This document shows positions 1-64,000 of a DNA stretch of 64,000 bases, in pieces (position 1 is the first letter of the stretch; each line of letters starts with the position of its first letter). Origin of the DNA: Elusimicrobiota bacterium (lineage in GTDB: Bacteria > Elusimicrobiota > Elusimicrobia > Elusimicrobiales > Elusimicrobiaceae). Made by a program: the position numbers and the translations under genes. The notes beneath the pieces were generated by a model. That model searched no databases. It saw nothing but the letters and a program-made list of their open reading frames with translations, and was not told the origin of the DNA. The DNA lies in contig JAQXJI010000006.1 of the NCBI GenBank assembly GCA_029008615.1, positions 1-64,000 of the forward strand. Direction: 5' to 3'.

Positions 1-14
1 ATAACAGGGAATTA

Positions 15-1937
15 TCAGGATATTTTTTCTATTTTCCATCCAGCTTTCTCTATTTCTTTTTCGTGGCCTCGAATATATTCCTCGTTACATGCAAAGCATA
101 ATAAATCAGTAGGACGGCTCATGGCTACATATAACATTTTCATAGCTTCAGCTTCGCGTGTTTTGGGTTGCTTTATTTCTTGCCCTTTTACAATATTGAG
201 GATTTTTTGTGACTCAGTGGTATAGTATTTTGTTTCCATTACCAGTGTGGCTGTATGTGTTTCTCCTTTAACGCTATGTATTGTGCCAATTTCTATATTT
301 ATTCCATCTAAAGAAAAAATATTTTTGGGCGGAAGATTTGGTTCTTTGCTCAATATGGAGCCGATGGTATTGTTCCTAAAGTTTAAAGTAGATCCGGAGA
401 ATTCAAAATTAAATATTTTTTCTAAAGTTGATAAAATCTTATCAAAATCAGATATTGTAATTAAAGATTTTGCAAAAGCCTTTTGGCACAAAGAATATAT
501 CTGTTTTCTCAATAAAAAATTTTCAGGATTTTCTTTTACTGCTTTCCAAAAAGAAAGATATGAATAATAAGTATTTGTTTGAGAGTTAGTAATATTTTCC
601 AAACGAAGTATTTCTAAACAAACCTGTGTAATAATTTTAAAAATAGAATTGAAATCATTAGTATTTTCTGATTTTTGACGAATTAGTTCTATCGCTTCGC
701 TTATAGAATCAATATGATTATGTTCTGTCTTAATTTCTTTGCTAAAAGTGGGATAGTAATCCGATAAGGTAAGGCAGTTTTCCTTTTTTTCTGCTACCCA
801 GGCAATTGCTTTAAATATTGCTTTTTTATTTTGTAAATTGTGCTGTTTTATTTTTTGTACAAAGTGTGATAAAACTTTTTTGATTGTAGAAGAGGTATAT
901 ATAAACAAATACGGAGGAATATTAGATTGTCGTATAGATACAATACTATGATCTATGTCTTGATATAATGAAAAGCGTTCCACTATCGGAGCAATTCGCA
1001 CTGAAAGCCGCAGGGTTTTGTGTAAAATTAAAGGGGCGCCTCTGAATTCCCATATTTTATTGCTTTGCACTTTATTAAAAATACTCTGATTAATATCTCC
1101 GATTCTTTGATATACTACTGTCGGATGATTAAATAATTTTTCCAATAGTTCTACCTGAGTTTGATTCATATCTTGCATTTCATCAACAAAGATATATTTG
1201 AATCTTAATCGTATAATATCTAGTATTTTAGGGTATTTTTCAATATATTCTTGAGCTAGCAGGTATGCATCATCATAAAAAAGAAATCCCTTTTTGTACT
1301 GATTGTTTTTAAGGTTTAGAATGGACTGGTAGGTAGAAGTCGTTTCTTTATAATAAAAAGGGTCTTTATCATAGTGGGTTAATTTCCCGTGGAGTAGTCC
1401 CGTTTGAAAAAGAATTTCATCTTTTTTCATAGGTTTTCTGTCTAATATTTTATTTAAGTAGGGAGGACACAGACATACAATGGCGTTTTTTGCAAATTCG
1501 CTATCTATATATAAAGGCCTATGTTGATATGTTTGTGTATAAAAGGGTATAGCTAAAAATTGGTCTACAAAAGATTGTATAGTCCCAATGAAATTGGGAC
1601 ATTTAAATATAAAATTGCATTTATTATCTAGTTTTGAGTGCAAAAGTTTAATCGCGGTGTTTGTGTGGGATAGAACTAAAACGCCGCGATTTTGTTCTAG
1701 AGGCAGGCGCTTCTCTAGTAGTAACAATTTTGCTAAAAGAGCTGTTGTTTTACCGCTGCCTGGAACAGCTTGGCAGTCAATGGTATCCAAATTTTTAATA
1801 AAAGACTTTCTTTCCTCATCAAAACTGCAGTTTGGAGGGAGTAATAGAGGCGTAATTTTATCTATCTCCTGGTCAGAAATCGGCAGCATATCTAATTGCT
1901 TTAAATAAGTATTGGGTATATTGGTTTCCAGTATCAA
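15..1937 (-). CDS. gajB: GajB-like UvrD/Rep-family helicase of a Gabija defence system
   Basis: Superfamily 1A helicase of 640 residues. Motifs seen in order: Walker A AVPGSGKT at about residues 57-64, motif Ia around VLSHTN, Walker B/motif II VDEMQD near 251, motif III GDINQSIF, motif V with TIHSVKGETH, and motif VI YVAMSRPT near 605. The KGETH form of motif V is, to my knowledge, typical of GajB. It lies directly downstream of an OLD-family nuclease and overlaps it by 65 bp. That pairing defines Gabija, in which the nuclease is held in check by nucleotides and activated when phage depletes them. If Met17 (position 1889) is the true start, the overlap shrinks to 17 bp. Length exceeds the textbook GajB of about 500 residues. 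Confidence 0.85.
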   Translation of the reverse strand: MILETNIPNTYLKQLDMLPISDQEIDKITPLLLPPNCSFDEERKSFIKNLDTIDCQAVPGSGKTTALLAKLLLLEKRLPLEQNRGVLVLSHTNTAIKLLHSKLDNKCNFIFKCPNFIGTIQSFVDQFLAIPFYTQTYQHRPLYIDSEFAKNAIVCLCPPYLNKILDRKPMKKDEILFQTGLLHGKLTHYDKDPFYYKETTSTYQSILNLKNNQYKKGFLFYDDAYLLAQEYIEKYPKILDIIRLRFKYIFVDEMQDMNQTQVELLEKLFNHPTVVYQRIGDINQSIFNKVQSNKIWEFRGAPLILHKTLRLSVRIAPIVERFSLYQDIDHSIVSIRQSNIPPYLFIYTSSTIKKVLSHFVQKIKQHNLQNKKAIFKAIAWVAEKKENCLTLSDYYPTFSKEIKTEHNHIDSISEAIELIRQKSENTNDFNSIFKIITQVCLEILRLENITNSQTNTYYSYLSFWKAVKENPENFLLRKQIYSLCQKAFAKSLITISDFDKILSTLEKIFNFEFSGSTLNFRNNTIGSILSKEPNLPPKNIFSLDGINIEIGTIHSVKGETHTATLVMETKYYTTESQKILNIVKGQEIKQPKTREAEAMKMLYVAMSRPTDLLCFACNEEYIRGHEKEIEKAGWKIEKIS

Positions 1938-3708
1938 TAGTATCGGCGGATTCTATTCTGTTTGTCAAATCATAAGCCAGTTGCGTTTTGGAAATTTTAT
2001 TCTTAAAGAGAGTTTGAATCAAAATGCAAGCTTTATCATCAGGATTTTGCCCAATTTTTTCAGTTAGTTCGTTGTATGCCTGGTTTGAGAGTAAATTTTG
2101 AGAAATACCTAAAATGAAAGGGAAAATACTTTCGTTTTTTGCCAAACAATACTCTAAGGTCCACGCCGGGGAAACAAATGTTTTTATTCGTTTTGCATTA
2201 AACGCATCTTCTTTTTCTTTTATTTTTTGGGTAATATCACAGTCCTTGCTTGTTTTTTTGTCTTTTGCGTCTGTTTTGAATTCATATTCATCCGGTTTCA
2301 CATCTAAGTCTGTTACGACAGATATCGGAATATTAATTGAGGGCTGTTCGTTATCTTTTCTTTGAAAAATTTTTACATAGCGTAAGAAAGCCACGCCTCC
2401 TACATTTATTATAGAAATACCTTTTTGCGTTAAATCGATATCAATTTTTTTAGCTAATACAGGAAGTAAAATTTGTTCCGCCCAACCTTCTACCAGTATG
2501 AGTCCATGAGCAAAAAAGAGATTAGCTTTTGTTACATCAAGGAAGCATTCTAAGAAGCGGTAATCTTCTTGTTGGAGATTTGTAAATTCTGGAGCTAGAG
2601 AAAAAGCTCTCTCTCCATCAAATAGAAAAATATTTTCTAACAAGACTTTGGATGCGATGTTCGGACTATGTGTAGAAATAATAAGTTGCAAATCAGTTTC
2701 TTTCGAACAGAGGTTCTGTAAATGGGAAATAATTCTCATTTGTGCTTGAGGATGTATATGCGCTTCTATTTCCTCAATTAAACCTATTTTTAGGCCTACA
2801 AAATCTTTTCTTATGAGGTTCAAAAGTTCTGTTGCAATAAATAATATATTATGTGTTCCAAGTCCTGCCTTTTCGTCTTCAAAAGCTAGTCTTAAGGTTT
2901 CAAGAATGCTTTTGATAGAAGGTGTATTTACTTCAAAAGTAGCTTGCCGAGGGGTGCCAAAAAAATCATTCAGAAAAGTATTTAAAGTCTTAAATATCTC
3001 GTAACCATCAGAATTCCGAAGACCTTTACATAAACAGGCATCTCCGTCATCAACAGGGCATTTCTCTTCTTGATAGGCACTATCGAAATATTGTTTGATT
3101 AAACAATTTAAACATATGGAGGATTTTATCAAAGGATGTCTGTCTTCTGAAATCTCGGTGAACTCTTTACGTCCTTTGAGAATTTGTGATAAACGAGAGT
3201 TTCTTCTCGGGACCAGTTCGTTTGTTGCATCTCGCAAAGGTTTTAAATATGTGGTTCTAAGAAGTTCTCGTACTTCGGCGGGTAAAATAGTACCCTCTTT
3301 ATCATTTCCTGCTCGGATGTCGGGTGATATTATTCGTTCTTTCAGGCTTGCTTGAAGAAATATTTTTAGAAAAGGGGTTTTTGTCTGTTCGTCCCAAGAT
3401 AGCCACTCCAGGAAGCAACTTGCTTCTTCATCCCTTAAATCTTTGAAAATACATTCAATTCTTAATGTTTTTGCTCCCTGGAAAAAATCTTCTTCTTTTA
3501 GGGATATCCATTCTCCGCTATGTGTTTTTAATAGCAATTTAATAGCATCAATAGCGGAACTTTTACCAGAGTCATTTTCTCCAACGAAAATATTTAAACC
3601 TGGTTTTAATGTTATAGAGAAATGAGGTTTTGTTAAATCCAATAGCGTGGAATCTTCTAAACGTCCAAATTTTCTAAAATTCCATAAATTTAGAGTTTCT
3701 AAATACAT
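1873..3708 (-). CDS. gajA: GajA-like OLD-family ATPase/TOPRIM nuclease of a Gabija defence system
   Basis: Class 2 OLD (overcoming lysogeny defect) nuclease of 611 residues. The N-terminal ABC-type ATPase half has Walker A GENDSGKS at 43-50. A Walker B region LIEEIEAHIHP lies near 313, followed by an STHSP switch. The C-terminal TOPRIM half has the glutamate motif LVEGWAE near 406 and the acidic VTDLDVKPDE near 465. This is the sensor/nickase partner of the UvrD-like helicase encoded immediately downstream. No clear Shine-Dalgarno is visible in the AT-rich sequence before the ATG. Class 2 OLD proteins beside a UvrD helicase are the Gabija arrangement, so the assignment is firm at family level; activity is not shown. 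Confidence 0.87.
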   Translation of the reverse strand: MYLETLNLWNFRKFGRLEDSTLLDLTKPHFSITLKPGLNIFVGENDSGKSSAIDAIKLLLKTHSGEWISLKEEDFFQGAKTLRIECIFKDLRDEEASCFLEWLSWDEQTKTPFLKIFLQASLKERIISPDIRAGNDKEGTILPAEVRELLRTTYLKPLRDATNELVPRRNSRLSQILKGRKEFTEISEDRHPLIKSSICLNCLIKQYFDSAYQEEKCPVDDGDACLCKGLRNSDGYEIFKTLNTFLNDFFGTPRQATFEVNTPSIKSILETLRLAFEDEKAGLGTHNILFIATELLNLIRKDFVGLKIGLIEEIEAHIHPQAQMRIISHLQNLCSKETDLQLIISTHSPNIASKVLLENIFLFDGERAFSLAPEFTNLQQEDYRFLECFLDVTKANLFFAHGLILVEGWAEQILLPVLAKKIDIDLTQKGISIINVGGVAFLRYVKIFQRKDNEQPSINIPISVVTDLDVKPDEYEFKTDAKDKKTSKDCDITQKIKEKEDAFNAKRIKTFVSPAWTLEYCLAKNESIFPFILGISQNLLSNQAYNELTEKIGQNPDDKACILIQTLFKNKISKTQLAYDLTNRIESADTIDTGNQYTQYLFKAIRYAADF

Positions 3709-3840
3709 AAATTTTATAATTATTTTAGCCTATATTATTTTACAGATATTATATATAAATAACTAGGAGTTTGTGTTGCTGTTTGAAGGATATTTTAAAT
3801 AAGTAAAACTTTTTTAGAGAGTCCTTCCTTAAATAACACT

Positions 3841-4240
3841 TGGCGGTTTTTCTCGTAAATGTGCAGTACTTTCACGTTTGTTTTTATGGATGATGGTTAG
3901 ATAGCATAAAACAATAGTTATTTATTTATAAAAAGATTATAGGCCAGTATTTGATAGATATCTGTTCCAAAGGAGTTATTGTGAAACAACATCAACATTT
4001 TATATTGGGTATTAATAGTGGCTTTATAAAATAAAAGTGTTGGAGAGGTTATATAACTCATAGTAGAGATATTATAAAATCATCAATATAAGGTTTTTTT
4101 TCAGTCCAGTAAGTTCTTGATTGTAGTACAGAAATTATTGATATATCTTCTAGGATTTGTTTCCGCTAAATTGGATTATCTAATTGACAGATATATAAGG
4201 GTAAATTAATTGTGTTGTAAAAATATAAGAAACGATTTCA
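3841..4240 (-). pseudogene. Decayed C-terminal fragment of a second mcrC
   Basis: The 560-bp gap between gajA and the ADP-ribosylglycohydrolase has no intact gene, but its minus-strand translation matches the C-terminal third of the McrC at 5291-6496. The fragment DIYQILAYNLF aligns with DIYQMLAYHYF. IVLCYLTIIHKNKRES aligns with IILCYPTYQKNYNRVS, and LLFYKATINTQYK aligns with ILFRNDTIIDTKYK. An upstream piece, KQILEDI, follows a stop and matches NKLFEEF. The fragments lie in the order expected of McrC but are separated by a frameshift near 3920 and a stop near 4180. This is a relic paralogue, either from a duplicated or an exchanged McrBC operon. It is not expected to be translated. Confidence 0.75.
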
Positions 4241-4272
4241 GAAATTCTCTAGTGACAGGACAATTAAAAGGG

Positions 4273-5307
4273 TTACTTGCCTCTTGTTAAATCCATTGTA
4301 TATTTAATGATTACCTCTTTTAATTCCAACGGTTGAATATATTTTTGAGGAATCGCTTCAAAACCCAAATACGCTCCCAAAATTTGTCCGGTTACGCTGC
4401 CAGTAGAGTCGCTGTCGCCGGAGTGATTCACGGCGGTTAAAACGCCTTTTTCAAAATCGTTGCTGTATTTAAGAGCGCAATAAACGGAGATTGCCAGCGT
4501 TTCCTCCGCCACCCAGCCTTGTCCCAACAATTTAAATGCCTTATCAGCGGGGGCGTTTAGGTGGGCAAGTGTTTGCGCTTCTGCCATCAGCATCAGTAAT
4601 CTGTTGAGATTTTCTGACATTGGAAACAGCGAAATTAGGAGAGGACTTATGTGTCTAACAGCTTCTTCAAGTGAAATCCCGTTTAATAATTCTGCTATCA
4701 AGAAAGTCAATGCCGCTGCCGGAATGTAGCCTAGTTCATGTCCGTGAGTAATGGCTGCCGCTTTGGCCCCTAAGAGGGCGGTCTGAGCGAGAGATATATT
4801 CTGCCCGTATAGAGCCAATGCTAAGGGAGCCACACGCATAACTTCGCCGCACCCTTTGCTGTCATTCAGCGGTTTTGCAATGGTTCCCATTTGCCTGCCG
4901 CGTAGGGCTTCCATACAAGTTGTTCCCGGCGCGCGCCGCGCAAATAGTTTCGGAATATGAACGAGATTAGAATATGTTGAGGTACTATCAGGCAGTGGAT
5001 ATTCGTCCGTTTGGGTAAGCAACTAGTCCTGATAGCAGTAAAAAATATAAGGGATTATTACGCTGTCATTTAGCCATTGTTGGGGAAATTTGTTTTTAGC
5101 GCAGACGATTGCATCAGCGGTAAATAAAGTCATTTGGGTATCGTCTGATATTTGGGCGATATTATTTGTGAGTACATAATCCGTTAATCCGTCAGGGCCA
5201 TACTTATAAAAAATACTTTCCTGCGACATAAATTCTATCGGATAACCTAAAGCGTCTCCGATTGCACCACCGATTAGGCATCCTTTGCCCCTAGTGAAAT
5301 GATTCAT
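4273..5307 (-). pseudogene. ADP-ribosylglycohydrolase (ARH/DraG family) interrupted by one in-frame TAG
   Basis: Two abutting open stretches (5307-5023, 94 codons; 5022-4273) are in the same frame and separated only by a TAG at 5023-5025, followed at once by TTG. Read through, they give a normal-length 344-residue hydrolase. The N-terminal part has the GGAIGDALG motif and the metal-binding SDDTQ. The C-terminal part has RRAPGTTC and the second metal motif GDSDSTG near residue 299. The family removes ADP-ribose from proteins or nucleic acids using two Mg ions. The start overlaps mcrC by 17 bp, so it is the third gene of the mcrBC operon. It could be a recent nonsense pseudogene, a suppressed stop or a sequence error; neither half alone keeps both metal motifs. 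Confidence 0.8.
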
Positions 5308-6496
5308 AAAATATCCTTTGTAAGTATGGTTCTGTCAATTTTTGATGTAAATCTAGTGTAAGCAACGTAATAGAACACCCTTTATCTTCTAACACTGATA
5401 CGCGATTATAGTTTTTTTGATATGTCGGATAGCATAAAATAATTTTTGGGTGTTTATAAAAATAATGATAAGCCAACATTTGATAGATGTCCTCAGAAGA
5501 AGGTTTTTTTCTTGGCAAATCTATAATTTTATATTTAGTATCAATGATTGTATCATTTCTAAACAAAATATCAGGCTGTATTTGATACTTTGTTTTAGGA
5601 TATCCGCCAATATTTTCAATAATAGCTCGTGGTTTTTGCGCTTCTACTTGTCTTGGGAAAGAGTTTTCTAAACCAGTAGCTACAAATTCCTCAAACAGCT
5701 TGTTCATGTCAAATAAAATGGCTAAATTGATAAAATTTTTATCATGTAAACTGATGGTACAGTGTTGTAGAAATAAGAGCACTAAATCCAAACAATCTTT
5801 AAAAATCAATTGGTTCCGATTAAGCAAAATAGTTTTTGCCTGAGAATAGGATATAGGGCGCAGTTCCACATCATCGTAAATGGCCAAGATTTTATCTAAA
5901 AAGGCTCTAGTGGTAGACGAAATAGTGAGACGGCGCAAGGCATGGGCTACAAACTTGAAAGTTCGGTTGAGCAAATTATTGGGGCTAAACTCATCAAACT
6001 GACAATACACGCGTGCCAAATTTGCGGTATTTAACAGATGATTTTTTGCAAACAGAATCCGTCCTTTAACTGTAGAAAGATTGTCTTCTCTCGTTTCGTA
6101 GTGGTGTGGAATGTGTCGTTGCAAGGCATTTAGCAACATGTTTGCATAATGGGCGATTAAAATCTCTAGGAATGGCTGTTGCGTTTTGCTAATTTCGGCA
6201 CTATCCATAGAATGAATTTTTAGTTTTCTGGTGTAGCAAAGCATAAACATCAAATTTTCCAAGCATATGGAATCATTCTCCCCAATGATTTTGGGGAGAA
6301 TGTTCAGTTGGAAATTAGCAAAGCGAATAATGCCTACATGGGCACCGATTTGGGCGCCGTCTAACTGGAAGTCTAAAACAGTTGTCAGTTCTTTATCTTC
6401 CAGAAACTTTTTGAAAGACTGGACCTGTTCCTGATTTAAACCCAATTCTTGGTAGCTAATTTTTTCCCATTCATGCCTTGTTATCTGGTTTGTCAT
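5291..6496 (-). CDS. mcrC: McrC-like nuclease subunit of a type IV (modification-dependent) restriction system
   Basis: The 401-residue protein follows McrB with a 26-bp overlap, the standard translationally coupled mcrBC order. McrC carries the PD-(D/E)XK endonuclease that cuts after McrB has translocated. The C-terminal part has the expected core: QIQPDILFRND supplies the acidic residue and TIIDTKYK supplies the D/E-x-K. The segment after it, SSEDIYQMLAYHYF, is characteristic of the family. The N-terminal region is the McrB-binding part. Its 3' end overlaps the ADP-ribosylglycohydrolase start by 17 bp. A decayed copy of its C-terminal third lies about 1 kb downstream. Confidence 0.88.
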   Translation of the reverse strand: MTNQITRHEWEKISYQELGLNQEQVQSFKKFLEDKELTTVLDFQLDGAQIGAHVGIIRFANFQLNILPKIIGENDSICLENLMFMLCYTRKLKIHSMDSAEISKTQQPFLEILIAHYANMLLNALQRHIPHHYETREDNLSTVKGRILFAKNHLLNTANLARVYCQFDEFSPNNLLNRTFKFVAHALRRLTISSTTRAFLDKILAIYDDVELRPISYSQAKTILLNRNQLIFKDCLDLVLLFLQHCTISLHDKNFINLAILFDMNKLFEEFVATGLENSFPRQVEAQKPRAIIENIGGYPKTKYQIQPDILFRNDTIIDTKYKIIDLPRKKPSSEDIYQMLAYHYFYKHPKIILCYPTYQKNYNRVSVLEDKGCSITLLTLDLHQKLTEPYLQRIFYESFH

Positions 6497-8441
6497 ACAT
6501 TGCTTGTAGGACTCTAATGAAATCAGATTCCTGTTCTATCTGTTTTTCTTGGTCAATGCCGGGAATAACTTCTTTAAGTTTGTCCGGGTTTCCATAGAAA
6601 TATTCTTTTAATAATGGAAATATACACTGATAAAACTTTTGTTTTAATTCAGATGTATTTGTAATTTCCATAAAGTAACTATGCCCAATTTGGTGGTCTC
6701 TATCCAGACTCTCAGTAATTTTGTGGTTTAGCTGTTTCAACCAACTGGGCAAATTAAAATCTCCTACTTTTTTTAATAAGTTTGGTTGGAGCATCATTTC
6801 TTCAAATACAAAACGGCGGCGTAAGGCAATATCTACCAGGGCGATCGATTTATCCGCCGTATTCATTGTGCCAATGATATACAAGTTATTAGGTACACTA
6901 AACTCTTCATTTTGATATAAGAGCGGCGTGGAAAGAGCATGTTTATTGCCCGCGCGTTTGTCTGCTTCAATGAGTGTAATCAACTCGCCGAATATTTTTG
7001 AAATATTACCGCGGTTGATTTCGTCAATAATCATCACATAATTGTGAGCTGGATCATTCTTAGCGCGATCCGCTATTTGTTTAAATGGCCCCTCATGCAA
7101 CTTATAGGAAATTTGCCTGTTTTGTAGGTCGGGGCGAATCCCCACCATAAAATCCTCATAAGAATAATTTTGGTGGAAAGTCAGAAATTGGATTTGCCCC
7201 TGTTGTTTTAGTTTATTGAATTCGGGGAGAAGTTCATTATCGTACTTCTCTTTCGTTTTTTCTTGTTCAGTAAATGTCCTATTATTAATAATTTCCAAAG
7301 CCTTAATTATTGTATGATAGGTTTTCCCTGTACCTGGAGGGCCGTAAAGAATTTGATTAAGGGGAAAAACGCGCGCATTTAGGGCCTTTGTGAGCGTTCC
7401 TTTAACATAGTCTAAGATTGGGTCCTCTTTCATCTTGCAAATGGTTATTCCTCTATAAGGAGCAATATCTGCTATGTCATGAAATGTTGTCTTTATCCAT
7501 TTCACAGAGAAAGAAAACCATGTGTTTTTTGCTATAACTCTTCCAACCGCTTTAATCCTTGTGAAAGGGGTATTATGACCAGTGTCTTTTGTGCTAGATG
7601 ATAAAACAACAAAAATATCCCCTATTTGAACTTGAGATAATAGTAAGGCATCTCTCTTATCATTAATATTGCCCCAACCATCTACCCAAATTTCTTGATT
7701 TTTAAAATCTTCTATTTGATCGTGTCTATCCCATATCGAATTAACGGCCCAAAATGTATTTTTGTCAGTAGTTACCGGAGAGTGTTCTGGGGAATTGTTT
7801 TGCTGCCAAGCGCGATAGGATAATTCGTAAGGTTTTAGGTTGGGATATTTTTCTTTAGCTACTTTTTGTAGTTGATCAAAAAAAGTGAAGGTATCCTCTT
7901 TTTGCAAACCTAAAAAAGTACAAGAATTGCTATCAACTGGATAGTACGTGGTTGGGAAACAAATAAATAAAAAACTGCAGATTTTTACTAATCCTATTTG
8001 TTTTAAAGATAAGATTTGAGTCATTTCTTCTTCCGTAATCGGATGAGATGAGACCCATTGTTTGGCAAAATTCCACAGAATAGTACAATCCCCTTTTCCT
8101 CTCAGATAGCTATATTGTAGAAACCAAGTTTTTTGATTGTTAAAAGCAGGAATTCCGTCAAAGTCAGCAGGGACAGGAGTGTTTAAATGCAGAATTTCTT
8201 TAGCAGTTTTGCAAAAAGCAATTCTGTTTTCTTTTGTTTCGTTTCGGTTAAAACATGCAATAAAAGTTAACGGGTCAATTTCTTTAAAATCTGTTTTTAT
8301 ACCTTGTATTTCCTCATCTTTCTGTTTGGGGAAAATTTGTTTAAATATGGGAACTAAAGTCTGCGGATTGTATTGGTTGCAAATTACCGTTAACATTTCA
8401 TTAAAAAATGGAAGCCAAGTAAATGAAATTTGTTCGGACAT
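6471..8441 (-). CDS. mcrB: McrB-like GTP-dependent AAA+ motor with N-terminal DNA-reader region
   Basis: The protein has 656 residues. The AAA+ domain has Walker A YGPPGTGKT near 365, Walker B MIIDEINRGN near 473, and GTMNTADKSIALVDIALRRRF near 524; the MNTAD element is the McrB GTP-specificity signature. The N-terminal 200 residues are a variable region. Residues of about 228-315 (beginning WAVNSIWDRHDQ, with a GDIFVVLSS core) look like an EVE/PUA-type modified-base reader. A good Shine-Dalgarno (AAGGAG, 7 nt spacing) fixes the ATG at 8441. Together with McrC it should restrict DNA carrying modified cytosines or similar marks. The substrate cannot be read from sequence. Confidence 0.88.
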   Translation of the reverse strand: MSEQISFTWLPFFNEMLTVICNQYNPQTLVPIFKQIFPKQKDEEIQGIKTDFKEIDPLTFIACFNRNETKENRIAFCKTAKEILHLNTPVPADFDGIPAFNNQKTWFLQYSYLRGKGDCTILWNFAKQWVSSHPITEEEMTQILSLKQIGLVKICSFLFICFPTTYYPVDSNSCTFLGLQKEDTFTFFDQLQKVAKEKYPNLKPYELSYRAWQQNNSPEHSPVTTDKNTFWAVNSIWDRHDQIEDFKNQEIWVDGWGNINDKRDALLLSQVQIGDIFVVLSSSTKDTGHNTPFTRIKAVGRVIAKNTWFSFSVKWIKTTFHDIADIAPYRGITICKMKEDPILDYVKGTLTKALNARVFPLNQILYGPPGTGKTYHTIIKALEIINNRTFTEQEKTKEKYDNELLPEFNKLKQQGQIQFLTFHQNYSYEDFMVGIRPDLQNRQISYKLHEGPFKQIADRAKNDPAHNYVMIIDEINRGNISKIFGELITLIEADKRAGNKHALSTPLLYQNEEFSVPNNLYIIGTMNTADKSIALVDIALRRRFVFEEMMLQPNLLKKVGDFNLPSWLKQLNHKITESLDRDHQIGHSYFMEITNTSELKQKFYQCIFPLLKEYFYGNPDKLKEVIPGIDQEKQIEQESDFIRVLQAMYDKPDNKA

Positions 8442-8534
8442 GTATTTTCTCCTTTTTGTCTATTGTATATATCAAATACGACAACGTATTGTCGCTAGGA
8501 ACAGCCGGAAAATCAAATGGGCGGGCAATAAAAA

Positions 8535-8725
8535 CGGCTGCTATTTCTAATGGCAACCAATACGCATTAGAAACACAGCCGTAGTTACTTACCAAATTGG
8601 CAAATAACATTCGCCGTAAATTGGCGGGCTCATGACTTCCCTCCGCATTACGGTTAATTGGCCTTGTCAGTATTGGTTGCCTTTTGCCCTAAGGCAAAAG
8701 CGTGCCGTTTCTTCGGCACTAAGCC
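8535..8725 (-). ncRNA. C4/P4-immunity-like antisense RNA leader upstream of mcrB
   Basis: Read on the minus strand towards mcrB, the leader has two strong hairpins (8702-8707 with 8714-8719; 8681-8688 with 8693-8700). A 12-nt segment (8670-8681) is perfectly complementary to a downstream segment (8552-8563). A CCGTAA/TTACGG stem encloses a GGAGGG and an ATG. This layout, an RNA whose early segment can pair with the later leader around a short ORF, is that of the P4 CI RNA/P1 c4 immunity regions (C4 antisense RNA family). An overlapping 69-codon minus frame starting at 8610 resembles, from memory only, the short ORFs found in such P4-type regions. A covariance-model search with Rfam C4 would decide. 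Confidence 0.45.
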
Positions 8726-8928
8726 AGGTTTAAATCGTTAATTTCTTTTTTCTCTTTTGATCCTTTTTAAAAGCTAATTTTATTGTAGCAATTTGTACCA
8801 GAAATATAATAAAAATGCGATTTTGGCAAACTTTCCTAAAAATATTTATGCAATTTTTTGTCTTGCCTGTGTCACTTTAAACTTCCGTCGAGAAAATAAT
8901 CAAATCCTTAATTCTTAAATCTACTTAT

Positions 8929-8967
8929 TATAATAAATAATTAGCACTCATTCGACTTGGTTGCTAA
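8929..8967 (+). promoter_or_regulatory. CIRCE-like HrcA operator just downstream of a TATAAT box
   Basis: Positions 8941-8949 are an exact CIRCE left half, TTAGCACTC. After exactly nine bases, 8959-8967 reads GGTTGCTAA, which matches 7 of 9 bases of the consensus right half GAGTGCTAA. A TATAAT hexamer lies at 8929-8934, so the operator would cover the transcription start, the usual place for HrcA repression of heat-shock operons. No convincing -35 is visible. The next gene on this strand is the ParB-domain methyltransferase of a phage-like cassette, not a chaperone. Confidence 0.6.
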
Positions 8968-8989
8968 TTTTAAGTAATATATCTATCAA

Positions 8990-9180
8990 ATTAAGCGGGA
9001 AAACCGCTTTGCAGGGTCTGTTAATGGCGAAGCTGGAGGAGTCAGTTTCTTGGACCCTATTAGAAACCATAGCACAGGGGCAGAATACTGTGCTAGGCTA
9101 ACCCCAGCCTGAACGGGGACTCCATCCTGCAGTGCAAACCAAGGCCAACTGGTATAAAAACCTGAAGCGTTTCGCTTCAA
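8990..9180 (+). ncRNA. Highly structured 5' leader RNA of unknown class
   Basis: The 240 bases between the CIRCE-like site and the methyltransferase gene are more G+C-rich than their surroundings and full of pairings. These are a hairpin AAGCGG/CCGCTT (8993-9009), a long-range stem TGCAGG/CCTGCA (9010-9015 with 9126-9131), and an alternative AGGGTC/GACCCT (9013-9018 with 9053-9058). Also present are GGAGTC/GACTCC (9038-9043 with 9118-9123), the hairpin AGCACAG/CTGTGCT (9071-9094), a possible CCCC/GGGG pairing (9102-9105 with 9115-9118), and a terminal hairpin TGAAGCG/CGCTTCA (9163-9179). It could be a regulatory leader or an independent RNA of the mobile element. I do not recognise the family. 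Confidence 0.5.
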
Positions 9181-9205
9181 TTTCAACATAAAGGAAGTGT
9201 TTTTT

Positions 9206-10540
9206 ATGAAACAAAAGTTAAATTGCGACCTTACGGTCGTCTATACCTCCTTGGACACGCTGACGGAATATCCAAATAATCCCCGCCAGCATGACGCCAA
9301 GCAGATTACTAAAATCCAGCATTCTATTGAAGAATTTGGGTTTGTAAATCCTATTTTGGTAGATGAGCATAATGAGATTATTGCTGGCCACGCTCGGCTG
9401 GAAGCGGCCCGTCTTGCCCACTTACCGCAAGTTCCCGTGATCCGTTTAGGACATTTGTCATCCACCCAGAAAAAGGCTTATCGTATTGCTGATAATAAAT
9501 TAGCCGAATTGGGAACATGGAGCGTAGAGAATTTGCAGTTGGAGTTCCAAGAACTGGAAAAGTCTGCGTTGGATTTCTCTCTGAATATAACCGGCTTTGA
9601 TATGGGAGATATTGATCTAATTTTAGAGGGCAAAGAAGCAAAAGCCGATCCTAAGGTTAATAATATCCCGTTTATTCCAGATAATGAGGTCGTTACCCGA
9701 GAGGGGGATATATGGCTTTTAGGGGAACACCGCATTATCTGCGGAAATTCTTTACAAAAGGAAACTTTAAGCCAGCTTATGGAAGATAAGAAGGCCGATA
9801 TGGTGTTTACGGATCCGCCATATAACGTAAAAATAAACGGCCATGTCTGTGGAGCGGGCAATGTACAGCATAAAGAGTTTAAATTCGCTTCCGGCGAGAT
9901 GACGGTTGAGGAGTTTACTCAATTTTTAAAAACGTCGTTTGAACTGTTGTGTATGTTCAGCAAAGACGGGTCTCTACATTATATCTGTATGGATTGGCGG
10001 CACATCAAAGAGATTATGACGGCAGCAGAAGTATATGACCAGTTTAAAAATCTTTGTGTGTGGCGGAAAGATAATGCAGGAATGGGCTCGTTCTATCGCT
10101 CTCAGCACGAACTGATTTTTATGTTCAAGCATGGGAAAGAGCCACATATTAATAACGTTGAACTCGGTGTACACGGCCGGTATCGCACCAATGTGTGGAA
10201 CTATGCGGGTGTGAATACGCCTAGTGCGGAAAATGCCGAAAAGCGGGCCTTGCACCCTACTGTAAAGCCGGTGGAACTTATTAAGGACGCTATTTTGGAC
10301 GCGAGCAATCGTGGTGGTGTTGTATTGGATACTTTTTTAGGTTCTGGAAGTACACTAATCGCGGCCGAAAAAGCAGGCCGTATATGTTATGGCGTAGAAC
10401 TGGAACCGAAATATGTGGATACGGCTATCCGACGGTATGAAAGTTTGGGAGAAAAATACATTGCCATACATGCCGCCAGTGGTAAGACTTATCAAGAATT
10501 ATTATCCGCTAAACGGACGGAAGGAGGCAACCATGACTAA
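9206..10540 (+). CDS. ParB-domain plus beta-class DNA adenine/cytosine-N4 methyltransferase (phage type)
   Basis: The N-terminal 110 residues form a ParB/Srx-like domain (PNNPRQHD, then EIIAGHARLEAA and ADNKLAELG). The C-terminal part is an amino-methyltransferase with motif IV TDPPYN near residue 204 and the SAM-binding FLGSGST near 377. DPPY before FxGxG is the beta-class order. This fusion is common in phages and integrated elements, where it methylates element DNA and may evade restriction. The ATG at 9206 has AAGGAAG 8 nt upstream; a GTG at 9197 lies too close to it. The gene overlaps the DUF5681 gene by 8 bp. The exact recognition site is unknown. Confidence 0.88.
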   Translation: MKQKLNCDLTVVYTSLDTLTEYPNNPRQHDAKQITKIQHSIEEFGFVNPILVDEHNEIIAGHARLEAARLAHLPQVPVIRLGHLSSTQKKAYRIADNKLAELGTWSVENLQLEFQELEKSALDFSLNITGFDMGDIDLILEGKEAKADPKVNNIPFIPDNEVVTREGDIWLLGEHRIICGNSLQKETLSQLMEDKKADMVFTDPPYNVKINGHVCGAGNVQHKEFKFASGEMTVEEFTQFLKTSFELLCMFSKDGSLHYICMDWRHIKEIMTAAEVYDQFKNLCVWRKDNAGMGSFYRSQHELIFMFKHGKEPHINNVELGVHGRYRTNVWNYAGVNTPSAENAEKRALHPTVKPVELIKDAILDASNRGGVVLDTFLGSGSTLIAAEKAGRICYGVELEPKYVDTAIRRYESLGEKYIAIHAASGKTYQELLSAKRTEGGNHD

Positions 10541-10919
10541 TGAATACGAAGTTGGCTACGGGAAACCTCCCAAAAAGCACCAGTTTAAGCCAGGGTACAG
10601 CGGCAATAAAAAGGGCCGTCCGAAGGGAAGTCCCAATATAAATACGATGGTGAATGAAATTTCATGCGAGCGTATTAGCATATATCAAAATGGCAAGAAG
10701 AAAAAAATCTCCAAGCGTGAAGCTGTATTTAGAAAATTAGAATTGGATGCAGTTTCCGGTGAGCCAAAAGCACGGAACAAATATCTTGATATGTGTATGA
10801 ACGCCGAAAAAAATGCCGCTGAATTAGAGCAGCGGAAGGAATTTATTAGACAAGATGATACAAAATTGTTGGAAGAAGCCTTAAAAGAATTTTCTAAGGG
10901 GGAACCTCTTAATGAGTAA
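10533..10919 (+). CDS. DUF5681 domain protein (terminase-associated)
   Basis: The 128-residue protein opens with the family pattern GYGKPPKKHQFKPGYSGN followed by KKGRPKGSPN, a basic DNA-binding-looking segment. Its C-terminus is charged and probably helical. The start is set by an AAGGAGG Shine-Dalgarno with the ATG at 10533, overlapping the methyltransferase stop by 8 bp. DUF5681 proteins usually sit directly before a large terminase gene, as here, and may act like a small terminase or DNA-recognition partner, although this is unproven. Its own stop overlaps the terminase start at 10912. Confidence 0.8.
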   Translation: MTNEYEVGYGKPPKKHQFKPGYSGNKKGRPKGSPNINTMVNEISCERISIYQNGKKKKISKREAVFRKLELDAVSGEPKARNKYLDMCMNAEKNAAELEQRKEFIRQDDTKLLEEALKEFSKGEPLNE

Positions 10920-11001
10920 TGAAGAAATAATTACACAGCAGTTCTATGCAGTTTTACGTCAAGACCTTAAAACTTTTGTCCGCAAAGTATTTAAGAAGTA
11001 A
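10912..11001 (+). pseudogene. 5' end of the terminase gene, cut off by a frameshift
   Basis: The ATG at 10912 has AAGGGGG 7 nt upstream and overlaps the DUF5681 stop, so it is the natural terminase start. The reading frame encodes a plausible N-terminus ending FVRKVFKK and then meets TAA at 10999-11001. One base deleted near 10997 (AAGAAGTAAG) restores the frame to VSRQSQYLDNWHID, the expected junction into the main terminase frame. Confidence 0.7.
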
Positions 11002-11018
11002 GCCGACAGAGTCAGTAT

Positions 11019-12389
11019 TTGGATAATTGGCATATTGATTTAATTTGCTCCGAACTAATCGCTATGTTGCGAGGGAAGAATAACCGGCTAATTATCAATA
11101 TTCCCCCACGATATATGAAGTCTATTATCTGTTCGGTTGCGTTGCCGGCATTTATTTTGGGACATTTCCCCCAAGAAAGCGTTATTTGCGTTAGTTATGC
11201 GGATGATCTGGCAAAAAAGCTGGCGGCGGACTGCCGCCGGGTAATAGAATCGGCATGGTACAAGCGGACATTTCCTTGTACCCGCTTGGCGCTTAATCGC
11301 AAGGAATTGATGGACTTTGAAACTACACAGGGCGGCGGGCGCTATTCTACAACGGTGGGCGGGCCACTAACCGGACGAGGTGGAAATTGGATTATCATTG
11401 ATGACCCTATCAAACCGGCTGATGCCAACTCTGATTTGATTCGGAATAAAGTAAATGAGTGGTATGGTAATACACTATACAGCCGTTTAAACGATAAGAA
11501 AAATGGAAAAATTCTACTTATTATGCAGCGCACGCACGAACAGGATTTAACAGGTTTTTTGTTAGAAAGCAAAGCCGGTTTCAAGCGAATATCCATCCCC
11601 TTGCTGGCCTTGCAAGAGGAGCATTGGGAATACAAGAAGTACCTTGGCGATAAGGCGTTTTGGTATCATGCAACGCGTCAAGTGGGTGAGCCGTTGCACC
11701 CCGCCCGCGAGGGTAAGGAACAGATCGCGCAGATGAAAGTAGCTATGGGCAGTATGGCGTTTTCCTGTCAATGCCAACAGAGTCCGCTTGCCCCGGACAG
11801 TAATATCGTTAAATGGGGGTGGTTCAAACGGTATAATAAAAATGTTTTGTTGAATCCAATTCATGATGAAAACTATCCCGAGATTATTCGTTTAGAATTT
11901 AGTTTTGATTTAGCCTTGAAAACAGGGCGCGAAAATGATTACAGTGTGTGTATTTGCGCCTTACGCGCACCTAATCAAACATTTATTTTGGATATCAAGC
12001 GTTGGAAACTGGAACTTCCCGATCTGGTAAAAACGGCGCAGGCTTATATAGACGTCCAACTTCAGAATTGCAAGGTGGTAAACCGCTATTTAGGGGTCCG
12101 TCTTTTGATAGAAGATGTTGGATGTGGAACAGGGTTTTATCAAGCGATGAAACCTTTGAGGTATCGCATAGATCAAATTCATCCGAAAGAGGATAAAGTA
12201 ACGCGTTTAAAAAATGTAACTCCACTTATAGAGAGGGGCGTTTGCTTGCTCCCGGATAAACCCGAACCATGGGAAGCTGATTTTAAGCATGAAATCCTAG
12301 GTTTTCCTAATGCAGCGCACGATGATCAAGTGGATGCCTTGTCCCAAATGTTAGAGGTGAGTGTACACAAGACGTTTGATTTTATCTAG
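11019..12389 (+). CDS. terL: Phage terminase large subunit (5' end frameshifted)
   Basis: The 456-residue open part has all catalytic elements of TerL: the ATPase P-loop region INIPPRYMKS, Walker B WIIIDDPIK, and the motif LLIMQRTHEQDL. The RNase H-like nuclease has acidic residues at FSFDLALKT, LIEDVG and AHDDQVDALSQ. TerL packages phage or gene-transfer-agent DNA into heads. The true start is probably 10912, but a one-base frameshift near 10997 separates the first 29 codons. A TTG at 11019 could serve as a late start without loss of motifs. No portal, capsid or tail gene follows, so this is an isolated packaging gene in an element remnant. Function is doubtful. Confidence 0.85.
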   Translation: MDNWHIDLICSELIAMLRGKNNRLIINIPPRYMKSIICSVALPAFILGHFPQESVICVSYADDLAKKLAADCRRVIESAWYKRTFPCTRLALNRKELMDFETTQGGGRYSTTVGGPLTGRGGNWIIIDDPIKPADANSDLIRNKVNEWYGNTLYSRLNDKKNGKILLIMQRTHEQDLTGFLLESKAGFKRISIPLLALQEEHWEYKKYLGDKAFWYHATRQVGEPLHPAREGKEQIAQMKVAMGSMAFSCQCQQSPLAPDSNIVKWGWFKRYNKNVLLNPIHDENYPEIIRLEFSFDLALKTGRENDYSVCICALRAPNQTFILDIKRWKLELPDLVKTAQAYIDVQLQNCKVVNRYLGVRLLIEDVGCGTGFYQAMKPLRYRIDQIHPKEDKVTRLKNVTPLIERGVCLLPDKPEPWEADFKHEILGFPNAAHDDQVDALSQMLEVSVHKTFDFI

Positions 12390-12395
12390 TTGACT

Positions 12396-12436
12396 TTCCG
12401 CCCGACAGTAAGGCGTACTGTAATTGTCGGGCGGAA
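12396..12436 (+). other. Perfect 12-bp inverted repeat (hairpin) before a small gene
   Basis: TTCCGCCCGACA at 12396-12407 is the exact reverse complement of 12425-12436, with a 17-nt loop. It starts 6 bp after the terminase stop and ends 4 bp before the AAGGAGG of the next gene. There is no U-run, so it is not a classical terminator. It could protect mRNA or tune translation of the next gene. Confidence 0.6.
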
Positions 12437-12451
12437 GCCTAAGGAGGATTT

Positions 12452-12655
12452 ATGAATAAACTGGAAATGTTAACGCAAAGTCTGCAAATTTTGACGGAGT
12501 TATCCGCGGATATGCAACAGCAAATTGCTAATGCCCAAGAGGGCGCGAGTGAAAAGTCTGCTAATTTGATTATGGGCAGTTTGGCTGGGCTGGACCAAAC
12601 CGCTTCGCACATCAAAAATATTTATGAGGCTATGGTGTTTCTACATCGGCGGTAA
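12452..12655 (+). CDS. Small hypothetical protein of the phage-like cassette
   Basis: The 67-residue protein starts at an ATG with a perfect AAGGAGG 5 nt upstream, which is strong support for translation. The sequence is predicted helical (LEMLTQSLQILTELSADM, then a Gln/Ala-rich stretch) with no cysteine and no membrane segment. I do not recognise a family. The position directly after the terminase suggests an element gene, perhaps of small structural or regulatory function. Confidence 0.6.
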   Translation: MNKLEMLTQSLQILTELSADMQQQIANAQEGASEKSANLIMGSLAGLDQTASHIKNIYEAMVFLHRR

Positions 12656-12734
12656 ATCTATTTTATAACGGGTTTAACAGCTATACGAATGCGTATTGAC
12701 AGTTGGGGTGTGTGCAAAGATAATTCCCATGGAA

Positions 12735-12780
12735 TTGACTTTTTGCCATAAAATACTTATACTGATTGTATAGTATAAGT
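12735..12780 (+). promoter_or_regulatory. Promoter and palindromic operator of the AbiE-type operon
   Basis: TTGACT (12735-12740), a 17-bp spacer and TATACT (12758-12763) make a good sigma-70-type promoter. A perfect 9-bp inverted repeat, ACTTATACT (12755-12763) and AGTATAAGT (12772-12780) with an 8-bp spacer, overlaps the -10 and the start site. Known AbiEi antitoxins repress their own promoter by binding inverted repeats at such positions, so this is probably the autoregulatory site. Confidence 0.7.
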
Positions 12781-12808
12781 GTCGTGTTTTTGCATATTGG
12801 GGCCATAT

Positions 12809-13222
12809 ATGTATAGAAGAAAAAGTTTGATATCTAAAATATATAAAAAAGTTCAAAACTCAAAAGACTTTGCTTTTGTGTTAGCTGATTTTTATGGCTT
12901 CAATTCCGATCCGGATCAGATTTTGCGTGCATTGCGCAGGCTTACACAAGACAAGGTATTACTTCGTATTGGAAAAGGAATGTATGCAAAAGCCAAAAAA
13001 TCTGCTTTTTCAGGTGCATATGTCCCAGAAGGGGGGCTTTTGATAGCAGGGAAACAGGCTTTACAAAAAATCGGGGTTAAAACGCTGCCTACTACTGCTG
13101 AACGCGCTTATAATGCAGGACGCAGTACGCAAGTACCTACGGGGCGTGTGATAGGAGTTGCTGGGCGTGTGAGCCGAAAGATTGGATACAATGGGGTAAA
13201 TTTGTCTTATGAGCGCGTTTAA
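12809..13222 (+). CDS. AbiEi-like antitoxin/transcriptional regulator (DUF6088-type)
   Basis: The 137-residue protein begins with an N-terminal winged-helix region (SLISKIYKKVQNSKDFAFVLADF, then DQILRALRRLTQDKVLLRIGKGMYAK), the pattern of AbiEi-like type IV antitoxins. The C-terminal half (GGLLIAGKQALQKIG, TTAERAYNAG) matches the DUF6088 arrangement. It is followed, with a 14-bp overlap, by an AbiEii nucleotidyltransferase. A palindrome upstream fits autorepression. The ATG at 12809 is preferred because an earlier TTG at 12779 would lie inside the operator. Confidence 0.78.
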   Translation: MYRRKSLISKIYKKVQNSKDFAFVLADFYGFNSDPDQILRALRRLTQDKVLLRIGKGMYAKAKKSAFSGAYVPEGGLLIAGKQALQKIGVKTLPTTAERAYNAGRSTQVPTGRVIGVAGRVSRKIGYNGVNLSYERV

Positions 13223-14126
13223 AAGTATTCTGATAGAAAAGTTACAAGCCCTATCTGAAGAATTGGCGATAGATCCTGCTTTTTTGGAAAAAGATTGGTA
13301 TGCTACGCACGCTTTACAGCTGTTGCAAGAAACTACAGATGTAACTTTTGAGTGCATTTTTTCGGGCGGAACTTGTTTGTCTAAAGCATATCGTCTAATA
13401 AAACGTTTTTCGGAAGATTTGGATTTTAGAGTGCAGGGGACGGGAATTTCTTCGCGTTTGGCGCGCCGGGAATTTGTGACGCGCATTGTGAAAGCGTTAG
13501 AAAAGTCTAAATTGTTTTCTGGCGTAGATGTAAAGAAAGAAGATCAAAGCCGGCGGGTGATTTTGAGCTTAACGTATCCTCACGGTTTTTTGATGAACCA
13601 ATCGTTACGGTCTCATTTAAAACTGGAGTTGGTTTTCCGTCCAGTTCTTTTGCCCACCCAAAAGAAAGATGTTAACAGCCTGCTTGGCTATTATTCAAGC
13701 GATTTTTCCAATGAATTTCAAATTTCGTGTATTAGTCCTATAGAAACTGCAGCTGAGAAGTGCAGCGCTCTTTTGTGGCGTACTGTATATACAGATACTA
13801 AGGATTTTGATCCCACTCTAATGCGGCATTTGTATGATTTGGCCTCTTTAAAAAATATATTGGTAAAAGATAATACTGTATTTAAGACTCTTTTGGCCAA
13901 AATTTATGTAGAAGATGGGGAAAAGTGGAAATGCAAATGTACTTTTTCCCCTTTGCCGGAAGTAATAGAAAATTTTGAAAAATTGGTGACCACGCATACC
14001 CAATTTAAAAAGGCGTATGAACAATTTGTACAAAATATGTGTTATGAGTTTTTACCGGAAGAATCAAGTTTTGACTGTGCCTTAAAGGATTTAAAAAGAC
14101 TTTTGGGAGATAAGACAAATGATTGA
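13209..14126 (+). CDS. AbiEii/AbiGii-family nucleotidyltransferase toxin
   Basis: The 305-residue protein has the DNA polymerase beta-like core: FSGGTCLSKAYRLIKRFSEDLDFRV, with the G-G-T and the D-x-D-type acidic pair (EDLDF) near residues 56-76. Family members such as AbiEii and MenT transfer nucleotides to targets such as tRNA and cause reversible growth arrest during phage infection. The gene overlaps the AbiEi-like antitoxin by 14 bp, so the two are translationally coupled, and it overlaps the next 69-residue ORF by 8 bp. All expected catalytic residues of the N-terminal half are present. Confidence 0.85.
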   Translation: MSAFKSILIEKLQALSEELAIDPAFLEKDWYATHALQLLQETTDVTFECIFSGGTCLSKAYRLIKRFSEDLDFRVQGTGISSRLARREFVTRIVKALEKSKLFSGVDVKKEDQSRRVILSLTYPHGFLMNQSLRSHLKLELVFRPVLLPTQKKDVNSLLGYYSSDFSNEFQISCISPIETAAEKCSALLWRTVYTDTKDFDPTLMRHLYDLASLKNILVKDNTVFKTLLAKIYVEDGEKWKCKCTFSPLPEVIENFEKLVTTHTQFKKAYEQFVQNMCYEFLPEESSFDCALKDLKRLLGDKTND

Positions 14127-14328
14127 AAAGTTAAGTTTTTGGCAAGGGGTTTTAGTTGGCGCTGTAATCGGTTTAAAAAATCTAACTGATAAAGAGTTTC
14201 AAGAGATCCAGTGTAATCCATATATTTCACCGGAACAAAAAATGGCACTATTAAAAAAGAAATATCTAAGTGGTGCTATGCATGACTGTAAAACTTTTGA
14301 TGATTTACTAAAATACCTAGAAAAATAA
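14119..14328 (+). CDS. Small hypothetical protein co-transcribed with AbiEii
   Basis: The 69-residue protein starts inside the last codons of the toxin gene (8-bp overlap), which implies coupled translation. It has a hydrophobic N-terminal stretch (FWQGVLVGAVIGL) and a charged C-terminus with a Ca-independent helix-rich look. I do not recognise the family. It may be a third member of the AbiE-type operon, or a separate element gene. Confidence 0.55.
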   Translation: MIEKLSFWQGVLVGAVIGLKNLTDKEFQEIQCNPYISPEQKMALLKKKYLSGAMHDCKTFDDLLKYLEK

Positions 14329-14444
14329 CAAATTCCCTTGATAGGGGATTTCGATAAATATTTGGCAAAATATCCCAAGTGTTCATAGGATATTGCTTGT
14401 CTAAAATAGACACTGGGAGTCAAAGTTAATTTTTGGGGAATTTT

Positions 14445-15155
14445 ATGAAAATTTATAGAGATTGTATTCGTCTGTTTCTACCAATTACATTCCTGTTTTT
14501 TGTACTTCTTTTTTGCTTTCCAGTAGGAACTATCAAAAGCAATTTTGTATTTAGTGTGTTTGGGAGTGCCTTAGTTACGCTAATGGTTTCCTCTGTTTCA
14601 TATCTCTCTGAGAAAGAAAAAATATTTACAGCGTTGGGATTAAAAAGTGTTAGTTTGTATGTCTTATTGGTTGGCTTGAAAAAGGTCTTGGAAGACAACT
14701 CTTCTTATGCAACAGAAGACAGTATGCTATCTAGAGTTATTGCTTTTTCTTCTGCATGGTCGCAAGAACTGAAAAAGTATGAATTGACGTTTACTTTATA
14801 TTCATACTGCTGTATTTTTAATTGCAAATGGATCAACAAAATACTCAAGAATAAAGAGCCTGAAATGATTGTTGCCTTATTTTCTATCGATTCCAATTTG
14901 ATTCATCCATATCTAAACTTGTTCGCTGAGTTGGATATAGTTTGGCATCAAATAGAACTAACATCTGATAGCAAGGAACAAGAAGAAAAGCGTTCTCTGT
15001 TGATTTCCAAAATTAATCTTTTAAAAGAATCGATTGAGACACAAATAATATTTCTTGATGGAATTATTCAGCAGTTATTTTCTTATGGTTACTTTAAAAC
15101 TTCTTGGAAAGATATTAAAAATTCTTTAAAGAAAAATGTATCCTCTAAAAAATAA
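14445..15155 (+). CDS. Hypothetical protein with two N-terminal membrane helices
   Basis: The 236-residue protein has two clear hydrophobic segments near the N-terminus (LFLPITFLFFVLLFCFPVG and FVFSVFGSALVTLMVSSV). A mostly soluble, Lys/Glu-rich cytoplasmic part of about 180 residues follows. The ATG at 14445 has GGGG about 4 nt upstream. No family is recognised. In a defence island, two-helix membrane proteins with soluble domains are often effectors or pore-formers, but there is no motif here to support that. A terminator-like hairpin follows, so it is probably a single-gene unit. Confidence 0.6.
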   Translation: MKIYRDCIRLFLPITFLFFVLLFCFPVGTIKSNFVFSVFGSALVTLMVSSVSYLSEKEKIFTALGLKSVSLYVLLVGLKKVLEDNSSYATEDSMLSRVIAFSSAWSQELKKYELTFTLYSYCCIFNCKWINKILKNKEPEMIVALFSIDSNLIHPYLNLFAELDIVWHQIELTSDSKEQEEKRSLLISKINLLKESIETQIIFLDGIIQQLFSYGYFKTSWKDIKNSLKKNVSSKK

Positions 15156-15183
15156 GAAGTTTTGTGTATTATTTATATTTATG

Positions 15184-15209
15184 AGCTCCTTATTTTTGGG
15201 GGCTTTTTT
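15184..15209 (+). terminator. Rho-independent terminator after the two-helix membrane protein
   Basis: A short stem (AGCTCC with GGGGCT, one G-T pair) is followed by six T residues, 30 bp after the stop codon. Confidence 0.5.
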
Positions 15210-15307
15210 ATGCCTAAATCAACTTGACTTCTATCCCTATAGTAAGCGGTAATACAGTACCGGCTGGAATATGCCGGAATATATACCCAAACTAGAGGGA
15301 TAGAAAT

Positions 15308-15655
15308 ATGAAAAAAACAAAGAAGAGAAGTCCTGTTTTACCTACGGAACATACCGCCGAAGAACTGCAGCTGAGGGAATATGCAGATAAAATAAATCCA
15401 CTTGCAGAACTCATTAAGAAGAAACAGGCACATAAAGATAGGAAATCTCCAGATAATCATGGACGAAAACTCCGTGACGTGCGTTTGCCGCTTCCTGGGA
15501 GTGTTTTGGAAAAAGACTATAAGGGAAAACGTCTGGTTGTTAAAGTACTCGAAGTGGGTTTTGCATACGAGAGCAAGTATTATAAAACTTTGTCAGGTGT
15601 GGCCGTGGCCATAACGGGGCAGCATATTAGCGGGTATTATTTCTTCGGGCTATGA
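15308..15655 (+). CDS. DUF2924 domain protein (recombinase-associated)
   Basis: The 115-residue protein has the DUF2924 C-terminal pattern: LPLPGSVLEKDYKGKRLVVK, then VLEVGFAYESKYYKTLSGVA and ITGQHISGYYFFGL. The N-terminus is charged. The stop overlaps the recombinase start by 4 bp (ATGA). DUF2924 genes commonly precede large serine recombinases in integrated elements and probably act with them, perhaps as DNA-binding cofactors. Their exact role is not established. Confidence 0.8.
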   Translation: MKKTKKRSPVLPTEHTAEELQLREYADKINPLAELIKKKQAHKDRKSPDNHGRKLRDVRLPLPGSVLEKDYKGKRLVVKVLEVGFAYESKYYKTLSGVAVAITGQHISGYYFFGL

Positions 15656-17091
15656 GCGAAATTATCAAACCGATGCGCTGTGCCGTCTATACGCGTAAAT
15701 CCACTAGCGAGGGGCTGGAACAGGATTTTAACTCGTTGGACGCACAGCGCGAAGCTTGTTTAGCTTATATCTCCAGTCAACGCGGGGAAGGGTGGATCTC
15801 TGCGGAGGAACATTATGACGATGGGGGATTTACTGGAGCTAATACCGATAGACCGGGTTTGCAACATTTATTAGATGATATTCGAGCAGGCAAGATACAT
15901 TGTGTAGTTGTGTATAAGGTAGATCGTTTATCGCGCTCTTTGTTAGATTTTTCCCAACTCTTAGAGTTTTTTGATAAGTACGAGGTGTCATTTGTATCTG
16001 TTACGCAAAACTTTAATACCAAGACTTCTATGGGGCGTCTGACTCTGAATATTCTATTGTCCTTTGCCCAGTTTGAACGTGAAATTATTGGAGAACGCAC
16101 CCGTGATAAAATGGCGGCCTCCCGTATGAAGGGAAAGTTTATTGGAGGCACCATTCCATTTGGTTATAAGTTAGACAAAGAGCGGCATATATTAGTGCCG
16201 GACGATATACAGGCTGAGCAAGTACGGTTTATTTTTGAATGTTTATTACGTGCAGAGAACTTGGCCTATGTGATGAATATCCTTCAAGCTAAAGGAATCG
16301 GTCTGCCGGAAAAGAAATACAAAAATGGGGTTATCCGTTCTGCTAGACCAATATCTCGCGCGTACCTATATCGTATTGTGCATAACCCAGTTTATATTGG
16401 CAAAGTACTCTATAAAGGAAAAATATATGAAGGTGAGCACGAGGGGTTGGTAACGGAAAAAATATTTAATGCAGCGCAGAAATTATTGGCAGAAAAATAT
16501 ACTGCCCGTGGCTATGTGCGCAAACGGATAGAGGGCGTACTAAATGGGTTGTTATATTGCAAAGAATGCGGCAGTAAAATGGTTCCTACCTATGCTAAAA
16601 AGAAGGGCCGGAAGCACTTTTACTATGTATGCCATAGATGTGTAAAAGAGGGATATTCTGCTTGTCCAACCAAAACCGTCCGGCAGGTGGAATTTAACGA
16701 AGCCGTATTTAGGCGATTAATGGAACGCGGGTTATTAAATAAAAACGAGTTTAATCAATTAGATATAGATAAACAAACCGAAGAATTAATGAAAATCGTA
16801 TCTCGGATTACTTACGAATACAAAGAAAGCTATATTGAGGTAAGTTTGAAAAACGGAGTGCAATTTGGTTTCCGCGCCGCTGTGAAACCGCACTCGGGCG
16901 GAATACCAAAAAAAGAACGGCAAGCCTACAAAGAAATCCAACACTTAAAAGCTGATAAGGTTACCTACTATAAAGCCCTTGCTTTGCAGATACGTGAATA
17001 TATGCGTGTAAATAACTTAAGCCAGAAAGAATGTGCGCAAGCCCTTGGGCTAAGCAGTGCGAGGGTGAGTCAGATTTTAACGCTACTTTGA
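15652..17091 (+). CDS. Large serine recombinase (site-specific integrase/resolvase family)
   Basis: The 479-residue protein starts with the resolvase catalytic domain. It has YTRKSTSEG with the nucleophilic serine near residue 17, VYKVDRLSRSLLDFSQLLEFF near 90, and FAQFEREIIGERTRDKMA near 140. A recombinase domain follows (PFGYKLDKE, RAYLYRIVHNPVYIGKV), then a zinc ribbon (CKECGSKM and CHRCVKEGYSAC). A helix-turn-helix closes the protein (LSQKECAQALGLSSARVSQIL). It is the likely mobility enzyme for the island to its left. No attachment-site pair could be identified inside the window. Confidence 0.93.
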   Translation: MSEIIKPMRCAVYTRKSTSEGLEQDFNSLDAQREACLAYISSQRGEGWISAEEHYDDGGFTGANTDRPGLQHLLDDIRAGKIHCVVVYKVDRLSRSLLDFSQLLEFFDKYEVSFVSVTQNFNTKTSMGRLTLNILLSFAQFEREIIGERTRDKMAASRMKGKFIGGTIPFGYKLDKERHILVPDDIQAEQVRFIFECLLRAENLAYVMNILQAKGIGLPEKKYKNGVIRSARPISRAYLYRIVHNPVYIGKVLYKGKIYEGEHEGLVTEKIFNAAQKLLAEKYTARGYVRKRIEGVLNGLLYCKECGSKMVPTYAKKKGRKHFYYVCHRCVKEGYSACPTKTVRQVEFNEAVFRRLMERGLLNKNEFNQLDIDKQTEELMKIVSRITYEYKESYIEVSLKNGVQFGFRAAVKPHSGGIPKKERQAYKEIQHLKADKVTYYKALALQIREYMRVNNLSQKECAQALGLSSARVSQILTLL

Positions 17092-17119
17092 AGTATTTTT
17101 CAAATTTAAATTTATTAAA

Positions 17120-17188
17120 CTCCGATAAAACAAATCGGGGTTTTTATAACTACAGTTCCCAATAAACCCCGGGCATAAGCCCGGGGAG
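17120..17188 (+). terminator. Terminator hairpins after the recombinase gene
   Basis: The first stem, CTCCGAT/ATCGGGG (17120-17140), is followed by TTTTT and terminates the recombinase transcript. A second, stronger stem, CCCCGGGC/GCCCGGGG (17167-17174 with 17179-17186), follows and can act on either strand. Confidence 0.65.
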
Positions 17189-17243
17189 TTTCATTTAGTG
17201 GATAAATTTAAGAAAATTAAATTTTGAAAGTTAAATTTTGGGG

Positions 17244-17315
17244 CAAAAAGATACAAAAAGCCCAAAATAGCCCTTTTTTCTATCTTTTGGGGGGCGTTCT
17301 AAAGTGTATCTTTTG
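17244..17315. repeat. Short repeated TATCTTTTG motifs in the gap between recombinase and tRNA-His
   Basis: TATCTTTTG occurs twice in direct orientation (17281-17289 and 17307-17315). CAAAAAGATA, its near reverse complement, lies at 17244-17253. The first and middle copies can form an imperfect hairpin. This 320-bp gap otherwise holds terminators and no gene. Such a cluster next to a serine recombinase could be part of an attachment or binding site, but the partner end is not in the window. Confidence 0.3.
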
Positions 17316-17334
17316 AGTGCTAGCAGCTGATAAA

Positions 17335-17412
17335 CAAAAAATCCCCGACGAGAGTCGGGGATAAATAGGTCCAAATACAATTAAAAAATCCCGCCGAGGG
17401 TTCGACGGGAAA
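17335..17412 (-). terminator. Two terminators downstream of tRNA-His
   Basis: On the minus strand the stem at 17388-17408 (CCCG.CGA with a TCG.CGGG partner) is followed by TTTTTT. A second stem, ATCCCCGAC/GTCGGGGAT (17341-17362), is followed by another T-run. They end the tRNA-His transcript. Confidence 0.6.
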
Positions 17413-17417
17413 ATAAA

Positions 17418-17495
<78 letters not shown>

Positions 17496-17665
17496 ATAAA
17501 TTTGTATTTGCCGCCCATTCGCATATAAGCATACGGTGCTTAAACGCTCATAACGGCTGATGTCCTTCTATTTTATCATTTTGACGCTTTTTCTGGCAAG
17601 CCGATTTTTCGGCTCGTTTATAATTTCAGATTATGCGGCGGAAACTGCAAAATAAAAAACTAAAG

Positions 17666-18169
17666 CTACCAAGTTTCTTTATGGATTTTCCCGGCGTCAA
17701 AGCGGTTTTCGCGCCCTTTTGTTTCGTCCGCGTAGCCAAGCACCACTATCCCTACGGGGATAATATTTTTCGGAAGGTTAAACGCTTTGGAAATACCTTC
17801 AGCCCTTTCCTTATTAGGGTACACACCGAGCCAGACGCTTCCAAGGCCCACATCCGTTGCGCTTAAAAGCATATTTTGTATAGCCGAGGCGCAATCTTGC
17901 TGAAAAAAGTCCGTCGCCTCGTTTGTGTCTGCACAGACTATTACGGCGCAAGGTGCGGTTTTAAGCATAAGAGAATAAGGGTGCGCGTTCATTATTTTAT
18001 TTTTGCTTTCTTCGCTTTGTACGGTGATAAAACGCCAAGGCTGTTTATTCCTGGCGGTCGGGGCGGACATAGCCGCTTCCAAAATCTTCGTTAATTTTTC
18101 AGCTTCTAAAGTTTTGTTTTGATATTTGCGTATGCTTCTTCTGGCAAAAATTGCGTTAAAGGTTTCCAT
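17666..18169 (-). CDS. Nitroreductase-family FMN flavoprotein
   Basis: The 167-residue protein opens with FARRSIRKYQNK, the FMN-phosphate-binding RRSxRxY pattern of the family. SAPTARNKQPWRFITV follows, then the C-terminal GLGSVWLGVYP and IVVLGYADE segments. Members reduce nitro compounds, quinones or flavins with NAD(P)H; the physiological substrate here is unknown. The start at 18169 is chosen because AGGAGA lies 7 nt upstream; a longer frame to 18211 has no such site. It directly follows the serine dehydratase gene (1-bp gap), suggesting one transcript. Confidence 0.87.
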   Translation of the reverse strand: METFNAIFARRSIRKYQNKTLEAEKLTKILEAAMSAPTARNKQPWRFITVQSEESKNKIMNAHPYSLMLKTAPCAVIVCADTNEATDFFQQDCASAIQNMLLSATDVGLGSVWLGVYPNKERAEGISKAFNLPKNIIPVGIVVLGYADETKGRENRFDAGKIHKETW

Positions 18170-18170
18170 T

Positions 18171-19388
18171 TTATTTTCTCCTGAGGATTTTCTCTTTAAA
18201 AAATCTTGCAAGGCCGCCTTTTGCGGTTTCGCGGTAGTCGCTGTTCATATCTTTGCCCGTTTGCATCATTGTGGCCAAAATATCGTCGTAAGATACTCTG
18301 TTGTCGTCATCCGAGGCTATGGCGTAGGTTGCGCAGTCTATGGCGCGGCTGGCGGCCAAGGCGTTGCGTTCAATGCAAGGTATTTGCACAAGGCCGTCCA
18401 CGGGGTCGCAAGTAAGGCCCAAGTGATGTTCAAGCCCCATTTCGGCGGCGTATTCTATTTGGCGGTTATTTCCGCCTTCAAGCTGACAGGCGGCTGCGGC
18501 GGCCATAGCGCACGCTACGCCGACTTCCCCTTGGCAGCCAACTTCCGCGCCGGATATTGAAGCATTGGTTTTTGCCAAATTGCCGATAAGCCCGGCCGTA
18601 GCCAAAGCGCGGGTTATGGGGGTATCGTCAAGCTCGTAAATTTCTTTGGTTATTCTCAGTACGGCCGGCAAAACTCCGCAGGAGCCGCAAGTCGGCGCGG
18701 TAACGACTTTTCCGCCGCTGGCGTTTTCTTCTGAACAGGCCAAAGCATAAGAAAATAATTTATGCATTCTTCTTACGTATCTTGGGGAGGTATCGGAAAG
18801 TTTAAAATATCTTCTTGCTTTTCTTTCAAGCTGAAGGCTGCCCGGCAGCACTTCCCATTTGGTTACCCCGGCATTGATTGTAGCTTGCATTTGGTTCCAT
18901 ATTTCCAGCAGATAATCCCAAATTTCCGGGCCTTCGCATTCCTCCACATATTCCCAAAGGCTCATTTTTCTTTTTTTGCAGTAAGCGGTTATTTCCTGCA
19001 TAGTTTTAAGCGGATAAACGCTTGGCGGAATTTGATTAAAATCGCCGTCGTCTTTTATATCTCCGCCGCCCACGCTGTACACAAGCCAAGAGTCAAGAAC
19101 ATTGTCTTTTTCGTCCAAGGCCTCAAATCTTAAAGCGTTTGGATGCTTCGGCATAAATACGCCGCCTTCCCAAACTATTGAAACGGGTTTAGGCTCCAAG
19201 CCGGAAATTATGGCAAAATCGGTTAAATGGCCTTTGCCGGTAAGTGCGAGCGAACCGTACAAATGCACTCTAAAACTGTGCGCGGAGGTATTTCTGCGGT
19301 TGAAAATTTCCGCGGCTTTGCGCGGCCCCATTGTATGGCTGCTGGAGGGCCCCATTCCTACCTTAAACAAATCTTTTAGTGTCTGCAT
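18171..19388 (-). CDS. sdaA: L-serine dehydratase (L-serine ammonia-lyase), single chain
   Basis: Converts L-serine to pyruvate and ammonia with an oxygen-sensitive [4Fe-4S] cluster. The N-terminal beta domain has VGMGPSSSHTMGPRKA. The alpha domain has VTAPTCGSCGVLPAVL, GAEVGCQGEVGVACAMA and TCDPVDGLVQIPCIERNA; cysteines in these three segments are the cluster ligands. At 405 residues it is a fused single-chain enzyme slightly shorter than the E. coli 455-residue forms. The gene is divergent from the mntP-like gene with only 29 bp between starts, so the two promoters must overlap. The cluster chemistry fits an anaerobe. Confidence 0.93.
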   Translation of the reverse strand: MQTLKDLFKVGMGPSSSHTMGPRKAAEIFNRRNTSAHSFRVHLYGSLALTGKGHLTDFAIISGLEPKPVSIVWEGGVFMPKHPNALRFEALDEKDNVLDSWLVYSVGGGDIKDDGDFNQIPPSVYPLKTMQEITAYCKKRKMSLWEYVEECEGPEIWDYLLEIWNQMQATINAGVTKWEVLPGSLQLERKARRYFKLSDTSPRYVRRMHKLFSYALACSEENASGGKVVTAPTCGSCGVLPAVLRITKEIYELDDTPITRALATAGLIGNLAKTNASISGAEVGCQGEVGVACAMAAAAACQLEGGNNRQIEYAAEMGLEHHLGLTCDPVDGLVQIPCIERNALAASRAIDCATYAIASDDDNRVSYDDILATMMQTGKDMNSDYRETAKGGLARFFKEKILRRK

Positions 19389-19417
19389 ATAAAAATGTTA
19401 CTATATATTTTATATTT

Positions 19418-19978
19418 ATGGATATACTTGATATTATATTGCTTACCTTAAGCCTTTCAATAGATAATTTTGCCGTAAGCGCGGCATCTTCCTGCTGCGG
19501 AGTAAAAACCGGGGTAAAACAAATTTTGAAGGTGGCTTTAAGCTTCAGTTTTACGGGATTGATTTTTTTGTCGGCGGGATATTACGGCGGCGGTAAGCTT
19601 CTTAAATTTATCAGCAGTTGGGATCATATTATCGGCCCGCTTATTTTGTTTTATCTGGGCGCAAAGATGATAAAAGCGGCTTTCTCCGGAAAGGAAGAAA
19701 AGTCCGTCTGCCACAGATTTGATATGAACGGTTTAAAAGTTCTTTTGGCTCTTGCCGTTGCTACGAATATAGACGTTTTGGCCGCCGGCGTATCTATGGC
19801 CGCGTTGGAAGTAAAAATATTTGCGGTCGCCGTATTTTTATTTTTGTTTGTAAGTTCAGCAGTGGTCTTGGGTTTTGCATTGGGCTCTAAAATGGGGGCG
19901 CGTTTCGGCGATAAAATGGAGGCCGTAGGGGGTGCGGTTCTTATTTTGCTCAGTTTAAAGATATTTTTGGAAGGCTGA
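19418..19978 (+). CDS. mntP: MntP-family manganese efflux pump
   Basis: The 186-residue protein has six hydrophobic segments in two three-helix repeats. The first repeat has SLSIDNFAVSAASS and the second ATNIDVLAAGVSMAA; the two membrane-embedded aspartates are the conserved functional residues of MntP. The family exports Mn(II) from the cytoplasm. The ATG at 19418 fits the family N-terminus, and the upstream extension from 19379 would overlap the divergent sdaA start. A second MntP-like gene follows 72 bp downstream. No yybP-ykoY riboswitch is visible; the leader is only 29 bp. Confidence 0.88.
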   Translation: MDILDIILLTLSLSIDNFAVSAASSCCGVKTGVKQILKVALSFSFTGLIFLSAGYYGGGKLLKFISSWDHIIGPLILFYLGAKMIKAAFSGKEEKSVCHRFDMNGLKVLLALAVATNIDVLAAGVSMAALEVKIFAVAVFLFLFVSSAVVLGFALGSKMGARFGDKMEAVGGAVLILLSLKIFLEG

Positions 19979-20050
19979 AATATTGTTTCAAAAGGGCAAT
20001 TTATGTAAAATTTGGCTATACATTTGATACAATAAATTATAGGATTCTTT

Positions 20051-20617
20051 ATGGGAATAATATCATTAATAATAATATTGTTATGTATCTCCACCGGCTG
20101 TTTTGCCATAGGCGTCACATCCGGCAGCAAGCTGGGCAGCTGTTATAAGTCCTCCGTAGCTTTGAAGACGACTTTTGTTTTCGTCGTTACCAGCCTTTTG
20201 GCTTTGTCCTTAAGTTTCATTTTGGGCAAGCTTTTATATGACAGCGTTTCACACGTATCAACGTGGATAGCTTTTGCGCTGTTCTTCTTAATCGGCGTGC
20301 GGCTTCTTATGGAATCCATCGAGAAATCCCCCAGCCTCAACTATACCGATATCGTTCAAAGTTCTTATTTGATAAAAGTCGCCGTGCAATCCAGTGTGGA
20401 CGCTTTTATGTTCGGCTTTGTGCTTGCGCTTGTGGCGCCCAGGCTGCTTTTGGGCACTTTGTTTTTATCGGCTTTGTTTACTTTTTTGGCTGTAACTTTG
20501 GGGCTTTCCCACGGGCACAGCTTTACCAAAACCGTTCTCGGCAACAGGCTTCAGCTGATTGCCGGCATTATTATGGTAATCATAGCCGTAAGATTTGTGA
20601 TAATCGCCAACGGTTAA
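20051..20617 (+). CDS. MntP-like membrane protein, divergent paralogue
   Basis: The 188-residue protein has six hydrophobic segments in the MntP layout and follows a bona fide MntP. The first-repeat motif is altered: CISTGCFAIGVTSG replaces the expected D-x-F-A-V-S, so the first membrane aspartate is lost. The second repeat keeps it (VQSSVDAFMFGFVLAL). It might have a changed substrate, act as a partner of the upstream pump, or be inactive. A terminator follows, ending this two-gene unit. Confidence 0.72.
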   Translation: MGIISLIIILLCISTGCFAIGVTSGSKLGSCYKSSVALKTTFVFVVTSLLALSLSFILGKLLYDSVSHVSTWIAFALFFLIGVRLLMESIEKSPSLNYTDIVQSSYLIKVAVQSSVDAFMFGFVLALVAPRLLLGTLFLSALFTFLAVTLGLSHGHSFTKTVLGNRLQLIAGIIMVIIAVRFVIIANG

Positions 20618-20643
20618 TTTAACATCTCATATTATATTTTAAA

Positions 20644-20669
20644 AACGCTGCCGCTTTGCAGCGTTTTTT
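20644..20669 (+). terminator. Rho-independent terminator after the mntP pair
   Basis: Stem AACGCTGC/GCAGCGTT with a 6-nt loop, followed by a run of T residues. It separates the mntP pair from hpt. Confidence 0.8.
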
Positions 20670-20690
20670 ATAGCAAGGAGTAAATTATTT

Positions 20691-21227
20691 ATGGATTATA
20701 ATCCGCCTGTAAAAAAGATTCTCATAAGTGAAGAACAAATAAACAAAAGAGTAAAGGAACTGGCCGATAAAATATCTCAGGATTACAAAGGCAAAACGCC
20801 GATTTTGGCCGGCGTGCTTAGGGGTTCTGTTCTTTTCTTTTCCAATTTGGTTAAAAATCTTACGGTGGATTGCAATTTGGATTTTATGTGTCTTGCCTCT
20901 TACAGCGGTACTTCCAGCAGCGGGAAAGTCCGCTTTATTCTTGATTTGAGGGAAGATATTAAAGACCGCGACGTTATCATCGTGGAAGATATCGTGGACA
21001 CCGGCATTACCGCCAAATACCTTTTTGATTTACTTAAAACCAGGAATCCTGCCTCAATAGAAATGTGCGCTTTGTTGGATAAACCTTCCAACCGAAAAAT
21101 AGACATAAAACCCAAATACACGGGTTTTGAAATTGAAAACGAATTTGTAATAGGTTACGGCCTTGACTATAACGAACTTTACCGTAACTTACCTTATATA
21201 GGAGTATTTGATGAAACAAAGAAATAA
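20691..21227 (+). CDS. hpt: Hypoxanthine phosphoribosyltransferase
   Basis: Purine salvage enzyme that makes IMP or GMP from hypoxanthine or guanine and PRPP. The 178-residue protein has the PRPP-binding loop VIIVEDIVDTGITAKYLFDLL near residues 94-114. An upstream GVLRGSVLFFSNL (pyrophosphate loop) and the purine-binding tail FVIGYGLDYNELYRNLPYIGV are also present. AAGGAG lies 10 nt before the ATG. It overlaps ftsH by 17 bp; hpt-ftsH adjacency is also seen in Bacillus. First gene of a long operon with cell-envelope and cofactor genes. Confidence 0.93.
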   Translation: MDYNPPVKKILISEEQINKRVKELADKISQDYKGKTPILAGVLRGSVLFFSNLVKNLTVDCNLDFMCLASYSGTSSSGKVRFILDLREDIKDRDVIIVEDIVDTGITAKYLFDLLKTRNPASIEMCALLDKPSNRKIDIKPKYTGFEIENEFVIGYGLDYNELYRNLPYIGVFDETKK

Positions 21228-23115
21228 CAAAAGCCTTCCCGGCGTACCTTACAGACAGATCTTATTGTGGATATTGGCATTTGTATTGGTAGTCAGCATT
21301 TATTCTAAAATGGGGCCTAATCAGGCCGTTAAAGAACTGGATTATTCCGATTTTAAATCCAAAGTGGCGAGCGGCGATATTTTGTCGATAACGATGACGC
21401 CCGATACCATAACCGGTACTTTTAAAGACGAAGGCAAGGAATCCAAATTCCAGACGGTAAAGGTTGAAGACACCGCCTTGGTGCAGGAATTGGTCGCAGC
21501 GAAAGTACCTTTTAAAGCTCAGGCCGACAAAAGCTGGATATACAGCGTTCTTTTTAATATCGGTATGGTGCTTTTGTTTGTGTTTGCTTGGTGGTTTTTA
21601 TTTATCAGACCGCAGAGGAACGACGGCCGCAGCGCACTTAACTTTGCCAAGAGTAAGGCCAAAATGCAGGATCCTTCCAAGCAGGAAGTTACTTTTAAAG
21701 ACGTAGCCGGCTGCGATGAAGCCAAAGAGGAAATGCAGGATATAATAAAGTTCCTTAAAAATCCTAAAAAATTCCAAACTTTGGGTGCGAAACTGCCTAA
21801 GGGCGTACTGCTTTACGGCGCGCCGGGTACGGGTAAAACCCTGTTGGCCAAGGCTGTTGCAGGGGAGGCGAAAGTTTCATTCTTCTCCGCGTCCGCTTCG
21901 GAATTTGTTGAAATGTTCGTCGGCGTAGGTGCGGCGCGTGTAAGAGATTTATTCAATAACGCCAAAAACAATGCACCGGCCATTATTTTTATTGACGAAC
22001 TTGACGCCGTCGGCAGACGCCGCTTTGCCGGCATCGGCGGCGGTCATGACGAGCGTGAACAAACTTTAAATCAGCTTTTGATTGAACTTGACGGTTTTGA
22101 GAGTAAACAGGGCATAATCCTTATGGGTTCCACCAACAGGCCCGATGTTTTAGACCCCGCTTTAACGCGCCCCGGCCGTTTTGACAGACACGTCAACGTC
22201 CCCGCGCCGGATATGCAGGGCAGGAAGGAAATACTTGAAGTCCACGCCAAAAAAGTCAAAATGGGCAAGGACGTAAATTTGGAAGTTATAGCCAAGAGCA
22301 CTCCCGGTTTTGTAGGAGCTGATTTGGCCAATGTTATAAACGAAGCCGCCATTTTGGCCGCGCGCGCTGATAAACCCGCGGTGGAAACTTCCGATATTGA
22401 AGAAGCTGTTGAAAGAGTAATGGCAGGCCCTCAAAGAAAGAGCCGCGTAATTTCCGAACGGGAAAAACGCGTTATAGCCGCGCATGAAGCGGGCCATACC
22501 GTTGTAGCCAAACGCTGCAAACACAGCGACCCCGTCCATAAAGTTTCCATTATTCCGAGGGGCCCCGCTTTGGGCTACACGATGCAGCTTCCTTTGGAAG
22601 ATAAATATTTAACCACCAAGAGCGAAATTTTGGACAGGCTTACAATTTTGTTGGGCGGTCGCGCGGCGGAAGAAATTTTGTTTGACGAAATTACAACCGG
22701 CGCCCACGACGATTTATCCCGCACCACTGCTTATGCCAGGAAAATGGTTGCGGAACTCGGTATGAGCGAAAAGCTCGGCCCTATTTCCGTGCAGACGGAT
22801 CAGAACGAGGTGTTTTTGGGAATGGATTTATCCAGACACAAAAACTATTCAGAGGAACTTGCTCGGGAAATTGATAATGAAGTAAGCCTTTTGGTAAAAG
22901 ATTCTTACCGCAAAGCCAAGAATATTTTGAACGAAAATAAAGCCGCTTTGGAAAAACTTATAGAGCGCCTGCTTGAAAAAGAAGTCGTAGATTCCGACGA
23001 AATAGACGAAATACTCGGCATTAAAAAAGAAGTTAAGGAAGAGCCTTCCAAAGACGAAAATACTTCCGGCAAAGAAAATTCCGGCGAGGGAAAAACGGAG
23101 GCCTTAAATGCCTAA
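21211..23115 (+). CDS. ftsH: ATP-dependent zinc metalloprotease FtsH
   Basis: Membrane-anchored AAA+ protease for quality control of membrane and regulatory proteins. The 634-residue protein has two N-terminal membrane helices ([15 protein letters not shown] and [20 protein letters not shown]) flanking a periplasmic domain. The AAA domain has Walker [10 protein letters not shown] and Walker [12 protein letters not shown], with the second region of homology [18 protein letters not shown]. The peptidase has HEAGH near residue 424. The C-terminal 40 residues are a charged, disordered tail. The start at 21211 lies within the end of hpt, and glmM begins 8 bp before the ftsH stop. Confidence 0.97.
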
Positions 23116-24463
23116 ATATTTCGGCACGGACGGCGTCAGGGCCGTAGCGGGGAAGTTTCCGTTGGTGGAAGACTTTATAACCAAGCTCGGTTATTGCGCG
23201 CTTAAAGAAATTGAAAAGCAAAGCTGCCCCTCAGGCAAAGACGTCATTATTGCGGAGGATTCCCGCGCTTCCGGCAAGGAAATTGCCGATTATTTGGCAC
23301 GCGGAATAAGGGCGGCGGGATATAACGCCGTGCATATCGGTGTGGCTCCTACGCCGGCGGCGTCATTCCTTACGCAAAAGCACAAAGCCGTATGCGGTAT
23401 AGTAATATCGGCCAGCCATAATCCGGCGGAATTTAACGGTATAAAGTTTTTTTCTCCTTTGGGATGTAAAATAAATGAAGATCTTGAAGCCGATATAGAA
23501 AAAGCCATAGAAGCCTGCTCGTCGGTCCCGCCTGAAGTTGCGGGCACGAATTTCGTTTATAAAAAAGAACTTATAAACGATTATGTGGATTTTTTAAAAT
23601 CCACTTTCCCCAAAGATATAAACCTTAAAGGAACAAAAATCGTTTTGGATTGCGCCAACGGCGCTTCTTACCAAATCGCGCCGCGCGTTTTTAAGGAACT
23701 CGGTGCGGAAATCACGGCTTTAAACGTAAATCCCGACGGTCTTAATATCAACTATAATTGCGGAGCTTTGCATACGGAAGGTATGCAGAACGCCACTAAG
23801 GAAAACAAGGCTTTTATGGGCTTTTCTTTCGACGGCGACGCCGACAGGCTGATAGCCTCGGACGAACTTGGCCGTCAGCTTGACGGTGATAATGTAATAG
23901 CCGCGGCCGCTCTTTACCTTAAAAGCAAAAATGCTTTAAAAGGCGGTAAAGCGGTGCTTACCATAATGGCCAATTTGGGTCTTATCAACTTTTTAAAAGC
24001 CAACGGCATTGAGCCGGTGCTGACGAAGGTCGGCGATAAATACGTTTTTGAGGCTTTGGATAAAGAGAATCTTTCAATCGGCGGGGAAACTTCCGGCCAC
24101 GTGATATTCAGGGATATTTCGCAGGCGGGCGACGGTATTTTGTGCGCGCTTCAGCTTTTGTCGATAGTAAAATATTCCGGCAAGCCGGCATCTTACGTTA
24201 AAGATTTATGGACTAAATATCCTTTAAAACTTGTTCCCGTAAAAGTATCCGAAAAGACCCCTCTTGAGCAAATTGACGGCTTTTTGCCTTATGTGGAAGA
24301 ACTGCAAAAGAATATGGGCGCAAAAGGCCGGATAGTTGTGCGGTATTCCGGCACGGAACCGCTTTTAAGGATACTTGTAGAAGGGGAAGATAAAACCTTG
24401 GTTGAGGAAAACGCTTCAAAAGTGGCGGATTTCTATTTGAGTAAAATCAAAGCCGGGGTATAA
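23108..24463 (+). CDS. glmM: Phosphoglucosamine mutase
   Basis: Interconverts glucosamine-6-phosphate and glucosamine-1-phosphate for UDP-GlcNAc synthesis, which feeds peptidoglycan and lipopolysaccharide. The 451-residue protein starts [13 protein letters not shown]. The active-site phosphoserine loop is VISASHNPAEFNGIKFF near residues 100-115. Metal binding is FSFDGDADRL, sugar specificity GGETSGH, and phosphate binding RYSGTEPLLR. All four signatures of the family are intact. It overlaps ftsH by 8 bp, and the same operon contains glmS, so the first two steps of amino-sugar synthesis are co-transcribed. Confidence 0.96.
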   Translation: MPKYFGTDGVRAVAGKFPLVEDFITKLGYCALKEIEKQSCPSGKDVIIAEDSRASGKEIADYLARGIRAAGYNAVHIGVAPTPAASFLTQKHKAVCGIVISASHNPAEFNGIKFFSPLGCKINEDLEADIEKAIEACSSVPPEVAGTNFVYKKELINDYVDFLKSTFPKDINLKGTKIVLDCANGASYQIAPRVFKELGAEITALNVNPDGLNINYNCGALHTEGMQNATKENKAFMGFSFDGDADRLIASDELGRQLDGDNVIAAAALYLKSKNALKGGKAVLTIMANLGLINFLKANGIEPVLTKVGDKYVFEALDKENLSIGGETSGHVIFRDISQAGDGILCALQLLSIVKYSGKPASYVKDLWTKYPLKLVPVKVSEKTPLEQIDGFLPYVEELQKNMGAKGRIVVRYSGTEPLLRILVEGEDKTLVEENASKVADFYLSKIKAGV

Positions 24464-24479
24464 ATTTGGGAGTTTTGTT

Positions 24480-25199
24480 ATGAAATTAGAATTAGGCGTA
24501 AATATAGATCATATAGCCACTTTAAGGCAAGCCAGAGGCGGAGCTGGCCCCAGTCCGCTCAAAGCCGCTCAGGCCTGCGTTAATTTGGGTGCTGAATATA
24601 TAGTAATCCATTTAAGAAGGGACAGACGCCACATTCAAGAAAATGATTTGCGTCTGCTTACCAAACATTTGAGAAAGCACGTCCATTTGGAAATGGCCGC
24701 CACTCAGGAAATGAGCGATTTGGCCGTCAAATATAAACCGGGTTCAGTCTGCATAGTGCCGGAATATCCCGGGGAACTGACGACTTCCGGCGGGCTTAAA
24801 ATGGACGACAAACATTTACCCTTGATACAGAAAGTAGTAAAAAGGCTTAAAGAAGAAGGAATAAAAGTCAGCCTTTTCGTGGATCCCAAAGCCAATGATA
24901 TCCGCGCGGCCAAGAGAATAGGCGCGGATATAGTTGAACTTTGCACCAAAGATTACAGCGAAGCCAAAACGGAAAAACAGCGTCAGGCCATTTTGGAAGA
25001 ACTTTCCGTATCTTCAATACTCGGGCGCGAACTCGGCCTTGAAGTTCATAGCGGACACGGGCTTGATTACGAGAATGTGGAAGATGTCGCCAATTTAAGC
25101 GGTATGCAATGCCTTAATATAGGTTTTTCGATAATGTCACGCGCGGTCTTCGTCGGATTGCCGCAGGCTGTGCTTGAGATGCGTCAAAAAATTTCTTAG
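24480..25199 (+). CDS. pdxJ: Pyridoxine 5'-phosphate synthase
   Basis: Last ring-closing step of the DXP-dependent pyridoxal phosphate pathway: condenses 1-deoxyxylulose-5-phosphate with 3-amino-2-oxopropyl phosphate. The 239-residue TIM barrel shows the family start LGVNIDHIATLRQARGG with the active-site His and Arg. VHLEMAATQEMSDLAV follows, then the phosphate loop GLEVHSGHGLDYENV. Length and motifs are standard. It sits 16 bp after glmM and 10 bp before glmS. The acpS gene two positions on recalls the pdxJ-acpS pairing of many proteobacteria, here split by glmS. Confidence 0.95.
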   Translation: MKLELGVNIDHIATLRQARGGAGPSPLKAAQACVNLGAEYIVIHLRRDRRHIQENDLRLLTKHLRKHVHLEMAATQEMSDLAVKYKPGSVCIVPEYPGELTTSGGLKMDDKHLPLIQKVVKRLKEEGIKVSLFVDPKANDIRAAKRIGADIVELCTKDYSEAKTEKQRQAILEELSVSSILGRELGLEVHSGHGLDYENVEDVANLSGMQCLNIGFSIMSRAVFVGLPQAVLEMRQKIS

Positions 25200-25209
25200 G
25201 AGTTTTGTT

Positions 25210-27009
25210 ATGTGCGGAATAGTGGGTTACAGCGGCGGCAAAAATTGCGTCGGTATTATAATGGAAGGGCTTAAAAAACTTGAGTACCGCGGATATGATT
25301 CTGCCGGCATAGCTTTTGAAGAAACTCAAGGCCTTGACGTACTTAAAGCCGTCGGGCGCGTGGAAAACCTTGAAAAACTTGTAAAAAGCCACAAAGTAAA
25401 ATCCAACTGCGCCATAGCACATACCCGTTGGGCAACGCACGGAAAGCCCTGCGTAGTAAATTCCCACCCGCATTCGGACTGTAAAGGCGAAGTCGCCATA
25501 GTTCACAACGGCATTATAGAAAACTACGCCGAACTTAAGGCCGCTTTATCCAAGAAAGGGCATAAATTCGCTTCCGAAACGGACAGCGAAATCATCGCCC
25601 ATTTGATAGAAGAAGAATTAAAAAAACAAAAGGATTTTTTTAAAGCTTTTGCTTCCGCGGTTAAAAAACTTAAAGGGGCTTACGCATTGGCGGTGGCTTA
25701 TAAAAACGCGCCGGGCGTAATCTGTGCGGCTAAAAAGCAAAGCCCTTTGGTCATAGGGAAAGGAGAGGGCGAATATTATTTGGCTTCGGATGTCCCGGCT
25801 TTCTTAAATTACACAAATAAAGCGATTTTCTTGGAAGACGGCGACCTTGCCGAAATAACTCCTTCTTCCTGCAAAGTTTTTAATCTTTCCGGCGTCAAAC
25901 AAAACCGCAAAGTAAATGTTATAAAATGGAGCCCTTCCGCGGCGCAAAAAGGCGGCTACAAACATTTTATGATAAAAGAAATATTTGATCAGCCCCAAGC
26001 CACCAAAGACACTATTTCCACTTTGCCCGCCGATATCAAAAAGGCTTTCGGTATAACGCCGGCCGCCGCCAAGAAAATAAAAGGGCTTTATATTGTGGCT
26101 TGCGGTACGGCTTATCACGCGGCTTTGTGCGCCAAGTACGTTATTGAGCATTTCGCCAAATTGCCGGTGGAAGTTGAAACCGCTTCCGAATTTAAATACA
26201 GAAGCATAAACTTCCAGAAGAATTGGCTTTTTATAGCCGTTTCCCAATCGGGTGAAACGGCCGATACTTTGGCGGCTTTGATGAACGCCAAAAAGGCCGG
26301 CCTTAAAACTTTAAGTATTTGTAATGTCGTAGGCTCAACCATAACCCGCGCCAGCGATTATACCGTTTATACGCATTGCGGGCCGGAAATAAGCGTGGCT
26401 TCCACAAAAGCGTTTACTTCCCAACTGGCCGTACTTTACAGCTTTGCGCTGCATATGGCGCGTCAGCACGGCGTTTTAAGCAAAACGGAATTTGAAAAAC
26501 TTTATAAAGAATTTCAAACCTTGCCGGAGCTTATTTCCCAAACGCTTAAAGGGGAAGCTCAAATAGAGAAGCTTGCCAAGGAAGTTTACAAAAGCAATTC
26601 TTATATATTTTTGGGCAGGAACGCATCCTTCCCTATCGCACTTGAAGGCGCGCTTAAACTTAAGGAAATTTCCTATTTGCACGCGGAAGGTTTCGCTGGC
26701 GGGGAAATTAAACACGGCCCGATAGCTATTATAGACAAAGGCTTGCCGGTAGTAGCGCTTTCACCAAAAGGCCCTTTATATGAAAAGATGATATCTTCCT
26801 GCCAGGAAGTTTCCGCGCGCGGCGCAAAAGTGATAATAGTTTCCAACACTGAAACCAAAGGCGCGGTTTTGGTTCCTTACAGCAATGAATATCTTTTCCC
26901 GATACTTGCGGTGATACCTCTTCAGCTTTTGGCTTATCATATTTCGGATTTGCGCGGACGCGAAATTGACCGCCCCCGCAATCTTGCCAAAAGCGTAACG
27001 GTGGAATAA
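25210..27009 (+). CDS. glmS: Glutamine-fructose-6-phosphate aminotransferase (isomerizing)
   Basis: Makes glucosamine-6-phosphate from fructose-6-phosphate and glutamine. The 599-residue protein starts with the N-terminal-nucleophile cysteine at position 2 (MCGIVGYSGG). The glutaminase part also shows HTRWATHGKP and HNGIIENYAEL. Two SIS sugar-isomerase domains follow (ACGTAYHAALCAKYVIEH, SQSGETADTLAAL), and the C-terminus ends in LAKSVTVE. AGGAG lies 8 nt before the ATG at 25210. No glmS ribozyme can be fitted, because the gap to pdxJ is only 10 bp. Together with glmM it supplies UDP-GlcNAc precursors. Confidence 0.97.
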   Translation: MCGIVGYSGGKNCVGIIMEGLKKLEYRGYDSAGIAFEETQGLDVLKAVGRVENLEKLVKSHKVKSNCAIAHTRWATHGKPCVVNSHPHSDCKGEVAIVHNGIIENYAELKAALSKKGHKFASETDSEIIAHLIEEELKKQKDFFKAFASAVKKLKGAYALAVAYKNAPGVICAAKKQSPLVIGKGEGEYYLASDVPAFLNYTNKAIFLEDGDLAEITPSSCKVFNLSGVKQNRKVNVIKWSPSAAQKGGYKHFMIKEIFDQPQATKDTISTLPADIKKAFGITPAAAKKIKGLYIVACGTAYHAALCAKYVIEHFAKLPVEVETASEFKYRSINFQKNWLFIAVSQSGETADTLAALMNAKKAGLKTLSICNVVGSTITRASDYTVYTHCGPEISVASTKAFTSQLAVLYSFALHMARQHGVLSKTEFEKLYKEFQTLPELISQTLKGEAQIEKLAKEVYKSNSYIFLGRNASFPIALEGALKLKEISYLHAEGFAGGEIKHGPIAIIDKGLPVVALSPKGPLYEKMISSCQEVSARGAKVIIVSNTETKGAVLVPYSNEYLFPILAVIPLQLLAYHISDLRGREIDRPRNLAKSVTVE

Positions 27010-27010
27010 A

Positions 27011-27355
27011 ATGGCGATTTGCGGAATCGGCGTGGATATGGAAAAAGTATCCCGTTTTGAAAACGCTTCCCCCGCGCTTTTAAATCGCATTTTTACCGAG
27101 TCCGAACTTTCATTTTGCCTTAAAACGGCAAAACCGGCTATGCACTTGGCCGCGCGTTTCTGCGCCAAAGAGGCGGCATTCAAAGCTTTGCCTTTTGATG
27201 AAATATCTTTTAAAAATATAGAAGTTTTATCCGAACCCGGTAAAAAACCGAGATTAAAAATTCACGATAAACGCGCCGATGTTTTTAAAATTGACGTATC
27301 ATTGTCCCACACCGATGACGCGGCCATAGCTTTTGTAATTGTAAGCGGGGATTGA
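27011..27355 (+). CDS. acpS: Holo-[acyl-carrier-protein] synthase
   Basis: Transfers the 4'-phosphopantetheine arm from CoA to acyl carrier protein, activating fatty-acid synthesis. The 114-residue protein has the family start ICGIGVDMEKVSRFE, with the Mg-binding aspartate. RFCAKEAAFKAL follows with the catalytic glutamate/lysine. It starts 1 bp after the glmS stop and ends 2 bp before nnrD, so it is clearly within the operon. Placing acpS beside an NAD(P)HX repair gene is common in bacteria. Confidence 0.92.
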   Translation: MAICGIGVDMEKVSRFENASPALLNRIFTESELSFCLKTAKPAMHLAARFCAKEAAFKALPFDEISFKNIEVLSEPGKKPRLKIHDKRADVFKIDVSLSHTDDAAIAFVIVSGD

Positions 27356-27357
27356 TT

Positions 27358-28236
27358 ATGGCGGAGATAAACGAAGATTTTTTTAAGAAATATTATCCGC
27401 GCAGAAGCAAAGATTCCTATAAAAATTTAAACGGGAAAGTTTTTATCGTCGCAGGCAGCAAAGATATGCCGGGAGCGGCGGTTTTGGCCGCGCGCGCCGC
27501 TTATGCCACGGGAGCGGGGTTTGTTACCGTGGCGACGGTAAGCGATATCCGGCCCGCTCTGATAAACGCCGTGCCCGAAGCTTTAATTTTGGATATAAAA
27601 TCCAAAGGCGGATATCTGGGCGTGGAGGCTTTATCGCAAATAAAGAACTATCTCGCAAAAAATCCGCAGGATGTAATTTTAACGGGGTGCGGCCTTTCTA
27701 AAGGTGCGCTTATCACGGAAGAACTTTTAAAATCTTCGGCTTTGCCGTCCGTTATAGACGCCGATTCTCTTAATTTTACGGCTTGCCGCGGAGTGTCGAT
27801 TGTAAAAGGAGTGCCGTGTGTGCTTACGCCGCATATCGGCGAGATTAAAAGGCTTTTGGGCGATATCCCCTTTGACGCGGAAAACGCCGCTTTAAAAATA
27901 GCGGAATTAAGCGGCGGCGTCTGCCTTTTAAAAGGGCCGAATACTCAAATTTGTTTTGACGGAAAGAAAAACATAAATTCCAGCGGTAACGAAGGCCTTG
28001 CCAAAGCCGGCAGCGGTGATGTGCTGGCCGGGATAATCGCGGCGGTGTGGGCGAAGCTGATTAAGGCGCGCGCAGGGATTAATCCCTCGGAAAGCGGATT
28101 TTTGGCCGCGAGCTTAGGCGTATATCTTCACGGCTATTGCGCCGATTTAGCGGCTGAGAAAATCAGTAAAGAATCAATCACGGCAAGCCTTTTGATTGAA
28201 ACTTTGCCTTACGCTCTAAAAAAACTTTTAGGTTAA
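27358..28236 (+). CDS. nnrD: ADP-dependent NAD(P)H-hydrate dehydratase
   Basis: Repairs hydrated NADH and NADPH (NADHX/NADPHX) back to active cofactor. The 292-residue protein has the ribokinase-like carbohydrate-kinase fold of the YjeF C-terminal domain. Seen are GKVFIVAGSKDMPGAAVLAARAA, LTGCGLSKGA, DADSLNFTA, LTPHIGEIKRLLG and the anion hole AKAGSGDVLAGIIAAVW. Only the dehydratase domain is present; the epimerase (NnrE) half fused in E. coli is absent from this gene and would need to be encoded elsewhere. The ATG at 27358 is preferred to one 6 bp earlier. Confidence 0.92.
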   Translation: MAEINEDFFKKYYPRRSKDSYKNLNGKVFIVAGSKDMPGAAVLAARAAYATGAGFVTVATVSDIRPALINAVPEALILDIKSKGGYLGVEALSQIKNYLAKNPQDVILTGCGLSKGALITEELLKSSALPSVIDADSLNFTACRGVSIVKGVPCVLTPHIGEIKRLLGDIPFDAENAALKIAELSGGVCLLKGPNTQICFDGKKNINSSGNEGLAKAGSGDVLAGIIAAVWAKLIKARAGINPSESGFLAASLGVYLHGYCADLAAEKISKESITASLLIETLPYALKKLLG

Positions 28237-28255
28237 AAAAATATAGAATATAAAT

Positions 28256-29137
28256 ATGACGATACTTTTAATAGCTTTAGTTTTGATATTGATAATACTT
28301 TTGGCGGTGTTCATCGCGTATAAGGAAAGCGACAAAATAATCCTGCGTAACACCAAGCGTTCGCAAGTGACAACTTTCCCCGATCAGCTTCATCTCCCTT
28401 TTGAGAATATAATATTTAAAAATGCCGACGGCATAACGCTCAAGGGATGGTTTATCCCGGCGGAAGAAGAAAGCTCAAAAACGATAGTTTTTATGCACGG
28501 CTGGGGTATGAACAAGGGCAATATTTTGTGTAATACGTATTTTTTAAGGAAGAAATACAATTTATTTTATTTTGATTTCCGCGGTTCGGGCGAAAGCGGA
28601 GCGGGGCTTTCATCCGTCGGTTATCTTGAAACCAGGGACGCTTCCGCCGCAATAAAAAAGCTTATTCAAACCCGCCCGGAAAAATGTAAAGAAATAGGCC
28701 TTTACGGGCTTTCAATGGGTGCGGCCGTAGCAATTTACGAAGGCGCCCGCAATGCCGCTGTGAAGTGCGTTGTCGCGGAAGCAAGCTATTATTCTTATGA
28801 AAAGGTTGTTGCCCGTTGGGCTAGAGTTCATAAGCACGTGCCTTATTTCCCTTTGGTGGCTTTGGCTTTGTACTTTGCCAAAAGACGCCTTGGCATAGAC
28901 CCGGAAGACTTCAGCCCCAAACATAATATTGAAAAGCTTGCCGGCAAGCCGGTATTTATAATTAACGGCGCGGACGATAAGCTTTCCCCCAGGCACGACG
29001 CGCGGAAGCTTTATCACGCCGCAAAAGAGCCCAAACAAATTTGGATTATTCCGAACGCCACTCATACGGAATCGGCTTTGGTGGCAGGCCAGCAATATAA
29101 AAACAGGCTTAGCGAGTTTTTTGACAAATACCTGTAA
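28256..29137 (+). CDS. Membrane-anchored alpha/beta hydrolase
   Basis: The 293-residue protein has one N-terminal membrane helix (ILLIALVLILIILLAVFIAY) and then a soluble serine-hydrolase domain. The oxyanion region is FMHGWGMNKG and the nucleophile elbow is GLSMGAAVAI, with serine near residue 150. The acid is in NGADDKLSP, and histidine lies in NATHTES near the C-terminus. The layout is that of the YqkD/BEM46-like family. The substrate cannot be inferred. The gene is 20 bp after nnrD and ends at a strong terminator, so it is probably the last gene of the hpt operon. Confidence 0.85.
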   Translation: MTILLIALVLILIILLAVFIAYKESDKIILRNTKRSQVTTFPDQLHLPFENIIFKNADGITLKGWFIPAEEESSKTIVFMHGWGMNKGNILCNTYFLRKKYNLFYFDFRGSGESGAGLSSVGYLETRDASAAIKKLIQTRPEKCKEIGLYGLSMGAAVAIYEGARNAAVKCVVAEASYYSYEKVVARWARVHKHVPYFPLVALALYFAKRRLGIDPEDFSPKHNIEKLAGKPVFIINGADDKLSPRHDARKLYHAAKEPKQIWIIPNATHTESALVAGQQYKNRLSEFFDKYL

Positions 29138-29160
29138 TACTTTTTCCCGTAATGTAAAAA

Positions 29161-29195
29161 GCCCCGGGCGTAAGTTAAACCCGGGGCCTTTTTTT
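29161..29195 (+). terminator. Rho-independent terminator ending the hpt-to-hydrolase operon
   Basis: Stem GCCCCGGG/CCCGGGGC (29161-29168 with 29180-29187) followed by seven T residues. Confidence 0.85.
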
Positions 29196-29314
29196 AATAG
29201 GTCAACTTTATTTGATTCCGCTATCCTCCGCCGAGGAAAGCAAAAGGCTATTTCTTGCGGAGGAGTTTATTCTTATTATGTTTATTTATGGACTGTTTTA
29301 CAAAGGGCAAATAA

Positions 29315-29344
29315 AATCCCGGGTTCAAGTTTGCTCCCGGGATT
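29315..29344 (-). terminator. Terminator for the metalloprotease gene
   Basis: Stem AATCCCGGG/CCCGGGATT with a 12-nt loop lies 17 bp past the metalloprotease stop. T-rich flanks on both strands allow bidirectional use. Confidence 0.65.
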
Positions 29345-29361
29345 TTAATGCCAGCGAAAGA

Positions 29362-30888
29362 TTATTTCAACGAGAACTTTAAGCTTTTGCCAAATTCTTC
29401 CACATCTTTTTGGCTTATCTTTATTTTATTTACTTTCAGTTCTTTATGTGGATAATTTTCCTGTAAATAATTTTGCCATTTTACGGCTTGGGTTATATAA
29501 GATGCCGGCTTTTGTGCCGCCGCATTGTCGTTAAAAATAGCGTCTGTTATATAAAGTCTGTCTTTATTGATAAACGCGCGCAGTTTTGGCAATAAATCCA
29601 CTGCATCGGGATTGTTTTCGGTATGCACGGCACTGTTCCCGATGGATAAGGTATATTTTTTATAATCTTTTAAATGATACAGCAGCATCAAAGAATCATT
29701 CGGGCTGAAAGCGAATGCGCGTTCGCCGTCGAGAATCGCAAAAACATACAAAAGCTGTCCTTTATCGTTTTTTACTCTTACCATTGTCTTTGACACTTCA
29801 TTGTTAAAAGTAATTTCCCTTACAATGCCGATCGCAGATTCGTAAACGACGGTTTTTGCGTCCGGAGTTATTTTCGGGTGTTTGCCTTCGCTTAAATCAA
29901 CGAAGATATTAGTTTTTGATTCATCAGCTTTTATTTCCGGCTTTTTATATTCAAAAGGTATTGCCTTGCACTTTTTATATTCCGTTTTGGTAATTGGCTG
30001 GGTTTCCCTGGGGTTGATTTCGACGGAAGATTTTATCTCGCCGGTTTCTTCGCAAAATTCCGTGATGTAATATTTGCCGTTTAAAGCCAGTAAAGACGGT
30101 TTTCTGCTTAATTGTTTGGCGTTTCTTATTTTTATGCGGCTGCCGTCATCTTGTTTGCAGAATGATTCAAATTCAAAATCATTAAGATAGAGATTTTTGT
30201 CTTTCATCGTTAAATATATTGATGAGGCCAAAGCGTCCGCGTCGTCACAGGTTAAAGAGTTTTCGCGATTCATTACCGAAGGCCTTATTTCGCTTCCGTA
30301 AATAAGATCTTCTTTATGTGCACCGCCGGGATAGGAGTCGGCTATTCCCAAGCTGTGCCCCACCTCGTGCAAAAGTATGGCTTGGGGCTTGGTGTAGTCG
30401 TCCTCCAACAGTTGTATTTCCATATGGGTACCATTCTTTAGGAAGAATCCGGACGAGTTTCCTCTGTTTGCCCAAGAAGGATCATCTTTGCTTACGGTAA
30501 GAACCTGCAATGAATCATTGAGGAGAGACTTTTCGTGATCTCGTTCTACGGCAACTTTGTCGGAAACGCCGAAATTGATTACGCCAAGCATAAAATCAAA
30601 TTCCGTACGGTTTTCTTCTTCTATTCTGTCTTTAAGGTTTTTAAACCAGGTTTGATAGGCCGATTTAACGTCAATCGGGCTTTCTCCGTCATTAAAAGCG
30701 GTTTTTTCATCGCCCGATTTTCTGTAAACGTCAAACGGGACGGATTTCCCCGTAACTATCAAATCTATCGCGTGAGTATTGCCCATAATATTTTTATTTG
30801 AAAAATGGGAATCCATAATAAGGTATGGCGCCGCAAAAGCGGAACAGTACAAAGACAAAGATAATATAGAAGATAATAATTTTTTCAT
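29362..30888 (-). CDS. Secreted metzincin-like zinc metalloprotease
   Basis: The 508-residue protein begins with a signal peptide (LLSSILSLSLYCSAFAA, cleavage near residue 20). The catalytic helix is HEVGHSLGIAD at 174-184, the HExxHxxGxxD zinc site of metzincins. A Met-turn-like SVMNREN follows at about 204-210. The N-terminal 150 residues and the C-terminal 280 residues do not match a family I recognise. Expected location is periplasm or outside. It is monocistronic, with a hairpin downstream. The substrate is unknown. Confidence 0.8.
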   Translation of the reverse strand: MKKLLSSILSLSLYCSAFAAPYLIMDSHFSNKNIMGNTHAIDLIVTGKSVPFDVYRKSGDEKTAFNDGESPIDVKSAYQTWFKNLKDRIEEENRTEFDFMLGVINFGVSDKVAVERDHEKSLLNDSLQVLTVSKDDPSWANRGNSSGFFLKNGTHMEIQLLEDDYTKPQAILLHEVGHSLGIADSYPGGAHKEDLIYGSEIRPSVMNRENSLTCDDADALASSIYLTMKDKNLYLNDFEFESFCKQDDGSRIKIRNAKQLSRKPSLLALNGKYYITEFCEETGEIKSSVEINPRETQPITKTEYKKCKAIPFEYKKPEIKADESKTNIFVDLSEGKHPKITPDAKTVVYESAIGIVREITFNNEVSKTMVRVKNDKGQLLYVFAILDGERAFAFSPNDSLMLLYHLKDYKKYTLSIGNSAVHTENNPDAVDLLPKLRAFINKDRLYITDAIFNDNAAAQKPASYITQAVKWQNYLQENYPHKELKVNKIKISQKDVEEFGKSLKFSLK

Positions 30889-30961
30889 AATTAGAGTTTA
30901 CTTTAATAACACTTTGCTTAAAAGGGCCTAAGGTCCTAAATACTTGTGGGCTTTTCGGCAG

Positions 30962-31468
30962 TTACTTTTTGCTTGCGGCTTCTTGGCTTTGCCTGAACGC
31001 GCTTATAAGCTGTTGGCTGTAAGCGTAAAATTTATAGAACGGGTTTTGAGTGTTTCTGGCCGCCAGTTCTTCAAGTTCGATATAAAAAGTCTGTTTTTCG
31101 CCGATTGCAAAAAGAGAAACTTTCATCGGCTCTTTAGGTTCGGGCAGGGCGGATACGGGCATCATTTTGTCTGTCATCTCCGCCGCCGCGTTTATAAAAT
31201 TAAGAGAAGCTTTTTTGATTATTTCGTTATTTTCCCCTATCATACCGCCTATGCCGGAGGGGCTGTTGTTTTCGAAATACAAACTGGCGTTGCCGAGGAC
31301 GGACGCGGCCAAAAAAATATTTTTAAGATTGCCGTTGTTGTCCTTCATACAATGTTCAAGACCGGCTGTGAGTATGCCGTCTTTGCCGACGCCTTTCAGT
31401 TCACGTTTATCTTTAAGATTATTTGCGTCCAGCCAGAAACTTCTCATATTTTGATATGCTTTGTTCAC
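30962..31468 (-). CDS. Hypothetical protein, cytoplasmic
   Basis: The 168-residue protein has no signal peptide, membrane helix or recognised motif. The composition is mixed helical with a Gln/Ala/Lys-rich C-terminus (FRQSQEAASKK). It reads opposite the upstream extension of deoB, and codon use in this frame resembles its neighbours, which supports it as the real gene here. It is separated by about 66 bp from the divergent deoB start. The function is unknown. Confidence 0.65.
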   Translation of the reverse strand: MNKAYQNMRSFWLDANNLKDKRELKGVGKDGILTAGLEHCMKDNNGNLKNIFLAASVLGNASLYFENNSPSGIGGMIGENNEIIKKASLNFINAAAEMTDKMMPVSALPEPKEPMKVSLFAIGEKQTFYIELEELAARNTQNPFYKFYAYSQQLISAFRQSQEAASKK

Positions 31469-31534
31469 TTCGGCCCCCTTGCTAAGAAAAAAATTTTAAT
31501 ATACATTAGAATTATATCAGTTCTCGGAGGTTTT

Positions 31535-32737
31535 ATGCAGTCTAAAGGCAGGGTTATAATTTTGATGATGGATTCTTTCGGTATCGGCGGCGCTGAAGAC
31601 GCGGCGTCTTTCGGCGACGAAGGCGCAAATACGTTTTTACACATAGCGGAAAATTACAAAAATCTTAAAGTGCCCAATTTAAAAAAATTAGGATTGATTG
31701 AAGCGGCCAAAGCTTCCTGCGGGAAAGCGGCCCCTGTTGACGGAACCGCCTTGCCGTCTTTTGATTTGCCTTCAAAATACGGTTATATGAAAGAAGTCAG
31801 CAAAGGCAAAGACACTTCCTCTGGGCATTGGGAAATGGCGGGCGTCCCCGTAACTTTTAACTGGGGGTATTTTAAGCCGGAGTATCCTTCATTCCCGGCG
31901 GATTTAATAGAGGATATTTGCAAAGAAGCCAGAATTAAGGGCATCTTGGGCAATAAAGCCGCCTCCGGCACGGTTATAATAAACGAACTCGGCGAAGAGC
32001 ATATAAAAACGGGTTTGCCGATTTGCTATACTTCGGCCGACAGCGTATTTCAAATAGCCGCTCACGAAAAATATTTCGGCCTTGATAATCTTTATAAACT
32101 TTGTGAAATAGCTTTTAAACATTTAAAACCTTATAATATAGCGCGCGTTATAGCCCGCCCTTTTGAAGGGGAAAAAGCCGGGGAGTTTAAACGTACCAAG
32201 AACCGCCACGATTATTCGGTAAAACCGCCGGCCAAAACGGTTTTGGACTATATGAAAGACGAAGGCGGACAGGTAATTTCGGTAGGGAAAATTTCCGATA
32301 TTTTCGCGGCTCAGGGCATTACCCGCGCGGTAAAAGCCAGCGGCCTTAAAGAACTTTGGGATGTTACTCTCTCCGAAGTAAAATCCGCTCCCGAAGGCAG
32401 TCTAGTGTTTACGAACTTTGTTGATTTTGATATGACCTGGGGTCATCGCCGCGATATAAAAGGCTACGCTGAAGGTTTGGAATATTTTGATTCCCGCCTT
32501 AAAGAACTTGCCGCGATTTTGCGCGATGACGATATTGTCTTCATAACGGCCGACCACGGCTGCGATCCTTCTTATAAAGGCAGCGATCACACCCGCGAGC
32601 ACGTCCCCGTAATACTGTTCGGCAAAAAAATAAAGCCGGGTTTTATAGGCGCGCGGGAAAGCTTTTCCGATATAGCCGCAACAATATCCGATTACTTTAA
32701 ACTTAAGCCTTTTGACAAAGCCAAAAGTTTTCTGTAA
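31535..32737 (+). CDS. deoB: Phosphopentomutase
   Basis: Interconverts (deoxy)ribose-1-phosphate and -5-phosphate, linking nucleoside breakdown to the pentose pathway. The 400-residue alkaline-phosphatase-superfamily enzyme shows the N-terminal metal site ILMMDSFGIGGAEDA. The phosphate-binding KGKDTSSGHWEMAGV (Thr near residue 90) follows, then FTNFVDFDMTWGHRRD and TADHGCDPSYKGSDHTREHVP. The ATG at 31535 has CGGAGG 4 nt upstream; the frame is open much further upstream but that region is covered by the opposing hypothetical gene. A strong terminator follows. Confidence 0.95.
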   Translation: MQSKGRVIILMMDSFGIGGAEDAASFGDEGANTFLHIAENYKNLKVPNLKKLGLIEAAKASCGKAAPVDGTALPSFDLPSKYGYMKEVSKGKDTSSGHWEMAGVPVTFNWGYFKPEYPSFPADLIEDICKEARIKGILGNKAASGTVIINELGEEHIKTGLPICYTSADSVFQIAAHEKYFGLDNLYKLCEIAFKHLKPYNIARVIARPFEGEKAGEFKRTKNRHDYSVKPPAKTVLDYMKDEGGQVISVGKISDIFAAQGITRAVKASGLKELWDVTLSEVKSAPEGSLVFTNFVDFDMTWGHRRDIKGYAEGLEYFDSRLKELAAILRDDDIVFITADHGCDPSYKGSDHTREHVPVILFGKKIKPGFIGARESFSDIAATISDYFKLKPFDKAKSFL

Positions 32738-32740
32738 ATA

Positions 32741-32772
32741 AAGCCCCGCATAAAAAGCGGGGCTTTACATTT
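32741..32772. terminator. Bidirectional terminator between deoB and the AI-2E family gene
   Basis: Stem AAGCCCCGC/GCGGGGCTT (32741-32749 with 32757-32765) with T-rich sequence after it on the plus strand. It lies between convergent genes. Confidence 0.75.
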
Positions 32773-32801
32773 TTATCGCTTAAATAAAAATAAGTTTTTG
32801 C

Positions 32802-33827
32802 TTAATAAATTCGTCCCGCTAAGATATTGGCCAACGGGCGGGTAGGTTCATAGCGTTCAAGAATAATTTTGGCTATTGAAGTCAAAGGTACGGCCAAAAG
32901 CGCACCCATAATGCCCCAAACCAAAGCCCAAAATATCAAGCAGGCTATTACAATTACCGGGTTTAAATCCATACCTTTTCCGAGCCATTTTGTTTCAAGA
33001 ATATTGCCTATTACAAAATGTATCGTAGTAAGCAGGATAAGTGCCGATATCAAATGCCAGTCAAGTCCGTATTGCAAAAACAATACGGGCGTGGGCAGTA
33101 TGGTAGAAACGAAAGGGCCTATATTAGGTATAAAGTTTAAGGCAAAAGTGATAAAAGCCAACATCAAAGCAAGTTCCGAGCCTACCAAAGTAAGCGTAAT
33201 CCAAGTCCCTAAAGCCGTCAGCAGAGAAACAAAAATCTTTATTACCAAATAATAAGAAATTTGTTTTTCTATATTGCTTGCAAGATTTGTTTTTTCGTCG
33301 GCGGAACTGCTGCTCATAAAAATAAAAATTACAAACAGGCAAACCAAAGTCGCATTCGTAAATATAGAAACTATATTCCCGCCCATAGTCTTTATCATTT
33401 GGAATACCTGCATATTGTTAAAATAGTTCATTAATATTTCGGAATTTAACACTATACCCATTTTTTGCGCGGTCGCTATACACCAATCTATTGTGTCGTT
33501 GAGCGTTGATGCGTAAGCGTCGGCGCCTTGTATAAAAGATTCTATGGAAGCGGAAACAAAAAATATTGATAATACAGAAAAACATACAAATAACAGCACC
33601 GTTCCCAAAAGCCCTAAATATGTGGGTACGCGCCATTTTTCCTTCATATAAGCGGCTGCGGTGTTAAGCAGCATATATATAAAATACGCTATGACAAACG
33701 GCATCAGCACTACTCTTGTATAAACTAAAAACGCCGTCAAAGCTGCCGCCGAAAGTATCATAAGGCAGACATTGTTTACCGCCGCATAGCGCTCAAGTTT
33801 TTTTGAAGAGAGATTATTTTCTTTCAT
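32802..33827 (-). CDS. AI-2E family transporter (PerM-like membrane protein)
   Basis: The 341-residue protein has about seven to eight hydrophobic segments. The family-typical core is FALNFIPNIGPFVSTILPTP, followed by LETKWLGKGMDLNPVIVI and a C-terminal GIMGALLAVPLTSIAKIIL. Family members export small molecules or Na+/H+; the AI-2 name is historical and does not prove autoinducer export. It overlaps nadE by 4 bp on the same strand, so the two are co-transcribed, although no functional link is apparent. Confidence 0.88.
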   Translation of the reverse strand: MKENNLSSKKLERYAAVNNVCLMILSAAALTAFLVYTRVVLMPFVIAYFIYMLLNTAAAYMKEKWRVPTYLGLLGTVLLFVCFSVLSIFFVSASIESFIQGADAYASTLNDTIDWCIATAQKMGIVLNSEILMNYFNNMQVFQMIKTMGGNIVSIFTNATLVCLFVIFIFMSSSSADEKTNLASNIEKQISYYLVIKIFVSLLTALGTWITLTLVGSELALMLAFITFALNFIPNIGPFVSTILPTPVLFLQYGLDWHLISALILLTTIHFVIGNILETKWLGKGMDLNPVIVIACLIFWALVWGIMGALLAVPLTSIAKIILERYEPTRPLANILAGRIY

Positions 33828-35734
33828 TGGACGTCCTTAAGCCAAATATCGCTTTTTGCGTCGCTGGGCAGGCGTAAATCCGCGCGCGGGCTTATCGCGG
33901 CGGAACCTATTTTTGGCCCGTCGGGCAGGCAGGAGCGTTTAAACTGTTGGGCAAAAAACCTTCTGAAAAACACTTCAAGCCATTTTTTTATTTCTTTCTC
34001 CGAATAATCTTTTTTAAAGGCCGTTTTTGCCAAGAAAAGGATTTTCCGCGGCGTAAAATTATGCCTTAAAAAGTGATATAGAAAGAAATCGTGCAGTTCG
34101 TAAGGGCCGACCAAATCTTCCGTTTTTTGGGCTATTGTGCCTTTATCGTCGGCCGGTAAAAGTTCCGGGCTGATAGGCGTGTTGACTATATCCCGCAAAA
34201 CTTCGCGGACAGGTTCCGGCACGATTTCCGCAAAATAATTTACCAAATGGATTACAAGCGTTTTCGGCACGCCGGAGTTTACCCCGTACATAGACATATG
34301 ATCGCCGTTGTAAGTGGCCCAACCGAGCGCCAGTTCGGACATATCCCCTGTTCCGACGAGCAAGCCGCCGTATTTGTTGGCCAAATCCATAAGGATTTGA
34401 GTGCGCTCGCGCGCCTGCACGTTTTCATATACGAAGTTTGTTTCTTCGGGGTTATGGCCTATGTCTTTGAAATGAAGCAGGCAGGCTTCTTTTATATTAA
34501 TTTCTTTAAAGTCCGCCCCTAAAAGTTTTATAAGTTCTACGGCATTATTGTAAGTCCTGCCGGTTGTACCGAATCCCGGCATTGTAACGGCCAGAATCAT
34601 ATCCGAGGGCAAACCGAGCTTTCGTAAAGCTTCTTTGCAGATAAGTAAAGCCAAAGTGGAATCAAGCCCGCCGGAAACGCCTATTACCAATTTGCGCGTT
34701 TTTACGTGAGATATTCTTTTGGCGAGGCCCAAAGCCTGGATATCGGTAATTTCTTTGCACCTTTCTTTAAAGTCTGAACCTTGCGGTATAAAAGGGGTTT
34801 TGCTTATGGTTCTGCTTAACTCGGCGGGGCGCGGAGCAAGCGGAATATTTACCGTTCTGTATTCTTCAGCGTTTAATGCGGCGCAGTCGGAGAAGGTCTT
34901 ATTCGTCAGTCTTTCATTATTTAAAGCGTCGACGTCAATTTCGCTGATTACGATTTGCTCTTTAAGGCTGAATCGTTCCGATTTGGCCAAAAGTGTGCCG
35001 TTTTCATAAATAAAAGCGTTCCCCGCAAAGACGGTATCCGTAGTGGATTCGCCAAACCCGCAGGAAGCATATACATATCCGCTTATACATCCGGCCGATT
35101 GCCGGGCGATTAAATCCTTTAAATAAGCGTTCTTGCCGGCAAGTTCATTGCTAGCCGAGAGGTTAAAAATTATTTGCGCGCCCGCCAAAGCCGCAAAGGA
35201 ACTTGGAGGGACAGGGGCCCAAAGGTCTTCGCACAGTTCTATCCCGAAAACCGCCCCTTGCGTTTTAAAAAGCAAATCAGAGCCTAAAGGTATCTGTTTG
35301 CCGGCCAGTTCTATGGTTTTGTTTTTCAGCTCCGCCGCGGAAGAAAAATAACGCTTTTCGTAAAATTCTTTGTAATTGGGTAAATAAGTTTTGGGGACTA
35401 TACCCAAAATTTCGCCTTTGAACAGAACCGCCGCGGCGTTTATAAGCGCATTTGAACAGGCAAGCGGCAGGCCGATTATTATTACGGAGTTAAGTTCTTT
35501 TGTAAGTTCGGCGGTTTTAAAAAGTTCCTCTTCGGCTTTTTTAAGCAAAAGCCCGTTAAGGAACATATCCCCGCAGGTGTAGCCCGTAAGGCAGAGCTCG
35601 GGGAATAAAATTATCTCCGCGCCTTTTTGGGCGGCGGATTGGGCCGCGCGGACTATCGCCCCGCGGTTAAATTCAATATCGGCCGGCAATACTTGCGGTA
35701 TTGCGGAAGCGACCTTAACAAAACCATAATTCAT
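33824..35734 (-). CDS. nadE: Glutamine-dependent NAD(+) synthase
   Basis: Final step of NAD synthesis: amidates nicotinic acid adenine dinucleotide using glutamine-derived ammonia. The 636-residue protein has an N-terminal nitrilase-type glutaminase domain (ILFPELCLTGY, KTYLPNYKEFYEKR, GIELCEDLWAP, giving the Glu-Lys-Cys triad). A C-terminal synthetase follows with the P-loop VIGVSGGLDSTLALLIC, LVGTGDMSELALGWATYNGDHMS and a DFFLYHFLRHNF tail. Length matches the two-domain glutamine-dependent form. It is the first gene of a pair with the AI-2E family transporter. Confidence 0.95.
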   Translation of the reverse strand: MNYGFVKVASAIPQVLPADIEFNRGAIVRAAQSAAQKGAEIILFPELCLTGYTCGDMFLNGLLLKKAEEELFKTAELTKELNSVIIIGLPLACSNALINAAAVLFKGEILGIVPKTYLPNYKEFYEKRYFSSAAELKNKTIELAGKQIPLGSDLLFKTQGAVFGIELCEDLWAPVPPSSFAALAGAQIIFNLSASNELAGKNAYLKDLIARQSAGCISGYVYASCGFGESTTDTVFAGNAFIYENGTLLAKSERFSLKEQIVISEIDVDALNNERLTNKTFSDCAALNAEEYRTVNIPLAPRPAELSRTISKTPFIPQGSDFKERCKEITDIQALGLAKRISHVKTRKLVIGVSGGLDSTLALLICKEALRKLGLPSDMILAVTMPGFGTTGRTYNNAVELIKLLGADFKEINIKEACLLHFKDIGHNPEETNFVYENVQARERTQILMDLANKYGGLLVGTGDMSELALGWATYNGDHMSMYGVNSGVPKTLVIHLVNYFAEIVPEPVREVLRDIVNTPISPELLPADDKGTIAQKTEDLVGPYELHDFFLYHFLRHNFTPRKILFLAKTAFKKDYSEKEIKKWLEVFFRRFFAQQFKRSCLPDGPKIGSAAISPRADLRLPSDAKSDIWLKDVQ

Positions 35735-35782
35735 ACTATATAAATTACCAAATAATAAGCTTATGCGGCAACGAGTAAAAGG

Positions 35783-35986
35783 TTATTTTATTTGCGTAAC
35801 TTTATATCCGGCGTTTTCAACGGCCGCTTTGATTTTGTCGTCCGCTATGTCATTTTGGGCTTCTACGGTTGCGATTTTTGATTTTAAATCGACTTCCGCT
35901 TTAGCGCCCAAAGCTTCAAGCGCGGTTTTTACTCTTGCGGAACAATGCCCGCAGGCCATTCCTTCCACTGTAATATGTTTAATCAT
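35783..35986 (-). CDS. CopZ-like copper chaperone, possible internal in-frame translation product
   Basis: An ATG at 35986 inside the copA frame is preceded by AAGGAGG with a 5-nt spacer, a perfect ribosome-binding site. The product would be 67 residues, beginning MIKHITVEGMACGHC and folding as a ferredoxin-like metal-binding domain with a CxxC copper site. A free chaperone delivers Cu(I) to CopA-type pumps. E. coli makes a short CopA(Z) from copA by frameshifting; here internal initiation would give a comparable result. The likely history is loss of the copA stop codon, fusing it to a downstream copZ whose start signal was kept. Confidence 0.6.
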   Translation of the reverse strand: MIKHITVEGMACGHCSARVKTALEALGAKAEVDLKSKIATVEAQNDIADDKIKAAVENAGYKVTQIK

Positions 35987-38233
35987 AAATTCCTCCTTGT
36001 TTTTTATCGGGTTAAATCTCGCCAGCCTGAGTGAATTAAGAACTACGCATACAGAACTTAAAGCCATTGCGGTGGCCGCGAACATCGGGCTTAACTGCCA
36101 GCCCAAAGCTTTATAAAAAACGCCTGCCGCCAAAGGTATGCCGGCGGCATTATAGAAAAGAGCCCAGAATAAATTTTGTTTGATGTTCTTTATCGCGGCC
36201 CGGCTTAATTTAAGGGCGTAAACCGCGCCGGAAAGTTCCTTGCGCATTAAAACTATGTCGGCGGATTCTATGGCTATGTCGCTGCCGGCCCCTATGGCTA
36301 TGGCCAAGTCCGCGCGGGCCAAAGCGGGCGCGTCGTTTACGCCGTCGCCTATCATAGCGGCTGTTTTACCTTGTTTTTGAAGTTCTCTTACAAAGACTTC
36401 TTTATCCGATGGTAAAACTTCGGCCTTAAAATGCTCTATTCCCAGCCGCCCGGCTATATTCGCGGCGGTTTTGGTATTGTCGCCGGTCATCATATAAACT
36501 TCCAAGCCCATTTTTTTAAAATCGTCTATGGCGTTTTTTGCGTCGGGCTTTATATTGTCGGACAGTGCCGTAAGCCCGATAATTTTTTTATCCGAAGCAA
36601 AAAACACTGCCGTTTTGCCTTGGGCCGAAAGCTTTTCAGCTTTTTCTTCCCAACCGTCTGTCTGCGCGCCTTCGCTTTTCATAAATTTCAAATTGCCTGC
36701 CAAAGTTTCCTGCCCGTCGCAAAACGCTTTTATGCCAAAACCCTCTTTATATTCAAAATGTGCGGCTTTAATCGGTTTTATTCCGTTTTCCTCTGCATAT
36801 AGGCATATCGCTTTCGCCAAAGGGTGCGCCGATAAAGCTTCTACGGCGGCTGCGGTTTCCAAAAGTCGGGTTTTGTCTTCGGCGATGATATCGGTAACGG
36901 CGGGTTTGCCTTCGGTTACGGTGCCGGTTTTATCCAAAACCACGCAATTTACCTGAAGGCCTGTTTGTATGCTTTTTGCATTTTTTATCAGAACTCCGTT
37001 CCTTGCTCCGCTGCCGGTGGCGCACATTATTGCCGTAGGGGTGGCAAGGCCGAGGGCGCAAGGGCAGGATATAACTAAAACCGAAACCGCGCAGTTAAGC
37101 GCGAAAGAAAAATCATATCCCGCCGCAAGCCAAGCGGCCGCGCTTATAAAAGCTGCTGCTATTACGGCGGGGACAAATATTCCGCTTATTTTATCGGCCA
37201 GTTCCGCTATCGGCGGCTTGGAAGAATTTACATCTTCCATAAGCTTTACTATTTGGGCAAGAGTTGTCTGCGCGCCCGTTTTTTCAGCGCGGAACTTAAA
37301 GTAGCCGTCTGTGTTTATGGTGGCGCAAATCACTTTGTCGCCGATATTCTTTTCCACCGGCAGGCTTTCGCCCGTTACCAAAGATTCGTCCATAAATGCG
37401 CTGCCTTCAACTATCGTTCCGTCGGCCGGCAGACTTTGACCGGTTTTTACGGTTATAATATCGCCCGTTTTCAGTTCGCCCGCGGGTATAACGATTGTCT
37501 GTCCGTTCCTTGTAACTTCCGCCGTTTTTGGGGCCAGGTTTATAAGTTTTTCTATCGCGCCGGAAGTACGGCTTTTTGCGCGTTGTTCAAGGTATTTGCC
37601 CAAACTTATTACGGCTAAAATTACGGCGGCCGATTCAAAATAAAGCGCGTGCGCGTAGTGCATAACGGCGGAAGATTCCCCCGCACTTAGTGCAAAGCTC
37701 ATCGCCAAAACGGAATACAAACTGTAAAGCAAGGCCGCGCCCGAACCTATGGCTATAAGGCTGTCCATATTCGGGGCGAGGCGGAACAGCGCCTTAAATC
37801 CGGAAATGAAATATTTAAAATTGATAAACACCACCGGCATAGTAAAAAGGAGCTGCAAAAGGGCGTTTGTCATCGGCGGTAAAGCCTGTATAAAACTCAG
37901 CCCGATCATAGGGCCCATAGAAACGGTCATTAAAGGTATAAGCAAAATAAAAGAAGCTATAATTCGGGCTTTCGGCTCCGAGGAGTTCTGTTTTGCCGAA
38001 GGTTGAGTTTTGGCGGAATTATCTTCTTTTAAGGCGGCGTCGTAGCCGGCCTTTCTTACCGCGGCAATAATATCTTGCGCGGTTAAGGTTTGTTCCCGAT
38101 AATCCACGCTTAAAGTGTTGAGCAGCAAATTTACGCGGGCGTCTTCAATTCCCTTTAAAGCTTTTACGCTTTTTTCCACGGCAGCCGAACAGGCCGCGCA
38201 GGACATCCCGCTTACGGAAAATGTTTGTTTCAT
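35783..38233 (-). CDS. copA: Copper-exporting P-type ATPase with a fused C-terminal CopZ-like domain
   Basis: P1B-type ATPase of 816 residues. The N-terminal metal-binding domain has GMSCAACS (Cys12, Cys15). Membrane helices follow, with the ion-binding CPC (VISCPCALGLATP near 391). Then come the phosphorylation site DKTGT near 434, an HP locus (SAHPLAKAI) and GDGVNDAPAL. After the last membrane helix pair, residues 750-816 form a second metal-binding domain (GMACGHCSARV) that looks exactly like a free CopZ chaperone. The residues just before it (KNKEEF) are encoded by a perfect Shine-Dalgarno. It probably exports Cu(I). The C-terminal position of a metal-binding domain is unusual. Confidence 0.93.
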   Translation of the reverse strand: MKQTFSVSGMSCAACSAAVEKSVKALKGIEDARVNLLLNTLSVDYREQTLTAQDIIAAVRKAGYDAALKEDNSAKTQPSAKQNSSEPKARIIASFILLIPLMTVSMGPMIGLSFIQALPPMTNALLQLLFTMPVVFINFKYFISGFKALFRLAPNMDSLIAIGSGAALLYSLYSVLAMSFALSAGESSAVMHYAHALYFESAAVILAVISLGKYLEQRAKSRTSGAIEKLINLAPKTAEVTRNGQTIVIPAGELKTGDIITVKTGQSLPADGTIVEGSAFMDESLVTGESLPVEKNIGDKVICATINTDGYFKFRAEKTGAQTTLAQIVKLMEDVNSSKPPIAELADKISGIFVPAVIAAAFISAAAWLAAGYDFSFALNCAVSVLVISCPCALGLATPTAIMCATGSGARNGVLIKNAKSIQTGLQVNCVVLDKTGTVTEGKPAVTDIIAEDKTRLLETAAAVEALSAHPLAKAICLYAEENGIKPIKAAHFEYKEGFGIKAFCDGQETLAGNLKFMKSEGAQTDGWEEKAEKLSAQGKTAVFFASDKKIIGLTALSDNIKPDAKNAIDDFKKMGLEVYMMTGDNTKTAANIAGRLGIEHFKAEVLPSDKEVFVRELQKQGKTAAMIGDGVNDAPALARADLAIAIGAGSDIAIESADIVLMRKELSGAVYALKLSRAAIKNIKQNLFWALFYNAAGIPLAAGVFYKALGWQLSPMFAATAMALSSVCVVLNSLRLARFNPIKNKEEFMIKHITVEGMACGHCSARVKTALEALGAKAEVDLKSKIATVEAQNDIADDKIKAAVENAGYKVTQIK

Positions 38234-38291
38234 ATATATTTAGAATATCCTATGGAATATGCAGTTTCAAGGCTGCATATTTTTTTGTGAG

Positions 38292-40550
38292 TTATTTCAT
38301 CTTGTCCGAAAAGTCATTGTTTTTCAGCATATCTTTAAACTCTTCCAAAGGTATGGGCTTGGAAAATAAATATCCTTGGCCTTTATCGCAGCCGATGCTT
38401 CTTAAAAATTCCGCCTGTTTGACCGTTTCAACACCTTCTGCGACTATGCTTACGTCCAAAGATTTAATCATTTTGACCGCGCCGGAAATAATATCTTCCG
38501 CTCTTTTTTCTTCCCCGTCGGTTTTAAGGAATTCTTTGTCAAACTTAAGCGTGTCAAAATGCAGATTTTTTAGTACGTTTAAAGAGGAATATCCCGCGCC
38601 GAAATCGTCAATGGCGATGAGATATCCGTTCTGATGAAAGTTCTTGATAACATTTTTCATTTCGTCCAAGTTGTCGAGCAAAGTCGTTTCCGTTATTTCC
38701 GCTTCCAATAGATGAGGCGGAATTTTGTAAAAATCTGCGGTTTGTTTAAATTCCTCGCAAAATTTGGGATTGTTTATATGCAATCTTGAAAAATTTACGG
38801 CCAAAGGTACGGGCTCAATGCCTTCATCTAAACAGGAACGCAGCATTTGGGCCGAACTTCTGAGCATAAACATATCCAAATCCAAAATAAAACCGTTCCT
38901 TTCGAAAATGGGGATAAAGACATCGGGCATTATTATGCCTTTGGAAGGGTGCAGCCAACGCACCAGCACTTCCGCGCCGTCCATTTTAAGCGTATGCAAA
39001 TTTACTTTTGGCTGAAAATAAATTTTAAATTGGTTTTGGCGCAGGGCTTCGCGCATACTGTTTTCTATGGATTTTTCCGTAAGGATTTGCTTTCTGGAGT
39101 AATCCCTGTAAAAAACAAAGTTTACGGATTTGTCCTTTTTTGACTCCGCGCAGGCCAAATTCGCTCTGTCCAACATCAAATAAAAAGGCAGGCCCCTTTC
39201 CACCATAAATATGCCGCAGTTTGCCACGATTTCGTAATTTAAATCGGTGGAAGCGTAGCAATTTTTTATTTCGTTGCATATGGCTTGAAGGCGCGTTTCA
39301 ATGTCCTCTTTGTTTTTATACTCTATTATGCAGATAAAGTTATCGCCGGAAATCCTTGCAAAAAGTTCATTGGGGCCCAGATGTTCTTTAAGGACATTTG
39401 CTATATGAATAAGAACCATATCGCCGCGTCTGAAGCCGTAAAGTTCGTTTATTACTTTAAATTTATCAATGTCCAATAAAACCATCGCAAAAAGGGAATC
39501 TTTGTTTTCGGCCAGTTTTTTCTTAAGATCCATTTTCAGTTTGTTAAGGTTGTAACATTCCGTAAGCGGATCTATAAAAGCGCTTAAATAAAACGCTTCT
39601 TTGCTTTTCCGTTCGGTTCTTTTTATGTGGAGCATTAACAAGGAAAATATTAAAATTATTTCTGAGCAAAGTGCGACGGACATAAACATAACTCTGTTTA
39701 CTTGTGCCATAAAGGGTTCCGTAGGTACGAAAAAGAGCAGATACCAGTTGTTTATGTCCAACGGAATATAAGCCATAAAGCGGTGTTCCGTGTCGGAATT
39801 TAAACTTGCGACGCCGCTCTTTCCGGCCATAAGTTCTTTTATAAAAGCGTTCATAGTGCCCAAGTCTTCGAATTTTATGTTTTTAAAATATTCAATGACA
39901 TTGTCTTGCTTTTGTATATGGGTTCTTTCGCTTGAGTTTACTATGATTTTACCGGCATTGTTGGTTATATAAGAATATCCGTACCCGCCGAACTTTGACA
40001 TTTCCAAAATCTTTGCGTAATATTCTTCAGTATGTGCGGCGAATATGGCAACCTGCGGTTTGCCGTAGACGAATACCGGCGCCGCGGTAATTATCAGGCG
40101 TTTTTCGTTATAAGGATTTTTAAGCGGGCCTGCCGTTACGGTGTTGCCGTTAAAAATATTATCCAAGGAGTTCTGCGGCAAAAAATCTTTTACCAAAGAA
40201 TGATCGTTGAAATATACGTCCCCGTTCTGCATAATTATACCCATATAAACGAAGTCGTTGTTATCGTTTTCCTGATTAAGGATATCAATAAAAGTATCCA
40301 AATCCGTTATAGTGTAATATTGCGCCATTATACCCGCCAACGCGTTTACGGTTTGCGTTTCTTCTTTGATTTTCGCGTTGAAAGACTTTGCTTCCATTTC
40401 CGCAATTTCCGTTATGTTTTTGGAGATTTCCTCTTTAAGATTTTTTTGGAGTATGTCCAAATATGCAAATAAACTGATAAACAGCAAAATTACCGTTATT
40501 AAAATAAAAAGCCAAAAATTTTTGTAAACGAGTTTCGTTTCCTCGTGCAT
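38292..40550 (-). CDS. Membrane sensor with degenerate GGDEF and apparently intact EAL domain
   Basis: The 752-residue protein has an N-terminal membrane helix, a large periplasmic dCache-like sensor (about residues 40-270) and a second helix. A GGDEF domain follows whose signature reads SGDNF near 403, so diguanylate cyclase activity is doubtful. The EAL domain is written EVL (near 525), but the other catalytic residues look present: NFS, EITET, DDFGAGYSS, KFDKEF, EGVET and a C-terminal GQGYLFSKP. It is therefore most likely a c-di-GMP phosphodiesterase gated by an extracytoplasmic signal. It is monocistronic. Confidence 0.88.
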   Translation of the reverse strand: MHEETKLVYKNFWLFILITVILLFISLFAYLDILQKNLKEEISKNITEIAEMEAKSFNAKIKEETQTVNALAGIMAQYYTITDLDTFIDILNQENDNNDFVYMGIIMQNGDVYFNDHSLVKDFLPQNSLDNIFNGNTVTAGPLKNPYNEKRLIITAAPVFVYGKPQVAIFAAHTEEYYAKILEMSKFGGYGYSYITNNAGKIIVNSSERTHIQKQDNVIEYFKNIKFEDLGTMNAFIKELMAGKSGVASLNSDTEHRFMAYIPLDINNWYLLFFVPTEPFMAQVNRVMFMSVALCSEIILIFSLLMLHIKRTERKSKEAFYLSAFIDPLTECYNLNKLKMDLKKKLAENKDSLFAMVLLDIDKFKVINELYGFRRGDMVLIHIANVLKEHLGPNELFARISGDNFICIIEYKNKEDIETRLQAICNEIKNCYASTDLNYEIVANCGIFMVERGLPFYLMLDRANLACAESKKDKSVNFVFYRDYSRKQILTEKSIENSMREALRQNQFKIYFQPKVNLHTLKMDGAEVLVRWLHPSKGIIMPDVFIPIFERNGFILDLDMFMLRSSAQMLRSCLDEGIEPVPLAVNFSRLHINNPKFCEEFKQTADFYKIPPHLLEAEITETTLLDNLDEMKNVIKNFHQNGYLIAIDDFGAGYSSLNVLKNLHFDTLKFDKEFLKTDGEEKRAEDIISGAVKMIKSLDVSIVAEGVETVKQAEFLRSIGCDKGQGYLFSKPIPLEEFKDMLKNNDFSDKMK

Positions 40551-40664
40551 AAATCATCCTCCGAGTATTTCTTAAATCTTACCAAATATTACCCGGCAAT
40601 AACATTAAGCGGTTAGATATTTTGTACAATCTATATATAAATATTATAAGGAGGAGTATTAGTA

Positions 40665-41393
40665 ATGAAAAGAGTATTATTATCAATTTTTGCTCTTGCA
40701 TGTTTAGCTTCTTTTGGTTTTGCGGCTGATACCTGCACTTGCGAAAAAACGGATCTTACCTGCAGAAACAGCTGTATGAAGAAATTGGCCAAAAACGCCA
40801 AATGCGACGCTAAAACGAAAGCGGCCGCGGTCAAAGCTGACAGCAAGAAAGCTGTTTCCGACGCCAAAGCCAAAAACTCTCAGGCAAAAGCCGATGCCAA
40901 AGCTAAAGTCGCTCAGGCCAAAGCCGACGCTAAAGCCAACAATGAAACGGCCAAAGCAGATTTAAAAGCAAAAGTGGAAGCCGAAAAGGCTAAAGCTAAA
41001 GCCCAGGCGGAAGCCAACAAGGCCAAAGCCGAAGCCAATAAAGCTCAGGCCAAGGCCAAAGCTGAAGAAAGCAAAGCCCAGGCTAAAGCAAAAGCCGAAG
41101 CCAACAGAGCCGATTTAAAAGCTAAATATGAGAAGGCCAAAGCTCAGGCGGAAGCCGATAAAAAGGCTGCCGAAGCCAAAGCCGATCAGAAAATAGCCGA
41201 CGCTAAAGCCAAATATACTGAAGCCAAAGCTAAATCCCAGAACAAAGATCAGGAAAACGCCGCCAAGGCCAAATACGAAGAAGCCGTAGCCAAAGCCAAA
41301 GCCGATAAAAAAGCCGCCAAAGCCAAAGCCAAAGAAAGTGAAGCCAACGCCAAAGCGGAACTTAAATCCTGGAAAGAAGTTCTCAGCAAATAA
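40665..41393 (+). CDS. Exported Ala/Lys-rich repeat protein
   Basis: The 242-residue protein starts with a signal peptide (VLLSIFALACLASFGFAA). A short cysteine-rich segment follows (CTCEKTDLTCRNSCMKK, with a sixth Cys just after it). Then come about 190 residues built from KADAKAK, EANKAK and KAEAK-type units: a very regular, highly charged helical or coiled-coil rod, like TolA domain II or histone-H1-like tails. AAGGAGG lies upstream. No family can be assigned from such low-complexity sequence. A periplasmic spacer or a surface-associated protein is plausible. A strong terminator follows. Confidence 0.75.
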   Translation: MKRVLLSIFALACLASFGFAADTCTCEKTDLTCRNSCMKKLAKNAKCDAKTKAAAVKADSKKAVSDAKAKNSQAKADAKAKVAQAKADAKANNETAKADLKAKVEAEKAKAKAQAEANKAKAEANKAQAKAKAEESKAQAKAKAEANRADLKAKYEKAKAQAEADKKAAEAKADQKIADAKAKYTEAKAKSQNKDQENAAKAKYEEAVAKAKADKKAAKAKAKESEANAKAELKSWKEVLSK

Positions 41394-41414
41394 GGTTTTA
41401 CCTTATACATTTAA

Positions 41415-41446
41415 AACCCCCGTCAATAAGGCGGGGGTTTGTTTTT
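41415..41446 (+). terminator. Terminator after the Ala/Lys-rich protein gene
   Basis: Stem AACCCCCG/CGGGGGTT (41415-41422 with 41432-41439) followed by GTTTTT; it also serves the convergent SGNH hydrolase gene. Confidence 0.8.
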
Positions 41447-41460
41447 AATAAAGACTGGGT

Positions 41461-42051
41461 TCAACGCGGCGGAAGATGTTTTTTTATGCGTTTGTAAATG
41501 CGTTCGGCCACTATTTTATATCCTTTTGCGTTGGGGTGTATGATATCGGATTTTAGGGAAGGATCGCTGAAAATACCGGCCATTATCGCAGGGACAAACA
41601 AAGTTCGTTTTTGCTTTGAAAGGTCTTTCATATAATCCGTATATTTACCCATACCGGGGCCGCCGGTATCAACCAAAACGGCAATCGCGCCTCTTCCTTG
41701 CACATAATCTACGATATCGCTTAAAGCTTGTTTGGTTTGCTCAAAAGGACGTTTGCGCATATAGTCATTGGCTCCGAATTCTATCAGAACCATATAGGGA
41801 TTATAGTCTTTTAAATCGTCAATGCGCGCCAAACCGTCTGCGGCGGTATCGCCGCTTACGCCGAGGTTTATTATTTCCCGCCCGGCCATTTCGCCCAATA
41901 CGGAAGGATAGCTTTCTTCGGGTTCGGCGCCGTAGCCGTATGTCAGGCTGTCGCCGAAAGCTATAATATCCGTACCGTTGTTATTCATATTGGCGGGCTG
42001 CGGCGCGCAGGCGCAGAAAAGAAGAAAAATAGTTAAATAAAACAATCGCAT
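41461..42051 (-). CDS. SGNH/GDSL-family esterase, probable lipoprotein
   Basis: The 196-residue protein has a hydrophobic N-terminus ending in a lipobox-like FCAC (Cys near 15). The SGNH blocks follow: [13 protein letters not shown] (block I, nucleophile Ser), [13 protein letters not shown] (block II), EFGANDYMR (block III) and [10 protein letters not shown] (block V with Asp and His). It resembles TesA-type arylesterase/lysophospholipase enzymes. Expected location is the periplasm, anchored to a membrane. The gene is divergent from dapL. Confidence 0.87.
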
Positions 42052-42102
42052 ACAAGGAATATTACCATTTTTTATATACTATTGATAGGTAAGGAGTTTT
42101 CT

Positions 42103-43299
42103 ATGATTAAAATTAACGAGAATTATTTGAATTTACAACAAAATTATCTTTTCCCGACGATAGCAAAGAAGGTTAGAGAGTACAAAGCGGACAATCCTTC
42201 GGCCGATATTATCAGTTTGGGAATAGGCGACGTGACACGCGCTTTGCCCCGTGCCTGCGTGGAGGCTTTGCATAAAGCTTCCGAAGAAATGGGCTGTGAA
42301 AAAACTTTCCGCGGTTACGGGCCCGAACAGGGATATTCTTTCCTTATTGACGCGATTATAGAAAACGATTATAAAGCTTACGGTATAGATTTACAGCCAG
42401 AAGAAGTTTTTGTAAGCGACGGCGCGAAATGCGACGTCGGCAATATACAGGAAGTTTTTTCGACCGAGGCCGCGGTAGCGGTGGCCGATCCCGTTTACCC
42501 GGTTTACTTGGATACAAACATAATGGCCGGCCGCTCAGTAAAGAAGCTGCCTTGCCTGGCGGAAAACGGTTTCGCTCCCAAAGTTCCGGATTTTAAAGCC
42601 GATTTGATTTATCTTTGTTCTCCCAATAATCCCACGGGTGCGGTAATGACTAAAGCCCAGCTTAAAGAATGGGTTGATTACGCCAAAAAGAATGGTTCGG
42701 TTATCATTTTTGATTCCGCCTATAAGGAATATATCCAAGAGGCGGATTTACCGCGTTCCATTTATGAAGTCGAAGGTGCAAAAGAGGTTGCCATAGAAAT
42801 ACGTTCTTTCAGTAAAACGGCCGGTTTTACGGGGCTCAGATGCGCATATATGGTTGTCCCTTTGGCTTTAAAAGGCAGGGGCGCGGATAAGGAAGTCCGC
42901 ATAAATGATTTGTGGCGCAGGCGGCATACGACAAAATTTAACGGAGTGCCGTATATAGTTCAGCGCGCGGCAGAGGCTGTTTTCAGCCCTGAGGGCAAAG
43001 CCGAAGTTAAGGAACTTATTGCCTATTATATGGAAAACGCCCGCATTATAAAAGAGGGCTTAAGTGCTGCCGGCCTTAAAGCTTACGGAGGGGAAAACGC
43101 CCCTTATATCTGGCTTAAATTGCCGGAAGGCATAAAATCGTTTGATTTTTTTGACATCTTGCTTAGCAGGGCCAATGTCGTCGGAACGCCGGGCAGCGGC
43201 TTCGGCGATTGCGGTGAAGGTTACTTTAGGCTTACGTCGTTCGGCTCAAGAGAGAACACGTTAAAAGCCGTTGAGAGGATTAAAAAACTTAAATTATGA
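42103..43299 (+). CDS. dapL: LL-diaminopimelate aminotransferase
   Basis: Converts tetrahydrodipicolinate directly to LL-diaminopimelate, replacing the succinylase/acetylase branches of lysine and peptidoglycan synthesis. The 398-residue fold-type I PLP enzyme has [13 protein letters not shown], the [13 protein letters not shown] signature typical of Dap[11 protein letters not shown] and the PLP lysine in [22 protein letters not shown] precedes the ATG at 42103. The stop overlaps dapF by 4 bp. DapL is characteristic of certain phyla (Chlamydiae, some anaerobes, plants) and helps narrow the host. Confidence 0.94.
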
Positions 43300-44108
43300 A
43301 GGAAATCCCTTTTATAAAAATGGACGGGCTCGGCAATGACTTTTTTATTATTGAGCCCGAAAACAGCTCCGTAAAACTTTCCGCCAAGGAAATCCAAAAA
43401 CTCGGCGAGCGCAAAACCGGCATCGGCTTTGACCAACTTTTTATCTTAAAACCGTCAAAAAAGGCCGATGTGGAAATGGTTATATATAACTCAGACGGCA
43501 GCAAGGCCGGCGCGTGCGGCAACGGGGCCAGGTGCGTCGCAGATTGGTTCTTTAAGAAAAACGGCGTAAAAGAGTGTACGATAGAAGCCCCCGGCGGGAA
43601 AATTTTAAAAGCTTCTGCAGGGCGTATGATAACGGTAAATATGGGGCCGGCTCTTTTGAATTGGGATGAAATTCCTTTAAGTCAGAAAGTGGATACTTTG
43701 TTTCTGCCGCAGGTTCTGCCGGGTTTTGACGCGCCTTGCGCGGTATCAATGGGCAATCCCCATTGTGTGTTTTTTGTAAAGGATATAAAAAAAATACATT
43801 TGGCCCAAGCCGGGCCGGAAGTGGAATGGCATCCTCTTTTCCCGGAAAGGACAAATGTTGAGTTCGCCCAAATAATGAGCCCCTCAATAATCCGTATGCG
43901 CGTTTGGGAGCGCGGCGCGGGCATAACTTCCGCCTGCGGAAGCGGGGCTTGCGCTACCTTGGTTGCGGCCGTCCGCCGCGGGCTTACCAAGAAAAAGGCC
44001 GAAATAGTTATGGACGGAGGCACTTTGGTTATAGAAATCAATAAAGCCGGAGATGTGCTTATGAGCGGCCCGGTCCATACCGCTTTTAAGGGAACGGCCT
44101 ATCTGTAA
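43296..44108 (+). CDS. dapF: Diaminopimelate epimerase
   Basis: Converts LL- to meso-diaminopimelate, the peptidoglycan and lysine precursor, immediately after DapL in the pathway and in the operon (ATGA overlap). The 270-residue protein shows the two catalytic cysteine motifs [13 protein letters not shown] and [14 protein letters not shown], plus the substrate-binding [11 protein letters not shown] and MGNPHCVFF. Length and layout are standard. A terminator hairpin follows 20 bp after the stop. Confidence 0.96.
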
Positions 44109-44127
44109 TTCCGTTTTAGGCAAACAA

Positions 44128-44160
44128 AAGCCCCCGGCTTTAAAACCGGGGGCTTTTTCA
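44128..44160 (+). terminator. Terminator after dapLF
   Basis: Stem AAGCCCCCGG/CCGGGGGCTT (44128-44137 with 44146-44155) followed by TTT. Confidence 0.85.
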
Positions 44161-44171
44161 TTGGCGAAAAG

Positions 44172-44930
44172 TTAAAATAAATATCTTGCGCTTAAGCCCC
44201 ATATTGCGCAGGAAGGAATGCTTTTATTGTTCACTTCTATTGAGTAAAACGGAACAAGGGCCATTTTATCTTCTATCAAATCATAAGAATAGTTAACGCC
44301 GAAAGCTGCGGCAAAGCTGTCCTTTTCAAAACCGAGATAACTTTTCAAATCGGCCGATAAACCGAGAGCATTGTATTCGTTAAGATAATATTTCGCAAAT
44401 ACGCCTGCGTCCAATATCGTGCCGGAAGAAGTTTCATCGGTATGGCCGATATAATCAAAACCGAATTTCGCGCCTATGGTTAAATTGTCTGCCGCCTGCG
44501 CCGTACCGACGCTGCCATACAGGCCGAAATCGGTTGAGCCTTTCGCTGCGCCGCCGTCGTGATTATAAGGGGAATCAAAAAGTTCCGGGCTGAAATATGC
44601 GTCTAAATCCAGAAATCTGCCGTGGCTGATATCGTTCATAAAACGGTATTTCCCGTAAACGGATATATCCTGCATACCGTCGCCGCCGTGTTTGATGTCG
44701 GCCCATCCTACGGAAGCGGACAACGTTAAGTTATCAAGCGTACCTACGGAAATCTTTTCATAAAGGCCCCAGCTTTTGTTAAGTTTTAAAGCGTTATTTG
44801 TAAAACCGAGGGAAGTATCGGAAACTACTTGCCCGGGCGCGGGCATAAAGAAAGGATCGGTTATATTCAGGGCTTTTGCGTTAAGCGGCATAAGCAGGGC
44901 TGCAGCGATGATAAGTGAAAATTTCTTCAT
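44172..44930 (-). CDS. Outer-membrane beta-barrel protein, hypothetical
   Basis: The 252-residue protein has a signal peptide (FSLIIAAALLMPLNAKA) followed by alternating short amphipathic strands with many Gly, Tyr and Asn. It ends in an aromatic residue (SARYLF), the usual C-terminal beta-signal of outer-membrane barrels. There are about ten to twelve strands by eye. It does not match a family I can name. A small porin or adhesin-like barrel is plausible. It is transcribed opposite the MscS gene. Confidence 0.72.
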   Translation of the reverse strand: MKKFSLIIAAALLMPLNAKALNITDPFFMPAPGQVVSDTSLGFTNNALKLNKSWGLYEKISVGTLDNLTLSASVGWADIKHGGDGMQDISVYGKYRFMNDISHGRFLDLDAYFSPELFDSPYNHDGGAAKGSTDFGLYGSVGTAQAADNLTIGAKFGFDYIGHTDETSSGTILDAGVFAKYYLNEYNALGLSADLKSYLGFEKDSFAAAFGVNYSYDLIEDKMALVPFYSIEVNNKSIPSCAIWGLSARYLF

Positions 44931-44996
44931 AATAACTCCTAAGTTTCAAATTAAAATTATATACTTATAATATCATTTTACTTAGGAGATGAGATA

Positions 44997-46196
44997 ATGA
45001 ACATTATAAATACTCTGCTGCCGTCTTTGCCGCCTCAGCTTAAATATATTATCGCACTTGGCGTAATATTATTGTTTATACTTTTATTTAAATATATATC
45101 AAACCTTCTTCAAGGTGCGACCGAGTGGCTCTTGTCTAAAAAGAATTTTATAGCCAAAGGTTGGCTCTCTTTGATGACCAAGCACAAACTCTTCAGCAAT
45201 ATATTTTTTGCTTTTGCGCTGTCGTTGCTGTCTTCCGCAAGCGGAATATTCTTCGGCGATTTATACCCTAATATAAGTTTGGTCGTGGTGCGGGTTATAA
45301 ATTGTTTGGCGATTGTGGCGTTTACGCTAGTGCTTAATTCCGCATTGAGCGTAATTTCCGATAAATTCGCCCGCAGCATTAAATTGCCGGTAAAAGGTAT
45401 TATACAAGCCGTAAAAGTGATAATGTGGATAGTTGCGATAATCTTTATGATGTCCGCATTAATGAACAAAGAGCCGATTTACTTCCTCGGCGGTTTGACG
45501 GCATTATCCGCAGTCATTTTATTGATTTTCAAGGATTCCATTCTCGGCCTTACTTCGGGCTTTCAGCTGCTTTTAAACGATCTCGTCCGCGTTGGCGATT
45601 GGATTGAAATCCCCAGCCAAGGCGCTGACGGCGAAGTTATTGATATCCTTCTTACCACCATACGCGTAAGGAACTGGGATAACACCATAGTAAACGTACC
45701 CGCTTATGACTTGGTCGCGCACGCTTTTACCAACTGGCGCGGTATGACGGAATCGGGCGGAAGACGCATAAAAAGGGCTATCAATATCGATATGAAGAGC
45801 ATACGCTTCCTTAACGATGAAGATATTGAAAAATTAAAACATATAAATCTGCTTAAAGATTATTTGGCTAAGAAAGAAGCCGAAATCGAAGAAATCAACA
45901 AAAAACGCGGCGTTAAGGATGATAAATATAATGCCAAGCGTTTAAGCAATATCGGTACTTTTAGGATATATTGCTACAATTATCTTAAGCAAAACCCGAA
46001 TATTTCCGATAAATTTACTTGTATGGTGCGCCAACTTGCTCCTACTACGGAAGGCCTGCCTTTGGAAGTTTACGCGTTTTCCTCCAATACGAATTGGACT
46101 GATTACGAGGGCATTCAGGCCGATATTTTTGACCACTTCCTTTCAATAATCGATATTTTTGACCTTAAAGTTTATCAGCGTTACGGTATGGATTAA
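44997..46196 (+). CDS. Mechanosensitive channel, MscS family (YbdG-like)
   Basis: The 399-residue protein has about five hydrophobic segments in the first 190 residues, ending in the pore-type helix region ILGLTSGFQLLLNDLVRVGDW. The MscS beta domain follows (IEIPSQGADGEVIDILLTTI, VRNWDNTIVNVPAYDLV, the NWRGMTESGGRRIKRAI insert). A long C-terminal alpha/beta domain ends TDYEGIQADIFDHFL. These features match the YbdG branch, which gates small-conductance responses to hypo-osmotic shock. AGGAG lies just before the ATG. It is inner-membrane. Confidence 0.9.
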   Translation: MNIINTLLPSLPPQLKYIIALGVILLFILLFKYISNLLQGATEWLLSKKNFIAKGWLSLMTKHKLFSNIFFAFALSLLSSASGIFFGDLYPNISLVVVRVINCLAIVAFTLVLNSALSVISDKFARSIKLPVKGIIQAVKVIMWIVAIIFMMSALMNKEPIYFLGGLTALSAVILLIFKDSILGLTSGFQLLLNDLVRVGDWIEIPSQGADGEVIDILLTTIRVRNWDNTIVNVPAYDLVAHAFTNWRGMTESGGRRIKRAINIDMKSIRFLNDEDIEKLKHINLLKDYLAKKEAEIEEINKKRGVKDDKYNAKRLSNIGTFRIYCYNYLKQNPNISDKFTCMVRQLAPTTEGLPLEVYAFSSNTNWTDYEGIQADIFDHFLSIIDIFDLKVYQRYGMD

Positions 46197-46253
46197 TCCC
46201 CGCGGGGCTTTGCCCCAATCGCCAATAAGGCTTTAAAATGATAAAATAATAAT

Positions 46254-46284
46254 AAGGTACCAGCCACAAGCCGGTACCTTATCA
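46254..46284 (+). terminator. Terminator between the MscS and FadL-like genes
   Basis: Perfect stem AAGGTACC/GGTACCTT (46254-46261 with 46273-46280), extendable by GC pairs in the loop. It also lies only 39 bp before the FadL-like start, so it could act as a leader hairpin. Confidence 0.5.
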
Positions 46285-46322
46285 TTTAAGTATGCCTTTT
46301 AGCCGCATACTTAGGAGGATTA

Positions 46323-47558
46323 ATGAATAAATTGTTTCGACTTGCCGCGTTTGTCGCCGTAAGCTGTTTTTGCGCGACTTCCACTCTTGGCGCGGGTTTT
46401 GGATTGTATGAGTTCAGTGCAAGGGGCAACGCTATGGGCGGTGCCGTCTTGGCAGGGGATGCGGAGCCCGCTTCTTTGGCTTTAAACCCCGCTCTTATAA
46501 CGGATTTGGACGGCGTTCAGTTCCAAATGGGCGTAACCGAAATTACGGCTTCCGCCAAAGTAACGTATAATCAAGAAGGACAATCCCCGGACAGAGTCTG
46601 GTGGACTTTGCCCACGGCTTATTATACCCAACAGATTTTTGAAGATTGGTACATCGGCTTGGGCGCTTTTCCGCGCTTCGGTTTAAGCGGCCATTACCCG
46701 GACAGAAACTGGGCCGGCTCAACCGATATTTATGATGTAGACGTCCAATCTTACTCTATACAACCCACGGTCGCTTTCCAAGCGACTGAAAGATTCTCCG
46801 TAGCGGCAGGCGCTGAAATTATGTATTTTAAATTCAGCGAAGGCAAAAGGATTCAGCTCGGCCCTTTGGGTTCTACCGATTTGGAAGTCGAAGGCGACAG
46901 CTGGGGCCTCGGCGCGATTTTGGCTATGGCCTATAAAGCCAATGACCAAGTAAGCCTCGGTGCGAGTTTCAGAACCAGAGTGAAACAAGGTGTTGAAGGG
47001 GATAGTAAATTTTCCAAGCAGATGTCCATTCCCGGTGTAGGCGCATTTGTAAACGGTTCGGCCCGCGGCGATATTATGCTGCCCGCTCAGCTTGCTATGG
47101 GCATATCTTACAGGCCTATTGACGATTTGTTGATAGAATTCAACTGGATGAATATCTTTTGGAGCAGTTTTGACGAACTCGCCATTTCCTTTGAGCGTAA
47201 ACCCGGCACGGGCACTTCCGGCGTATCCAGCCAGAAAAAAGAATGGAAAGACGCTTACAGAATGGGCCTTGGTGCGGAATACAAGCTTTCCAATGTCGTT
47301 AAGTTAAGAGGCAGCTATATCTTTGACAAAGCCCCTACCAACAATGACTATATGGACGTTTTAGTCCCAGTAAGCAACAGGCATTTGTTCGGTACGGGTA
47401 TAGGGCTTAACCTGGGCAAAGGTTTTATTTTAGACGCTTCATATACTTTCCTTATCGGGGAAGGTATGAGCGGCACCAATTTGGAAAACGGCGCTTCCGT
47501 TAAATACGGTCAGGCTTTCAGCCATATGGCCGGCCTTAGCGTAAGATATACCTTATAA
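46323..47558 (+). CDS. OmpP1/FadL/TodX-family outer-membrane transporter
   Basis: The 411-residue protein has a signal peptide (AAFVAVSCFCATSTLGAG) and then the FadL-type N-terminus. That reads FGLYEFSARGNAMGGAVLAGDAEPASLALNPALI, with the N-x-A/G motifs of the hatch region. The rest is a beta-barrel ending in an aromatic-rich LSVRYTL. The family transports long-chain fatty acids or other hydrophobic compounds across the outer membrane. AGGAGG precedes the ATG. A terminator follows, so it is a single-gene unit. The substrate is not known. Confidence 0.87.
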   Translation: MNKLFRLAAFVAVSCFCATSTLGAGFGLYEFSARGNAMGGAVLAGDAEPASLALNPALITDLDGVQFQMGVTEITASAKVTYNQEGQSPDRVWWTLPTAYYTQQIFEDWYIGLGAFPRFGLSGHYPDRNWAGSTDIYDVDVQSYSIQPTVAFQATERFSVAAGAEIMYFKFSEGKRIQLGPLGSTDLEVEGDSWGLGAILAMAYKANDQVSLGASFRTRVKQGVEGDSKFSKQMSIPGVGAFVNGSARGDIMLPAQLAMGISYRPIDDLLIEFNWMNIFWSSFDELAISFERKPGTGTSGVSSQKKEWKDAYRMGLGAEYKLSNVVKLRGSYIFDKAPTNNDYMDVLVPVSNRHLFGTGIGLNLGKGFILDASYTFLIGEGMSGTNLENGASVKYGQAFSHMAGLSVRYTL

Positions 47559-47580
47559 TCTGATAGACAACTTATACAAT

Positions 47581-47611
47581 ATCCCCCGGCTATGCCGGGG
47601 GATATTTATTT
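47581..47611 (+). terminator. Terminator after the FadL-like gene
   Basis: Stem ATCCCCCGGC/GCCGGGGGAT with a 3-nt loop and T-rich sequence after it. It lies between convergent genes. Confidence 0.8.
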
Positions 47612-47630
47612 ATTGTTTAAAAGATAAGTT

Positions 47631-48386
47631 TTATACGCTTAAAAGCTTCACGCCGAAACTTACCGACCAATCCATAGTTTGCCTGTTCCCGCCGGCGTGC
47701 CAGCCGGGTTTTAAGTACATAGACATTTCGTCAAACAGCATTATGCCGGTTTCAACTTCAATAATAAATTCCCCGGCATTGTTGTTTTTATAATCTATAT
47801 AATATTTCGGGTCGACAAGGGCCCACCAACCGTGCGGGGAAAGGTAAGCCGCCACCGCTCTTATTCTGCCGAGGTTAATATCATCTCTTGAAGAAGGCCC
47901 CGCTATGCTGACGTAATGCTTGTACCCGGCCGCGAAGAACACTTGCGGCACTATTTCATATTCCGTGTAAACGGCGGGGCTGAACTGCCATTTGCCTATG
48001 CCGATTTCATTATGAGTGGCGGAAGGCATAGTCAGCTCCCCTACCGCCCCGAAAGCCAGTTTGCCGAATCTTTTTACCGCCGAAGCGGAAAGAAGTATGT
48101 CGCCAAGGCCGTTTTCGGAATTTTCTTTGCTTTCATATCTGCTGAAAGGTACTTCCGTGCCAATGGTAAACATATTGCTGAAAGAATAATAATATTTTAA
48201 GGTCATACTTGTAATAGATGTTCCTGCGGAATCGTCGATTACGGTCATTGCGGGGTTAAGCTCCAGCGTGGAAATTTTATCGCTGGGTTTAACGCCTCTT
48301 ACTTCACATTCCTGTAATTCTATGGCATAAATTTTGCCCGCGGCAAAAGCAAGGCAAAATAACAAAGATAAGAACTTTTTTATCAT
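47631..48386 (-). CDS. Putative outer-membrane beta-barrel protein
   Basis: The 251-residue protein has a signal peptide (FLSLLFCLAFAAGKIYA). A short N-terminal plug-like segment with one cysteine follows (ELQECEVRG), then alternating strands with Tyr, Gly and Asn and a C-terminal SFGVKLLSV. It resembles the large, loosely defined family often called MetA-pathway-type outer-membrane proteins, but I cannot assign a substrate. It is monocistronic, convergent with the FadL-like gene. Confidence 0.7.
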   Translation of the reverse strand: MIKKFLSLLFCLAFAAGKIYAIELQECEVRGVKPSDKISTLELNPAMTVIDDSAGTSITSMTLKYYYSFSNMFTIGTEVPFSRYESKENSENGLGDILLSASAVKRFGKLAFGAVGELTMPSATHNEIGIGKWQFSPAVYTEYEIVPQVFFAAGYKHYVSIAGPSSRDDINLGRIRAVAAYLSPHGWWALVDPKYYIDYKNNNAGEFIIEVETGIMLFDEMSMYLKPGWHAGGNRQTMDWSVSFGVKLLSV

Positions 48387-48438
48387 TCTGATACCCCCGG
48401 TACAGTTAAGTATATGAGTTTTGTTTTAAAAAGCAATA

Positions 48439-49002
48439 TCAAAATCGGACGAAAATGCCTAAAACCGCGCTTAAGGCTATAAAGATTATCGGGTGGAGTT
48501 TAATTTTAAACATTAAAATAAGCAGAATAAAAAAGTAAGCGATATTTGTAAGCAGGAACAAGTCGGTTAAATTTGAAGTTTGTTCGTAAAGGGGAAAATC
48601 AAATACCGATACTTTTACTATTTCCCATACCGCTATGGTTATAAGGGCGCATACCGCCGGCCTTAGGCCCGTAAATGCGGCTTGAACATATTTATTGTTT
48701 ATAAATTTCTGCAATATTCCGGCCACTATTATAATGATTATTACCGAGGGCGTAACTATGCCCAAAGTTGCGATTATTCCGCCAAGTATCCCCGCGGAGT
48801 TAAATCCTGCAAATGTAGCCATATTTATACCTAGCGGGCCGGGGGTAATTTCCGATACGGCTATCATATCGGCTATTTGGGCAGTATCAAACCACCCTGT
48901 TTGAAAGGAAAGCTGATAAAGAAAAGGCAGCGTCGCCAAGCCTCCGCCTACGGCAAAAAGGCCTATCTTAAAAAACTCGATATACAAAAGCAAATATATC
49001 AT
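48439..49002 (-). CDS. chrA: Chromate transporter, half-size subunit (second)
   Basis: The 187-residue protein has about six hydrophobic segments and the ChrA motif FFKIGLFAVGGGLATLPFL followed by SEITPGPLGINMATFAGF. It overlaps the preceding homologous half-gene by 4 bp. Short-chain ChrA proteins act in pairs and export chromate or related oxyanions. In anaerobes the physiological role is often unclear. Confidence 0.88.
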   Translation of the reverse strand: MIYLLLYIEFFKIGLFAVGGGLATLPFLYQLSFQTGWFDTAQIADMIAVSEITPGPLGINMATFAGFNSAGILGGIIATLGIVTPSVIIIIIVAGILQKFINNKYVQAAFTGLRPAVCALITIAVWEIVKVSVFDFPLYEQTSNLTDLFLLTNIAYFFILLILMFKIKLHPIIFIALSAVLGIFVRF

Positions 49003-49556
49003 TTGACGCTTTTCCTTTTAAGAGAGTCTTCAATTATCGCCGCCAAAGCGCAAAAAAGCACCAACAGCGCAGGCGAAACCCTGAACGCAAAATATATTAT
49101 AAGGCTAAGTGTAAATAAAGCCGCGGTAAAAATATTGATTATGCCTTTTTTAAAAAACGGGAATAAAGCGTGCACAATAAGTGCGGCTACACAGATGCGA
49201 ATGGAATTAAAAAGCCTGTCCGTAATTTCCGCGCTTAAATATTTGGTAAGGAACAAAGCTATTAGGGTTATTATTATTACGCTCGGGGCGATTATACCCA
49301 AAGTCGCGAATATTGAACCCAAAATGCGTCGTTTCTGATAGCCTAACAGCGAAGCCGTATTAACGGCTATCACGCCCGGAGTTACCTGCGATACGGCAAA
49401 AAAATCCATAAGATCTTGGCGCGTCATCCACTTTTTTTTGTCGATAAGTTCTTTTTCTATAACAGGGAGCATAGCGTAGCCCCCGCCGAAAGTCATCGCG
49501 CCCACTTTTGCGAAAGTTAAGAATAAATCAAAGAGGGAAATATTTTTGTCGTACAT
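48999..49556 (-). CDS. chrA: Chromate transporter, half-size subunit (first)
   Basis: The 185-residue protein has the ChrA motif FAKVGAMTFGGGYAMLPVIE and then VSQVTPGVIAVNTASLLGY, the same pair as in its downstream partner. The two halves have about the same length and diverge in sequence, the usual bipartite short-chain ChrA arrangement. They probably form an antiparallel heterodimer. The gene lies 3 bp after the HAD hydrolase gene, so all three share a transcript. Confidence 0.88.
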   Translation of the reverse strand: MYDKNISLFDLFLTFAKVGAMTFGGGYAMLPVIEKELIDKKKWMTRQDLMDFFAVSQVTPGVIAVNTASLLGYQKRRILGSIFATLGIIAPSVIIITLIALFLTKYLSAEITDRLFNSIRICVAALIVHALFPFFKKGIINIFTAALFTLSLIIYFAFRVSPALLVLFCALAAIIEDSLKRKSVK

Positions 49557-49559
49557 AGC

Positions 49560-50249
49560 TTAAAGGATTTTAAGCAAATCGGCTATTTTATCCATTTTGA
49601 TAAAACCGTTGGCAATATTATCCGCCTCAACATTTTCGTGCTGCCAAGTAAGGCTGTAAGGTATCCATACTGCGCGCGCGCCAAGCTTTACTACGGGCAT
49701 TATGTCCGATTTTAAGGAATTGCCAACCATCAAAAATTCCTGCGGCATTACGCCCAAGCGCTGCATAAGCGTTTTATAGCCGCGAGTGTTTTTTTCGCTC
49801 ATAATTTCTATATGGTGCAAATATTTAGTCAAACCTGATTTTTGCAGTTTCCTTTCCTGATCCAGTAAATCACCTTTCGTGGCGACTACAAGCTTGTATC
49901 TTTCGCTTAAATTTTTAAATACGGATAATGTCCCCGGCAGTAATTTAACGGGCTGATTAAGCATATCCCTGCCCGCCGATATGATTTGTTCCGTAACCGA
50001 GGTGTCCGCTTTTCCGCCGCTTAATTTAAGGGCCGTTTCTATCATAGAAAGCATAAAAGTTTTTATGCCGTATCCGTATAAAGGAAGATTGTTTACTTCC
50101 GTGGCGAAAAGCTCTTCTTTAGCTTTCTTTTTATCTGCGTAAGGCTGCATTAAATTAAAGAATTTTTCTTCGGTTTCGCGAAATAAATCCTCGTTGGCCC
50201 AAAGAGTATCGTCGGCGTCAAAAGCGACTATTTTTATATTGCGCATCAT
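49560..50249 (-). CDS. HAD-superfamily hydrolase
   Basis: The 229-residue protein has motif I VAFDADDTLWANEDLF (the two catalytic Asp near residues 10-12). A C1-type cap follows, then motif II VVATKGDLLDQE, motif III lysine in EKNTRGYKTLM and motif IV MVGNSLKSDIMPV. This is a phosphatase-like enzyme of the YjjG/phosphoglycolate type; the substrate cannot be inferred. It is the first gene of the unit with the two chromate transporter halves. An ATG codon doublet leaves the start uncertain by 3 bp. Confidence 0.85.
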   Translation of the reverse strand: MMRNIKIVAFDADDTLWANEDLFRETEEKFFNLMQPYADKKKAKEELFATEVNNLPLYGYGIKTFMLSMIETALKLSGGKADTSVTEQIISAGRDMLNQPVKLLPGTLSVFKNLSERYKLVVATKGDLLDQERKLQKSGLTKYLHHIEIMSEKNTRGYKTLMQRLGVMPQEFLMVGNSLKSDIMPVVKLGARAVWIPYSLTWQHENVEADNIANGFIKMDKIADLLKIL

Positions 50250-50282
50250 ACATTAAATTCTACAAATTTTTAATATATAAAA

Positions 50283-50308
50283 AAGGCGTCGCGGTAAAGC
50301 GACGCCTT
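50283..50308 (-). terminator. Terminator after the perR-rubrerythrin unit
   Basis: On the minus strand the stem AAGGCGTCGC/GCGACGCCTT is followed by a T-run, 18 bp after the rubrerythrin stop. Confidence 0.88.
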
Positions 50309-50325
50309 GTAAGCCTGAGTAAAGT

Positions 50326-50856
50326 TTATTTTTTTACTTCGAAATAAGCCTTTTTGTATTTGCATACGGGGCACATTTCGGGGGCTTTTTCGCCGGTGAA
50401 GGTAAAGCCGCAGTTCATACATTTCCAAGTTACTTTGCCGGTTTTTACGAATACTTCGCCTTTTTCAAGTTCGCTGAAAAGATTTAAATAGCGTTCTTCG
50501 TGTTCTTTTTCGATTTGGGCGACTTTTTCAAAGAGGAAAGCGATGTCGTTAAAGCCTTCTTCCTTGGCTTCTTTTGCGAAGGTGGCGTACATATCGGTCC
50601 ACTCGTAATTTTCGCCGGCGGCGGCGTCTTTAAGGTTTTCCAAGGTTGAAGGGATTTTGCCGTCGTGTAAAATTTTAAACCAAATTTTGGCGTGTTCCCT
50701 TTCGTTCTTTGCGGTTTCCTTAAAGATAGAAGCTATATAGTTGTAACCTTCTTCCTTAGCCTGCTTCGCATAATAAGTATATTTGTTTCTGGCCTGAGAT
50801 TCGCCCGCAAAAGCGGTCATAAGATTTTTTTCCGTTTTTGATCCTTTAAGTTCCAT
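50326..50856 (-). CDS. rbr: Rubrerythrin
   Basis: Peroxide-reducing di-iron protein of anaerobes. The 176-residue protein has an N-terminal ferritin-like four-helix domain with iron-binding glutamates ([44 protein letters not shown]). A C-terminal rubredoxin domain carries two CxxC pairs (CMNCGF and CPVCKY). It detoxifies hydrogen peroxide with electrons from rubredoxin or NADH. It starts 1 bp after the stop of a Fur-family regulator, which suggests PerR-type control of oxidative stress defence. A terminator follows. Confidence 0.96.
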
Positions 50857-50857
50857 T

Positions 50858-51247
50858 TTATTTCTCCTGTTTATTTATGCATTCTTTGCATACCCCGTTG
50901 AAAATAATTTCACGGCGGTTAATTTTAAAATCGTTTTTTTGCACGCGGGAATTTATTTGTTTTGACAGCGCTTCATCTAAAAATACGTCTTCTATTTTGC
51001 CGCAGTCTTGGCAGATAAGGTGAGCGTGGTCTTGCGTATAATGATCAAAATGATCCGCTTGATTAAGCCCGCTTATTTTTTTTATTCTTCCTAGAGCGGC
51101 CATTTGGTTCAAATTTCTGTAAAGCGTTCCCAAACTCAAAGCCGGGCAAACGGGTTTTATCAAAGCGTAAAGATAATCCGCCGTCGGGTGGCACGGATTA
51201 TTTTTAAGCGTATTATAAATAAGTTCCCTTTGTTTTGAGTATCTCAT
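50858..51247 (-). CDS. perR: Fur-family regulator, PerR-like
   Basis: The 129-residue protein has the Fur winged helix ([41 protein letters not shown]). The metal-binding half shows [20 protein letters not shown], with a C-terminal CKEC completing the structural zinc site (two CxxC pairs). PerR rather than Fur is inferred from the rubrerythrin gene that follows. The start at 51247 is chosen because the longer frame to 51304 adds an unrelated hydrophobic stretch. An imperfect palindrome around 51258-51270 (GATAAC-T-GTTACT) just upstream is a candidate autoregulatory site. Confidence 0.85.
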
Positions 51248-51400
51248 AATATTAATAACGATAACTGTTACTGATAATTTAGCAAAATCAAAAAATTTTT
51301 GCAAGCTGTTTTTATAGTGCTTTTATGCGGGGAGGGGGATTTGTTTGCGTCAGATAAAACATAGGGAAATATGCTGTTTTGCGTTTGTTATAATTTATTT

Positions 51401-51970
51401 ATGGAAGTTTCCTTGTTAAATATAAAGAATAGATTTGAATTTAGATCTTGGCTTGAAGAAAATCATAAAACCGCCGCGGAATGCTGGCTTGCGGTAAAAC
51501 GCGGACTGCCTAAAGAAGACGGAACTTTTTGGTATATAGACGCGGTGGAAGAGGCTCTTTGCTTCGGCTGGATAGATTCCACCGTTAAAAAAATTGACGG
51601 AAAAATAACTGCCCAAAGGTTTGCCCCCAGGGGCAAAGGGAGTGTTTGGTCGGAACTAAATAAAGAACGCCGCCGAAGAATGGAAAAACTCGGCTTTATG
51701 ACGCCGTCAGGCCGCGCGGCTTTGCCGGATATGTCTACCGGTGGCTTTACACCCGACGCGGAAATAGTGCGCGCTTTGCAAGCAAATAAAAAAGCCTGGG
51801 ATAATTTTATTAAACTTCCGCCGCTTTACATTTGTGTGCGTATAGACACTATACAAATAAAAAAACGCTTTCCCACTCTGTTTAAAAGCAGATTGGATAA
51901 ATTTGTCAAAAATACTGCCGACGGCGTTATGTGCGGGAATTGGAACGATTACGGGCGTTTGCCGGGATAA
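51401..51970 (+). CDS. YdeI/OmpD-associated family protein
   Basis: The 189-residue protein has the family core: FRSWLEENHKTAAECWLAVK, YIDAVEEALCFGWIDSTVKK, then AQRFAPRGKGSVWSELNKERR. The C-terminal helical part is ALQANKKAWDNF. The family is cytoplasmic with no established reaction; a stress-protection role has been suggested for relatives. The ATG at 51401 best fits the family N-terminus. It lies 10 nt after a TATAAT, so the leader is very short. An alternative ATG at 51371 exists. Confidence 0.8.
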   Translation: MEVSLLNIKNRFEFRSWLEENHKTAAECWLAVKRGLPKEDGTFWYIDAVEEALCFGWIDSTVKKIDGKITAQRFAPRGKGSVWSELNKERRRRMEKLGFMTPSGRAALPDMSTGGFTPDAEIVRALQANKKAWDNFIKLPPLYICVRIDTIQIKKRFPTLFKSRLDKFVKNTADGVMCGNWNDYGRLPG

Positions 51971-51992
51971 GATATTTCCCTATGTAAATCGA

Positions 51993-52014
51993 ACCTGGGG
52001 ATGCCTCCCCAGGT
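51993..52014. terminator. Perfect hairpin after the YdeI-family gene
   Basis: ACCTGGGGA/TCCCCAGGT with a 4-nt loop. No strong T-run follows, so termination strength is uncertain. Confidence 0.5.
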
Positions 52015-52090
52015 CCTTAACTAACCGCCCCATACTGCTATGGGTTGATAAGTAATTTTATCATTATTTTGCCTTTTCGCAACAGTTTTT

Positions 52091-53419
52091 TTAGAACTTC
52101 CCGCCAAATACAAAAGATATTTGGTTTGAACCGTCGCTTAGGTTCTGCGTATAGTTAATGCCTACTGGGAAAGGGAATCTCCAAAATTTGTAAGAGAGCG
52201 TCGCCCCGGCTCCGCTTAAAGCTCTGTATTTATCGGAATATACATAAGCCAGTTCGTAAAAGGGCTGAAAAGCCAAAAGGCCGGTATTGTTCCTTGCCAA
52301 ATAATAGGCGAAGGATATTCCCGTCCCCGCGCCGCGTTCGCCGTAAAGAGTTCTGCTGTAACGGCCCTGCCCGCTCATTAAATCTTGTGCGCGTACCTGT
52401 TCCGCAAACGGAGCGGAAAAAGAATCTTCCCCTTTAATGTAAATGTTCAAAATATGTCTGGTTTTAAACTCAATTACACTTCTTGCTTCGGCCGATATTT
52501 TGGAAATATTGAAATCCGCGCCGGTCCAATCACCGCCGTTTTTGTAAGCGGCTTGCAGTGAGTAGCCTATTATCGGTGCCGGCAGATTTTTCAAACTTTG
52601 TTCTTTATCGGTAAGTCCGTAGCCGAACAATGCCCCCATATTCGCGCCGGAGCGTATGTTCCTGCGATAATTCAATCCGAAGCTTACCGTGCTGTAATTG
52701 CCGGATTTCATATCTTTTGAATATCTTATATATTTGTATTCCGGGGAGATAAATCCCGTAAAGTCGCCTTCCTGCCTTGCGTAAAGGAAGTTGAAAGAGT
52801 CGGTTTTTGTGTATATTTTATTTATCGGATTTTTAAAATCTTCTTCGTCGTCGGTCGTGCTGAAAATGCCGTCGTTGTTTATACGGCTTCCGCTGTAAAA
52901 CCTCTGCTCAAAGTTCATATTGATAAAAGCCGCCTGGAAAATATTATCTCCGTCTTTAAGCATTAGGCTTGCCGTACTTCCGTCTTTGCCGCTTCCGCCG
53001 AAGAGCATTAAAGTTTCCCCGCGTTTAAACAAATTTCCCGTCGCCAAAGAGGCTCCCGCCGCGCTCTTTTTGCCGCCGGTGGCGAATATCAACGGGAAGA
53101 TATAATAACCGTCATCGGCTTTTATTGAAATATCTATGCCGTCGTCCTGAAAAGGCCTTAAATCAAAGGAAAGTTTCTTTGCTATTCTTAAATCGTGCAA
53201 TTCGTTTTGAGCGTATTCATAGCGTTCGGAGTTAAAAATTTCTCCTTCTTTTAAGGTAAATCTGCTTTTAAGTATTTCCGGCTTTATCCTGTTTGAAGAA
53301 ACCTTCACCGAGCGTATCGCGCGGCCCTCGTATTTTGTATAATCGTCCGCGGCGTAAGCGCATTGAATAAAAACCGCACACGCCAAAACGGCGGCGGCGC
53401 ACTTAAAATTAAAATTCAT
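52091..53419 (-). CDS. BamA/TamA-type outer-membrane protein with a single POTRA domain
   Basis: The 442-residue protein has a signal peptide (CAAAVLACAVFIQCAYAA). One POTRA-like domain follows (RAIRSVKVSSNRIKPEILKS, with a second-strand region FNSERYEYAQNELHDLRI), and then a 16-strand-type barrel with the C-terminal Phe (QISFVFGGKF). BamA and TamA insert or assemble outer-membrane proteins; this minimal single-POTRA form lacks the five (BamA) or three (TamA) domains. It could instead be a patatin-associated or surface-antigen-type barrel. It is monocistronic, divergent from guaB. Confidence 0.75.
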   Translation of the reverse strand: MNFNFKCAAAVLACAVFIQCAYAADDYTKYEGRAIRSVKVSSNRIKPEILKSRFTLKEGEIFNSERYEYAQNELHDLRIAKKLSFDLRPFQDDGIDISIKADDGYYIFPLIFATGGKKSAAGASLATGNLFKRGETLMLFGGSGKDGSTASLMLKDGDNIFQAAFINMNFEQRFYSGSRINNDGIFSTTDDEEDFKNPINKIYTKTDSFNFLYARQEGDFTGFISPEYKYIRYSKDMKSGNYSTVSFGLNYRRNIRSGANMGALFGYGLTDKEQSLKNLPAPIIGYSLQAAYKNGGDWTGADFNISKISAEARSVIEFKTRHILNIYIKGEDSFSAPFAEQVRAQDLMSGQGRYSRTLYGERGAGTGISFAYYLARNNTGLLAFQPFYELAYVYSDKYRALSGAGATLSYKFWRFPFPVGINYTQNLSDGSNQISFVFGGKF

Positions 53420-53548
53420 TTACTCCCCCCCAGTCCGTTATTTACCTACCGGTAAGTATATTTTATAAAAAATCGTTTCCGGCGTAAAGGCCCAAAGCCG
53501 CTTTCGTCCTCTGGGAGAGGCGTCGGCTTAAATGGTATAATAAAATAA

Positions 53549-55027
<1,479 letters not shown>

Positions 55028-56563
55028 ATGGATAATGAACTTGTTTTGATAGCGGATTTCGGCGGGCAGTATAATCAGCTTATAGCCCGGCGCGTAAGAG
55101 AGCTGCACGTTTATTGCGAGGTTGTTCCTTATTTTAAACTTCTTGAACGCGCAAAGAGTGCAAAGCCGAAAGGCATAATTTTCACGGGCGGGCCTTCAAG
55201 CGTATATGAAAACGGTGCGCCGAGTTTGCCTTCGGAGGTTTTCTCTTTAGGTGTTCCCGTATTAGGTATATGTTACGGGCATCAGCTTACGGCCCATATC
55301 TTAGGCGGGAAAGTTCTCAGCCCCGATTTTAAAGAATACGGCAAAGTGGAACTTAAAACCAAATCCGGCGGCGGGCGTCTTTTTAAAGGGATAAAGCCGG
55401 AAGAGATTTGCTGGATGAGCCACCGCGATTATGTGGAGGTTCTGCCCGAGGGCTTTGAAGTTACGGCTTTTACCCAAAAATGTCCCGTAGCCGCAATGGA
55501 AAACGAAAAACGCAAAATTTACGGTTTGCAATTTCACCCGGAAGTCGAACATACCCCTTTCGGCAGGAAGCTACTAGGGAATTTTCTTTTTGACGTATGC
55601 GGCTGCAAAGGCGATTGGAATATGAAGAACCTCGCCGCGGAACTTATCAAAGATATAAAGGAAAAGGCCTCCGGCAAAAAAGTGCTTTGCGCGCTTTCCG
55701 GCGGGGTGGATTCCTCCGTCGCGGCGGTATTGGCCGGCAAAGCGATAGGGGATAATCTTATCTGTGTTTTCGTCGATCACGGGCTTATGCGCAAGAACGA
55801 AGGCGACGAAATAGAAAAAATGTTCAAGCAGGGTTATCACATAAATATGGTGCGCGTAAACGCGGGCGAAAGATTTTTAAACGCTTTAAAAGGGGTACGC
55901 GACCCGGAAGAAAAACGCAAAATAATCGGGCGGGAATTTATAGCCGTATTTGACGAGGAAGCCAAAAAACTGGGCCATATTGATTTTCTGCTTCAGGGTA
56001 CGATATATCCCGACGTTATAGAATCCGGCTCCGGCGAAGCTTCCGTAATCAAGAGCCACCATAACGTAGGCGGTCTTCCCAAGGATATGAAGCTCGCTCT
56101 TTTGGAACCGCTAAGGCTTTTGTTCAAGGACGAAGTCCGCGCTTTGGGTTTGGAAATCGGCCTGCCCAAGAAAATGGTTTGGCGTCAGCCTTTCCCCGGG
56201 CCGGGCTTGGCGGTGCGCTGCTTAGGCGAAGTGCGGGAGGAAAAACTTAAAATAATCCGCGAAGCCGACGCAATTTTGCGCGAGGAAATCTCCGCGCGCG
56301 GCCTTGACGGCGAAATCTGGCAGTATTTCGCTTTTCTGCCAAATATAAAAAGCGTGGGCGTTATGGGTGACGAGCGGACATATTTCCACACCGTCGGTAT
56401 AAGGGCGGTAACCTCCACCGACGCTATGACTTGCGACTGGGCCAAAATTCCTTATGACGTTTTGGAAAAGGTTTCCTCCAGAATAGTCAGCGAAGTGGAG
56501 GGCGTAAACAGGGTTATATACGATATAACCTCAAAACCGCCTGCCACGATAGAGTGGGAATAA
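55028..56563 (+). CDS. guaA: GMP synthase (glutamine-hydrolysing)
   Basis: Aminates XMP to GMP. The 511-residue protein has an N-terminal class I amidotransferase domain ([16 protein letters not shown] with the catalytic Cys near residue 83, and FHPEVEHT). The ATP-pyrophosphatase domain starts [14 protein letters not shown], and the C-terminal dimerisation domain has [12 protein letters not shown]. It starts immediately after the guaB stop. The terminator 20 bp later closes the operon. Confidence 0.97.
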
Positions 56564-56582
56564 AGCCGGTCCCGACGGTTTT

Positions 56583-56613
56583 AAACGCGCGGTTTTACGC
56601 CGCGCGTTTTTTA
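56583..56613 (+). terminator. Terminator after guaBA
   Basis: Stem AAACGCGCGG/CCGCGCGTTT (56583-56592 with 56600-56609) running into TTTTTT. Confidence 0.88.
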
Positions 56614-56715
56614 TTCGGATTGACTGAGCGGACGTTTTTTGTTATAGTTTTGGTGTTGAGTTCGTAAGTAAGTTCCATAAAAGAATAATGGCTACTTTTG
56701 GCGGTTATTATTCTT

Positions 56716-57300
56716 ATGAAGACTTATTGTATAGAAGATTTAAAACCTTTCTTTATCGGCAGAGGGACCGAACGTATGTGCTTCCGTTCCCCTTCCGATC
56801 CTCATTCTATTGTAAAAATAAGTCCTTTGGAACACGCTAAGCAAACTTTGAGGGAAATAGATTATTTCCGTTTTCTGCAAAAACAGAATGTTCCTTTTAA
56901 GCATATTCCGGAATTTAAGGGCGAAGTTTATGTAAAAGGTTATGTCGGTTTTGAGCAAGCTGCCGTTTTAGACGGCAACAATTCCGTTTCAAAGCCGCTT
57001 TTGTCCTATTTGAATATGTACGGCAAGCCCGGCCGAAAGGAAAAAACAATACTTGTAAAGCTTTTGACGGAACTTTATCAGTATATGTACAAATACAATA
57101 TCACGCCCTGCGATTTGAACTTAAACAATATTTTGCTTAACGTTTCAAACGGTTCTTACAAATTGGTTTTGGTGGACGGCGTGGGCAGCCCTTTCCTTAT
57201 CCCGATAGGCCAATATTTAAAGCCTCTCGGCAGGAAAAGACTGCAACGCAAATTTCGCCAGTTCGCCCAACGCGATATTCTGCCTATTTTATCCAGATAA
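56716..57300 (+). CDS. YrbL-family protein (kinase-like fold)
   Basis: The 194-residue protein has GRGTERMCFRSPSDPHSIVKI at its start, the YrbL signature with a lysine. The C-terminal part has a kinase-like catalytic loop CDLNLNNILLN followed by VLVDGVG, where Asp-x-x-x-Asn and Asp-Gly replace the usual kinase motifs. The family is known from PhoP-regulated YrbL of enterobacteria and may phosphorylate sugars or lipid A-linked residues, but the reaction is not established. The ATG at 56716 is preferred to a TTG at 56698. Confidence 0.8.
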   Translation: MKTYCIEDLKPFFIGRGTERMCFRSPSDPHSIVKISPLEHAKQTLREIDYFRFLQKQNVPFKHIPEFKGEVYVKGYVGFEQAAVLDGNNSVSKPLLSYLNMYGKPGRKEKTILVKLLTELYQYMYKYNITPCDLNLNNILLNVSNGSYKLVLVDGVGSPFLIPIGQYLKPLGRKRLQRKFRQFAQRDILPILSR

Positions 57301-57376
57301 ATAATTCCGTTTACAGGACGCTTGGGGTGTTTAAGCCCGCGGCGCGGTATGCTATAATAAAATAACGGAGGGAATT

Positions 57377-57667
57377 ATGCCTTTACATACCGATTGCAAA
57401 AATAACACCGCAAAAACAATTCGCCTTTTAAAAACGGCCCGCGGGCAGATAGAAGGCATCATAAAAATGATTGAAGAGGAAAGAGACTGTATAGACATAA
57501 GTTCCCAAATATTGGCGACGCAATCCATATTGAAAAAGGTAAATGTGGATATCCTTTCCAATCATCTTTCGGGTTGTATTAAAGATTCCATTGAGCACGA
57601 CAGCGAAACCGTCAAAAGGGAAAAACTTGAAGAAGTCGTTACCCTATTAAATAAAATGCTTAAATAG
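57377..57667 (+). CDS. CsoR/RcnR-family metal-sensing repressor
   Basis: The 96-residue all-helical protein has the DUF156 pattern: TIRLLKTARGQIEGIIKMIEEERDCIDISSQILA, with Cys near 41. NHLSGCIKDSI follows with His and Cys near 66 and 70. That Cys-His-Cys set is the Cu(I) site of CsoR, while RcnR-type sensors use an added N-terminal His, and this protein also has one (His5). It is convergent with a DmeF-like exporter (8-bp overlap of the 3' ends). A CsoR-type palindrome lies in the exporter promoter. It probably represses that exporter until metal binds; Co, Ni or Cu are possible. Confidence 0.88.
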   Translation: MPLHTDCKNNTAKTIRLLKTARGQIEGIIKMIEEERDCIDISSQILATQSILKKVNVDILSNHLSGCIKDSIEHDSETVKREKLEEVVTLLNKMLK

Positions 57668-58514
57668 TTTTTTCCGCATTTATAAAAACAAAATCACCGA
57701 GTTCGCCGATAAGCCGTTTGGCTTCTTCCGCACTTTTCCCGCCGTAATATTTTAACGCAGCCGCATAATGTCCTTCGCCCGTGTCCCAAATGTGCAAATA
57801 CTCAGGTTCGATTCCGCTTTCTTTTAGTTTTTTAATGGCGGCGTTTTTCAGCGGTTCGGCTTCCCAGTCCGTTAATATTTTTGACGTCGATTTTATAAGC
57901 CCGAAAGCCCAAACGCATATCATAATTCCGCCAAGCAGCCCGACTATGCAGTCAAGGAAATTAAGCCCCGCGTATTTGCCCAGCAGCAGAGCGGCTATGG
58001 CCATTACGGAAGTTAAAGCGTCCGCCAAAATATGCAGATAGGCCGATTTGAAATTATAATCTTCGTGTTTATGCTCGGCGCAGGTGGCGGAATGATTGTG
58101 TTTGTGTACGTGGTTGTGTTCGCCCATTATAAATATACAGACGCTGTTTACCGCCAAGCCTATTATCGCTACGGTTATGGCTTCGTTAAAGTTTATTTGC
58201 AGGGGATTAAAGAATCTTTCCGCCGATTCATAAAGTATCCATAAGCCGGAAAGGCCTAAAAGTATCGCGCTGGCAAAGCCGGCCAAAGGGCTGAATTTTC
58301 CGCTTCCGAAGGCCAGCTTTTGAGATGAAGAATACTTGCGTATCATTATATAAGCAAAGAAAGTTATCGACAGCGCAAATGCGTGCGTGCCCATATGCCA
58401 ACCGTCGGCGAGCAAAGCCATCGAATTGCTTAAATAGCCAAAGCTTATTTCCGCCGCCATAGTGATTAAAGTTAAAATTATCACAAGTAAAGTTTTCTTT
58501 TCCTTATTTTTCAT
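57660..58514 (-). CDS. Cation diffusion facilitator, DmeF-like divalent metal exporter
   Basis: The 284-residue protein has six hydrophobic segments and LLADGWHMGTHAFALSITFFAY, whose histidines are typical of the Co/Ni-exporting DmeF branch. A cytoplasmic His-rich loop of about eight histidines lies in the middle (GEHNHVHKHNHSATCAEHKH), and a second metal site HILADALTSVMAI follows. The C-terminal domain is cytoplasmic. Expression is probably controlled by the neighbouring CsoR/RcnR-family repressor through the operator at its promoter. Confidence 0.88.
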   Translation of the reverse strand: MKNKEKKTLLVIILTLITMAAEISFGYLSNSMALLADGWHMGTHAFALSITFFAYIMIRKYSSSQKLAFGSGKFSPLAGFASAILLGLSGLWILYESAERFFNPLQINFNEAITVAIIGLAVNSVCIFIMGEHNHVHKHNHSATCAEHKHEDYNFKSAYLHILADALTSVMAIAALLLGKYAGLNFLDCIVGLLGGIMICVWAFGLIKSTSKILTDWEAEPLKNAAIKKLKESGIEPEYLHIWDTGEGHYAAALKYYGGKSAEEAKRLIGELGDFVFINAEKTI

Positions 58515-58557
58515 AAGACCTCTTGTCGAACAGATTTTTCCCCTTGCGTTATTATAA

Positions 58558-58609
58558 ATACCCCCCTGGGGTATAGTATAAGTATAATCTTTAAATAAAA
58601 GTTTGTCAA
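58558..58609 (-). promoter_or_regulatory. Promoter and CsoR/RcnR-type operator of the DmeF-like gene
   Basis: On the minus strand TTGACA (58604-58609), a 17-bp spacer and TATACT (58581-58586) form a near-consensus promoter. Six bases after the -10, ATACCCCCCTGGGGTAT (58558-58574), a 7-3-7 perfect palindrome with a G/C tract, covers the start site. This is the operator type known for CsoR/RcnR-family repressors. The initiation site is 44-60 bp from the ATG of the exporter. Confidence 0.85.
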
Positions 58610-58633
58610 ATATTTTATTTGGTAAAATTTAAT

Positions 58634-59143
58634 ATGTTTATCAGAAAAACCGAACTTAAAGATTTGCCTCTTATTGAAAACGTATACGCCCGCGCGAGGA
58701 AATTTATGAAGTTAAGCGGCAACCCAGGACAATGGGGGGATAAATATCCTCAGAGGGAAAAACTCCTGCGAGATATTGAACTCGGCCAAGCATATATTTG
58801 TTTTGAGGACGATAGCATTTTGGCGGTTTTCAGTTTCTGTCCCGGCCCCGATAAAACTTACGCGCATATAGAAAACGGCTCTTGGCTTAACGATAAGCCT
58901 TACTTTGTAGTGCACAGGCTGGCCTCATCAGGGTTGCGTCGAGGTGCAGGTGCCTTCTGCCTTGATTGGTGTTTTAGACAATTTGGAAATATCCGCATAG
59001 ATACCCACCCCGATAATAAACCTATGCTTAACCTGATATCCAAAAAAAGTTTTGTTTACTGCGGAATTATTTATACCGATGACGGTACGCCCAGAAAGGC
59101 TTTCCAGAAAGATATAGAAGAGAAAAAAAGTTATCGCAAATAA
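58634..59143 (+). CDS. GNAT-family N-acetyltransferase
   Basis: The 169-residue protein has the GNAT core: FIRKTELKDLPLIENVYARA at the start, then VVHRLASSGLRRGAGAFCLDWCF, a Q/R-x-x-G-x-G/A acetyl-CoA loop. IRIDTHPDNKPMLNLISKKSFVYCG follows at the C-terminus. The substrate is unknown. It is transcribed away from the DmeF-like gene, and its start is 25 bp from that promoter. The ATG at 58634 lies 15 bp inside a longer frame that begins with TTG. Confidence 0.83.
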   Translation: MFIRKTELKDLPLIENVYARARKFMKLSGNPGQWGDKYPQREKLLRDIELGQAYICFEDDSILAVFSFCPGPDKTYAHIENGSWLNDKPYFVVHRLASSGLRRGAGAFCLDWCFRQFGNIRIDTHPDNKPMLNLISKKSFVYCGIIYTDDGTPRKAFQKDIEEKKSYRK

Positions 59144-59146
59144 AAA

Positions 59147-59177
59147 ATCCCCGGGATAGCCCGGGGATTTAAATTTT
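59147..59177. terminator. Terminator between the GNAT and lipoprotein genes
   Basis: Stem ATCCCCGGG/CCCGGGGAT (59147-59155 with 59160-59168); T- and A-rich flanks allow use on both strands. Confidence 0.8.
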
Positions 59178-59184
59178 TACGAAA

Positions 59185-59793
59185 CTATTTTATTTCTATA
59201 CTTTTTATCGCTTCATCGGTTATGGCTGCAAGGTTGCGGTTCATAGTTTCTGCGGCGTCATAAATGGCGTTTTTCTGTTCTTGGGAAATACCCTCTTGCA
59301 CCTGCGGGTTTGCATAGAAGCTTTGTATCACGATATCCCAGGATTGATTTTCGTCTTTGCAGGAAAGTGTCGTTATTTTCTTTTCCGTTTCCAAATCCAC
59401 GAAAGAGCTTTTTCTGCATTTTTTCCCGCTTATGGAAATTTCTTCTATGTTATCGTAAATCACGCCTTCAAAACCGAAAGGCTCTTGGTTTGCCGAATCT
59501 TCCGCATCAGCCTTTGTATAAGCGTAGGAAAATACCACCGGCGGATAACTTTCAAAATTGTCGTACATAAAAGTTTTAAGTCCCGTAGCCGAAGGGTTTT
59601 GCTCTTTGTAAATTTTCATAATTTCTTCCGGGTTTATTTCAACTTCGCGCAGAACGCCGAAATCTTTTTCCGGCAGAGTAACGGAAAGCCCGCCTTTAAG
59701 GGAATAATTTTCGTTCAAAGGTTCATTTTTTGAACAAGCCTGAAAGGAAAGCGCCATAATTGCGGCGAACATCAAGAGAGTTATATTTTTCAT
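59185..59793 (-). CDS. Hypothetical lipoprotein
   Basis: The 202-residue protein has a lipoprotein signal (ITLLMFAAIMALSFQAC) with the lipobox FQAC, Cys near residue 19. The mature part has an acidic, mixed sequence with a disulfide-capable pair of cysteines (KKCRKSSF and TLSCKDE) and no recognised domain. The start at 59793 is chosen because it begins the signal peptide; a longer frame runs to 59835. It is monocistronic. Confidence 0.7.
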   Translation of the reverse strand: MKNITLLMFAAIMALSFQACSKNEPLNENYSLKGGLSVTLPEKDFGVLREVEINPEEIMKIYKEQNPSATGLKTFMYDNFESYPPVVFSYAYTKADAEDSANQEPFGFEGVIYDNIEEISISGKKCRKSSFVDLETEKKITTLSCKDENQSWDIVIQSFYANPQVQEGISQEQKNAIYDAAETMNRNLAAITDEAIKSIEIK

Positions 59794-59927
59794 AATAATA
59801 TCCTTTTTATATTGCATCAACTTCTTATAAAACAATTCTAGTTTATTTTTTTAATATAGTCTTGTAATTTATCTGTTTTTTTAAATAAGCATTAAAGACA
59901 CAATTAAATTTTTATTGTTAAAATAAA

Positions 59928-59950
59928 AAACCCCGCATTAAGCGGGGTTT
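59928..59950 (-). terminator. Terminator after tRNA-Asp
   Basis: On the minus strand the stem AAACCCCGC/GCGGGGTTT is followed by a T-run, 3 bp after the encoded CCA. Confidence 0.85.
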
Positions 59951-59953
59951 AAA

Positions 59954-60031
59954 TGGCGGAGTCAACGGGATTCGAACCCGCGGTCTCTGCCTTGACAGGG
60001 CAGCGTGTTAACCAGGCTACACCATGACTCC
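59954..60031 (-). tRNA. tRNA-Asp (GTC anticodon), CCA encoded
   Basis: The minus-strand cloverleaf has acceptor GGAGTCA/TGACTCC and anticodon arm CTGCC-CTGTCAA-GGCAG (GTC, aspartate). The T-loop is GGGTTCGAATCCC, the discriminator is G, and CCA is encoded at 59954-59956. It is immediately followed by a terminator. Confidence 0.95.
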
Positions 60032-60113
60032 AAGTTACTTCTCTTAGATATATTCTATATTTTTGCGCCGGACTAGTCAAGATAAACTTGTTTGCTGTTT
60101 AACGCGCCGGATT

Positions 60114-61025
60114 TTAAACCGTTTTACCGTGGAAATCGCCCCATAAAATCTGTTCGGTCTGCAATTTTACGGAAGTTTTTTTGTAGACTTCTTCCTGTAC
60201 TTTCCGTATAAGATTGTAAACGTCCGCGGCGCTCGCGCCGTTGTAATTTATAATAAATCCGGCGTGCTTTTCGGAAACTTTAGCCCCGCCGACGCTTAGC
60301 CCTCTCAGTCCGCATAAGTCGATTAATCGGCTTGCGTAATCGTTTTCCGGCCTTTTGAAAACGCTCCCCGCCGAGGGATATTCCAACGGCTGTTTTTCGG
60401 CACGGCGTTTTAAAATTGAAATACGGGTTTGTTTAAGTTCTTCGGGATTTTGCTTTTTAAGCAGCCAAGTCGCGCTTAAAATTATGCAATTTTCTATATT
60501 TTTTACTTTACGGTAACCGTATTCAACGTCGTTCTTGCAAAATTGTTTTATTTCTCCGACTGGGTTTATCACTTTAAAACATTTTAAATTGTCAAAAGTT
60601 TCTTGGCCGAAAGCCCCCGCGTTCATATAAACTGCGCCGCCGCAGCTGCCCGGTATGCCGCTTAAACATTCAATGCCGCCAAGGCCTTTTTCCGCGGAAT
60701 AAGCCGCGGCCTTATCAAGGGGCGTACCAGCCAAAGCCGTAAGTTCTTCGCCTTGTATGGATATGCCGGAGTAATTTTTTAAGCAGCAGGTAACACCCGG
60801 CAAGCCCAAGTCGCTTACCAGAATATTTGAGCCAAGCCCTATCATTCTGAAAGGTATATTTTCCTGCTCGCAGAAATTTTTAAGCTTAAGGATTTGCTCT
60901 TCATTTTCCGGCAGAGCCAAAACTTCGGCCTCACCGCCTGTTTTGTAGGTGGTGTAATCTTTCATAGGGGCGTTAAAAATGAGCGGACTTCCGCTTTTTT
61001 CGCCTAAAGTGTCTTTCCAATTCAT
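60114..61025 (-). CDS. murB: UDP-N-acetylenolpyruvoylglucosamine reductase
   Basis: FAD-dependent NADPH reductase that makes UDP-N-acetylmuramate for peptidoglycan. The 303-residue protein has the FAD-binding N-terminus (DYTTYKTGGEAEVLALPENEE, then IPFRMIGLGSNILVSD), GIECLSGIPGSCGGAVYMNAGAFGQE, and the catalytic serine motif YPSAGSVFKRPE near residue 216. Length and the type I/II features fit a standard MurB. The gene is divergent from the downstream phosphoglucomutase with about 36 bp between starts. Confidence 0.95.
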   Translation of the reverse strand: MNWKDTLGEKSGSPLIFNAPMKDYTTYKTGGEAEVLALPENEEQILKLKNFCEQENIPFRMIGLGSNILVSDLGLPGVTCCLKNYSGISIQGEELTALAGTPLDKAAAYSAEKGLGGIECLSGIPGSCGGAVYMNAGAFGQETFDNLKCFKVINPVGEIKQFCKNDVEYGYRKVKNIENCIILSATWLLKKQNPEELKQTRISILKRRAEKQPLEYPSAGSVFKRPENDYASRLIDLCGLRGLSVGGAKVSEKHAGFIINYNGASAADVYNLIRKVQEEVYKKTSVKLQTEQILWGDFHGKTV

Positions 61026-61061
61026 TTAATATATTATATAAAAAGATAATGGAGGATATTT

Positions 61062-62609
61062 ATGACAAATATAAACGCGGGGAAGCTTCCTGTAAAAACG
61101 ATAGATTTAAAAATGTTGGAAACGGAATTTTATAATCCGTCAAAATCGCCGGTAAGGGTAAAATTCGGCACTTCCGGGCACAGGGGTGTGCTCGGCGCGG
61201 GATTCTGCGCTTTGCACGCAAAGGCCATCGCCCAAGCCGTCGCCAAAATGCACATCGAAGAAAATATTAAGGGAAAAATACTTGTCGGCGGGGATACCAG
61301 GCTTATGTCAAAGGTTACGGCCGAACTCTGCGCCTGCGTTTTGGCGGGTAACGGTTTGGAAGTTCTGCTTCCCAAAATACCGGTTCCCACGTCGGTGTTT
61401 TCCTATGAAATTTTGTCAAAACGGGCCTGCGCTTCTTTAAACGGAACCGCAAGTCATAACCCTCCGCAGGATATGGGCCTTAAATATAATCCTTCCACCG
61501 GGGGCCCGGCCGATTCCGGGATAACTTCCAAAATAGAAAAATACGCCAATTACTTTATGGAAAACCCCGGGGAAATAAAATTCGTTTCACTTGAAGACGC
61601 AAAAAAACAGGGGTTGGTTTCCGAACCTGACGTGATAGAAAGTTACATTAAAGCTTTGGGGGATAAAATTGACTTTGCTTTAATCAAAAAATCCGGCTTA
61701 AAGGCGGCTTTACATCCTATGGGCGGTACGAGCCTGCCTTTTTTGCAGGCGATAAAAGCCAAATACAAATTGGATAATGTGGAAATCGTCAGCACGCTTC
61801 AAAACCCTTCTTTTAATTTTATTCCGCTTGACCACGACGGTAAAACGCGTATGGATCCGTCGTCAAAATATCCTATGTCGCCGCTGATAGATTTGGTAAT
61901 GAGCGGCAAATATGATTTTGCCGGTGCGTGTGATCCTGACGCCGACCGCTTCGGTGCGGCCACTTCCAAGGGCGGGCTTTTGGCCCCAAATCACGCGCTT
62001 TGCGTTATGCTTAATTATCTGGCGGGTAAAAATAAGTCTAAGGCGCAAACGGCGGGACGCACGATAGGTACCACGCATTTAATTGACAGAATTGCGGCCG
62101 CACGCGGTTTAAGCGTAGCGGAAGTCAACGTCGGTTTTAAATATTTTGTTGAAGGTTTGCTTTCTGGGCGGCTTTTAATGGCGGGGGAAGAAAGCGCGGG
62201 AATGTCCGTAACTAATTGGGTTACCGAAAAGGACGGTATGCTTGCGGTATTTTTACTGCTTGAGATTATGAGCGCCACCGGGCAGGATATAGCCGGCCTT
62301 TACAAACAGCTTACCGAACTATACGGTAATCCCGTATATACGCGCGTTGATATGCCCGTTACTGAAGAAGTTAAAGCCAAGCTTAAGGGTTTTACGGAAG
62401 AAAGCCTTTCCTATCTTAAAGAAGTCGCGGGGGAGAAAGTTCTTAAAATCCGCACGGGCGACGGCGTAAAGGTTTATTTGGAAGAGAGTTGGTTCCTTGT
62501 AAGGCCTTCGGGTACGGAAGCGATAGTAAAATTTTATGCCGAAACTTTTAAAGGAGAGGAGCATTTATCCAAAATCTTGGAAGAAGGTAAAAAGGTTTTC
62601 GGTATTTAA
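61062..62609 (+). CDS. pgm: Phosphoglucomutase (alpha-D-glucose type)
   Basis: Interconverts glucose-1-phosphate and glucose-6-phosphate. The 515-residue protein has the phosphoserine loop GTASHNPPQDMGLKYNPSTG with the PGGPAD-type extension that marks the E. coli Pgm branch. Metal binding is FAGACDPDADRF, sugar binding MAGEESAGMS, and phosphate binding VRPSGTEAIVKF. Slightly shorter than E. coli Pgm (546). A phosphomannomutase side activity is possible. A terminator follows. Confidence 0.92.
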   Translation: MTNINAGKLPVKTIDLKMLETEFYNPSKSPVRVKFGTSGHRGVLGAGFCALHAKAIAQAVAKMHIEENIKGKILVGGDTRLMSKVTAELCACVLAGNGLEVLLPKIPVPTSVFSYEILSKRACASLNGTASHNPPQDMGLKYNPSTGGPADSGITSKIEKYANYFMENPGEIKFVSLEDAKKQGLVSEPDVIESYIKALGDKIDFALIKKSGLKAALHPMGGTSLPFLQAIKAKYKLDNVEIVSTLQNPSFNFIPLDHDGKTRMDPSSKYPMSPLIDLVMSGKYDFAGACDPDADRFGAATSKGGLLAPNHALCVMLNYLAGKNKSKAQTAGRTIGTTHLIDRIAAARGLSVAEVNVGFKYFVEGLLSGRLLMAGEESAGMSVTNWVTEKDGMLAVFLLLEIMSATGQDIAGLYKQLTELYGNPVYTRVDMPVTEEVKAKLKGFTEESLSYLKEVAGEKVLKIRTGDGVKVYLEESWFLVRPSGTEAIVKFYAETFKGEEHLSKILEEGKKVFGI

Positions 62610-62632
62610 AGTTTTAATAAATCGGCAAATAA

Positions 62633-62668
62633 AAGGCCCGGCTTAAAACCGGGCCTTTCGTTTTGTGA
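62633..62668. terminator. Terminator between pgm and the downstream hypothetical gene
   Basis: Stem AAAGGCCCGG/CCGGGCCTTT (62633-62642 with 62650-62659) between convergent genes. Confidence 0.82.
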
Positions 62669-62676
62669 TATTTGTT

Positions 62677-64000
62677 TTATGCGTATAAACTGCCTACACT
62701 GCTTCCTTTGCAGGAATGTTCTCTGGTGTTAATGTCCTCAAAGACATAAGTTTTGGGCTTGCCTCTGTAACCTTCTTCATAGACGTTTGTTACGGGTTCG
62801 ATCCTCATATAATATTCGCCGTCTAAAATAAATTCCATATTATTTCCGCGCATTTCCCCAGATCTGCTGGTTCTAATATTTCCGGTGACAAAGTTGCAGT
62901 CCATAAGGATTCCGTCTTTAGTGCGTATTATGCCGCTTGGGTTAACGCGATACATAGCTGGTTTATCTTTGCTTCCTATATTTTTATAATAAGTCTTTTT
63001 ATAGTAGATGAAAGCCGGCAGTTTGCTTAAATTTTGTATTAATAAAGAGGGGTTGTTATTTCTTCCCCTATCCACCAAAGAAGAAGACGCATTTATCTTA
63101 AGGGAATTGCTTTTGCCGGGCACTTGCACCCATTCGCCGTCTTGCGCTTTGTATTGGTTAAATACATTAACGTCAAATACAACGTTTTGCTGATCCGAGA
63201 ATAAATTAAATACGTCAAGCATAGCCAAATCAAATTTATAATGTACGGTGGAATACCGTAAGTAAGTGTCTACGACGCGCAGACCGTAGAGCCTTCTTAA
63301 AGCGGTTTGGTGGACGGTGTCATAAGGATCTTTGCTCCAAGCGGAGGGGATGGGATCTTTAAGCTTGCCGAAGACGTTTGTCTCTCCGTCTTTTATAAGC
63401 TTTTGCAGAAAGGCCATATTGTCTTCCAAGGCGGTAAATCTGGTCAGCATTTCTTCAAAGGAAGCGTGCACCGCGTGTAAATTGGCTTTTTCAATGGCGG
63501 CATATATCGCTATTACACCTATGAAGTTCAATATTTTTTTGCCGTAATAGGCAAATCTGGGAAGCGACCAAAAAGCCAAAGCCGAAGAAGGCGCGGCGAT
63601 TGAAACTCCGTTAAAATTCCTCAAAGCTACTAAAGTGAATATGGACATTAAAATGGCGTCGTAGCGTTTGTTTTTGTTGATGCGGTCAATCTCTTTTTGG
63701 AGCGACACAAAACTTTTATAAGCCGGGCCGTATTTTAATCTTTCGTTTATAGAGTTTAACTCTTTGGCTATTAAAGCCTGAACTTGTTTGGGCGATTTTT
63801 TAAAATCGGGGAGCTGCTCGTATGCAAGCATATCGGCAGATTGTTTGTAAAGAGCAAAAGCCTCGTTTATCTTTGCCTGCGCGCTTAATCTGCTGAAGTT
63901 TTTATCGCTGGATGGGTTGCGCGACAGTCCGGAAGCGTTAAGTTTTTTCATCAGTTCCGTGCGGCGTTGTTTTAAGTTTGCTATTTCTTTTTCTTCCTGG
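62677..64000 (-). CDS. Hypothetical protein, incomplete at the right edge
   Basis: An ATG at 63951 would give 424 residues, but the frame stays open to the window edge (EEKEIANLKQRRTEL, coiled-coil-like), so the true start lies outside. The visible part has a charged helical N-terminal region and two short hydrophobic segments near residues 100-155 (AILMSIFTLVALRNF, and IGVIAIYAAI). A soluble C-terminal part ends with a short Cys/Ser-rich tail (CKGSSVGSLYA). No domain is recognised. Confidence 0.65.
   Translation of the reverse strand, partial: QEEKEIANLKQRRTELMKKLNASGLSRNPSSDKNFSRLSAQAKINEAFALYKQSADMLAYEQLPDFKKSPKQVQALIAKELNSINERLKYGPAYKSFVSLQKEIDRINKNKRYDAILMSIFTLVALRNFNGVSIAAPSSALAFWSLPRFAYYGKKILNFIGVIAIYAAIEKANLHAVHASFEEMLTRFTALEDNMAFLQKLIKDGETNVFGKLKDPIPSAWSKDPYDTVHQTALRRLYGLRVVDTYLRYSTVHYKFDLAMLDVFNLFSDQQNVVFDVNVFNQYKAQDGEWVQVPGKSNSLKINASSSLVDRGRNNNPSLLIQNLSKLPAFIYYKKTYYKNIGSKDKPAMYRVNPSGIIRTKDGILMDCNFVTGNIRTSRSGEMRGNNMEFILDGEYYMRIEPVTNVYEEGYRGKPKTYVFEDINTREHSCKGSSVGSLYA

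Follow-up and report, generated by a model that had tools for sequence, protein, structure and literature searches.

The copA gene of this Elusimicrobiota genome very probably gives rise to two proteins from one reading frame, a full-length copper pump and a free CopZ chaperone made by internal in-frame initiation, and this double output appears to be maintained by selection. This reading is based on sequence comparison. The arrangement is not peculiar to this genome: an internal Shine-Dalgarno (SD) sequence followed by an in-frame ATG is widespread, being kept in more than a hundred bacteria from the gut and the environment.

A pump gene with an internal start signal

The window, that is, the whole stretch of 64,000 nucleotides analysed, lies on contig 6 of a genome of 1.66 Mb that is 99.6% complete. 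The features of the gene in this window are the following.

35783..38233, minus strand: copA(Z), copper P1B-type ATPase of 816 residues with an HMA domain at either end (Pfam HMA twice, E1-E2_ATPase, Hydrolase)
38039..38224, minus strand: N-terminal HMA domain, GMSCAAC, pump type (PF00403, 61.7 bits, and motif)
35987..36013, minus strand: linker NPIKNKEEF, from the last membrane segment to the C-terminal domain, containing the internal ribosome-binding site (translation and relatives)
35992..35998, minus strand: internal Shine-Dalgarno sequence AAGGAGG (sequence; duplex with the anti-SD of -11.4 kcal/mol; conserved in relatives)
35984..35986, minus strand: internal in-frame ATG at which free CopZ is predicted to start (sequence; 122/134 fused relatives have an ATG where the domain begins)
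35783..35986, minus strand: nested copZ, predicted 67-residue chaperone with GMACGHC, in the frame of copA (PF00403, 48.5 bits)

The open reading frame has the complete set of CopA features, an N-terminal HMA domain with CxxC, actuator and HAD domains, CPC, DKTGT and GDGxND, and scores 578 bits against NCBIfam TIGR01511 (copper-translocating P-type ATPase; cut-off 397). The original prediction described a second metal-binding domain of 67 residues with GMACGHC at the C-terminus, and AAGGAGG five nucleotides before an ATG just ahead of it. The domain is indeed present in the frame 38233..35783 (minus strand), and the start signal lies exactly as described, at 35998..35992 and 35986..35984. The frame is unbroken, and the SD and start codon fall at the domain boundary. 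The junction codons read AAC AAG GAG GAA TTT ATG ATT (N-K-E-E-F-M-I), the spacer is AATTT (35991..35987, minus strand), and 66 further codons, GMACGHC among them, follow the ATG. The internal SD is far stronger than that of copA itself (-11.4 versus -3.6 kcal/mol). AAGGAGG-N4-8-ATG is found three times in the 64-kb window, against 0.41 expected in shuffles; the motif by itself could thus be chance, and it is the comparison with relatives that decides. The window genome contains no other CopZ, since no HMA domain besides those of copA(Z) rises above the Pfam cut-off there; one sub-threshold match lies in a 1037-aa frame.

A perfect 8-bp inverted repeat (ATATGCAG/CTGCATAT, window 38257-38280), with seven T after it on the plus strand, is located between a GGDEF-EAL gene (stop 38292) and copA (start 38233). 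It may act as a terminator-like hairpin or as an operator of copA; the repeat was not seen upstream of copA in L006-L008.

The start signal is conserved beyond the needs of the protein

An exact-pattern scan of the GTDB contig collection, blind by design to the internal ATG and SD, returned 119 loci, fused and separate, 80 of them listed. Bacillota, Spirochaetota, Fibrobacterota, Deferribacterota, Pseudomonadota and other phyla are represented among the matches listed. Combined with Elusimicrobiota regions, these loci provided 134 non-redundant fused genes and 25 separate pairs, ATG and SD being no selection criterion. The fusions sampled by the scan are those with CxHC and a linker of about 20-40 residues, as its pattern required.

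An in-frame ATG lies 6-14 residues ahead of GM.C..C in 122 of the 134 fused genes, exactly at -8 in 100, and another plausible start is found at the CopZ domain in four more. The ATG is mostly spaced 5 or 8 nt from the SD. SD strength, a computed proxy (duplex energy with the anti-SD), has a median of -8.7 kcal/mol at the internal start, and 66% (65.6%) of the values are at or below -8. The other in-frame ATGs of the fused genes (n=2612) have a median of -2.4, with 1.1% at or below -8; all codon positions give -2.5, and separate copZ starts -9.3. When amino acids were fixed and codons drawn from each gene's own usage, the mean SD was -8.64 observed versus -4.86 in this synonymous-codon null (z=-15.6). 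The start signal is thus conserved beyond what the protein needs, and the same holds within each of four old fused clades. Lys-Glu pairs are coded AAGGAG in 50/68 cases at the junction versus 54/484 elsewhere. No gene with two tandem N-terminal HMA domains was found in the set, and the linker between the N-terminal HMA and TM1, together with K/E-rich windows, served as controls instead: 2.3% and 6.8% of their positions reach -8, versus 65.6% at the junction.

In all fused genes of the window's genus and of genus g6, the C-terminal domain begins with an in-frame Met preceded by an SD. Linker residues differ among the fused relatives, and in some of them the SD is in another codon register. Two genes have swapped the start codon, for TTG (L140) and GTG (L180), and have retained the SD at -12. 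The only Bacteroidota member (L093) has an ATG and no SD; many genes in Bacteroidota lack an SD.

Folding of 60-nt segments gives a minimum free energy of -3.3 at the internal start versus -14.0 at random codons, and structure there is weaker than in the synonymous null in 94/122 genes. Against shuffles of equal composition no special structure was detected (mean z 0.2), so the openness of the internal start comes mainly from A+T richness. In paired comparisons the internal SD is usually stronger than copA's own (-9.2 versus -6.5; n=68, p=4e-7), which is consistent with the production of more chaperone than pump.

Some nested CopZ proteins (L128, L144, L161, L078) start 13-17 residues before the metal motif, with a short N-terminal extension (e.g. 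MKLFGKKKEERSYILIDGMMC) that resembles the separate copZ of L107, L115 and L117 (MFGKNK...).

Origin and age of the fusion

With the metal motif masked, the C-terminal domain is closer to a separate-CopZ model than to a model of the pump N-terminal HMA in 134/134 genes, by a mean of 27.8 bits; the window domain scores 58.8 and 22.7 bits, respectively. By sequence the domain, an HMA of about 65-70 aa with MxCxHC, is thus clearly derived from CopZ and of the CopZ/Atx1 type, and not a duplicate of the HMA that the pump has at its N-terminus. The predicted 67-aa product passes the Pfam HMA cut-off (48.5 versus 24.8 bits). Its best NCBIfam matches are CopZ families with scores under their cut-offs, the highest being CopZ_AFE_1862 with 52.2 bits versus 85 required. 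The top match in the PDB is the C-terminal domain of Archaeoglobus fulgidus CopA (3fry, E=5e-8), followed by tandem pump HMAs and CopZ structures.

Separate genes are found close by. In L204 and L205, from the window's family, copA stops and the metal motif of CopZ follows after 37-38 nt in a different frame, the copZ starts reading TAAAGGAGAACTAC-ATG and TTGAGGAGAGCAAC-ATG. Relatives therefore have either the same fusion with conserved SD and ATG or separate copA and copZ with a like start signal, the two outcomes between which the original prediction had proposed to look. The fusion had also been attributed to loss of a stop between the two genes. This is too specific: as copZ is in a different frame from copA in L204 and L205, gain or loss of the fusion there would need a frame change as well. 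The constant element is the SD-ATG-copZ unit, and its in-frame state with copA varies.

In a tree built from 146 CopA cores (quick method, LG+G4), 51 fused genes, among them genes of Bacillota, Spirochaetota and Fibrobacterota, form a group with 100% support. The start is kept in 46/51. Although saturation of silent sites is to be expected at the median protein distance of this group, 0.85 substitutions per site, its SD is stronger than in the synonymous null, with z=-9.6. The two main Elusimicrobiota clades give z=-5.5 and z=-5.8, and the four genes of the window's genus z=-6.0. Median protein distances in the four fused clades are 0.31-0.85 substitutions per site. Fusion has been gained or lost several times, with at least seven changes on the tree. 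We rejected the idea that the SD is confined to recent fusions, given that old clades on the tree retain it beyond the synonymous null.

Two unfused pumps were observed in which copA ends in a stop and no downstream copZ was found in the stretch read. L206 (G228) is an unfused CopA inside the fused g6 lineage, with one HMA only in its genome at E<=1e-5; this genome may be without CopZ altogether. The CopA of L016 (G017, from the window's genus) groups with fused genes of family f15 and not with those of the window's genus, which points to horizontal transfer together with loss of the CopZ part.

Fused genes without the start

Fusions lacking both SD and ATG had been named in advance as the observation that would speak against a free chaperone. 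Such genes do occur, since 8/134 have no usable start (L106, L118, L126, L145, L156, L163, L170, L182), yet all eight genomes carry a separate HMA protein. The SD is mostly gone together with the start (mean -2.2 versus -8.6, p=3e-5), L106 and L163 retaining an SD-like stretch despite the lost start. A standalone HMA frame (<=130 aa, >=36 bits) is found in 8/8 start-less genomes versus 9/24 genomes with the start (Fisher p=0.003). A separate CopZ in the start-less genomes was expected beforehand, although the 36-bit threshold was picked after the table had been seen. With any standalone HMA above cut-off the count becomes 13/24 (p=0.03 versus 8/8); these p-values by genome count are optimistic because the genomes are related.

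Among 60 relatives of the window, a standalone HMA frame occurs in 0/12 fusion genomes versus 15/24 genomes with unfused CopA (Fisher p=0.0003), a contrast partly confounded by ancestry. In Bacillota, a separate HMA coexists with a start-plus fusion in the same 13/24 genomes, where the free CopZ released by the fusion would be redundant. We do not claim that fusion and standalone CopZ strictly exclude each other: this holds in the window's relatives and fails in Bacillota.

In f1 genomes without this CopA (e.g. G011:C25:33363, G007:C8:55685, G027:C3:330284), an HMA domain of 58-61 bits is found in a 417-440-aa frame. This is a different recurrent HMA protein.

Alternative explanations

The SD and ATG could be unused leftovers of recent copA-copZ fusions, with only the fused pump being of importance. 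The descent of the domain from CopZ, the at least seven changes on the tree and the separate versions nearby would fit such a history. However, a relict would have decayed, and the 51-gene clade and the window's genus keep the signal well beyond the synonymous null, so for the old clades this explanation is untenable; the loss of start and SD together also speaks against it, and overall we consider it very unlikely. SD-like sequences within coding regions have been proposed to cause ribosome pausing, and the signal might accordingly only slow elongating ribosomes and so give the membrane part time to fold ahead of synthesis of the C-terminal domain. Pausing requires no start codon, yet an ATG is found at the same residue in 100/134 genes with SD spacings mostly of 5 or 8 nt, the TTG and GTG replacements retain the SD, and SD and start are lost jointly. 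We regard pausing as the most improbable of the three alternatives.

Nearly as improbable is a purely regulatory role of the C-terminal HMA as a tethered metal-binding domain, with no free chaperone being made. A C-terminal site of A. fulgidus CopA, whose domain is the best PDB match, has been suggested to regulate that pump (PMC7558416), and eight of the 134 fusions retain the domain without a start. A tether alone, however, leaves the nucleotide-level conservation of SD and ATG unexplained. In the full-length pump, the domain may have a tethered regulatory role in addition.

A proposed mechanism and its relation to known systems

According to the dual-product interpretation, ribosomes starting at 38233 would produce the entire 816-residue Cu(I) pump, with the CopZ domain tethered at its C-terminus, while others would be recruited by the internal AAGGAGG and initiate at the ATG at 35986, giving the free 67-residue CopZ. 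The latter would carry Cu(I) in the cytosol and hand it over to the pump and possibly to other targets. We infer initiation at the internal ATG from the conservation of SD and ATG, which supports the earlier proposal that the same DNA yields a fused pump and a free chaperone; the short product would be stable, in excess over the pump and able to deliver copper.

The frameshift in E. coli copA was reportedly described by Meydan and by Drees in 2017, and CCCAAAG is its slippery heptamer. A search limited to that heptamer found none on the sense (minus) strand within 35783-38233, and the candidate chaperone here is C-terminal; an E. coli-type frameshift was therefore rejected. In E. coli, copA encodes CopA and CopA(Z) by programmed frameshifting (PMC7558416). 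Both genes would thus provide a copper pump and a free CopZ-like chaperone, but the E. coli chaperone is the N-terminal domain, freed by a frameshift at a slippery sequence with a pseudoknot, whereas here a C-terminal domain of CopZ type is provided with an SD and an in-frame start of its own. This would be a solution different from that of E. coli, in line with the original prediction.

Internal in-frame starts are known from cas8 and cas10d, which produce Cas11, a small protein from the C-terminal region needed in excess (PMC11899642). A small C-terminal-region protein from within a larger gene is likewise predicted here; Cas11, however, is a CRISPR effector subunit and not half of a transporter-chaperone pair, and the gene nested here is also found separate in close relatives. 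Operons of copA and copZ, e.g. in Haemophilus influenzae (PMC10187127) and in L065, L100, L204 and L205, encode the same two proteins with SD and ATG before copZ. Those operons have a stop codon between the genes; here there is none, so every full-length pump bears a CopZ domain. The A. fulgidus CopA domain (3fry) is a C-terminal HMA of similar sequence, CxHC included, a likeness at the protein level. To our knowledge, no internal start has been reported for A. fulgidus copA. We found no description of a copA-CopZ fusion with internal initiation in the open-licence papers searched. Two-product copA genes (by the E. coli frameshift) and internal in-frame starts elsewhere were known already; the combination of the two that is predicted here is well supported by sequence evolution.

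Dual-product copA(Z) genes probably form a class found widely in gut Bacillota and Elusimicrobiota and sporadically in other phyla, namely Spirochaetota, Fibrobacterota, Deferribacterota, Pseudomonadota and Actinomycetota. The class would be under active maintenance and independent of the frameshift in E. coli, with a separate HMA protein covering where the internal start has been lost. If this is true, the making of pump and chaperone from one gene has been solved in different ways, by frameshifting in E. coli and by internal initiation here. An annotation of one open reading frame shows the pump alone, and the chaperone would then be scored as missing in many gut bacteria. The gene would also offer a clear example of measurable selection on a start signal within a coding sequence, and it predicts a specific protein of 60-70 residues in many organisms.
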